IMG/VR virus record: IMGVR_UViG_3300025770_000063
Span: 1-32,072 of that record
Length of the DNA: 32,072 nt
From: a virus
Direction: 5' to 3' (one strand)
The position numbers were made by a program, and so were the translations under genes. Positions 1-32,072 of the stretch are shown here, one piece after another. Under the pieces are notes generated by a model. It searched no databases and was not told the DNA's origin. It saw nothing but the letters and a program-made list of their open reading frames with translations. The first letter of the stretch is position 1. Every line of letters starts with the position of its first letter.

Positions 1-259
1 GCCACACAGCATTGATGATGCACCCACGAATGACCGCGTGAACATTCTTGCGGCCTTCATCCCGCACACGCTGGTTGCCCTTTGGCCCGACAGCAAACTT
101 CACGGGGTACTTGGTATTGCCATCCATCACAACGCATAGGGCAGTACCTTCGACAAGGCCATTCTTGCGCACTGAGTAAACTACTTCGTCGCGATAGCGT
201 AGATTGCGATAAACTTCGCGCCCGAACGTTTTGACTGCATCTTTTAATGTAAAAGGCAT
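1..259 (-). CDS. hypothetical protein, 3' end beyond window
   Basis: Reading leftward from an ATG at 259, the frame stays open to the window edge (86 codons), so the C-terminus is missing. The product starts MPFTLKDAVKTFGREVY and continues with short polar stretches and a basic patch (VGPKGNQRVRDEGRKN). I do not recognise a family. It lies 6 bp downstream of the stop of the 266-445 gene and so is probably cotranscribed with it from the module A promoter at 470-506. Codon use and the uninterrupted frame make it a likely real gene. No function can be given. Confidence 0.7.
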   Translation of the reverse strand, partial: MPFTLKDAVKTFGREVYRNLRYRDEVVYSVRKNGLVEGTALCVVMDGNTKYPVKFAVGPKGNQRVRDEGRKNVHAVIRGCIINAVW

Positions 260-265
260 AATGTT

Positions 266-445
266 TTAGCTCACTTTCGAACGGTCAACGTAAACGTCGA
301 TTTCGTTTTCTGTCAATTCTAATTCTTCACCGTCTTGATCAATCACAACCACGGTGTCAAATTCTGTCACTTCGTCAACTATCATCAACTCCATACCCAC
401 GCGAACTTCGTCGCCCACTTTTACTTCTTGGTTTGCTATTTTCAT
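266..445 (-). CDS. small acidic hypothetical protein, 59 aa
   Basis: A 59-residue acidic protein (starts MKIANQEVKVGDEVRVGMEL, ends DVYVDRSKVS). The pattern KVGDEVRVG..L followed by short hydrophobic strands (MIVDEV, TVVVID) suggests a small beta-barrel of the SH3/KOW kind, but this is inference from pattern only. It is the first gene behind the module A promoter whose -10 (TATACT on the minus strand) is at 475-470, giving a leader of about 18 nt. The leader is purine-rich (TTAAGAATTATG) without a strong Shine-Dalgarno. Confidence 0.75.
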   Translation of the reverse strand: MKIANQEVKVGDEVRVGMELMIVDEVTEFDTVVVIDQDGEELELTENEIDVYVDRSKVS

Positions 446-469
446 AATTCTTAATCTTTAACTGCGTCT

Positions 470-506
470 AGTATATCATACGAGGTGGGACATTTGCAGT
501 CCTACC
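470..506 (-). promoter_or_regulatory. module A promoter, copy A1
   Basis: On the minus strand an imperfect palindrome (GGTAGGAC-N7-GTCCCACC, 506-484) is followed after 8 bp by the -10 TATACT (475-470), preceded by TGA as an extended -10. It fires toward the 266-445 gene. The stop TAG of the HAD gene lies inside the left arm of the box. No TTGACA-like -35 is present; the palindrome occupies that position, as expected for an operator or an activator-dependent promoter. The loop here is TGCAAAT, against GGCAGAT in the other leftward copies. Confidence 0.7.
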
Positions 507-954
507 TATTAAATTCTTTTTGGTCTTCACTCACTAGCTCACCCAGTTCGCCAAGCCCTTCAAGGTTGCGCGGGTCATTGTCTACCAGCTTGCGGGTCAA
601 CTCACGCACGAGGGCTTGCTTCTTTGCCACTACGCTCTTGCTGCTGACCTTAGCCCAATCGGCGGGTTGGTTGATGTCTACGCCTACGGTGAACACGTTG
701 CGGACATTGAAACCGAGCATCGACAGGGCGAGGCGAATGAACGGCGCGCTTAAGTCTCCGCGAGCGGTTAAGATGTCAAACGCTTTGCCGCTATCGCGAA
801 CCAGCACGCCCAATGGGGTGAGATCCTCTTCCTCTAGGTTAAGGATCGCGCTAGGGTTGGTGAAATCAAACAAACGCTTGGAGCCGCGCACCTCTTTGAT
901 GAGGGTTCCGTCTAAGTCGAATAAGGGTTTTAAAATGTCGTTCTTAACTTTCAT
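502..954 (-). CDS. HAD-superfamily phosphatase-like protein
   Basis: A 150-residue protein with the HAD signature in order: motif I FDLDGTLI (nucleophile Asp13, Asp15), motif II Thr63 in ILTARGD, basic residues around 106-112 as candidates for motif III Lys, and motif IV acidic pair in VDNDPRN (Asp115, Asp117). HAD enzymes hydrolyse phosphate esters through a phospho-aspartate. In phages such small members act on nucleotides or polynucleotide 3' ends; the substrate here cannot be told. No cap domain is apparent. The ATG lies only 7 nt after a -10 (TATACT, 967-962), so the mRNA is probably leaderless; motif I begins at residue 12, leaving no room for a later start. The C-terminus KEFNR-stop is shared with the 1414-1611 gene and runs into a module A box. 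Confidence 0.85.
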   Translation of the reverse strand: MKVKNDILKPLFDLDGTLIKEVRGSKRLFDFTNPSAILNLEEEDLTPLGVLVRDSGKAFDILTARGDLSAPFIRLALSMLGFNVRNVFTVGVDINQPADWAKVSSKSVVAKKQALVRELTRKLVDNDPRNLEGLGELGELVSEDQKEFNR

Positions 955-961
955 TACGAAT

Positions 962-990
962 AGTATAACTGAAAAAAACGAAAAAGTCGA
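962..990 (-). promoter_or_regulatory. module B sigma70-like promoter B1
   Basis: Minus-strand -35 TCGACT (990-985), 17 bp spacer, -10 TATACT (967-962). It drives the HAD gene, whose ATG starts 8 nt after the -10. The same -35, spacer length and -10 recur at 1619-1647, and at 2773-2801 with TACAAT. Confidence 0.65.
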
Positions 991-1032
991 GAACCAATTG
1001 TGTCATAAAAAAGAAAGTTTTTGCGTTTTAGG

Positions 1033-1069
1033 CTTGACATTCTGCCGGGCTGCCCGGCTACTTGTCAAG
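1033..1069. repeat. GC-rich inverted repeat of module B, copy B1
   Basis: CTTGACA (1033-1039) and TGTCAAG (1063-1069) flank a perfect odd palindrome GCCGGGC-T-GCCCGGC (1044-1058). It lies 42 bp upstream of the -35 of promoter B1. Neither strand shows the T-run of an intrinsic terminator directly after the stem. It is one of four such elements in the left arm. Confidence 0.8.
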
Positions 1070-1080
1070 GAAAAGTTATT

Positions 1081-1098
1081 CACATCTGCCGTCCTACC
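1081..1098 (-). repeat. truncated module A box (half copy A2)
   Basis: On the minus strand the GGTAGGAC arm plus loop of the module A box is intact (1098-1082), but the second arm is replaced by GAATAACTTTTCC, which belongs to the flank of the adjacent module B repeat. No -10 follows. It looks like a recombination junction between the two module types. Confidence 0.65.
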
Positions 1099-1115
1099 TT
1101 GTGACTTTCTTTTTC

Positions 1116-1184
1116 TTATCGTCTGCGTGGTTGTGGTCGGCTTGCTTTGCTCGTCGGGCTTATCATTATCGTTTTCGTTTTCAT
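1116..1184 (-). CDS. possible 22-aa basic peptide
   Basis: An ATG 5 bp after the stop of the 1190-1357 gene opens a 22-codon frame (starts MKTKTIMISP, ends PQPRRR). The preceding TAAAGAAT gives only a weak, too-close ribosome site. The stretch could instead be plain 3' untranslated sequence, so it is listed with low confidence. Confidence 0.2.
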   Translation of the reverse strand: MKTKTIMISPTSKASRPQPRRR

Positions 1185-1189
1185 ATTCT

Positions 1190-1357
1190 TTACTTCCAGC
1201 AATCACTTTCGTCAATTTCAAAATTCCAAGCGTCTTGGTCGTGGTCTCGGCAGTCATTGCCGAAGCTATCGTTTCGGACACCTGTAAAAGTTTCGTCTTC
1301 GTCGCTGTGCCAACCTCTGAAGGTTAGCTCGTTTGTGTTTTCATTTTTGTTTTTCAT
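1190..1357 (-). CDS. small acidic hypothetical protein, 55 aa
   Basis: A 55-residue, very acidic protein (starts MKNKNENTNELTFRGWHSDE, ends DESDCWK) with two cysteines and several Trp/Phe residues. No family is recognised. Very acidic small early phage proteins can be DNA mimics or inhibitors of host factors, but nothing here proves that. It sits directly behind module A copy A3, with -10 TATACT at 1387-1382 and a purine-rich leader (AGAAGATAAAGATTATG). The start is chosen because leader length matches the other module A genes. Confidence 0.65.
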   Translation of the reverse strand: MKNKNENTNELTFRGWHSDEDETFTGVRNDSFGNDCRDHDQDAWNFEIDESDCWK

Positions 1358-1381
1358 AATCTTTATCTTCTAACTGCGTCT

Positions 1382-1418
1382 AGTATAGCATACGAGGTGG
1401 GACATCTGCCGTCCTACC
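1382..1418 (-). promoter_or_regulatory. module A promoter, copy A3
   Basis: Minus-strand box GGTAGGAC-N7 (GGCAGAT)-GTCCCACC at 1418-1396, 8 bp, then extended -10 TGC-TATACT (-10 at 1387-1382). It drives the 1190-1357 gene. The TAG of the preceding gene (1416-1414) lies inside the box. Confidence 0.7.
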
Positions 1419-1611
1419 TGTTAAATTCTTTGAATCTTTCAAATCGTCCTTCCATCGGCTGAACCCTTGTGGTTCCCCATTTCTTTTTGGCAATCCGCTT
1501 GGCGTGTGCCAAGTCAAATGCCTTGATGTGGGTGGTGGTGGTAGTGCCATCGCTCCACGTGGCAATTCTTACTTCAAAAAGTTCGTCTTTCATTTCGTCT
1601 TTCATTTTCAT
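1414..1611 (-). CDS. small paralogous hypothetical protein, 65 aa
   Basis: A 65-residue protein with a beta-rich N-half (LFEVRIATWSDG) and an amphipathic helix segment IKAFDLAHAKRIA. The 4291-4485 product has the same layout (LFEV ... IKAYDVPHARRIA), so the two are paralogs; the 2293-2568 product is a weaker third member (IIEAPTLEIATARAK). The function is unknown. It is the single gene between promoter B2 and module A copy A3. The ATG lies 7 nt after the -10, suggesting a leaderless mRNA; in-frame ATGs at codons 3 and 7 are alternative starts. The C-terminus KEFNR matches that of the HAD gene. Confidence 0.8.
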   Translation of the reverse strand: MKMKDEMKDELFEVRIATWSDGTTTTTHIKAFDLAHAKRIAKKKWGTTRVQPMEGRFERFKEFNR

Positions 1612-1618
1612 TACGAAT

Positions 1619-1647
1619 AGTATACCTGAAAAAATCGTAAAAGTCGA
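1619..1647 (-). promoter_or_regulatory. module B sigma70-like promoter B2
   Basis: Minus-strand -35 TCGACT (1647-1642), 17 bp spacer, -10 TATACT (1624-1619). The sequence from here to the inverted repeat at 1690 is nearly identical to the B1 copy (shared GTGTCATAAAAAAGAAAG on the plus strand). It drives the 1414-1611 gene. Confidence 0.65.
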
Positions 1648-1689
1648 TCACCAATTGTGTCATAAAAAAGAAAGTTTTTTCACTTTAGC

Positions 1690-1729
1690 CTTGACATTTG
1701 GCCGGGCAGCCCGGCAGCCTGTTGTCAAG
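1690..1729. repeat. GC-rich inverted repeat of module B, copy B2
   Basis: CTTGACA (1690-1696) and TGTCAAG (1723-1729) flank GCCGGGC-A-GCCCGGC (1701-1715). It lies 42 bp upstream of the B2 -35. On the plus strand CTTTATTTTT follows the right arm, so termination of plus-strand antisense transcripts is possible for this copy. Confidence 0.8.
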
Positions 1730-1743
1730 CTTTATTTTTGCAT

Positions 1744-1818
1744 TTAATCGCGCCAGATGTAGTCGTCAACGTTCCAGCCTAGTATTATAATGGCGGCAAT
1801 AAGTATTAAGATAATCAT
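1744..1818 (-). CDS. 24-aa single-pass membrane peptide
   Basis: A start codon overlaps the stop of the upstream gene (TAATG, 1820-1816), implying translational coupling. The 24-residue product is one hydrophobic segment (MIILILIAAIIILGW) followed by a short acidic tail (NVDDYIWRD). This is typical of tiny phage membrane peptides. The function is unknown; inhibition of an inner-membrane host protein or a holin-like role would be guesses. It ends just before the B2 inverted repeat. Confidence 0.6.
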   Translation of the reverse strand: MIILILIAAIIILGWNVDDYIWRD

Positions 1819-2084
1819 TATGCCTCCACCATATCAAATGCGAATGTCTCACCTTCGTCGCTTGAGTAAATCTCAAACAGATTCTTGGTGATAGGGTTCC
1901 ACACTTGCACTGTTTCAAGGCTCGCGCCTTCGTCATCAAATGAATGCCAATTCATAATGTGATACGTTCCCATTGCGATAGGGTGCTTCACCCGCTTGTC
2001 AGTGCTGCGTCTGTGTAACGTCACCTTGCCTTGGCTCAAGTTGTTGGCATCGGTGTCTTCGTAGGTTGCTTCGTACTGTTTCAT
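1818..2084 (-). CDS. small paralogous hypothetical protein, 88 aa
   Basis: An 88-residue acidic protein. Its C-terminal half (HSFDDEGASLETVQVW ... SSDEGETFAFD) matches the 5728-5946 product on the other strand (RTFDDFGVTLESFKVM ... SNDDALTFFED) along FDD-G--LE---V and S-D---TF--D, so they are paralogs. The family and function are unknown. It follows the 2088-2279 gene by 3 bp and is coupled to the downstream 24-aa membrane peptide, all behind module A copy A4. Confidence 0.8.
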   Translation of the reverse strand: MKQYEATYEDTDANNLSQGKVTLHRRSTDKRVKHPIAMGTYHIMNWHSFDDEGASLETVQVWNPITKNLFEIYSSDEGETFAFDMVEA

Positions 2085-2087
2085 AAT

Positions 2088-2279
2088 CTAGTCTCTGTCT
2101 CTGATGTCGTTGCCTTCATCATCATTATAATAACCTTCCACGTTCCAAAGTTTATCATAGTCAACCTTTGGATATGCGACTTTGCCTTGCGGCGTGTCGT
2201 AGTGTGTTTGTTTGTTCACACCTTTGGCGTAAATCTCTTGAGCCAGTAGCTCCATCTTTTTGTTATATGTCATACTCAT
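2088..2279 (-). CDS. small hypothetical protein, 63 aa
   Basis: The frame is open further upstream, but the ATG at 2279 (MSMTYNKKMELLAQEIYAKG) is preferred. It follows a purine-rich AAGAGAT and leaves a short gap after the upstream gene's stop at 2293. The product is 63 residues with an N-terminal helix and an acidic tail (YYNDDEGNDIRDRD). The segment EIYAKG recurs as EIHAKG near the N-terminus of the 5422-5727 product, perhaps distant relationship. No known family. Confidence 0.75.
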   Translation of the reverse strand: MSMTYNKKMELLAQEIYAKGVNKQTHYDTPQGKVAYPKVDYDKLWNVEGYYNDDEGNDIRDRD

Positions 2280-2292
2280 AATTTTAAATCTC

Positions 2293-2568
2293 TTACATTT
2301 CCGAATAAGTGCCATCGTAGCAGCTTGGCTCATAAGCCTCTGGCTGCGCGTCATACCAAAACTCTTCGGAGGTGGGCATCATATCTGAAAAGTTATCCTC
2401 GATTTTTTGAGTGCTCTCCTGCACTTCGGATATGTCAAAAATGTAATGGTTTGCCGACTTGGCTCTTGCGGTGGCAATCTCCAAGGTTGGGGCTTCGATG
2501 ATGTAATTTCCGAGCTGGCCATAACGGCCTTCGGTTTCTACGTTGAAGGTTTTTATTTTGTTTTTCAT
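2293..2568 (-). CDS. small hypothetical protein, 91 aa
   Basis: A 91-residue protein starting MKNKIKTFNVETEGRYG, with a segment IIEAPTLEIATARAK that resembles the helix region of the 1414-1611 and 4291-4485 paralogs, then an acidic, Tyr-rich tail. An in-frame ATG at 2586 lies only 7 nt after the -10. The ATG at 2568 is chosen because the -10 to ATG distance then equals that of the other module A genes. It is the first gene after copy A4. The function is unknown. Confidence 0.75.
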   Translation of the reverse strand: MKNKIKTFNVETEGRYGQLGNYIIEAPTLEIATARAKSANHYIFDISEVQESTQKIEDNFSDMMPTSEEFWYDAQPEAYEPSCYDGTYSEM

Positions 2569-2592
2569 ATCTGTTTCAATTATCATAAGTCT

Positions 2593-2630
2593 ATTATAGC
2601 ATAGAGGGTGGGACATCTGCCGTCCTACCC
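2593..2630 (-). promoter_or_regulatory. module A promoter, copy A4
   Basis: Minus-strand box with arms extended by one pair (GGGTAGGAC-N7-GTCCCACCC, 2630-2606), then extended -10 TGC-TATAAT (-10 at 2598-2593). It drives the group 2293-2568, 2088-2279, 1818-2084 and 1744-1818. Confidence 0.7.
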
Positions 2631-2631
2631 T

Positions 2632-2742
2632 TTAACTTTCGCAAACCTCAACCCACTCATCTTCTTCGTTGGTTGCGGGGTGAACGGTAACCTCGAAAGG
2701 CCCGAATGTGAATGTCTCTTCTCTGTTGTTTTCTTCGTTCAT
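2632..2742 (-). CDS. 36-aa acidic hypothetical protein
   Basis: A 36-residue acidic protein (starts MNEENNREETFTFGPFEVTV, ends VEVCES). It is the single gene between promoter B3 and module A copy A4. Its stop lies 1 bp from the box, as in the other cassettes. A GAGAG-type ribosome site precedes the ATG (GAGAGTGAGAGAAACAAGATT), and almost the same leader precedes the 4549-4713 gene, supporting the start. No known family. Confidence 0.7.
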   Translation of the reverse strand: MNEENNREETFTFGPFEVTVHPATNEEDEWVEVCES

Positions 2743-2772
2743 AATCTTGTTTCTCTCACTCTCAATATAAAG

Positions 2773-2801
2773 ATTGTATCACAGAAAAACAGAAAAGTCG
2801 A
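2773..2801 (-). promoter_or_regulatory. module B sigma70-like promoter B3
   Basis: Minus-strand -35 TCGACT (2801-2796), 17 bp spacer, extended -10 TGA-TACAAT (-10 at 2778-2773). It drives the 36-aa gene with a leader of about 30 nt. Confidence 0.65.
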
Positions 2802-2854
2802 GCACAAACCAGGTAAGTTATTAACATTTATTTTGCTATTGTGAGTATTTAGTT

Positions 2855-2891
2855 CTTGACATTTGGCCGGGCAGCCCGGCGGCCTGTCAAG
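2855..2891. repeat. GC-rich inverted repeat of module B, copy B3
   Basis: CTTGACA (2855-2861) and TGTCAAG (2885-2891) flank GCCGGGC-A-GCCCGGC (2866-2880). It lies 53 bp upstream of the B3 -35 and downstream of the 2920-3525 gene. The spacer toward the promoter shares AAGTTATTAACATTTATTT-like sequence with the B4 copy. Confidence 0.8.
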
Positions 2892-2919
2892 GAAAAGTTA
2901 TTAACAGTCTTCGGGGTTT

Positions 2920-3525
2920 TTACTTGTTGAAAAGATAACTCATAGTGCTGTGAAACCGCGAGGAGATAAGCAATTTAATCCAACAGTCCTTACCGACGCG
3001 CGGATGTGCCTTCCGCAAGGAGCCGTTTTTGGTGACCGTCTGCTTCCATTCGTCCCGTCTATACAATTCAAGGATTACTTTACTAGGAATCTCCCACCAT
3101 TCAAGCAGTCCCTTTTCACGCACTAGCGAGGTGTCGCATATAAGAAACATATCCACTTTAGAGCATTTAAATTCAATCGCCTTGTTTACTTCGGGGCCGT
3201 CCAGCCTCCGAATTGCGTCACTCGAATTCACAAAACATACCGTCGAGGAGGGCAGAGTAAAATCGCGAGTACGGATTTCCCACTTTTCACCATTGCCCGC
3301 AACAGCGTCCCAAGCTGCGTGCGAGCATTCGGCGGCGAGTCCGATATACGTTTGAAAATCTGCCTCAACCTCGAAACCAGTACTTGAATTGCCGCTGTGG
3401 CTCCGTTTATATTTTTTTAAAAGCTTATTGTGTTCAATCATAAAACTGGAATAGCCAATGCCGTGAGTGATTTCCTTACCTCTATAGTAAGCAATTTCTT
3501 TGGTAATGTTTTGCAGTGATTTCAT
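2920..3525 (-). CDS. hypothetical protein, possibly nuclease-like
   Basis: A 201-residue protein with no family I can name firmly. The middle shows acidic residues (FEVEADFQTYIGLAAE) and then a strand ending IEFKCSKVDMFLI. E-F-K followed by Lys could be the E-x-K half of a PD-(D/E)xK nuclease core, but this is pattern-level inference. It has two Trp-rich spots (EWWEIP) and a basic C-terminal third (KNGSLRKAHPRVGKD). It starts 10 bp after the secreted HExxH gene and ends before repeat B3. No Shine-Dalgarno precedes the ATG. Confidence 0.75.
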   Translation of the reverse strand: MKSLQNITKEIAYYRGKEITHGIGYSSFMIEHNKLLKKYKRSHSGNSSTGFEVEADFQTYIGLAAECSHAAWDAVAGNGEKWEIRTRDFTLPSSTVCFVNSSDAIRRLDGPEVNKAIEFKCSKVDMFLICDTSLVREKGLLEWWEIPSKVILELYRRDEWKQTVTKNGSLRKAHPRVGKDCWIKLLISSRFHSTMSYLFNK

Positions 3526-3535
3526 ATTAATTTAC

Positions 3536-4090
3536 TTATTTAAATTGTGAATCCCATTTTGCTTGAGAGTATCCAAGATTTAACCCCATCCCTCTGCGAT
3601 AGCGTATAAGCGTGGGATGAATCCCGCACTTTCTGCCGTAGACTACTGCCGTCCATTGGGCCGCGCCTTCACCTGTGTGGCGAGTGTCGCAATGTTTAAA
3701 CTCGTGCAATAGTGAAACGGTCACCGTTGAGGTTAGCCCGTGGCTTAAATTCCTATCTCCAATGGCTATACTAGCAGCAGAAGGCCAAGCAACTGATCCT
3801 GCGTTATTAACTTTTGGATCACAGTTATGGATGATTGACTTAACGCCCCGCTGGCCAACTGCGTACATATAGGGAGATCCTTTTTCAATGATCTTTAAAT
3901 GCTTAACGATTCTGTTATGGAAAAAGATATCGCCCCGTATCTTCCACCCGTCATAGGTGCGCACTACTGAGCAGGGGTCAATGCCAGTATAAGGCTGGCG
4001 CAGTAAAGCCCTGCGATCCTTCGGCGTAAGCTCAGCAGAGGCGAGGGTGGTGAGCAGTAGCGATGCGATTATTAGGTTGATTGTTTTCAT
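3536..4090 (-). CDS. exported HExxH metallopeptidase-like protein
   Basis: A 184-residue product with a clear N-terminal signal peptide (MKTINLIIASLLLTTLASA, cleavage near residue 19-20) and a zinc-peptidase HExxH motif, HEFKH (His119, Glu120, His123), followed by CDTRHTGEG, where His128 or Glu131 may be a third ligand. Four or more cysteines suit a periplasmic, disulfide-bonded enzyme. The open frame extends upstream to 4189, but the start at 4090 is chosen because the signal peptide begins there, just after the 4095-4262 stop. Export implies action on the host envelope, for example in lysis, superinfection exclusion or protein degradation. Which of these cannot be told. Confidence 0.8.
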   Translation of the reverse strand: MKTINLIIASLLLTTLASAELTPKDRRALLRQPYTGIDPCSVVRTYDGWKIRGDIFFHNRIVKHLKIIEKGSPYMYAVGQRGVKSIIHNCDPKVNNAGSVAWPSAASIAIGDRNLSHGLTSTVTVSLLHEFKHCDTRHTGEGAAQWTAVVYGRKCGIHPTLIRYRRGMGLNLGYSQAKWDSQFK

Positions 4091-4094
4091 AGTC

Positions 4095-4262
4095 TTAGGC
4101 CCATTCTCCTGTGCTGTGGATGTACCAGATAGGGTAAACCTTTTCGTTAGCGTATACGGGGTGGTGCATCTTAAAGTTTTTAAGCGCACCTGCCTTGTCG
4201 AATCCGCAAGTGTTGAACGTGAGTCCGTTGCGCAAGTTGATTGTGTATTTGAGTCCTTTCAT
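4095..4262 (-). CDS. small basic hypothetical protein, 55 aa
   Basis: A 55-residue protein (starts MKGLKYTINLRNGLTFNTCG, ends WYIHSTGEWA), rich in aromatic residues, probably a small beta-sheet fold. A good ribosome site AGAAGGA sits 10 nt upstream of the ATG. It lies between the 4291-4485 gene and the exported HExxH gene (4 bp from the latter's start) in one leftward group. The family is unknown. Confidence 0.75.
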   Translation of the reverse strand: MKGLKYTINLRNGLTFNTCGFDKAGALKNFKMHHPVYANEKVYPIWYIHSTGEWA

Positions 4263-4290
4263 AATCTTTTAATCCTTCTCTGTTGAATTT

Positions 4291-4485
4291 TTATCGTTCC
4301 ATACTTTCTTCGTAGGTTAGCACTCTTGTGCCCTTGCTACCTTCTCCAATGAGCTTGATCTTTACGCCTTTGCAGTAAAGCCTTTCAGCAATACGCCTAG
4401 CGTGTGGGACATCGTATGCCTTGATAAAGCCAAGGGTTGCATCCCCATCAAACGTGAGGACTTCAAATAGTGTTTCTGTTTTCAT
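4291..4485 (-). CDS. small paralogous hypothetical protein, 64 aa
   Basis: A 64-residue protein. LFEVLTFDGDATLGFIKAYD and then PHARRIAERLYCKG align with the 1414-1611 product (9 of 13 identical over IKAxDxxHAxRIA), so they are paralogs in different cassettes. An in-frame ATG at 4503 would lie 7 nt after the -10. The ATG at 4485 is chosen because the spacing then matches other module A genes, and its leader is nearly identical to that of 2293-2568. It is the first gene of the group 4291 to 2920. The function is unknown. Confidence 0.78.
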   Translation of the reverse strand: MKTETLFEVLTFDGDATLGFIKAYDVPHARRIAERLYCKGVKIKLIGEGSKGTRVLTYEESMER

Positions 4486-4509
4486 ATCTGTTTCAATTAT
4501 CATAAGTCT

Positions 4510-4546
4510 ATTATAGCGTAAGAGGTGGGACATCTGCCGTCCTACC
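4510..4546 (-). promoter_or_regulatory. module A promoter, copy A5
   Basis: Minus-strand box GGTAGGAC-N7-GTCCCACC (4546-4524), 8 bp, then -10 TATAAT (4515-4510). The leader to the gene start is almost the same as after copy A4. It drives 4291-4485 and probably the genes down to 2920. Confidence 0.7.
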
Positions 4547-4548
4547 CT

Positions 4549-4713
4549 CTAACTTTCTTCATCCTCTACAGGGTGGAGGAAAGGGCCGAGGTGGGCGTTA
4601 TCCCGTTGCCATTGTCGGGCGAGTTCCCGCACTTGTTGCACGGATTCGTTCCAGCGTTGCACACGGGCCTCGGCCCTGCGTTGCTCTTCTTGTACTTCTT
4701 GTTCAGTTCTCAT
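4549..4713 (-). CDS. small charged helical protein, 54 aa
   Basis: A 54-residue protein (starts MRTEQEVQEEQRRAEARVQR, ends PVEDEES), almost entirely Glu/Gln/Arg-rich and predicted helical, probably a coiled coil. The function is unknown. It is the single gene between promoter B4 and module A copy A5, with its stop TAG 2 bp from the box. A GAGAG ribosome site precedes the ATG (AAAGTGAGAGACGAATG). Confidence 0.72.
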   Translation of the reverse strand: MRTEQEVQEEQRRAEARVQRWNESVQQVRELARQWQRDNAHLGPFLHPVEDEES

Positions 4714-4737
4714 TCGTCTCTCACTTTCAATAGGGAA

Positions 4738-4766
4738 AGTATAGCATAGCAGCGACTGAATTACAA
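4738..4766 (-). promoter_or_regulatory. module B sigma70-like promoter B4
   Basis: Minus-strand -35 TTGTAA (4766-4761), 17 bp spacer, extended -10 TGC-TATACT (-10 at 4743-4738). It drives the 4549-4713 gene and points away from the plus-strand promoter at 4911-4939. Confidence 0.62.
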
Positions 4767-4818
4767 GAAAAATCGCACCAAGTTATCAACATTTATTTGC
4801 GCATTGTGGACATTTTAT

Positions 4819-4857
4819 GCTTGACTTCCTGCCGGGCTGCCCGGCCAAATGTCAAGC
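4819..4857. repeat. GC-rich inverted repeat of module B, copy B4 (divergent centre)
   Basis: GCTTGAC (4819-4825) and GTCAAGC (4851-4857) flank GCCGGGC-T-GCCCGGC (4831-4845). It lies between two divergent promoters, 52 bp from the minus-strand -35 and 53 bp from the plus-strand -35. No gene ends here, so a terminator role for this copy is unlikely. Confidence 0.8.
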
Positions 4858-4910
4858 TTTATTTACCAACAATCGTAAGTTTTTTTGTGAACATTTACCC
4901 AGGATTTATC

Positions 4911-4939
4911 TTTACTTTTGCGGCTATTTATGGTTTAAT
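4911..4939 (+). promoter_or_regulatory. divergent promoter for rightward small genes
   Basis: -35 TTTACT (4911-4916), 17 bp spacer, extended -10 TGG-TTTAAT (-10 at 4934-4939). The ATG of the next gene follows after 7 nt, the same distance as in the leaderless minus-strand genes. Confidence 0.55.
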
Positions 4940-4946
4940 ACTAACA

Positions 4947-5144
4947 ATGAAAGCGACAATGACAGCAGGAACATTAGTTCACCACAGAGACAACCCACAA
5001 TGGCGCGGCGTTATCGTGCGCGACCTCGACCCACGCAAGCCAGTCAATGGCGTTGTACTGTTAAACCACAACGGGCGAGTGGCTCGGATGCATAAAGATT
5101 TATTGAGAAAGGTTACTAGGTGGGACAGCGGATGTCTTACCTAG
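4947..5144 (+). CDS. small basic hypothetical protein, 65 aa
   Basis: A 65-residue protein (starts MKATMTAGTLVHHRDNPQWR). The pattern GTLVHHRD...GVIVRDLD...GVVLLNHNGRV suggests a small SH3-like barrel (inference). The frame is open upstream to 4797, but the ATG at 4947 is chosen because it follows the promoter by 7 nt and the upstream part runs through the repeat. It has no Shine-Dalgarno and is probably leaderless. The C-terminal codons (TRWDSGCLT) are encoded by the forward module A box, whose end abuts the TAG. Confidence 0.7.
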   Translation: MKATMTAGTLVHHRDNPQWRGVIVRDLDPRKPVNGVVLLNHNGRVARMHKDLLRKVTRWDSGCLT

Positions 5145-5155
5145 TGTGCTATACT
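5119..5155 (+). promoter_or_regulatory. module A promoter, copy A6 (forward)
   Basis: GGTGGGAC-N7-GTCTTACC (5119-5141), 8 bp, extended -10 TGC-TATACT (-10 at 5150-5155). Orientation relative to the driven gene is the same as in the leftward copies. The arms differ in sequence but still pair fully if G-T wobbles are allowed. It drives 5178-5414 and following genes. Confidence 0.68.
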
Positions 5156-5177
5156 ATACGCATAACAAATTAAGAAT

Positions 5178-5414
5178 ATGAAAAACAACTACAACATAGG
5201 ACAGACAGTAAGCCGCTACGGTGTGCTGGGAACCATCACAGCAATCACAGCAGACGCTCGCACAGGTGAGCAGGAAAGCATCATCGTGCGCTTCGTATGG
5301 AGCGACAAAGGACACGAGTACAAGGTCAACGACCCTGCTATCTCAATCCCTGAAGTGCTTCCCTCGTGGATGACCCGCGAAGGCGATACCTTAACCATCA
5401 GCGACAGAGACTAA
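5178..5414 (+). CDS. small hypothetical protein, 78 aa
   Basis: A 78-residue protein (starts MKNNYNIGQTVSRYGVLGTI). Alternating hydrophobic strands (GVLGTITAIT, ESIIVRFVW) and a GQTVSRYG turn suggest a small beta-barrel, like some SH3-like phage proteins, with no firm family. It is the first gene after the forward module A promoter. The leader TTAAGAATATG resembles that of the 266-445 gene. It is followed after 7 bp by the 5422-5727 gene. Confidence 0.78.
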   Translation: MKNNYNIGQTVSRYGVLGTITAITADARTGEQESIIVRFVWSDKGHEYKVNDPAISIPEVLPSWMTREGDTLTISDRD

Positions 5415-5421
5415 AACGATT

Positions 5422-5727
5422 ATGAGAGACGTACAACATTATTATACCGAGATCCACGCAAAGGGATTTCGTCACACAAACAAGTTCAGCGGATTTGATT
5501 CTGCTTGCGCTCACTTTAGCACACGGGCCAGAGTTGGCACGATGACCTTTCAGCAAGCCAAGATGGATGCTGTCAAGTACATCGGTGACCAGCAAGTGTC
5601 ACACGGTTGGCTTGACTATACCGTTGGCAAGACCTACGAACAGACAGGCACGGAAGAAGTCACAGCGATGTGTCCCTCTTACTCTGAAGGGCATCGCAGC
5701 AACCCAGTATTCGAGGAGGTAAAGTAA
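5422..5727 (+). CDS. hypothetical protein, 101 aa
   Basis: A 101-residue protein (starts MRDVQHYYTEIHAKGFRHTN) of unknown family, mixed polar, with a few aromatics and one Cys near each half. Weak similarity of EIHAKG to EIYAKG in the 2088-2279 product is noted. Its stop is immediately followed by the start of the next gene (TAA ATG), so the two are coupled. A ribosome site GAGGTAAAG inside its end serves the next gene. Confidence 0.78.
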   Translation: MRDVQHYYTEIHAKGFRHTNKFSGFDSACAHFSTRARVGTMTFQQAKMDAVKYIGDQQVSHGWLDYTVGKTYEQTGTEEVTAMCPSYSEGHRSNPVFEEVK

Positions 5728-5946
5728 ATGAGAAACATCAACGCAACACTAGACACAGACGAAAAGTATATGACCATCGAGGGCGTACTGCACTCGGTCA
5801 TCGGTCACCGTACCTTCGACGACTTCGGCGTAACTCTTGAAAGCTTCAAGGTTATGGATGTGATGGCTAACGTGCGCGTGATTCATAGCAATGATGATGC
5901 GCTGACATTCTTCGAGGATGAATTTCCTCCCACTCGCAAAGTTTAA
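5728..5946 (+). CDS. small paralogous hypothetical protein, 72 aa
   Basis: A 72-residue acidic protein. RTFDDFGVTLESFKVM and SNDDALTFFED match the C-half of the 1818-2084 product on the opposite strand, so this is the rightward paralog. The function is unknown. It begins directly at the stop of the preceding gene, with GAGG about 8 nt upstream. A 7-bp hairpin (AACCTTG ... CAAGGTT, 5945-5967) covers its stop codon. Confidence 0.8.
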   Translation: MRNINATLDTDEKYMTIEGVLHSVIGHRTFDDFGVTLESFKVMDVMANVRVIHSNDDALTFFEDEFPPTRKV

Positions 5947-6001
5947 CCTTGTATCACAATCAAGGTTGAAGTAAACTAAAGAAAGTAAAGGAAACAAAAC
6001 T

Positions 6002-6196
6002 ATGAAGATGAAAGAGATTAGAAATGGCTCATTGTATTTCAATGAGGAAAGCAACAGGGTTGAGCGTGTCGTTGGAACCATCAGCGACCAGCGGGTGGTT
6101 ACTTACGTTCACAAGAAGGACTTTAGTTACCCGCAAGCAAAAAAGTTGCGCGTTGCAGAAAGTGACGAATTTAATAGTTATTTGAGGCGCGATTAA
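6002..6196 (+). CDS. small basic hypothetical protein, 64 aa
   Basis: A 64-residue basic protein (starts MKMKEIRNGSLYFNEESNRV, ends FNSYLRRD). Its layout (short strands, then a segment DFSYPQAKKLRVAE) recalls the helix region of the small paralogs of the left arm, but the similarity is weak. A good ribosome site AAAGGAAA precedes the ATG by 8 nt. It is the last gene of the rightward small-gene group and is followed by a strong hairpin. Confidence 0.75.
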   Translation: MKMKEIRNGSLYFNEESNRVERVVGTISDQRVVTYVHKKDFSYPQAKKLRVAESDEFNSYLRRD

Positions 6197-6203
6197 CAAA
6201 CAC

Positions 6204-6255
6204 GGGGCGCGGGAAGGTTTTAGTCGTTTTCCCTTCTCGCGCTCCACCTTTTTCC
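6204..6255 (+). terminator. probable terminator after small-gene block
   Basis: The GC-rich stem GGGGCGCGGGAAGG pairs with CCTTCTCGCGCTCC (two mismatches or bulges) around a T-rich loop, followed by ACCTTTTTCC. It sits 8 bp after the stop of the last small gene, where the rightward block would end. Confidence 0.6.
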
Positions 6256-6299
6256 AAACCCTAGGGTGAGCGCGGCGTAATACCACCCCTATGTGCCAC

Positions 6300-6339
6300 C
6301 CCCAATTCAAAACCCGATTCGATTGGGGCAAAAAGATTT
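6300..6339 (+). terminator. second hairpin in non-coding gap
   Basis: CCCCAAT (6300-6306) pairs with ATTGGGG (6322-6328) over a 15-nt loop, followed by an A/T-rich run ending in TTTT. The rest of 6197-6455 shows C- and G-runs (GGGGGGCGG, CCCCCCC) and no convincing open frame. It may be a backup terminator or a structured RNA. Confidence 0.35.
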
Positions 6340-6455
6340 TGGGGGGCGGTGTTCAGCATCAATCTCCCCGAGGAAAAGCCCCCCCTATTTCAAACCATTT
6401 AGACAAATCAACAACTATCAATTAAAGTAATTAGGAAAAAACCAGGACGGGCATA

Positions 6456-7316
6456 ATGAAAATCATCAATTGTTTAGAAACGCAGCAGAATATCATTTCC
6501 TATATAGAAGAACACGACCCTAAAAGGGTGCTTTTATTATTTTTGCATGGATTAGGAGACTTTTTGGGATTCAGAGGGGTATACAAGTATCTGGTGGAGG
6601 AATATCCTGATATAGAATTTGTTTATGGATTAGACAGAGCGATGGGATATGAAAAATTTTTGTTAGATTATGAGAAATATGATTTGATAGATAGAGCCGA
6701 GGAGATTATTGGTGATTATGATTTTGTTTTTGGTATTCAATATACGCAGAATCGAGAGGGCGAAATGTGCAAAGCTGAAAACTGCATGTTAGAAGAGGTT
6801 GGGAGCTTTGATCCACTTACCAAGCCTCATCAGGAGATACCCGTAATGCGCCCACGTTTAGTTACAGTGCATTTCTTTAGCACTTGGGGGCCATCGGCCT
6901 TCGGTATGGTAGGAAGAGAGGAAACGGCGCATAAAATCTGGAGCGAGATTATTAAAGCGGGGCTGATTCCAATGGAAACACATTTTGAACACAAGTACTC
7001 AAATCCAGAAAACCAAAATTTTGAATGGATGAATGCCCACGTAAGGGGGGTACAATGCAACGCTGATAATTTACTTTCCTTACTTCAAGCCTCCCATGCC
7101 TTCATAGGGGTCATCTCTGGCAACATTCACGCTGCGTTATCATGCCTACCAAGAGAAAAAGTTATGGCCCTGACCACCTATATGCCCTCAAGAGCCCTTG
7201 GAGCAGACGTACCCTTTATAAATATCGATAATTATGAAGAAGGAAGTGTTTTTAAGTGGCTGAAAGAGCTAGATGGAGAAAAAGTAAAAAATGATTGGAC
7301 AAACTACAGTATATGA
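6456..7316 (+). CDS. GT9-like glycosyltransferase
   Basis: A 286-residue protein with the layout of glycosyltransferase family 9 (ADP-heptose:LPS heptosyltransferase type). The N-terminal nucleotide-sugar domain starts RVLLLFLHGLGDFLGF; the C-terminal half has the conserved-style segment LLQASHAFIGVISGNIHAA, where an acceptor/donor pocket with G-x-x-S/T-G-x-x-H-x-A is expected. It is shorter than bacterial heptosyltransferases (about 320-350 aa). It would transfer a sugar in the cytoplasm, perhaps modifying host LPS to block superinfection, or decorating DNA or virion protein. Base composition is noticeably more A/T-rich than neighbours, which fits separate acquisition. The ribosome site AGGAC precedes the ATG. 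Confidence 0.6.
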   Translation: MKIINCLETQQNIISYIEEHDPKRVLLLFLHGLGDFLGFRGVYKYLVEEYPDIEFVYGLDRAMGYEKFLLDYEKYDLIDRAEEIIGDYDFVFGIQYTQNREGEMCKAENCMLEEVGSFDPLTKPHQEIPVMRPRLVTVHFFSTWGPSAFGMVGREETAHKIWSEIIKAGLIPMETHFEHKYSNPENQNFEWMNAHVRGVQCNADNLLSLLQASHAFIGVISGNIHAALSCLPREKVMALTTYMPSRALGADVPFINIDNYEEGSVFKWLKELDGEKVKNDWTNYSI

Positions 7317-7331
7317 TTAAGATATTGGCCT

Positions 7332-7577
7332 ATGAGTAAAAGTACTACCAAGAAAAAAGCTACTAAACGTAGCGCTAAGACCAAGGTTTCCCTCGGCGAA
7401 AAGTTCACAACTGTTAAGACGATTTACGCTAGAGCAGTTTTGCTCTTGATCACCCTTAACTTTGCCTTCACTGGATACACTGTGTATTCACTTACGCAGA
7501 TTCAGTCTGAGGTAATGTCTCCTCCAGAAGACGTTCCTCTTACGGAGGTAACTGCTCAGTCCGCATCAACTGAGTAA
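7332..7577 (+). CDS. one-pass membrane protein, 81 aa
   Basis: An 81-residue protein with a Lys-rich N-terminus (SKSTTKKKATKRSAKTK), one membrane segment at about residues 34-55 (RAVLLLITLNFAFTGYTVYSL) and an acidic C-terminal tail. By the positive-inside rule the N-terminus is cytoplasmic and the tail periplasmic. The family is unknown. A holin-type or superinfection role would be a guess. It lies 15 bp after the glycosyltransferase and is followed at once by a hairpin terminator. Confidence 0.75.
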   Translation: MSKSTTKKKATKRSAKTKVSLGEKFTTVKTIYARAVLLLITLNFAFTGYTVYSLTQIQSEVMSPPEDVPLTEVTAQSASTE

Positions 7578-7581
7578 CAAA

Positions 7582-7603
7582 ACGCGCCGCAACGGCGTGT
7601 TTT
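7582..7603 (+). terminator. hairpin terminator
   Basis: ACGCGCCG (7582-7589) pairs with CGGCGTGT (7593-7600, one G-T pair) around CAA, followed by TTTT. It starts 5 bp after the membrane protein's stop. Confidence 0.65.
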
Positions 7604-7604
7604 G

Positions 7605-7646
7605 AAGAGAGTCGTGTTGAGTAATTACTTCGCGGCTCTCTTTTTT
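7605..7646 (+). terminator. second terminator overlapping the convergent gene
   Basis: AAGAGAGTCG (7605-7614) pairs with CGGCTCTCTT (7633-7642) and is followed by a T-run to 7646. Its right half encodes the last codons of the leftward lipoprotein gene (stop at 7627-7625), so the 3' ends of the two convergent units overlap. Confidence 0.6.
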
Positions 7647-8140
7647 ATTAAATAGGTTTCTACGATCTTTGTTGAAGTTCCGAAGAAGTTTTGTATATGT
7701 TCTTTCGTATATGTTGGAAAAGTAATCCAATGATAAGTTAAACCATTTTTGATAAGAATTATTGCAGAGTCTTTTTCTGTTAATGAATTAAAATTTGCTT
7801 TAACTAAAAAAAGGTCTCTTTTATGAAAATATTTTTTAATCTCTGATGGCCAAGTGATAGCCATAGCCCTTTGATTGAACACCGATAGGGTGAATCGGCG
7901 GATGTTTCCATTTTTTTGAATTTCTCTACTTATCTCTACATCAGAATGATAAGATTTTTTTAATTGATGCATTACGTCAGAAATAGCTTTGGGACCACAA
8001 CTCCAAAAATGTCTAGTATAAGCGCCCGTTTCGTCTTTGGCAAATGTCCCTTGGTTCAAAGCTCCACATCCAGAGTAAAGGAACAAAGTGCAAAAAGAAA
8101 TTACGTAAGCACACATCTTGAGTATAGGTTTTACTCTCAT
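7625..8140 (-). CDS. lipoprotein with C39-like Cys/His motifs
   Basis: A 171-residue protein with a lipoprotein signal: a hydrophobic segment, then a lipobox ending YSGC (Cys25), so it should be lipid-anchored after export. The mature part holds SCGPKAISDVM (Cys48), close to the Q/x-CGPxA active-site motif of C39-type cysteine peptidases, and a later YHWITFP with His137 where C39-like enzymes carry HWI/HFV. The Cys-His pair suggests a papain-like fold, active or not. The role could be host-envelope modification or superinfection exclusion. It is transcribed alone, convergent with the upstream operon and divergent from PhoH. The C39 link is by motif only. Confidence 0.65.
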   Translation of the reverse strand: MRVKPILKMCAYVISFCTLFLYSGCGALNQGTFAKDETGAYTRHFWSCGPKAISDVMHQLKKSYHSDVEISREIQKNGNIRRFTLSVFNQRAMAITWPSEIKKYFHKRDLFLVKANFNSLTEKDSAIILIKNGLTYHWITFPTYTKEHIQNFFGTSTKIVETYLIKKRAAK

Positions 8141-8147
8141 GTATAAT
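8119..8147 (+). promoter_or_regulatory. promoter for the PhoH gene
   Basis: TTGAGT (8119-8124), 18 bp spacer, TATAAT (8142-8147). It overlaps the start of the leftward lipoprotein gene, so the two divergent units share this control region. GTGTAATCG at 8171-8179 is a further candidate element closer to the ATG. Confidence 0.5.
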
Positions 8148-8189
8148 TTTACACTAAATCTTGAGAAAGGGTGTAATCGTAGTTAAGTT

Positions 8190-8978
8190 ATGAAACATAA
8201 CAGCTCGAAGCCTATCAAAATCCGAGGCGGCAAGGAACTAGCTGAAGAAGTCAGCAAAGACAACTATAACGAAAATAAGTTCATTGCCGAAAACCCAATC
8301 AAAAGACAAATCAGAATAAATCAATTTCCTTGGACTGAGAAACAAAAAGATTTTTTTAGGATAGCTTTACATCCGCTCACCAAGGTAATATTCGTAAGTG
8401 GCCCTGCGGGCACTTCGAAAACCTTACTGGCGACTTACTGTGCCCTTCAACTACTTAATCTTAAATCAATTGAAGAGATTATGTATTTGCGCTCTGCGGT
8501 AGAGTCCTCAGATAAGAGTCTTGGTTATCTGCCGGGTAACGCAGATGAAAAGTTAAAATTCTTTAATCTTCCCTTTTTGGATAAATTACTTGAGCTTTTG
8601 ACACCAGGCTGTGCCGAAAGACTAGAGCAGGAACACAGAGTTTCCATGTTCCCAGTTAATTTTGCACGAGGTATGAACTGGAAGGCTAAATGCGTTATAC
8701 TGGACGAAGCTCAAAATTCGACAGAGAAAGAGATCATGACTGTTCTCACTCGCTTGGGTGAAGGTAGTCGCGCTTTCATTCTTGCTGACCCAATGCAGAC
8801 AGACCTCAAGGGTCATGAAAAAACTGGTGGATATGAAAATCTTGCTGATATATTTTCTGACGAAGACTCTTTACAGCATGGTATTTACCACTTTACTTTC
8901 AGTGAGGAAGACATCATGCGCTCTGAGCTGGTCAAGTTCCTGATCAAGAAGCTTAACGAAGCTAAGAAGGGTAATTAG
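8190..8978 (+). CDS. phoH: PhoH-like P-loop ATPase
   Basis: A 262-residue protein with Walker A GPAGTSKT (residues 71-78) and Walker B CVILDEAQN (about 168-176), then FILADPMQTD, all typical of the PhoH family. The N-terminal 45 residues are polar and probably disordered. PhoH-like ATPases (related to helicase-type P-loop proteins, possibly RNA-linked) are widespread in marine phages; the exact role in infection is not settled. It has its own promoter, is divergent from the lipoprotein gene and converges on the HEFAH gene. Confidence 0.93.
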   Translation: MKHNSSKPIKIRGGKELAEEVSKDNYNENKFIAENPIKRQIRINQFPWTEKQKDFFRIALHPLTKVIFVSGPAGTSKTLLATYCALQLLNLKSIEEIMYLRSAVESSDKSLGYLPGNADEKLKFFNLPFLDKLLELLTPGCAERLEQEHRVSMFPVNFARGMNWKAKCVILDEAQNSTEKEIMTVLTRLGEGSRAFILADPMQTDLKGHEKTGGYENLADIFSDEDSLQHGIYHFTFSEEDIMRSELVKFLIKKLNEAKKGN

Positions 8979-9083
8979 CCACACCGCATAACGTAGCCCC
9001 AATTTTAAATCAATTGTTTATAATTATTTATAATTACGAACAAGGAACACGAACAGTAGTTCGTGGGTATGTTTGAGTTATAT

Positions 9084-9386
9084 CTATTTCTTCTTTTTGG
9101 GTTTTTGCTTACGCCATCCTTGGGAGTAGAGATATCTAGTGACAATGTTGCCAAACTTAGAAACGTTCTGCTCGGAAGAATCCCAAAAAAAGGCGTGGGC
9201 AAACTCATGAATTATAGTATTCATTAATTGGCGCTCGGTCTGATTGGGGTTCACCAAAATCTTGGGGTCACTTTCAGTGGGATCGAGGCATAAGCCGACA
9301 GCGTTGTAGCACTTGGGTGGCTTTTTCAATATCACCTCGTATCTCACTTTTCCGTCATAGGTTCTAAATACGAAAGGCTTTTTCAT
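9084..9386 (-). CDS. small HEFAH zinc-metallopeptidase-like protein
   Basis: A 100-residue protein with HExxH as HEFAH (His60, Glu61, His64) in a helix, IIHEFAHAFFWD, after a short beta region, resembling SprT-like or minimal zincin domains. No signal peptide, so cytoplasmic. The C-terminus is very basic (WRKQKPKKKK), which suits nucleic-acid binding as in SprT/Spartan proteins acting on DNA-protein crosslinks; that link is inference. It is convergent with PhoH; the 105 bp between them is A/T-rich with a small hairpin. An AGG ribosome site lies 9 nt upstream. Confidence 0.75.
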   Translation of the reverse strand: MKKPFVFRTYDGKVRYEVILKKPPKCYNAVGLCLDPTESDPKILVNPNQTERQLMNTIIHEFAHAFFWDSSEQNVSKFGNIVTRYLYSQGWRKQKPKKKK

Positions 9387-9410
9387 GTGTATACCTAATT
9401 ACATTAAAAA

Positions 9411-9438
9411 TGGACTTTTTGCTCCAAAAAAATATAAT
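9411..9438 (+). promoter_or_regulatory. promoter of the packaging operon
   Basis: TGGACT (9411-9416), 16 bp spacer, perfect -10 TATAAT (9433-9438). The ATG of the zinc-ribbon gene follows only 5 nt later, and no Shine-Dalgarno is present, so transcripts from here would be leaderless. Confidence 0.55.
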
Positions 9439-9443
9439 TTACT

Positions 9444-9827
9444 ATGAACATTTATTGCCAATCATGCGGTCAGCCCAATAATTACGGCTCCAAAAAACCT
9501 AAATTCTGCAATAGTTGTGGAATTTCACTAGACGGCTCAAAAGCCAGCGTCAAGCCTCAAAAAAAGCCAAAAGCAGAGGTAAAGCCAAAAATTTCAGCCT
9601 TAGAGCTAGATTATGGAGATTCTGAAGATTCCCAGTCTATTCCAAATATCACCCGAATCGAAGCGGATATACAAACCGATAGAGTGAGGGGGGTTAAATT
9701 GGGAGAAATCGCTGGGACCCTAACGTCTCCAGAAGAAGACCAAATTCCTGCCCCACCACCGTCAAAGGACGCTTTAGGCGACCTGACAAAAGAGGGCGGC
9801 TCTATCAGGCCGAAGGGAAGCAGTTAA
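9444..9827 (+). CDS. zinc-ribbon protein
   Basis: A 127-residue protein. The N-terminus is a zinc ribbon (Cys5, Cys8, Cys22, Cys25; YCQSCGQ ... FCNSCGI); a Lys/Pro-rich linker and an acidic, Pro-rich tail follow, ending PPPSKDALGDLTKE and a basic end. Such proteins commonly act in protein or nucleic-acid contacts. Its stop overlaps the start of the sigma-like factor (TAATG), so the two are translationally coupled. That makes a role alongside transcription plausible but unproven. Probably leaderless start. Confidence 0.8.
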   Translation: MNIYCQSCGQPNNYGSKKPKFCNSCGISLDGSKASVKPQKKPKAEVKPKISALELDYGDSEDSQSIPNITRIEADIQTDRVRGVKLGEIAGTLTSPEEDQIPAPPPSKDALGDLTKEGGSIRPKGSS

Positions 9828-10516
9828 TGCCCGAAGAAAAAAAACGGCCCAAGTTTGAAGATAGCATTGACACAATTAACCAAGAAATTAGAAAACGTAG
9901 GAACAAGTGGAATCTTACGGCTTTAGCTTGGATGGATTTCGATGATGTATCTCAAATACTAAGGATTCACATATTTAAAAAATGGGAGATGTATGACCCA
10001 TCTCAGCCCCTTAGCCCCTGGATAAACAGGATCATATCCAATCAAATCAAAAACCTAATAAGAAACAACTACGGCAATTTTACTAGACCCTGCCTAAAAT
10101 GCGCTGCCGCAGAAGGCTCTAACCATTGTTCTATATATGTTGATCAAGACTCCAAATGCCCCCTATACGCAAAATGGGAAAAAACAAAAAAACGAGCCCA
10201 CGACGCTAAGTTGCCGTTGGCCCTAGAGAATCACACTAAAGAGGTTTCGTCTATGTCCTCAGACTTTTTTGACGTAGAGAGAGCGGCTGTTAAATTGCAC
10301 GAGAAGATGAAAGTGGTCCTGAAAGCTAACGAGCTTCAAGTTTACGAACTGCTTTACGTAGAGAACCTAGAGGAAGAAGAGGTGGCCAAGAGGATGGGAT
10401 ATAAAACCACAGAAAAAAATAGACAGCCTGGTTATAAGCAAATCAAGAACATCAAAAAGTCTATATTGGTCAAAGTCAAGAAAGAGCTGGATAAGAATGG
10501 TATAGATATTTTTTAA
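9827..10516 (+). CDS. phage sigma-factor-like protein with cysteine cluster
   Basis: A 229-residue protein with sigma70/ECF-like layout. Residues about 34-80 (MDFDDVSQILRIHIFKKWE, then SPWINRIISNQIKNLIRNN) match the pattern of region 2 (D-D-x-x-Q, then W-x-x-R-I--N-). Residues about 160-220 (LQVYELLYVENLEEEEVAKR and following basic helix) fit region 4. Between them is an insert with Cys89, Cys92, Cys101 and Cys111, a likely metal site. It probably directs host RNA polymerase to late phage promoters, analogous to T4 gp55. It lies in an overlapping operon with packaging genes. Unusual: the cysteine cluster. Confidence 0.7.
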   Translation: MPEEKKRPKFEDSIDTINQEIRKRRNKWNLTALAWMDFDDVSQILRIHIFKKWEMYDPSQPLSPWINRIISNQIKNLIRNNYGNFTRPCLKCAAAEGSNHCSIYVDQDSKCPLYAKWEKTKKRAHDAKLPLALENHTKEVSSMSSDFFDVERAAVKLHEKMKVVLKANELQVYELLYVENLEEEEVAKRMGYKTTEKNRQPGYKQIKNIKKSILVKVKKELDKNGIDIF

Positions 10517-10517
10517 T

Positions 10518-11615
10518 ATGTCAGAGTTAACTATAGAGCAAAGACATCTGGTAGCGTTGCAATTATGGCAGGAAAGAGAAGCAAACGATCAGGACCCCCC
10601 ATCGCTAGCTGAATTAATCAGCGCAGCTTACCCAGGTAATTCTTCACTAGACGGCAGAAGCAAAGAGGCGCGAGAGCTTAAAGCGTATCTTGCCAAGTTC
10701 GGGGTCAAGGCGGACGGGGCTCATGTTTACCATCCCAAGGAAGCTCCCGAGCTAACAGAAGAGCACAAAGAGTTCATAAGCAACAATGCCTCTACCATGA
10801 ACGCAACCCATTTGGGCAGAATCGTATTCGATGATCACACGCTAACACCCTTGCACGCTGAAGTCAGGGTGGTCAACGAGTACTTAAAGACCTTGCCTCA
10901 AGAAATAGTTCACCAAGATATTGAAGATATCCCAGAGCAGAGCCATACTCCCCCCAAGACATTTGATAAGACCCTATTGCTGGCCAACAAATATATCCAC
11001 GAAAAGATTGAGAAGAAAAAAATAACAGGGAGACAGAAGAAAGAAATCTCTACCCTTATGGGGTATGTGAATACTTACAGGTTCATTCACCAAATCAATA
11101 CATACGAAAGCAACAGTGACCGAGGCCTATTCGAATCAAGCTTTGTAAGATATACATATGACAAGCCAGATTTGTCTCAAGAAGAGGTCGATCAGTACAT
11201 CGTGCTGGCAACTGAAGTTGTTATCGGCTCTAGCATTCAGGCGCGCTCAGAGAGACTACAGCAATTGCTCGACAACGCCGCTGAAGACTCGGAAGGAAGA
11301 CGTTTGGCTATGGGGCTAGTTCAGGCAATTAGCTCAGCTCAAACCGAATATAATCAATGCGTAGGCCGTCAGCAAAAACTACTTGGAGACCTAAAGGAAA
11401 AGAGAAGCGACAAGCTGAAAAGCCAAATAAAGGAAAACGCGAGTCTCGTTCACCTAGTCCAGATGTGGAAAGAGGAAGAGTCTCGGAAAAAATTAATAGA
11501 ACTAGCAGAATTAAGAAAAAAGTCTGTTAAGAAGGAGATTGAAAAGCTATCATCTATGGAAGAAGTTAAGGCTAGGATAATGGGAATAAGTGAAGACGAG
11601 GTATTAAATGGTTAA
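10518..11615 (+). CDS. putative small terminase or DNA-binding protein
   Basis: A 365-residue protein placed between the sigma-like factor and the nuclease/TerL pair. The N-terminal 65 residues (PPSLAELISAAYPG ... DGRSKEARELKAYLAKFG) look like a helix-turn-helix-type DNA-binding domain. The middle is helical, and the last 100 residues are a charged coiled coil ending VKARIMGISEDEVLNG. Small terminases combine an N-terminal DNA-binding part with an oligomerising helical part, and position supports that role, but I cannot confirm it by motif. It is larger than most TerS proteins. It overlaps the next gene by 8 bp. Confidence 0.55.
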   Translation: MSELTIEQRHLVALQLWQEREANDQDPPSLAELISAAYPGNSSLDGRSKEARELKAYLAKFGVKADGAHVYHPKEAPELTEEHKEFISNNASTMNATHLGRIVFDDHTLTPLHAEVRVVNEYLKTLPQEIVHQDIEDIPEQSHTPPKTFDKTLLLANKYIHEKIEKKKITGRQKKEISTLMGYVNTYRFIHQINTYESNSDRGLFESSFVRYTYDKPDLSQEEVDQYIVLATEVVIGSSIQARSERLQQLLDNAAEDSEGRRLAMGLVQAISSAQTEYNQCVGRQQKLLGDLKEKRSDKLKSQIKENASLVHLVQMWKEEESRKKLIELAELRKKSVKKEIEKLSSMEEVKARIMGISEDEVLNG

Positions 11616-12546
11616 TTGTAAAGTTTGCGAAAAAGAATTTGAATCGGACAGAAAACTGCACGCACACATCAAGGCTCACGATATGCGCGTCGTGGAGTAC
11701 TATCAGTCTCAGTACCCAAGGCACGACAAGCAGGACAAAAAAATAATTAAATTTAAATCCAAAGAGCAATATTTCTCTAGCGACTTTAACACAAGAACGA
11801 ACCTAAAGAAATGGATGTCCGAAGCTCCGAAGGAAGAGGCTAAGGCTTACTGTAAAGATTTGCTCCTAAAGCGCAAAGAGAAGAAGCAGCTGGAATATAC
11901 CCCCGCCCAGGTCGAACTAAGAACATTGATTATCCCCCCAATTCAATGTTACAATGATTTATTTGGTGATTACTACGAGTTGTGCGAAGAGCTTGGCTTT
12001 AAAAATAAACACGCTAACTCAGATAAGGTTATCCACGGCTCAGAACCCAGCAAGCCCAATTGTAAAATATACATAGACACAAGAGAGAAAAAGCCATTAA
12101 ACTTCAAAGGCATAGAAACCGAAGTCAGGACTTTAAAGTTTGGCGACTACGCTTTTAGCGACGAAGACATGTCTTGCAAGTGTTACATAGAGAGAAAGTC
12201 TGCGAGCGATTTCATCGGAACTCTCAGCGGTGGATACGACAGATTCTGTAGGGAGATCGAGCGTGCGGAGCAAGCGAATGCTGGTTTTGTAGTCCTCGTG
12301 GAAGAAACCCTCACCAACTGCTTGTCATTTAATTACTTACCTCACATTTACAAAAAAGGCACTAGGGTAACACCAGAATATCTATTCCACAACGTAAGAA
12401 AACTAGGGCAGACTTACCCCTTTATACAATTCTTATTTGTTAAGGGCAGAGTAAAGGCCGCAGAGACTGTCGAGAAAATTTTCACTTCTGGCTGCTTGTT
12501 TAAGGAGATTGATTTGCAGTTAGCGTATGACACGAAAAAACTATAA
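11608..12546 (+). CDS. C2H2 zinc finger plus ERCC4-type nuclease
   Basis: A 312-residue protein. Residues 1-26 form a zinc finger (Cys4, Cys7, His20, His24; NCKVCEKEFESDRKLHAHIK). From about residue 150 an ERCC4-type nuclease core appears: IYIDTREKKPL (D and E of the motif), LKFGDYAF, then YIERKSASDFIG (Glu-Arg-Lys), the GDxxxxxERKxxxDF pattern of XPF-family nucleases. It would cut branched or flapped DNA, for example resolving replicated DNA before packaging. It overlaps the upstream gene by 8 bp and the TerL gene by TAATG, suggesting joint action in packaging. Confidence 0.82.
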   Translation: MVNCKVCEKEFESDRKLHAHIKAHDMRVVEYYQSQYPRHDKQDKKIIKFKSKEQYFSSDFNTRTNLKKWMSEAPKEEAKAYCKDLLLKRKEKKQLEYTPAQVELRTLIIPPIQCYNDLFGDYYELCEELGFKNKHANSDKVIHGSEPSKPNCKIYIDTREKKPLNFKGIETEVRTLKFGDYAFSDEDMSCKCYIERKSASDFIGTLSGGYDRFCREIERAEQANAGFVVLVEETLTNCLSFNYLPHIYKKGTRVTPEYLFHNVRKLGQTYPFIQFLFVKGRVKAAETVEKIFTSGCLFKEIDLQLAYDTKKL

Positions 12547-14366
12547 TGTGGTATAGCCCAAAAAAATACGATAAAGAGTTCAAGAATCTCAATGAAGACT
12601 TTCTAGCGTTAAAGGGTGAGCTTGGAGATAAAGAAGCTAGGGTTTCTTTGGCTAAATTTCTCAGAGCCAACTTGGGGTTTACTACTGAACTCATTTCTGG
12701 GATTAAGCTTGCAGCTTATCAGGAGGCCACCCTGAAGGGGTTGATGAATCGTAATTTTTCGATGTGCGTTTGGGGTCGCGGCTGCGGTAAGACTTTCATC
12801 GCTTCTGTATTCTGCTTCCTCCAATGTATATTCGAACCTGGCACTAAGATACTCATTGCTGGCCCGACGTTTCGTACTGCGAGGTTTATTTTCAACAACC
12901 TAGAGAAACTAGTAGACTCTAAGGGCGCAGAGCTTCTATCGCAATGCTTCGACGCAAAGTCCAAACGCAATGATCAATTTGAATGGAGCATAAACGGAGG
13001 AACCATTACGGCAATCCCCCTTAATGGTGAAAAAATTAGAGGCTTCCGCGCCAACGTTCTTGTGCTCGATGAGTATCTACTGCTTCCAGAGGATATTATC
13101 AAAACCGTCCTCATGCCTTTCTTGGTCGCCCCCCAAAACATGAAAGAAAGATTGGAGATAAGAGAAATAGAGAACAGGCTCATAGACGAGGGCAACATGA
13201 AGGAGGAGGATAGAATCAAATTCGAAAATAACTCTAAAATGATAGCCTTATCTTCTGCTAGCTATACTTTCGAGAATTTATTTAAAACCTACAAAGAGTG
13301 GATGGAGAAAATCTACAGCAAAGATAAACTAGACGCTTCTTACTTCATCTCCCAGATGGGATACGAGGCTTTGCCCGAAGAGATGATCGATCCAACTATC
13401 ATCGAGGAAGCTCAAAGCGGGGGAGTATCGAATTCGTCTTTCCAAAGGGAATATTGCGCTCAGTTTACGGACGGTAGCGACTCCTACTTTAGCGCCAAGA
13501 AAATGCATTTGTGTACAGTGCCAGATGGAGACGAGCCCTCTCTGAGATTGTCTTCAGGCGGGGCTAAGTATATAATTGCAATTGACCCCTCCTTCTCCAA
13601 CAGCCCTAGTTCAGATTACTTTGCCATGACTGTCATGGAATTAGACGAAGAGAACAAAACCGCCACCCTTGTCCATAGTTACGCGGTTGCTGGTGGAGAC
13701 TTAAAGGATCACATAGCTTATATGGATTACCTAACTGAGTCCTTTGACCCAGAAATGATAGTTATCGATAATGCTGGTTATCAGTTTTTGGATAGCTGTA
13801 ATGAAAACCACAAGTTCAAAAAGAAGCCGATGAAGTTCATTGACTTCAACAGCGACTCGGAAGGGAACGATTACATAAAGATGCTGCAAACCGCCAAAAG
13901 GCAATACAATAAAGAAATGGGCTTTATTTGTTTTAAGCAGGTATTTACCACTAATTTTATAAGAAACGCAAACGAGCATCTGCAAGCCTGTATCGATCAC
14001 AAGAGGGTTTGGTTTGGCTCTAGGATATCGCCCAACCCCACGGCTTTCCAAAGGGAGTCCAGCAAGAGGCTTAATATAAAGTACCCCAACGGGGAATCTA
14101 TCCTAGACTTGATAGAGACTCAGGACGACTTGGTTTATCAGACTAAAAAACAGTGCGCCTTATTAGAGGTCAATTCTACCGCTAGAGGAACTCAAACGTT
14201 TGATCTGCCCCAACACTTAAAGAGGAACACCTCAGCAAATAGGGCCAGAAAAGATAATTATACCACCTTAATGCTTGGCAACTGGGCGGTTAAGTGTTAT
14301 TATGATATGATGGATTTGGGCGAAATCAAAGCAAATTCGACTTTCTCGCCCATGATGATACAATAA
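12546..14366 (+). CDS. terL: terminase large subunit
   Basis: A 606-residue packaging motor. The ATPase domain has Walker A GRGCGKT (residues 77-83) and Walker B VLVLDEY (171-177, catalytic Glu176), with SSASYT near residue 237 as the coupling motif. The RNase H-like nuclease domain begins at about residue 342 with IIAIDPSFSNSPSSDYF (first catalytic Asp near 347), followed by MIVIDNAGYQF (second acidic site). Length fits the T4 gp17-like class. The start overlaps the nuclease gene's stop (TAATG). The protein cuts concatemers and drives DNA into the prohead with the portal encoded next. Confidence 0.95.
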   Translation: MWYSPKKYDKEFKNLNEDFLALKGELGDKEARVSLAKFLRANLGFTTELISGIKLAAYQEATLKGLMNRNFSMCVWGRGCGKTFIASVFCFLQCIFEPGTKILIAGPTFRTARFIFNNLEKLVDSKGAELLSQCFDAKSKRNDQFEWSINGGTITAIPLNGEKIRGFRANVLVLDEYLLLPEDIIKTVLMPFLVAPQNMKERLEIREIENRLIDEGNMKEEDRIKFENNSKMIALSSASYTFENLFKTYKEWMEKIYSKDKLDASYFISQMGYEALPEEMIDPTIIEEAQSGGVSNSSFQREYCAQFTDGSDSYFSAKKMHLCTVPDGDEPSLRLSSGGAKYIIAIDPSFSNSPSSDYFAMTVMELDEENKTATLVHSYAVAGGDLKDHIAYMDYLTESFDPEMIVIDNAGYQFLDSCNENHKFKKKPMKFIDFNSDSEGNDYIKMLQTAKRQYNKEMGFICFKQVFTTNFIRNANEHLQACIDHKRVWFGSRISPNPTAFQRESSKRLNIKYPNGESILDLIETQDDLVYQTKKQCALLEVNSTARGTQTFDLPQHLKRNTSANRARKDNYTTLMLGNWAVKCYYDMMDLGEIKANSTFSPMMIQ

Positions 14367-14386
14367 TTGTGTAACTCAAAACAGCA

Positions 14387-16288
14387 ATGACAGGCAAAAG
14401 GAAAAGTAAAAAAGAAGAGGAACAAGCTGTACCGTTGATGGTATCCGAAGCTTCTGAATCCTTCGCTAGCACCACAAGCACCACCACAGTGCCAACCAGA
14501 AGAAATGTGTCTGGCAACATCCCGAGAACGGACAGGTACAAAAACATAAACGACGGGCTTATCCCTTACAAGTTCACCCCAGGCGTGGGAGGAAACAAGT
14601 CCAACATTGACGTAAGAGACGCTGTTATCCTGTGTCAAAAAGCTTATTATAATTTCGCAGCGTTTAGGAATGTGATCGATTTGATGACTGAGTTTTCGAT
14701 CAGCGATCTTTATTTCAAGGGGGGAACCAAAAAGGCTAGAGATTTTTTCAGTGCTTTATTTAAGAAGCTTAATGTACTTGGTTTTCAGGATAGATTCTTT
14801 AGAGAGTATTATCGCTCTGGAAATGTATTTGTTTACAGGTTCGACGGAAAGCTCAAGAACGAAGACGCTTTGAAAATCACCCAGATGTACGGCGCGAAGG
14901 AATTAAGCGACAAGATTCTTCCCGCTAGATACATGATCCTCAACCCTGCCGACGTTCAGCTTACTGGTTCAGCAGCTTTTTGGAATGGTAACTATTATAA
15001 AATCTTTTCAGATTACGAGCTGGCTAGACTCCAAAACCCACAGACCGAAGAAGACAAGGAAATTTTAAGATCGCTCGATCCTGAATCCAGAGCCTTGATC
15101 AGCAAAAACAAAAAGTCAAAAATTATATTGATGAGGCTTGATCCAGACAAAGTTAAACCCGTCTTTTACAAGAAGCAGGATTACGAGCCATTTTCCGTCC
15201 CACTAGGCTTTCCTGTTCTTGAGGATATCAACTACAAGGCTGAGTTGAAAAAAATGGACATGGCAATTGCTCGCACAATGCAGCAAGCCATACTGCTCGT
15301 CACTATGGGGTCTGAGCCAGAAAAGGGCGGCGTTAACCAAAAGAACCTAGAAGCGATGCAGACTCTTTTTCAAAATCAGTCTGTAGGCAGGGTTCTTATC
15401 GCTGATTATACCACCAAGGCCGAGTTTGTTATTCCCAACATTGGCTCCCTATTAGACTCTAAAAAGTACGAAGTTGTAGACAGAGATATCCAACTTGGGT
15501 TGAACAATATTTTAGTTGGCGAAAGCACTTTCGCAAACCAGAATGCAAAGATTGATTTATTCATAGCGAGGCTTCAACAGGCGAGAAGTTCTTTCATGGA
15601 AGAATTTTTAATTCCTGAAATCAAACGAATCTCGAAGACGATGGGCTTCAAAAGTTATCCAACCCCCTACTTCGACAGGATCTCCCTTCAGGACGATACG
15701 AATATGCTTCGTATTTACAACAGGCTTATCGAGCTTGGCATCCTAACCGCCGAAGAAGGTCTTGAGGCTATCGATACAGGCAGACTTCCAGATAAAGAAA
15801 TGTCTCTCAAGTCTCAAAAAGAATTTAAAGAACTCAGAAAGCAGGGTTACTACGAACCCTTGATTGGCGGAAAGAATCAGGCTGAAATGAGCGAGACAAA
15901 AGAAGCTGGTAGGCCAGAGGGCGAAGGCGCGCCTACTCCAGAGCAAAACCCAGCGGGCAAAGGCGAACAGTCAAAGGCTGAATTCAGCTTGACAAAAGTA
16001 ACTGACAATTTAACTAAAGCTTCCAAGTTGTTCAAAATGGTTGAAGCATCTCTACGCAAAAAACACAAAATCAAAAGACTCACCAAAGTTCAAAAGCAAG
16101 TAGCGGAGGAGATTGGCTCCGTTATCATCGCTAACGAAGACCCCTCCGACTGGGAGGGTAAGATAAATGATTACGTGAAAAAGCCTGTGGATCGCAACCC
16201 AGAAAGAATAGCCGAAGTTAGAGAGATAGCTGCAAAACATCAGGTAGATGATTATCTAGCCAGCATTCTCTTTATAAGCAAGGCTTAA
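14387..16288 (+). CDS. portal protein
   Basis: A 633-residue protein directly after TerL, with the size and layout of myovirus-type portals: a Ser/Thr-rich N-terminus, a long mixed body, and a charged C-terminal third (about 490-560: GRPEGEGAPTPEQNPAGKGE linker, then helices). Segments such as YYNFAAFRNVIDLMTEFSIS and LGLNNILVGESTFANQNAKI fit phage portals, where a helix crosses the channel. It forms the dodecameric vertex to which the motor docks. GTGTAACTC lies 18 nt upstream of the ATG, and no clear Shine-Dalgarno is seen. Confidence 0.88.
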   Translation: MTGKRKSKKEEEQAVPLMVSEASESFASTTSTTTVPTRRNVSGNIPRTDRYKNINDGLIPYKFTPGVGGNKSNIDVRDAVILCQKAYYNFAAFRNVIDLMTEFSISDLYFKGGTKKARDFFSALFKKLNVLGFQDRFFREYYRSGNVFVYRFDGKLKNEDALKITQMYGAKELSDKILPARYMILNPADVQLTGSAAFWNGNYYKIFSDYELARLQNPQTEEDKEILRSLDPESRALISKNKKSKIILMRLDPDKVKPVFYKKQDYEPFSVPLGFPVLEDINYKAELKKMDMAIARTMQQAILLVTMGSEPEKGGVNQKNLEAMQTLFQNQSVGRVLIADYTTKAEFVIPNIGSLLDSKKYEVVDRDIQLGLNNILVGESTFANQNAKIDLFIARLQQARSSFMEEFLIPEIKRISKTMGFKSYPTPYFDRISLQDDTNMLRIYNRLIELGILTAEEGLEAIDTGRLPDKEMSLKSQKEFKELRKQGYYEPLIGGKNQAEMSETKEAGRPEGEGAPTPEQNPAGKGEQSKAEFSLTKVTDNLTKASKLFKMVEASLRKKHKIKRLTKVQKQVAEEIGSVIIANEDPSDWEGKINDYVKKPVDRNPERIAEVREIAAKHQVDDYLASILFISKA

Positions 16289-16299
16289 GGTTGTGATGT

Positions 16300-18051
16300 A
16301 TGGCAAACAGAATTATATACAACGCCCAAGATTTATTCTTTGGGTTAGCTAGCGGGGCAAGCAATTACCCCGTTGTAACTGGTACTCTTTCCGACAGCAA
16401 CACTGGCACTTTCGAAGTTCTCAAGAGAATTCATCGCGTACAAAGTTTCGGTTACGACATAACCACCAATAGGGAAGACATAGGCTTAATCGGTAAGTCT
16501 GCCTTTGATTCTCAAACTCTCTCCTCTCCCCCAGATGTAAATGGTACAATTTCTTATTTTTTAGAAGGCCTAAACAACGAGAAGAAAATGGGCTTTAATG
16601 TCATGACGAGTGGGTCGTCAAGCTCGCCCAATAAAGAATTTACTTATGACTTCTTAGGTGGAAATAAGAGGCAGAATGTATACCTAGCGGTAAACAAGTC
16701 AGGCACAGACGTAAGAACAACTCCAGCATTTAGCCCCGCTGAAATCCCCGACCTGATCTCATCTGGCAGGGCAAACGAAATGGCAACCCCAAATATAAAT
16801 GATTTGGGACTGTTGATTTTCCAGAACGTTTATATCAACAACTACGCTTTAGACATTACCGTTGGTAACTACCCCAAAGTAGACGTCGGGTTTGCCGCTG
16901 ACAACGTTATCTTCGTTGGCTCTGGCTCTGGGATAATGACCCCCTATATAAACTCAAAAGACGCAGAGGTCGAATACGGAGATAAAGAAATACTTATACC
17001 GAAGAACTACGATAGGACCAACCCGAATTTTGACGTTCATCACACTTTCAGGCCCAGCGATGTAGTCGTAACAGTCTCCAAAAGAGCCGCTAAGGAAGAT
17101 ATCTTGATTGAGAACGACATGGAAAGCTCCACCGACTTTGCTGGCTTTCACGGGGCCACAGTAGCTTTAACTTCTTCTGAGCAATATCAAGGCTTGCAGT
17201 CTTTGCAGGTTAATCAAGCTTCTTCAATTCACGCAAACGGTAATTATGGCGGGGCCTACGCAACTGTGCCAGTTGAGAAAATGGTTGTGGGAGAGTATTA
17301 TACTTACGAATTTTACGTTAAGGCTAACACAAGCAAACCAGAAGGAGAACTGCTTCAGGTAAGTCAAGATGGAATTCCGAACACTTTTAATTTGAGTCAG
17401 TTTATAGGTAATGCTTGGACCAAGATACAAATCAGGAAAAAACTTACATCCGCCCCCAATACCGCAAGCAAAGCCTTTAACATTTTCTTTCCCTCCGCTC
17501 AGGGGTTGGTTTTTTGGGTTGATTCGTTTAAGGTTTATAAAGATGCGGAAAATGAGCCCATCCTTTTCTACAAGGACATCTTCCAATCAATGAAGTTAAA
17601 CATCCCGATGAATAGGGAAAATCTTTCCTGCATTGGGCACAAGTATTACGCAGACAGAAACCTCACTCTGCCGCTTAAATCTACTCTGACCATAGACATG
17701 ATCGAAAGCGGAGCAAACTACCAGCTATCGGGAAACTTTTTAGATAACTTAAGGAGAGATGAAGATTACGACGTTTCTTTAGCCTTTATGGATGGCAACG
17801 GCAACCAAGGCATGAAGTATAACATCTTCGGGGCAAAATTTAACGGGGCAGCGTACAGTTCAGATATAGGAAGTAATAAAACTATTTCTACTACTTTTAC
17901 TATGTCTAATGATTACGATTACGCTAGAAGTGTAATAGCTGCTGAAGGTCAAGGGCTGTTTATCCTTGATTACTTGGTTGATGATAATTTAAATTTACTT
18001 ACCACAGATGGGGGAGACTACTTCTCCGACGACATACCACACCTGTTTTAA
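16300..18051 (+). CDS. tail-tube-like structural protein with carbohydrate-binding-like insert
   Basis: A 583-residue protein. Residues about 47-95 (VQSFGYDITTNREDIGLIG) and about 427-475 (FQSMKLNIPMNRENLSCIG) are an internal duplication, suggesting two tandem tail-tube-type domains. Between them, about 268-415, lies an insert that looks like a jelly-roll carbohydrate-binding module (LIENDMESS ... SLQVNQASS ... YTYEFYVKANTS ... VFWVDSFKVYKD). Tail tubes with surface-exposed accessory domains are known; the glycan-binding role is inferred from the CBM-like pattern. The stop overlaps the fibre gene start (TAATG). Alternative: another tail or neck protein. Confidence 0.6.
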   Translation: MANRIIYNAQDLFFGLASGASNYPVVTGTLSDSNTGTFEVLKRIHRVQSFGYDITTNREDIGLIGKSAFDSQTLSSPPDVNGTISYFLEGLNNEKKMGFNVMTSGSSSSPNKEFTYDFLGGNKRQNVYLAVNKSGTDVRTTPAFSPAEIPDLISSGRANEMATPNINDLGLLIFQNVYINNYALDITVGNYPKVDVGFAADNVIFVGSGSGIMTPYINSKDAEVEYGDKEILIPKNYDRTNPNFDVHHTFRPSDVVVTVSKRAAKEDILIENDMESSTDFAGFHGATVALTSSEQYQGLQSLQVNQASSIHANGNYGGAYATVPVEKMVVGEYYTYEFYVKANTSKPEGELLQVSQDGIPNTFNLSQFIGNAWTKIQIRKKLTSAPNTASKAFNIFFPSAQGLVFWVDSFKVYKDAENEPILFYKDIFQSMKLNIPMNRENLSCIGHKYYADRNLTLPLKSTLTIDMIESGANYQLSGNFLDNLRRDEDYDVSLAFMDGNGNQGMKYNIFGAKFNGAAYSSDIGSNKTISTTFTMSNDYDYARSVIAAEGQGLFILDYLVDDNLNLLTTDGGDYFSDDIPHLF

Positions 18052-20984
18052 TGCCCACTAAAATTAGAAATGTAGAATTGTTAACGCTCGCTCGAAGCGA
18101 CGCGGGTACTCCTGTATTGGGGCATGTGGGTGTGGGTATTGACGCTAATTTAATTCAAGATTTCGAAATGGGTCTTTCGAGGGCTGGCTCTGCTGCTCAA
18201 TTTAATTTAGCTCTTAACGTAGAAGGAGCCACGACTAACACCGCTCACTACGGTGGCATTGCGTTTACTCAGGGAGCAAGTGCTGACACAATCATGGCTT
18301 CTATCAAGGCGGTTAATACTAGTGTTGATGGTTATATTGATTTGTCTTTTAATACTAGAAGCGTAACCAATGTATTATATATCAAAGCTGACGGTAAAGT
18401 TGGGGTGAAAAAAATACCTACGACTTATGCTTTAGAGGTAGATGGGGACGTTCAAGCTACAAACTTCAGAGGGGCGTTCATTGGCGATCTTACTGGAAAC
18501 GTAACAGGCACTGTTTCAACTTTGTCAAATCACGACACAGATGATTTATCAGAGGGCTCTAGTAATTTATACTTTACAAACGAAAGGGCTCAAGACGCTA
18601 TTGGGACTATGCTTTCTGGTAACACAGAAACACTTATTACCGTAACCTATGATGATAGCAATAATGAGATTGATTTTGTTGTAGATAACGATTTATCGAA
18701 TTACTCAAATACTAGTTCAGCTTTTATAACCTTAAGTAGCATCTCGGTAACAGATAGTGGTGGAGATGGCTCTCTTGCTTACAATAACTCAACAGGCGTT
18801 ATAACTTACGCTGGTCCTTCCGCTTCTGATGTTAGGGCTCACTTTTCTGCGGGAACTGGAATAGGCATAAGTAGTGGAGAAATTTCTATCGGTCAAGCGG
18901 TAGCTACAGGCAGTAATGTAGTATTTAATCAAGTAACCGCAGCTTTAGTTGGTAATGCGAGTACAGCTACAACTTTAGAAACCGCAAGAAACATAGTCGT
19001 AGGAAAATCCGTCGCAGGGGCTGGCGACATTGACGCTATTACTCAATCATTCAATGGCGGTGCAAACATTAGTTTTGACTCAACACTTAATTCTCATTTA
19101 CCCGCCGATCTTAGAGGAACCACTAGCGACAATATAGCCGACGAGCCTAGCAATAACGCTGTTAAAATTATTGGCAGTGACATTAATACGCCAAGATTAA
19201 AAATCAACAGACAAGGCTTGATAGTAGGGTTTGAAGAAGTGGCTACTTCGGGTGGTGGTGGATCAGGTGGAATTTCAGCTTTAACACTAACCACAAATGG
19301 ACTGCTGTACTTAAACGCGGGTCTTACTACTCAAACTGAAACTACGAGCACTTCAACTCCAACTTTAAATTTATATTTAAAATCCGCTGGTCTCTTTACA
19401 GCCTTAACAGAGTCAGGCGGTACAATGTCGGTGACAGTCGGCGGCACAACTAAAACACTTGCGTTACCAAATGCATCTTTCACTCAGTTTCAAAGAATTA
19501 GCTCGACGCAACTCCAAGCCACTGTTGGAACAACGCAGCTAACAGCCGATCTTTCTGGAGCCTCAGTGGCCAACGCCACGAACGCCACAAACGCAGCTAA
19601 CGTTGCTATCGCTGCCAACGCGACAGACTCGGCTAGATATCTTACTTTCGTTACGGGCAGCTCTGGGAATCTTCCGTTGTTGATGGATACGGGTATAACG
19701 TACAACCCAAGTTCAAACACTTTAGCTACAACCAATTTTGTTGGAGCTCTGAGTGGTAACGCTACTACATCCAGCGGACTGCTGATTGGCTCAACTACTT
19801 ATTTGCCGTCTACGAGTGCAACTAGCACTAACAACTTAGTCGCAAGAAATGCCAGCAGCCAAGTTCACATTAAAGAGTTGGTGTTAAGCGACAACACAAC
19901 AAGCTCCAGCTTGAGTATGTTCATAGGCAAGATTTCAGGCAGTGATATTTTGCATGAGTTTTCAGGGGGTCAAGCGCTAGCCTTGCTGGGGATAAATACT
20001 ATTTTCACGGGCAATGGGCCTTACGCCATAAGCGTAACTGGCAACGCTGCTACTGCGACCACAGCGGCAGCTTGTTCTGGAAATGCGGCGACAGCAACTG
20101 TCGCTGCAAGCACAACGAAAGTCGTGGCCGCTGCTAACGCCACCAACGCTGACCAATATGTAGCTTTCCTAGACAACGCTAATACAACCGCCCAGCAGGT
20201 CTTGTATGACGCGGGGATTACGTACAACCCAAGCTCAAACACTTTATCTACAACCACTTTCGCTGGGGCTCTCAGCGGAAACGCCTCATCAGCTACGGGG
20301 CTTGTGTGGAGCGGTGCAACTAGGTCCCCAAGCTCTGCCGCAACAGCAAATACAATAGCCGTTAGGGGATCGGGGGGAGCCTTAACAATCGCTGGTCTAA
20401 CATGCACTACTGTTGGGGCGACAACGATGAGTGCTCAGAGCTTGGAATTGACCAATCAAGGCACGGGAACTAACTTCTCTCTGAAAGTGCATAACATCGT
20501 ACCGAAGGGGACGCTAGCTACGTTTGGGTCTGGCTCGCTTTTAATAAATTACGTATCTGATAGCTCAATAGGCGACCACGATAACGCGTCGGTAGGCGCT
20601 TTCGCCCGAATTGACGCTTACAGAGTGTACAGCATGTCCACTCTAGCTTATTCTGACAGAAGACTAAAGGAAAATATTTCCCCATTCGAACTGGGGTTAG
20701 ATTTCGTAAGACTGTTAGAGCCGAAAAGCTACAACAGGATCGGATCGAAAACCCCAAGAAAATATTACGGAGCCATTGCTCAAGAAGTAGCAGAAGTGAT
20801 GAAGGAGATTGGAATAGAAGACGAATCTATGATTTCAATCAGAGGACATCATGAGAAAACAGAAGAAGAACGAGAACAGGCCGTTAAAACTTACGACCCC
20901 CAACAAATCATGTGGGTTCTCTTCAACGCTGTGAAACAATTGGATGCAGAAGTCCAAGACCTCAAAAAAGAATTAAAAAAATAA
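18051..20984 (+). CDS. tail fibre with S74-type intramolecular chaperone
   Basis: A 977-residue fibre. The N-terminal part starts with beta-rich segments (ALEVDGDVQATNFRGAFIGD). The middle is Ala/Thr/Asn/Ser-rich with low-complexity triple-helix-type repeats, including two copies of a unit 174 residues apart (GITYNPSSNTL ... GALSGNA, at about 19697 and 20219). The C-terminus from about residue 866 (YSDRRLKENISPFELGLDF ... YGAIAQEVAEVMKE) is a Peptidase_S74 chaperone, which assists trimerisation and normally cleaves itself off before the Ser of SDRRLKENI. It probably binds the host surface. Coupled to the upstream tail gene. Confidence 0.9.
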   Translation: MPTKIRNVELLTLARSDAGTPVLGHVGVGIDANLIQDFEMGLSRAGSAAQFNLALNVEGATTNTAHYGGIAFTQGASADTIMASIKAVNTSVDGYIDLSFNTRSVTNVLYIKADGKVGVKKIPTTYALEVDGDVQATNFRGAFIGDLTGNVTGTVSTLSNHDTDDLSEGSSNLYFTNERAQDAIGTMLSGNTETLITVTYDDSNNEIDFVVDNDLSNYSNTSSAFITLSSISVTDSGGDGSLAYNNSTGVITYAGPSASDVRAHFSAGTGIGISSGEISIGQAVATGSNVVFNQVTAALVGNASTATTLETARNIVVGKSVAGAGDIDAITQSFNGGANISFDSTLNSHLPADLRGTTSDNIADEPSNNAVKIIGSDINTPRLKINRQGLIVGFEEVATSGGGGSGGISALTLTTNGLLYLNAGLTTQTETTSTSTPTLNLYLKSAGLFTALTESGGTMSVTVGGTTKTLALPNASFTQFQRISSTQLQATVGTTQLTADLSGASVANATNATNAANVAIAANATDSARYLTFVTGSSGNLPLLMDTGITYNPSSNTLATTNFVGALSGNATTSSGLLIGSTTYLPSTSATSTNNLVARNASSQVHIKELVLSDNTTSSSLSMFIGKISGSDILHEFSGGQALALLGINTIFTGNGPYAISVTGNAATATTAAACSGNAATATVAASTTKVVAAANATNADQYVAFLDNANTTAQQVLYDAGITYNPSSNTLSTTTFAGALSGNASSATGLVWSGATRSPSSAATANTIAVRGSGGALTIAGLTCTTVGATTMSAQSLELTNQGTGTNFSLKVHNIVPKGTLATFGSGSLLINYVSDSSIGDHDNASVGAFARIDAYRVYSMSTLAYSDRRLKENISPFELGLDFVRLLEPKSYNRIGSKTPRKYYGAIAQEVAEVMKEIGIEDESMISIRGHHEKTEEEREQAVKTYDPQQIMWVLFNAVKQLDAEVQDLKKELKK
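19557..20367 (+). repeat. duplicated fibre repeat unit, offset 522 bp
   Basis: Two in-frame copies inside the fibre gene, approximately 19557-19845 and 20079-20367. Both read NAT/AATxA ... TGITYNPSSNTL (or AGITYNPSSNTL) ... GALSGNA. The DNA matches well around ACGTACAACCCAAG (19698 and 20220). The offset is a whole number of codons (174). Confidence 0.7.
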
Positions 20985-20985
20985 T

Positions 20986-21014
20986 TTGCTTTTTCGGAGC
21001 CTACTTGTTATACT
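20986..21014 (+). promoter_or_regulatory. promoter for the 21023 gene
   Basis: TTGCTT (20986-20991), 17 bp spacer, extended -10 TGT-TATACT (-10 at 21009-21014). The next ATG is 8 nt later, with no Shine-Dalgarno between; a leaderless start is likely. Confidence 0.55.
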
Positions 21015-21022
21015 AAATAACA

Positions 21023-21205
21023 ATGAGTGAAGAAAATCAAAACCCCGAACAAACTAATGCGGAAGCGCCCAAAGACCTGACTCTTGAGCAGTCATTCAAT
21101 TTGCTGGTTAATTTAGCCAGACAATCCAAGCTAACTTATGAAGAGCACGCTCTAGTGGACAAGTCTGTGCAGAAATTAGCCGAAGAGCTTAATGTCGGCG
21201 GTTGA
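21023..21205 (+). CDS. small acidic hypothetical protein, 60 aa
   Basis: A 60-residue protein with a disordered acidic N-terminus (MSEENQNPEQTNAEAPKD) and two predicted helices (LTLEQSFNLLVNLARQSKL, then EEHALVDKSVQKLAEELNV). No family is recognised; the helical hairpin suggests a protein-interaction role. It has its own promoter and ends before a perfect terminator, so it is a single-gene unit between the fibre and the membrane protein. Confidence 0.75.
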   Translation: MSEENQNPEQTNAEAPKDLTLEQSFNLLVNLARQSKLTYEEHALVDKSVQKLAEELNVGG

Positions 21206-21230
21206 TCATAAATATCCATAAATAAGAATT

Positions 21231-21256
21231 GAGCGCCTTTTGGCGCTCTTTTTTTT
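21231..21256 (+). terminator. strong intrinsic terminator
   Basis: Perfect stem GAGCGCC (21231-21237) / GGCGCTC (21242-21248) with loop TTTT, followed by eight T residues. It ends the transcript of the 21023-21205 gene. Confidence 0.9.
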
Positions 21257-21265
21257 GTGTAAATA
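21257..21265 (+). promoter_or_regulatory. candidate late-promoter element GTGTAAATA
   Basis: GTGTAAATA directly follows the terminator and precedes the ATG at 21271. The same GTGTAA core occurs shortly upstream of starts at 8190 (8171), 14387 (14369), 23228 (23203), 27007 (26967) and 29836 (29816). It may be the -10 read by the phage sigma-like factor; this is inference. Confidence 0.35.
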
Positions 21266-21270
21266 ACTTT

Positions 21271-21606
21271 ATGCAGTTACTTAAAAACCTAGGCGGCTGG
21301 ACGAAAGTTGTCACCACGATTCTTTTCGTCGGCATGTTGTATTCTGTAATGAGCAAGGCAACTGAGAACTCGGCGCTCAGAGCTTTAAACCAGAAGCTAC
21401 TTTACGACAACGTGATGATTATGAAAAGTAATCAGGATGGAATGAACGAAGCTATGACAATGGTGACCCACCAAGGGATCACAATAAGAGACCAAGAAGA
21501 CACTCTCATAGAGCAGCAGCAAGCCATGCAGTATTTACTACGTATAATCGAGCAATTGCAAAGAGGAGAAACTCCCGCCCCCAGAAACCCAAATGATGCA
21601 ATTTAA
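21271..21606 (+). CDS. membrane-anchored coiled-coil protein, 111 aa
   Basis: The frame is open from 21229, but that part overlaps the terminator, so the ATG at 21271 is chosen. The product (starts MQLLKNLGGWTKVVTTILFV) has an N-terminal membrane segment at about residues 11-28 and a helical, Gln/Glu-rich body (EDTLIEQQQAMQYLLRIIEQ) ending in a Pro-rich tail. An N-terminal anchor plus periplasmic coiled coil is the layout of inner-membrane spanins (Rz type) and of some tail or holin accessory proteins. No outer-membrane partner with a lipobox is adjacent, so the spanin idea is tentative. Confidence 0.7.
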   Translation: MQLLKNLGGWTKVVTTILFVGMLYSVMSKATENSALRALNQKLLYDNVMIMKSNQDGMNEAMTMVTHQGITIRDQEDTLIEQQQAMQYLLRIIEQLQRGETPAPRNPNDAI

Positions 21607-21661
21607 TATATTTTTTTAGTAAAAAGGGGTAAAATCGTGTAGTTTATATTAATAAGGCTTT

Positions 21662-22174
21662 ATGGATAACTTAGACTATGTACTTTCAGGAGAAGCGTCA
21701 AAGCGTAAAAACGAAGGCTTTGTCGTGGAGGCTAAGCCTCGTCAAGAACCGACGCAGGACGAGGCCATTGCATTTTCAATAGAAATCGTTAAAGCTCTAG
21801 AAGAAAAAGTCAAAGCTCACAATTCAGAATTCCCCAAAAAGGTCACCATACTTCAGCTTAAAAAGGTCTTCTGCAACGCAGTGTCGGAGTACGAAAAAAC
21901 AGAAGGTATATCAAATACCATTTGGGCCTTTTCAAGAGTCAACATGTACTCAAGAATGGTTTCTGGAAAAGTCTTTAAGCTTAAAGAGGTTCTCGAAGCC
22001 GAGCAAAATATAACCTACAACAGATTCACAGAAATCACCGCCCTTTGGATTCCTCTAGAGGAAGACTTCGTAGAAGCGGCCCTGCTCGTTGAATCTAAAA
22101 ACCTTCATTACAGTTTCAAAACCTTAGATGAACTATATCTAACCTTCCAGCCGACTCAAGCTTTTTTATACTAG
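21662..22174 (+). CDS. hypothetical protein, 170 aa
   Basis: A 170-residue soluble protein (starts MDNLDYVLSGEASKRKNEGF) with a helical middle (EAIAFSIEIVKALEEKVKAH) and a mixed C-half ending LTFQPTQAFLY. I do not recognise it. The position between a membrane protein and an exported protease inside the structural region is unusual, and a virion-assembly role is only a guess. AAGG lies close to the ATG; GTGTAG at 21637 and TATATT at 21645 are possible promoter parts. Its stop codon lies inside a 16-bp perfect palindrome. Confidence 0.72.
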   Translation: MDNLDYVLSGEASKRKNEGFVVEAKPRQEPTQDEAIAFSIEIVKALEEKVKAHNSEFPKKVTILQLKKVFCNAVSEYEKTEGISNTIWAFSRVNMYSRMVSGKVFKLKEVLEAEQNITYNRFTEITALWIPLEEDFVEAALLVESKNLHYSFKTLDELYLTFQPTQAFLY

Positions 22175-22180
22175 TATAAA
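22165..22180. promoter_or_regulatory. 16-bp perfect palindrome with -10-like arms
   Basis: TTTATACTAGTATAAA is self-complementary over all 16 bp, contains TATACT on both strands, overlaps the stop of the 170-aa gene and ends 9 bp before the protease ATG. It may be a -10 element or an operator. Confidence 0.4.
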
Positions 22181-22189
22181 CTTTAAATT

Positions 22190-23179
22190 ATGAAAAATAT
22201 AATCGTGTCAGCATTAACGTGCTTTGCTGTGCTTATGCCCAGCAAGGCTGAAGATAAAACGCCCGCTCAAAAAGCGGCAGATCATTTACAAAATGTATCT
22301 GTAACAATTCGAGCGGAAGGAGATTTTAGCGCTGGAGAAGGCTCTGGAGTTATCTTTAGCAGAAAAGACTCGAAAGGTCATTTGGTTAATTTCGTTTGGA
22401 CCGCCGCGCACGTAGTGGACAACTTGAGGTCTGAAAGGAAAGTCTTGGTGGACGGCTCTCCCAAGACCCTAGTTGAGTTTAAAGACCCGATGATCGTGAA
22501 AGAAATTCGTCAAAACGGAAGAACCGTTGGAAGACTCCAGATGGACGCGGAAGTTTTAAAGTATAGCGACGCTAGTGACGGGCACGACCTAGCTCTTCTT
22601 CGCGTGCGTAAATTTAATTTTGTAACTGATACTGTGGTCTTTCATTTGGACAAAGAGATTCCAGCTCTCGGAACCGATCTCATGCATGTGGGCAGTCTCT
22701 TAGGGCAGATGGGAGCGAACTCAATGACTGATGGAATCTACTCTCAGCATGGCAGACTAATAAAAAGTTTAAACAAACATGTTTTTGACCAAACTACCGT
22801 AACGGCATTTCCAGGTTCCTCGGGTGGAGGCGTTTACTTGAAGAAAGATGCTAAATATATAGGGATGCTTGTGCGTGGCGCTGGAGAAGGATTCAACCTT
22901 ATTGTTCCAGTGAGAAGAATGATTAACTTCTGTGAGAAGCACAAAATCCAATGGGCGCTTGATCCAAAGGTTAAAATGCCCTCTGAAGAGGAAATTAAAA
23001 AAATCCCCGTAGAGCACGCCCCAAAAGAGAAGGGTGAAGATAGCGAGGAGACAAAAGAGGCCAAGAAGAAGCATCCATTTAAGATTAGAAAAATTGAATT
23101 CTATAATGATTATAACGATGGTCGCCCAGATTTTTTAAAAACTAGGCCGCAGCCTTTTAAGACTATGGAAAAACATTAG
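22190..23179 (+). CDS. exported trypsin-like serine protease
   Basis: A 329-residue protein with a signal peptide (MKNIIVSALTCFAVLMPSKA, cleavage near residue 20) and a complete S1/HtrA-type triad: His74 in WTAAHVV, Asp133 in GHDLALLRV, Ser211 in FPGSSGGGV, all with usual spacing. No PDZ domain follows. Residues 250-329 are charged, Lys/Glu-rich and end in a basic tail. A secreted protease within the structural block is unusual. It might be packaged in the virion, process a tail or fibre protein, or act on the host envelope. The two-codon gap to the palindrome and TATAAA-like sequence suggests separate control. Confidence 0.88.
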   Translation: MKNIIVSALTCFAVLMPSKAEDKTPAQKAADHLQNVSVTIRAEGDFSAGEGSGVIFSRKDSKGHLVNFVWTAAHVVDNLRSERKVLVDGSPKTLVEFKDPMIVKEIRQNGRTVGRLQMDAEVLKYSDASDGHDLALLRVRKFNFVTDTVVFHLDKEIPALGTDLMHVGSLLGQMGANSMTDGIYSQHGRLIKSLNKHVFDQTTVTAFPGSSGGGVYLKKDAKYIGMLVRGAGEGFNLIVPVRRMINFCEKHKIQWALDPKVKMPSEEEIKKIPVEHAPKEKGEDSEETKEAKKKHPFKIRKIEFYNDYNDGRPDFLKTRPQPFKTMEKH

Positions 23180-23227
23180 GCTATCTCGTACCAAGAGATT
23201 GTGTGTAAAAATAATGAGGAATAAACT

Positions 23228-23380
23228 ATGAAAACTTTTTGGAATAAAGATCAAAAAAAGGACGGCGATGAACTCGATAAAAAAGAGGTCAAAAAGGCCG
23301 ATGAACAAGTCGAACTGAATGAGCCCGCTCACGAAGTCAAACACGTAAGAGTCAGAGGTAAATGGACTAGAGTTGGGTAA
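23228..23380 (+). CDS. 50-aa charged hypothetical protein
   Basis: A 50-residue protein (starts MKTFWNKDQKKDGDELDKKE, ends VRVRGKWTRVG), with alternating Lys and Asp/Glu and a short basic C-terminal strand. A strong ribosome site GAGGAA lies 7 nt upstream, supporting a real gene. The family is unknown. It is followed after 3 bp by the next small gene, and together they precede the capsid protease. Confidence 0.72.
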   Translation: MKTFWNKDQKKDGDELDKKEVKKADEQVELNEPAHEVKHVRVRGKWTRVG

Positions 23381-23383
23381 CTT

Positions 23384-23650
23384 ATGAACAATAACCATCT
23401 TCATGTTAATAATATTGCGTGCGGCGGAACTGCTAAGGTTTCGGCTGATAGCGGAAAGTTTTTTCATGCTATGGGTGCTCATAATGGCCACAGTTCCGCT
23501 GTGACCTTAACTTTCGAAGACGACAGTTCGCTGAATGCTATTACGGTGGCTGCTGGCGGCAGTTTGAATCTTGCTGGGGCTCCCGTTATCTGTAAAAGCT
23601 TTACTCCATCTCACGCTTTACTGGCTGTTTTTTACCACAAATCTAGTTAA
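23384..23650 (+). CDS. hypothetical protein, 88 aa
   Basis: An 88-residue protein, His-rich at the start (MNNNHLHVNNIACGGTAKVS), then short beta strands (AVTLTFEDDSSLNAITVAAG) and a Gly/Ala-rich part. The composition resembles small phage capsid or tail decoration proteins of beta type, but no family is recognised. It sits between the 50-aa gene and the prohead protease. An AAGGA site for the next gene begins at its stop. Confidence 0.72.
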   Translation: MNNNHLHVNNIACGGTAKVSADSGKFFHAMGAHNGHSSAVTLTFEDDSSLNAITVAAGGSLNLAGAPVICKSFTPSHALLAVFYHKSS

Positions 23651-23661
23651 GGAAAAAAAAA

Positions 23662-25161
23662 TTGGAATATACTACGATATTTAGCTCAACTATAAAGCCT
23701 CTAGTATCAGAGGAAAAAGATAAGTATTTAGCTATGGCAAGTCTCGTCGATGTGGGCGATTTTGTGCCAGATATAGATACTGAAAAAAACATCGACCTAT
23801 TGCCAATCGCGTTCAATGCTTGCGTAGCAAATAGGGTAAACAAAAATGGCGACGTAATCGACACTCCTACCGCTATTGAAATTTATGAGAATTTTGTCAA
23901 CAAACCCATTAACATTGAGCACAACAGGGAAAGGGTAGTTGGCGCTATTTTAACCGCTGGATTCAGTGAATTTGGAACTGACAAAGCATTGACGGCAGAG
24001 CAAGCCGCCGAAACAACTGCTCCATTTAATATCACTTTAGGTGGAATTGTATGGAAAGTGGTTAATTCGACCCTTGCGGACATGATTGAAAACTCCAGTG
24101 ACCCTACTAGCGAAGACTACCAACAGATTTCGGCTAGCTGGGAGCTTGGCTTCTCTGATTATGACCTAGTTGTGATCCAAGGCGAAGAAAAAAACATCGA
24201 AAATGCCGAATTTGTAAGCGATCCAGCTAAAATACAAGAATTTCGCGACTCCTTAAGAGCTCTTGGGGGAAGTGGGAAGTTAGAAGACGGACGAAGCGTA
24301 TATCGCAGAGTCACAAAGCAAGTTGTTCCACTTGGGATCGGCCTAACAGAAACCCCTGCGGCGGATGTAAAAGGAATAGCGATCCAAAAGGAAGAGAAAG
24401 AGCAATTAGTAGAGAAAGATAAAGAAGTCGAATCTAGCGAAAAATTAGAAAAAACTTCTCAATCTAACGATAACAATGTAAATAATAACAATCAATTGGT
24501 TATGAAAATCGAAAGCTTAAAAGACATCAATGACGAGTCGTTGAAAACGCTAGAAGCATCTGCCGTTCATGATTTCATTCAAGATGAACTTAAGAAGGCT
24601 TCTGAGGATTTCAGCACTCAACAAGAAGAAAAGAAACAAGCTCTAGAAGCATCAGAAGAAAAGCTTAAGTCTCTCAATGAAGAGCATGAAACTCTTACTA
24701 AAGAGTTGGAAGCTGTTCGCGCTGGTCTAAAAGAGCTCGAAACTGAAAAAGAAGATCGTGTCGCTCAGGAGAAATTCAACGAGCGCATGGCATCTTTTGA
24801 CGAAGAATTTCAACTTTCTGATGAAGACCGTGAGGTAATCGCCAAAGACGTTAAGGATTTGGACGACGAAAACTTTGCGGGCTATCGGGATAAAATGAAG
24901 GTTCTTCTAAAAGATAAAGACAAAAAGACTGTGGAGAAGAAAAAGGAAGAGGAAGCTAAAGCTACCGAAGCCGAAGTCATCGAAGAAGTCGTTGCGTCTG
25001 AGTCCGAAGAGGAGACTTCAGAAGAAGTAGTAGACGAAGCTATTGACAATGCAGAAGTAGAGGACAGCGCAGTCGCTGCTACTACAGACGCTGAAGAAGC
25101 TACTGTTTACGAAAAATACAAAAACGCTTTCAGCATCGATAATTTCGATTTGAATAACTAG
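23662..25161 (+). CDS. prohead protease fused to scaffold domain
   Basis: A 499-residue protein starting at a TTG codon, chosen because AAGGA lies 8 nt upstream and the next in-frame ATG (MASLVDV, codon 25) would cut the conserved N-terminus. Residues about 75-165 hold the phage prohead-protease pattern: FVNKPINIEHNRERVVGAIL (catalytic-type His near 86) and QQISASWELGFSDYDL (Ser near 158). From about residue 250 the chain becomes Glu/Lys-rich coiled coil, as in scaffolding domains, with an acidic tail. It should organise the prohead and then cleave the scaffold and perhaps the capsid protein. It is followed by decoration and capsid genes. Confidence 0.85.
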   Translation: MEYTTIFSSTIKPLVSEEKDKYLAMASLVDVGDFVPDIDTEKNIDLLPIAFNACVANRVNKNGDVIDTPTAIEIYENFVNKPINIEHNRERVVGAILTAGFSEFGTDKALTAEQAAETTAPFNITLGGIVWKVVNSTLADMIENSSDPTSEDYQQISASWELGFSDYDLVVIQGEEKNIENAEFVSDPAKIQEFRDSLRALGGSGKLEDGRSVYRRVTKQVVPLGIGLTETPAADVKGIAIQKEEKEQLVEKDKEVESSEKLEKTSQSNDNNVNNNNQLVMKIESLKDINDESLKTLEASAVHDFIQDELKKASEDFSTQQEEKKQALEASEEKLKSLNEEHETLTKELEAVRAGLKELETEKEDRVAQEKFNERMASFDEEFQLSDEDREVIAKDVKDLDDENFAGYRDKMKVLLKDKDKKTVEKKKEEEAKATEAEVIEEVVASESEEETSEEVVDEAIDNAEVEDSAVAATTDAEEATVYEKYKNAFSIDNFDLNN

Positions 25162-25187
25162 TTAACTAATCAAGAATATAAAATACA

Positions 25188-25769
25188 ATGGCTACAAAGT
25201 TACATCCATTCAGACAATATAACGAAAACGACGTTATCAATTTGTTTACCTTCGATGGTACATCTGTTGATGCTGGTCGATTGGTGAAGCTCGACGCTTC
25301 CAACCAATGGTCTGGTCTCGGGAGCGACGATTACGTCGATCTCGGTTCCGACACTGGCAACAGCTACTCTAATGTCGTTTCGACTCAATACTCACTCAAG
25401 GGCAAACTAGACCTCGCTGGTCTTGGTGACGCCGCTTTAGGCATGACCATCATGGAAATGGCAAACGTCGATGAAAATGGAGAAAAGCTTCTCTATAATC
25501 CTCGTAAAGCCGCCGAGATGGGCGTGGTAATCCCAGGTCAAGCAATTCCTGTTGCAAGCAGAGGAGTTTTCCTCTACAACGCTTCGGAGACAGCTTGGAC
25601 TGGATCAACAATTAACGCGGGAACCGTTCTGTACGGTGCGGCGGCAGGTATCATCAGCTCTACTACTGGTAGCGCTGTTGCTTGCGGTGTGGCTCTCGGC
25701 GGACTGGCTAGTGTTACTAAGCCTTCCACCAGCTACTCAGCAGCCCTCATTAAGCTCGAACTCGGTTAA
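25188..25769 (+). CDS. putative capsid decoration protein
   Basis: A 193-residue beta- and Gly/Ala-rich protein (starts MATKLHPFRQYNENDVINLF) between the prohead protease and the major capsid gene, the usual place of head-stabilising proteins such as lambda gpD or its larger relatives. It contains many short strands (GMTIMEMANVDENG, PGQAIPVASRGVFLYN), a Gly/Ala/Ser-rich stretch at 145-175, and no cysteine cluster. The role rests on position and composition. TATAAAATACAATG precedes the start; there is no strong Shine-Dalgarno. Confidence 0.6.
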   Translation: MATKLHPFRQYNENDVINLFTFDGTSVDAGRLVKLDASNQWSGLGSDDYVDLGSDTGNSYSNVVSTQYSLKGKLDLAGLGDAALGMTIMEMANVDENGEKLLYNPRKAAEMGVVIPGQAIPVASRGVFLYNASETAWTGSTINAGTVLYGAAAGIISSTTGSAVACGVALGGLASVTKPSTSYSAALIKLELG

Positions 25770-25789
25770 TCTAAAGGAGAATTAAAATT

Positions 25790-26902
25790 ATGAAATTAAA
25801 GCTTAAAAATACTCCAGAACAAGTAGAACTCATCAAAGCGATGGGATCGAGAGATATGGCTGTGGCCAACGAAGCCTCACAGGCTTTCGCAGCATTTGTC
25901 GGCCCTGTTGTTCGCGAAGTTCTTATGCAAGCTGGCTCTGCTGGCCTTATCTATTCCGATATGGAATTTGACGAGGACGACAGCCCTAGCCTACCATTGG
26001 ACCTCTTCTACGATGAGGAACAAAATTACGTGACCGTTTGGTCTCAAGCCGTTGCTGGTGGTCTTCCCACCTCAGAGGTTTCAGGCATGAACGAGTTGAA
26101 AATCACCACTTACCGTTTGGACAGTGCTGTTAGCTATCTTAAGAGATACGCTCGCAGAGGCCGTCTCGACATCGTGAGCAAAGCTCTTGAGAGAATGTCT
26201 AATGAAGTTCTTATCAAGCAGGAGCGCAATGCTTGGGCCGTTATTCTTAAGGCTCTCGCAGAGGCTTCTACTAACAGCTTGAGCCACGTAGTTGGCGGTT
26301 CTACCGAAAGTTTGATCATCCCTCACGACATCAATAGATTGATGACTCGTATCAAGAGAATCAATACTTCTTACAACAATGGAACTCCTGCTGGCATGTC
26401 CACTAAGGGTCTAACCGACATGTTCGTTAGCCCCGAGATCATGCAGCAAGTCAGAGGGTTTGCTTACAATGCTGTTAACAGCACTGGCAGCATCTCCACT
26501 GGACCTATTGCCCTTCCTGATCAAGCCCGTGAGGCTGTTTGGAATTCGGGCGGCATGGCCGACATTTACGGCGTGACCTTGCATGAGCTTCTTGAGCTCG
26601 GTGCAGCTAAGAAGTACAACACCTTGTTTAAGGCGTTGATCGACTCAGCTAGCACGACCATCATTGGTGGCGGCGACAGTGGCACGTTCGTTGATGCAGA
26701 TGACGAAATCTGCGTAGGCGTTGATCTAAGCAGAGATGCATTCGTGCGTCCTGTGGCTCGTCAAGCTGAAAGCGGCGGAACATTCAATGTTCTTCCTGAT
26801 GATCAGTTCGTGGCGCGTCAAGAGAAGCAAGGCTTCTATGGCTTCCTTGAGGAAGGCAGAGTCTGTGTTGACGCTAGAGCGGTAGTCGGCTTGGTTATCT
26901 AA
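25790..26902 (+). CDS. major capsid protein (HK97-like)
   Basis: A 370-residue protein after the protease-scaffold and decoration genes, with HK97-type layout: a helical N-arm (MKLKLKNTPEQVELIKAMG), an E-loop-like middle, and the P/A-domain segments (GLTDMFVSPEIMQQVRGFAY; GGMADIYGVTLHELLELGAA), ending in VDARAVVGLVI. The strongest ribosome site of the window (AAAGGAGA, 9 nt before the ATG) suits very high expression. An intrinsic terminator follows 27 bp after the stop. Confidence 0.88.
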   Translation: MKLKLKNTPEQVELIKAMGSRDMAVANEASQAFAAFVGPVVREVLMQAGSAGLIYSDMEFDEDDSPSLPLDLFYDEEQNYVTVWSQAVAGGLPTSEVSGMNELKITTYRLDSAVSYLKRYARRGRLDIVSKALERMSNEVLIKQERNAWAVILKALAEASTNSLSHVVGGSTESLIIPHDINRLMTRIKRINTSYNNGTPAGMSTKGLTDMFVSPEIMQQVRGFAYNAVNSTGSISTGPIALPDQAREAVWNSGGMADIYGVTLHELLELGAAKKYNTLFKALIDSASTTIIGGGDSGTFVDADDEICVGVDLSRDAFVRPVARQAESGGTFNVLPDDQFVARQEKQGFYGFLEEGRVCVDARAVVGLVI

Positions 26903-26928
26903 GTTCACTACAGGAAATAACAAAATTT

Positions 26929-26958
26929 CCCTCACCTGAAAGGGTGGGGGATTTTTTT
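26929..26958 (+). terminator. intrinsic terminator after the capsid gene
   Basis: CCCTCACC (26929-26936) pairs with GGGTGGGG (26942-26949; one T-G pair) over loop TGAAA, followed by GA and seven T residues. Confidence 0.85.
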
Positions 26959-27006
26959 ATATTTATGTGTAATAATCAATGATTATACCAGGTAAAAGGC
27001 TCTAAG

Positions 27007-29256
27007 ATGGCGAAAAAGGCTAACCCATATCAAAAGAATTTCGATAACGAATATCATCTAGATATTTATAATTTAAGCCCAGCGGCTGGGTTTAACTATG
27101 ATGATGTAGAACCCATTTCAATTACTCGTGATGGCAGAATTATAGCCAACGGCTTCGTTGATAAAAATGACGGATTAGAGTTAGCTTTAGACTCTAAACT
27201 AAACCTAACTTATAAAGTAGACTTAAATGAATCCACGGAAGCTCATTACTCAGTCCAGTCAAGCATAAATTATTTAGCCACTGGAGTCGTTACTGAAGTA
27301 ATCAGCGATGGTTTTAAATACTACAATGAGGCTATCAAGTTTTACTCCCACGCCGATAAGGAGAAATTCAAAAATTTAAACAAAACTAGCAGACAATTAA
27401 TAAGCACAAAATCATATCAAGACCCGTTTCTTTTCTACTTCACTCACGACAACGGAACTAAGTACCCTTTGCCAGAGATAAAAAGCACTTGGTTTGCTCC
27501 GTTTAATTACGATGTTTATATCGGGCCAAACTCGACAGTCAAAAATGTTAATGATCTTATAGTCGTTAAATCTGGGGAATTTCACCAATACCCAAAAACT
27601 CCCGCTACCTCTTTGATATCTTTACTGTACTACTCAAGCGGTGTGAGCGGAAATATTTACATAGATACCCTTTCCGTTCCTGACCACTCAATGACTAGCG
27701 CTGCGTCTTTGGAGAGCAGCAAGAAGACTTTTAAAATCCCAAGAAGCGGAAATAACGACAGAAGCCAGTTGGGCACTGAGCTTAACCCTATTGGTCCTAT
27801 CGGGGTGTTCAAAAACGGCGTAGTAGCCATGAGCTACAGGAGCTCTGAGTCTTATAACGACGCGGGCGCTTACAACAACAACTCCTTAAGGTCTAATATT
27901 GCCGACAGAGATACGTGTCACGGTTACGAAGCTCTTACTTCCGATATAGTTTCTGGTGGGGTAGTCGGAGGAACCTATCATTATAAATCTGCGCCAATTT
28001 GCTTATACGATACTGGTTCTGTCGCCCACTCCCCGCTGCTTGGTTACGCCTTCGATGGCTATCCAATTTACGGCCCCTACGGCTACACAACGGCTATGGA
28101 CTCCACCAGCACGCCCAAACTGATGACCCCAAGCTGGAGGGTTCAGCCTGTAACAAACAGAACTAGCGGGCCAGACTTCAGCGGTCTTTATGGGTCTGGT
28201 TATTTTGTTGAAGATCACGAGTATATAGATGGACTTGGCGATTTAGACAGGCACAACGGAAGGACAGGTATTACCCCTGAGTATCCAGGGGGAACTTACG
28301 CTTACTTCACCACCGTAACTACTGGGTCTGACGGAATTCACAAACCAGCGTTCCCTTATATCGTGGGCGATAAATTCTATGGTAACGTAGAAAAGCAAAA
28401 CTGGAATGGAGTTTTAGTTGGAGAGCCAGTAAATGCGGTAGTAAGCAGTGGCATGGACGGAGTCAACTTCGATGTAGGAATTTTTGATGATTATATATTT
28501 GGACTGAGATACACTGAGAGGGGAGGCTTAAAGAAAGAGACAATTATTTACGTTTCTCCCCATGAACTATCTAGCTTTTCGGGGGTAATATTAGGAACAG
28601 GAGTTCACCAGTATCTAACATCTTCAGGAACTAACGCGGAATTTAGCGGGGCAACATTCAGCGGGATTGGAAACTCCGTGGCAAGCGGTCAATCCAATAG
28701 ATTCTTGGCTGAAACTGTTTCGTTTAGCTACCCAACTTCTAAGAATAATATGTTTTTAGGTAGTCCTTTGTCTGGGAACATGGCTTACCTTAGAACCGAT
28801 CCAGATACACAGGTTATTCAGCAATTGACTGGAACGATGAACTTGGGCGGCACTCATTTTCATACAATTTATAGCGGCTACAGGAGCGGGATAGCGGGAG
28901 CAAATGCAAAGCAAAAAAATCCGAACTTTGAAACTGGGCATTGGAACGGAAAGATTCCGTCTGGCGTGCCATTTAAGATCGAAGTGTGGTCTCTGAATGG
29001 GGGGCTATGCGGCCACGAAGATAAATTTAAAATTTTCCCATGCGATAGCCACGCTGCTGTGTCTGGCAAATCCGTAATGAATCATGGCGTATTCTCTGGG
29101 CTGGCCTCAACGGAGGGAGGGGCCGTGTTGGAGTTGCAGGAGAACGCTCGAAATCAATTCTACAAAAACACGAACTCGTTCTTGATTAATAGCGGAATCA
29201 TGGAGCCCAATAAAAAACTAAAAAAATACTCAAAAATGTTAAGGAACTCCAACTAA
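27007..29256 (+). CDS. structural protein with YHYH domain
   Basis: A 749-residue virion-type protein. An N-terminal beta-rich part (about 1-290) is followed by a YHYH-type domain: DTCHGYEALTSDI (about 301), GGTYHYKSAPICLYD (about 323; YHYK replaces YHYH), and HSPLLGYAFDGYPIYGPYGY (about 341-360). This domain of unknown function occurs in secreted bacterial proteins and in some cyanophage structural proteins. After it come further beta-rich segments, including GTMNLGGTHFHTIYSGYRSG and KFKIFPCDSHAAVSG. It is probably a baseplate, fibre or whisker component. AAAGG precedes the ATG; the previous terminator makes this a new transcription unit. Confidence 0.75.
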   Translation: MAKKANPYQKNFDNEYHLDIYNLSPAAGFNYDDVEPISITRDGRIIANGFVDKNDGLELALDSKLNLTYKVDLNESTEAHYSVQSSINYLATGVVTEVISDGFKYYNEAIKFYSHADKEKFKNLNKTSRQLISTKSYQDPFLFYFTHDNGTKYPLPEIKSTWFAPFNYDVYIGPNSTVKNVNDLIVVKSGEFHQYPKTPATSLISLLYYSSGVSGNIYIDTLSVPDHSMTSAASLESSKKTFKIPRSGNNDRSQLGTELNPIGPIGVFKNGVVAMSYRSSESYNDAGAYNNNSLRSNIADRDTCHGYEALTSDIVSGGVVGGTYHYKSAPICLYDTGSVAHSPLLGYAFDGYPIYGPYGYTTAMDSTSTPKLMTPSWRVQPVTNRTSGPDFSGLYGSGYFVEDHEYIDGLGDLDRHNGRTGITPEYPGGTYAYFTTVTTGSDGIHKPAFPYIVGDKFYGNVEKQNWNGVLVGEPVNAVVSSGMDGVNFDVGIFDDYIFGLRYTERGGLKKETIIYVSPHELSSFSGVILGTGVHQYLTSSGTNAEFSGATFSGIGNSVASGQSNRFLAETVSFSYPTSKNNMFLGSPLSGNMAYLRTDPDTQVIQQLTGTMNLGGTHFHTIYSGYRSGIAGANAKQKNPNFETGHWNGKIPSGVPFKIEVWSLNGGLCGHEDKFKIFPCDSHAAVSGKSVMNHGVFSGLASTEGGAVLELQENARNQFYKNTNSFLINSGIMEPNKKLKKYSKMLRNSN

Positions 29257-29257
29257 A

Positions 29258-29815
29258 ATGATCACTCTAAGAAATTACAAATATTCTAAGATGTTCGTAT
29301 TTGAGGCTAATTTAATTTACATTCCCTCATCTTTCAACAGGATGGGAATCGACCCTTTGCCTCGCTTTTTCATGAGACCTACCGTTTTAAAGGAGGTTTT
29401 GGACTATTCTTTAAATCCGACTTCTGTGAAAAATGGGTATAGCAAAGACAAGAAATCGGGGCTTTATGTTAAGAACATAGACCAAATAGACGTAGAACAA
29501 ACCAACAATCAATTTGAGTTCATAAAAAACACGATGCCTTTCGGGTACATGAACGAGGCGTCTTACCAAGATTTTATCGAAAATGCTTTTTCCGCTGAGT
29601 ACTCTCTACATTTAGAAACTCAATTCTCTATGCTCACCCCGAAGTACACGGTTCAAGCGGGTGTAGACTCTCAAATCGACGTATTGCATTATTATGTAAA
29701 AATTACAGACAGCATTGTTAAAGCTTTTTATAAAAAGAAGGTGGTAGAGATAGCTCAACCCAAAGGACTGATTGTGTACGACAGTCTAGAAGAAGCAACT
29801 AAACACTTTTTATGA
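29258..29815 (+). CDS. hypothetical structural protein, 185 aa
   Basis: A 185-residue protein (starts MITLRNYKYSKMFVFEANLI) that starts 2 bp after the YHYH gene stops, so the two are almost certainly cotranscribed and perhaps coupled. It mixes strands and helices, with a Phe/Tyr-rich middle (FIKNTMPFGYMNEASYQDFI). No family is recognised; a small tail or baseplate role is inferred from position only. Confidence 0.72.
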   Translation: MITLRNYKYSKMFVFEANLIYIPSSFNRMGIDPLPRFFMRPTVLKEVLDYSLNPTSVKNGYSKDKKSGLYVKNIDQIDVEQTNNQFEFIKNTMPFGYMNEASYQDFIENAFSAEYSLHLETQFSMLTPKYTVQAGVDSQIDVLHYYVKITDSIVKAFYKKKVVEIAQPKGLIVYDSLEEATKHFL

Positions 29816-29835
29816 GTGTAAATATTTAAAAGAAA

Positions 29836-32072
29836 ATGGGAAAAGTATTTTTAAGAATTAATACCAACAACAACGACGGAATTCCAACCGATGCGGTTTC
29901 CTTTGTTGACGGCGCAGGTTCGGCTGACCATACCGCCACTGGCGATGACTCTAAAAACCCGCGCGTAAAAGTTCTTACTCCGTCTGCGGAAGACTATACT
30001 CATAACGGCGGAACTGGTTTTACTGCTGACGCGATTATAATTCTCAACGAAGGCAGCACTACGGTAGGCAAGATCGACGCAATCAGGGTTTTGACTCGGG
30101 GCAGTGGTTATGGGACGGCAGATGGACCGAGCACTGCTCCGCCCCAAGTGACTTTCGGAAGCGAGATATTCACCGCCGTTCTAGGAACGGGCGAACCCGA
30201 TGCGGAGTCTGTTTTAATTGCTGAAAACGGGGGCAGAGTTAATACAGACACACTCTTTTTCGTCAAAAAAGGGGATGGCAAACCAGACGTGGGCAACGAC
30301 GACTTTTCTGCTCTCTTTGGCGCAGGGGCGAACGAAATCAACGCTTCAGAGTTTGCAATTTTTAATCCATACCAAAAACACATCGATTACGACGACTTGA
30401 AGGGTTTCGCGACGAACGTAATAACTACTGCGGGAGCCTTCGCCACCTTGAGCTCTATTGGTGAAATGCGTAGTCAAGTAACCGAAGCAAACAGAAAGAT
30501 CGTCGCTAGTAATCTACAAGTTGATAAATTTAATTTAAGCTTAACGCAAGGCTACGAGTCGGAGCGCATTGCGGCGGAAGAAGCCGCCAGACAGGCTTTC
30601 GAAGATGATTTGGTTAACTTTCAAAACACCACTGGCAACGACATACTTCAGTTCAGCAATAACAACCCTGGGTCAAACGCTGTTGACCCCGTATGGCAAT
30701 CTATAGCTACAACGATATCGAATTTATTACCGTTTTTTCAAGCGATTGCGAATATGACTGGTTCGCCAATCCCAGGCATAAATACAAACTTTAGCGGTAA
30801 CCAAGACGCAATTAATTTTTACAACAGCCTTGACTCAACTGAAAACAGTCAGCGCTTTTTTCCATCAATGGGGTCGCCCCAATACCCTAGTAAACCAAAT
30901 TTTTTATCGCAGAACAATAGCCGCGTGGCTATGCCAAAAAGTTTTGGCGCTTACGAAGGAATAGCTAAAGGGTTTATATATAAAGCTTTATGCTTTGCTG
31001 GTGTAGCCGCTTTGGGGCATTTATACGAACTCCTAAACAGAAGCAACAATTCAAGCAGTGAGACCTCGGTTATAAAATTAAACCACTCGGCAAACTGTTT
31101 TGCCCCAAAAGACACCGATGGAGTTTTCGTGGAGTGGTTCAAAACAAACTGTAGACAGCACGACATAATTGGCGGCTTAAAGACCATGATATCTGGGGTC
31201 ATTAGCATATTCAATTCCATAGTAGCTTCGTTGGGGGATAAAAACGGAATACTATCCGATGACGCCAGACATATCGCCGCCCTGATGGCGGCGGCGGGTT
31301 CATCCTCAATGGTGGAAAGTTTAAAAAGCACTTACGTTTTACTTGGTGATTGGGTTGACGAAGCAAGAGCAAGCCCGCATTGGAACTCAGGAAGAGGCGC
31401 GTTTACCCCAGACGAAAGAGCCTACATCCAAAAGCTCGATATGATTCGCGGCATCATAGCCACTAAATTAGATGAAATTGCATATCATTACAACGCTGAA
31501 AAATACGTGGCCAAACCACAAATTTTCAAAATTACAATGGCGGTGGGCTCAAAGGCAGGGTATGCTGAGGGGATCGGCGGGGAGTTTAATGGATTAGTTC
31601 ATCCGAACGCCCCAGAGGATGGGACAAGTAGAGGCAGCTTCGAGAAGGAGAAAAATTTAGCCAGACAGACAGGGAGCACCGTTGATCCTCAATCGCCGCA
31701 CGGCCAATGCGAAAGAGAGTCGATATTCTCAGGCGGTCCTTTATGCGAGATTTACGGAAACAAAACAACGGGCAAGCAAGCGCAAGTGGAGCTTGTGTTT
31801 GCCCTCAATGAAGCGGCGAGATCAGAACTTATAGACATAAAAATATTAGATCCTGGCTTCGGGTTCCTTTACGCCCCAATAGTCAGACTCCACCCAGATG
31901 TTTGGATGAAACTTACTGGAGCAGCAAAAACTGTTATTGTCGAGTCTATCGGCGTTACGAAAGGTCCAGACTTATCGAAAATAGGTTTAGCCAAAGAATC
32001 GCAAGAGCCGTTTAATGTCGCCATAGCGGAGATGGGGGCTCAAGCCGCCTTCAATAAGTGGACGGGCATTCA
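29836..32072 (+). CDS. large structural protein, 3' end beyond window
   Basis: From the ATG at 29836 (MGKVFLRINTNNNDGIPTDA) the frame is open for 745 codons to the edge, with no stop. The N-terminal 150 residues are Gly/Thr-rich beta repeats (IRVLTRGSGYGTADGPSTAP) of the kind found in virion fibres and baseplate proteins. The middle contains helices, a hydrophobic stretch (AKGFIYKALCFAGVAALGHL) and several Cys. Size and place after other tail genes suggest a baseplate hub, wedge or tail-assembly protein; the exact class is unknown. GTGTAAATA sits 20 nt upstream of the ATG. Confidence 0.8.
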   Translation, partial: MGKVFLRINTNNNDGIPTDAVSFVDGAGSADHTATGDDSKNPRVKVLTPSAEDYTHNGGTGFTADAIIILNEGSTTVGKIDAIRVLTRGSGYGTADGPSTAPPQVTFGSEIFTAVLGTGEPDAESVLIAENGGRVNTDTLFFVKKGDGKPDVGNDDFSALFGAGANEINASEFAIFNPYQKHIDYDDLKGFATNVITTAGAFATLSSIGEMRSQVTEANRKIVASNLQVDKFNLSLTQGYESERIAAEEAARQAFEDDLVNFQNTTGNDILQFSNNNPGSNAVDPVWQSIATTISNLLPFFQAIANMTGSPIPGINTNFSGNQDAINFYNSLDSTENSQRFFPSMGSPQYPSKPNFLSQNNSRVAMPKSFGAYEGIAKGFIYKALCFAGVAALGHLYELLNRSNNSSSETSVIKLNHSANCFAPKDTDGVFVEWFKTNCRQHDIIGGLKTMISGVISIFNSIVASLGDKNGILSDDARHIAALMAAAGSSSMVESLKSTYVLLGDWVDEARASPHWNSGRGAFTPDERAYIQKLDMIRGIIATKLDEIAYHYNAEKYVAKPQIFKITMAVGSKAGYAEGIGGEFNGLVHPNAPEDGTSRGSFEKEKNLARQTGSTVDPQSPHGQCERESIFSGGPLCEIYGNKTTGKQAQVELVFALNEAARSELIDIKILDPGFGFLYAPIVRLHPDVWMKLTGAAKTVIVESIGVTKGPDLSKIGLAKESQEPFNVAIAEMGAQAAFNKWTGI

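Follow-up and report, generated by a model that had tools for sequence, protein, structure and literature searches.

WYL regulators are known as switches of DNA-damage and defence responses, and shuffled promoter cassettes have been described in phages. The closest described promoters are those of DriD in Caulobacter crescentus, a WYL homodimer of an SOS-independent DNA-damage response, whose consensus ATACGAC-N7-GTCGTAT overlaps the -35 region at a constant distance from the -10; these promoters have a conserved G-14 and a poor -35, and a divergent promoter lies next to driD itself (PMC12340889). Linear DNA from gene-transfer-agent packaging triggers DriD (PMC9632790). In mycobacteria, PafBC and the housekeeping sigma factor act jointly at promoters without a proper -35 (sigma adaptation). 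PafBC, a heterodimeric WYL regulator that goes with a -26 motif, is activated by single-stranded DNA (PMC11804915). The PeSL elements of T4-type phages are promoter-bearing intergenic modules between small genes of a shuffled region and combine a hairpin with a promoter (PMC4503421). Phage GIL01 provides a case in which a host DNA-damage regulator, LexA, governs phage transcription (PMC4551915).

The phage locus described here shares features with each of these. Its A promoters carry the GAC-N7-GTC pseudo-palindrome over the -35 region, a constant distance to the -10, a poor -35 and the conserved G of the extended -10, all as in DriD promoters, and the WYL regulators of Verrucomicrobiota beside which such sites recur resemble the DriD system in the divergent promoter next to the regulator gene and in the WYL-WCX core. 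A differs from DriD in its occurrence in phage genomes and Verrucomicrobiota, in the outer bases of the half-sites, which are GGT/ACC and not ATA/TAT, and probably, the geometry being otherwise similar, in the distance from GTC to the -10, which is 13 nt in A and which we estimate at 10 to 11 nt for DriD from the promoter sequences in PMC12340889, the -10 assignment being our own reading. The putative targets also differ and comprise small genes in the phages together with cas3, VWA and unknown genes. PafBC is the best match of the regulator, but the symmetric dyad of A is suited to a homodimer. The locus resembles the PeSL arrangement in its intergenic modules, yet the sequences are unrelated, the hairpin is located upstream of the promoter, there are two promoter classes, and the A dyad is without selection for RNA pairing. 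GIL01 is temperate and LexA a repressor, whereas the phages studied here, apparently lytic, carry many repeats of a site for a putative activator.

Two promoter modules in the small-gene arm

The window, that is the whole stretch of 32,072 nucleotides analysed, contains two different modules, A and B. Both are real, and every module named in the sequence-only reading is present, A2 however as a half only (1084-1098, minus strand). Module A consists of a 23-bp dyad, GGTRGGAC-N7-GTCYYACC, followed after a fixed 8 nt by the extended -10 TGNTATACT, with the ATG usually 6 nt further on. In the 84 phage copies from which this consensus was drawn, the half-sites are invariant, the spacing between dyad and -10 is 8 in 78 copies, the TG of the extended -10 is present in 80, and the ATG lies exactly 6 nt 3' of the -10 in 58; the module overlaps the -35 region at a fixed distance to the -10, and no TTGACA-like hexamer was found 17 nt 5' of the -10. 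We found the module in 50 stretches of IMG/VR DNA, mostly relatives of the window phage, where it stands at the beginning of many different small genes. Chance does not explain the modules: the A pattern read backward gave no match with up to two mismatches in 20 related records. A boxes are limited to the small-gene arm and do not occur at late genes.

Module B is a GC-rich hairpin with a sigma70-type promoter downstream of it. The four B promoters of the window, all on the minus strand, have TCGACT or TTGTAA, 17 nt, and TATACT or TACAAT, and the consensus of the whole B/P class is TTGACW-17-TATATT. In 126 kb, 64 sigma70-type promoters were found forward and 2 in reverse. The B hairpins are strong, and one sits between divergent promoters. 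The consensus sequences of A and P do not fit the T4 early promoter consensus.

Read leftward, the array has the B4 palindrome (4820-4856, in the divergent intergenic region) and, on the minus strand, its promoter (4738-4766, TTGTAA-17-TATACT), followed by a single gene of family F14 (4549-4713), A5 (4510-4546, score 52.0) and a gene group (2920-4485, with genes 4291-4485, 4095-4262, 3536-4090 and 2920-3525). The next cassette contains the B3 palindrome (2855-2891) and promoter (2773-2801, TCGACT-17-TACAAT), the single gene F35 (2632-2742), A4 (2593-2629, score 60.3) and the group at 1818-2568 (2293-2568, 2088-2273 and 1818-2084). It is followed by the B2 palindrome (1690-1729) and promoter (1619-1647, TCGACT-17-TATACT), the single gene F0 (1414-1611), whose TAG stop is within A3 (1382-1418, score 61.8), and the small gene F16 (1190-1357) behind A3. 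Cassette 1 has the B1 palindrome CTTGACA..GCCGGGCWGCCCGGC..TGTCAAG (1033-1069), its promoter (962-990, TCGACT-17-TATACT) and a single F3 gene (502-954) with a HAD-like LFDLDGTL motif recognised by eye; this gene ends with TAG inside A1 (470-506, dyad 484-506, -10 TATACT, score 57.7), which drives 266-445. On the plus strand, a sigma70-type promoter (4911-4939), read directly as TTTACT-17-TTTAAT, precedes the single gene 4947-5144; it is not a copy of B and lacks an own hairpin. A6 (5119-5155, score 56.3) and the group 5178-6196 (5178-5414, 5422-5727, 5728-5946 and 6002-6196) follow.

Gene order and cassette shuffling

As had been noted from the sequence, the single genes run up to the A dyad or end within it (stop codon offsets -2, -2, +5 and +5), with 4947-5144 ending just past that of A6. 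The two modules had also been said to alternate to a degree unlikely by chance. The alternation is indeed seen in the window, yet it is only weakly improbable, since a perfect order of four A and four B corresponds to 2 of 70 label orders. As a rule of the family, strict alternation does not hold: across 16 phage regions we counted 53 alternations against 52.9 expected by permutation, and runs of A-gene-A and P-gene-P are as common as alternation, making it a local feature.

It is borne out that the arm is an array of modules, each a small transcription unit under its own promoter, and that relatives exchange units or genes. Cassette shuffling between relatives is supported by two observations. 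Ten gene families (F0, F1, F3, F5, F6, F8, F20, F21, F35 and F36) immediately follow A in one phage and, in a different one, immediately follow a sigma70 promoter; the F3 gene at 502-954, for instance, is driven by B1 in the window and by A in relatives. In addition, an A2/B1 fusion scar on the minus strand (1070-1130) joins the tail of a foreign F25-type gene (...HNHADDKKKKVTR, stop) and the first half of an A dyad, followed by TGTGAATAACTTTTCCTTGACA, to the B/P element. Since promoters and genes recombine at the modules, a gene could move between a class that is expressed immediately and one that is gated by stress.

A-type sites beside WYL genes in Verrucomicrobiota

An exact scan of the species genomes of bacteria and archaea, 84,980 in number, returned only five stretches: three from Verrucomicrobia, one phage-like contig in a Flammeovirgaceae MAG and one Spirochaetes MAG. 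Two of the Verrucomicrobia records have longer flanks, and in each of them the dyad adjoins a gene for an HTH_11-WYL-WCX regulator. By profile this regulator is far nearer to PafBC (1.3e-31) and DriD (2.1e-23) than to CapW (2.4e-8) or BrxR (1.5e-6). In an unbiased test, the element GAC-N7-GTC-N13-TAnnnT was present in 19 of 71 WYL loci, the next best of 64 triplet dyads in 3; other loop lengths gave 0 to 4, shuffles 0.3 and the backward control 0. The distance of 13 after GTC formed a sharp peak, with other spacings at 0 to 3 except for 7 at spacing 12. No more than roughly one WYL locus in four holds the strict element.

Genome-wide, the extended element was found at 45 sites versus 9 in the control in 30 genomes chosen as WYL carriers, and at 14 versus 13 in 35 genomes that lack this WYL homolog; in 27 WYL carriers of greater distance the excess was weak (23 versus 17). 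Sequenced hosts seldom contain the consensus with its GGT/ACC flanks: with up to one mismatch it occurs in 1 of 388 genomes, a pattern that is too tight for finding host sites. In one genome (L213) an A-type site is located upstream of cas3 and in another (L211) upstream of an ORF with a Cas3 HD domain; the latter ORF mixes the HD stretch with a glycosyltransferase and is perhaps an assembly chimera, therefore only L213 was counted as cas3. The dyad of A is a regulatory site that it shares with Verrucomicrobiota WYL loci, and the proposal that A serves as a homologous boundary for gene swapping is not supported as its main function.

Control of the A promoters

With a probability of roughly two in three, we consider A to be a promoter of the DriD type, taken from the probably verrucomicrobial host, activated by a WYL regulator and likely switched on by single-stranded DNA, and B/P to be an ordinary sigma70 class. 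The B/P promoters would be expected to fire immediately on host RNA polymerase. The A promoters, with an extended -10 but no -35, would depend on an activator, and the GAC-N7-GTC dyad would be bound by a host WYL regulator akin to PafBC and DriD. On the model of these two, single-stranded DNA arising from damage to the host genome, phage replication or packaging would load the WYL dimer, which may then hold RNA polymerase on the A promoters, so that the A units would come on in a second wave coupled to DNA stress. In both classes, many transcripts would begin at or near the ATG. A regulator gene carried by the phages themselves is not supported: none of the 14 phage records tested contains a WYL gene (one sub-threshold match has stops), so that a WYL factor would have to come from the host. 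A LexA/SOS box was also rejected as the identity of A, whose dyad is GGAC-N7-GTCC versus TGTTC-N4-GAACA for the LexA dyad of Verrucomicrobia.

It might also be possible, but seems unlikely, that A is a WYL operator for repression, as for BrxR and CapW, with the A units kept silent by the host or the phage until a signal frees the regulator. A dyad over the -35 region is in the usual position for repression, both BrxR (PMC9122601) and CapW (PMC9122588) bind inverted repeats, and an extended -10 could work without an activator. The fixed spacing to the -10 in phage and its sharp peak beside host WYL genes, however, are what is expected of an activator touching RNA polymerase, A lacks a usable -35, and the regulator is nearer to DriD and PafBC than to BrxR and CapW. 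Less likely still is that A is read by a phage factor, the gp55-like sigma encoded at 9827-10516 (phrog_1740, E 2.6e-5) or an unrecognised DNA-binding protein, and that the likeness to host WYL sites is convergence. The lack of a WYL gene in the phage records would fit such a factor, but dyad, loop length, spacing, extended -10 and ATG position all recur beside host WYL genes, and A boxes are confined to the small-gene arm.

Very improbable is a PeSL-like composite of an RNA hairpin terminating the upstream gene and an ordinary extended -10 promoter: in 62 of 82 cases the upstream gene does run to the dyad or into it, and the dyad can fold as RNA (-8.3 kcal/mol for the 23-mer), but A.C mismatches in the sense-strand stem occur in 56 of 84 copies against 53.4 expected if sites vary independently, which shows no selection for RNA pairing and led us to reject the hairpin or terminator, no U tract follows the dyad (2.7 T in 8 nt), and the host element is also found in divergent intergenic regions with nothing to terminate. 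The PeSL analogy drawn from the sequence fits B/P, with its hairpin and promoter, and does not fit A.

Taken as a WYL-activated promoter, A suggests that the phage listens to the DNA-stress signal of its host, using one kind of promoter designed like those beside a WYL-type alarm regulator. In the literature searched we found no lytic phage gene array on WYL-type promoters. If true, this would be a concrete means by which a phage reads DNA stress in its host, would give a host clue for a group of uncultured marine phages (Verrucomicrobiota, whose phages are poorly known) and would define, for a phylum in which this regulator appears uncharacterised, a WYL promoter element that can be tested. 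More tentatively, and with somewhat less than even confidence, we propose that the conserved WYL regulator of Verrucomicrobiota raises an alarm at infection or DNA stress and switches on defence-related genes, as the sites upstream of cas3 and of the Cas3 HD-domain ORF would suggest. A large family of marine phages would then have placed a second wave of small-gene expression under these promoters and would time it by the alarm, possibly also titrating the regulator away from defence genes when phage genomes multiply.

The host is probably a member of the Verrucomicrobiota. Among 388 Verrucomicrobiota genomes none contains a homolog of the phage terminase, a result that a strictly lytic phage would give as well. 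No DNA match to isolate phages was obtained, and Rfam and tRNA scans gave no matches. Terminase and portal have distant matches only (about 22 to 30% identity), in phages of Bacillus, Clostridioides, Staphylococcus and Microcystis. Neither PHROGs nor Pfam gave a family match for any small gene of the A/B array; gene 2-259 alone matches Phage_L5_gp82.

Promoter modules of the small-gene arm

The window is a complete IMG/VR record of 32,072 bp whose right side carries PhoH, terminase, a sigma-factor-like protein (9827-10516, +; phrog_1740, 2.6e-5) and further phage genes. IMGVR_UViG_3300025676_000014 (70,305 bp) is nearly the same phage, with a 100% identical terminase, and served as an extension of the window. 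The gene at 2-259 (-) matches Phage_L5_gp82 (PF25735, 1.1e-9; phrog_586), a family otherwise found in mycobacteriophage L5. Every motif named in the sequence-only reading was recovered in the window where that reading had placed it.

Alignment of 84 copies of module A from relatives gave the consensus GGTAGGACtGCGGATGTCCCACCCcnTgTGcTATACTAnACGCATGA, with near-invariant half-sites GGT-GGAC and GTC--ACC, a gap of 8 nt between dyad and -10 in 78 of the 84 copies and a TG before the -10 in 80. Since the ATG follows the -10 after exactly 6 nt in 58/84 copies, normal start-site distances imply that transcription of A units would start at the start codon itself. In most units of both the A and P classes, throughout the family, about 5 to 10 nt separate the -10 from the ATG, and thus leaderless or near-leaderless mRNAs are predicted across the arm. 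Module A was present in 50 IMG/VR stretches, a few of which (e.g. L027, L033, L042, L055) are without a -10 and look like chance matches. In 20 related records A was limited to one small-gene region, and the backward-read control had no match there. Thirty terminase relatives had 6.5 kb or more of upstream sequence; 14 of them carried A upstream of the terminase (control 0/30), and in the rest the arm may be at a greater distance.

In module B of the window, the palindrome CTTGACA..GCCGGGCWGCCCGGC..TGTCAAG forms a strong hairpin, followed about 42 to 53 nt later by a sigma70-type promoter. The B4 palindrome sits between two divergent promoters and therefore cannot be only a terminator. Only a few close relatives have the palindrome (10 copies in the 70-kb record); the family-wide equivalent is the sigma70 promoter module P, TTGACWTTT-N-TATATT, with 64 forward versus 2 reverse copies in 126 kb. 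Upstream of P, TTGTGAATAACTTT is often found, as are other hairpins; one of them, TGAGACTnAGTCTCA, occupies the place of the GCCGGGCWGCCCGGC palindrome in several relatives (L143, L146, L152, L154). The element TGTGAATAACTTT, located upstream of sigma70 promoters in P modules family-wide (e.g. L152, L154, L146) and at 1075-1085 (-) in the window, contains TTATTCACA, which matches the DnaA-box consensus TTATNCACA; 64 copies occur in 126 kb versus 6.8 expected from shuffles.

Cassette order and gene exchange

Comparison of 16 independent phage regions, which together hold 61 A boxes, shows that the small-gene families are reshuffled among them. The strict alternation of A and B cassettes proposed from the window did not hold in these regions, in which A/P alternation was at chance level (53 observed versus 52.9, p 0.55). 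The commonest P-to-A form was P-gene-A with one gene (18/30), and A-gene-A and P-gene-P were also frequent. Unit boundaries in the relatives are approximate because genes were called by a simple codon-score script. Among 82 cases, the gene upstream of A had its end between -40 and +8 relative to the dyad in 62, and in 36 of these its TAG stop lay inside the GGTAG of A.

The proposal that the modules are sites of gene exchange is well supported by sequence comparison. For ten named gene families, that of window gene 502 among them, the promoter directly upstream is A in one phage and P in another. The window contains a fusion scar (1130 to 1070, -), in which the C-terminal tail HNHADDKKKKVTR* of a gene of small-gene family F25 leads into an A dyad; of this dyad only the first half is present, joined at ATGTG to the TGTGAATAACTTT..CTTGACA element. 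Finally, the F25 gene of stretch L153 (3162-3447, region reversed) ends in the C-terminal tail GSKGTRVLTYEESMER of window gene 4291-4485 and reads as a second chimeric small gene.

A-like sites beside verrucomicrobial WYL genes

An exact dyad scan of 84,980 species genomes returned five stretches, three of them from Verrucomicrobia; an HTH_11-WYL-WCX gene lies next to the dyad in Opitutaceae EW11 (L161) and Verrucomicrobia Bin_38_5 (L164). Homologs of this regulator were found in 55 of 289 sampled Verrucomicrobiota genomes. When 71 WYL-gene flanks were tested independently of the phage consensus, GAC-N7-GTC-N13-TAnnnT was present in 19 (shuffles 0.3, backward-read 0), other loop lengths in 0 to 4, spacings outside 12 to 13 in 0 to 3, and each of the remaining 63 triplet dyads in at most 3. 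Most host sites are found on the divergent strand, 50 to 130 bp before the WYL gene, and resemble the phage sites in having the ATG 6 to 9 nt past the -10. Across whole genomes, the extended element occurred 45 times versus 9 in the control in 30 genomes chosen as carriers of closer WYL homologs. Its excess was weak in 27 genomes with more distant homologs (23 versus 17), and 35 genomes lacking this homolog showed none (14 versus 13).

DriD-like promoter logic and a probable host regulon

Judged by profile matches, the verrucomicrobial regulator is far closer to PafBC (1.3e-31) and DriD (2.1e-23) than to CapW (2.4e-8) or BrxR (1.5e-6). DriD is a homodimer activated by ssDNA; its site, ATACGAC-N7-GTCGTAT, overlaps the -35 at a constant distance to the -10, with a conserved G-14 and a poor -35 (PMC12340889). 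PafBC is also turned on by ssDNA (PMC11804915), and in Caulobacter linear DNA from gene-transfer-agent packaging triggers DriD (PMC9632790). Because the A box has the same promoter logic as DriD promoters, we propose that B/P units would form an immediate class and that A units would depend on a host WYL activator that responds to ssDNA. In our judgement, the probability that A is a promoter under WYL regulation is about 0.75. A host among the Verrucomicrobiota is quite probable, activation by WYL is the somewhat favoured mode of action, and ssDNA as the signal, suggested by analogy, is an even bet. We found no precedent for a lytic phage gene array on WYL-type promoters, a weak negative since most subscription journals lay outside the search.

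Many Verrucomicrobiota share a conserved HTH-WYL-WCX regulator whose gene is accompanied by a divergent DriD-like promoter (L179-L208, L272-L311). Genes behind host sites include cas3 (L213; HD and helicase domains), VWA, glyoxalase, ARPP-1 and conserved genes of unknown function. The Verrucomicrobiota WYL protein likely governs an uncharacterised regulon in its own right, with cas3, VWA, glyoxalase and the unknown genes as possible targets. The Verrucomicrobiales MAG G023 has about ten A-like sites (loci L173-L176, L216, L237), two of which precede related ORFs with no Pfam match; these ORFs seem to resemble phage I-like proteins and perhaps come from another phage lineage.
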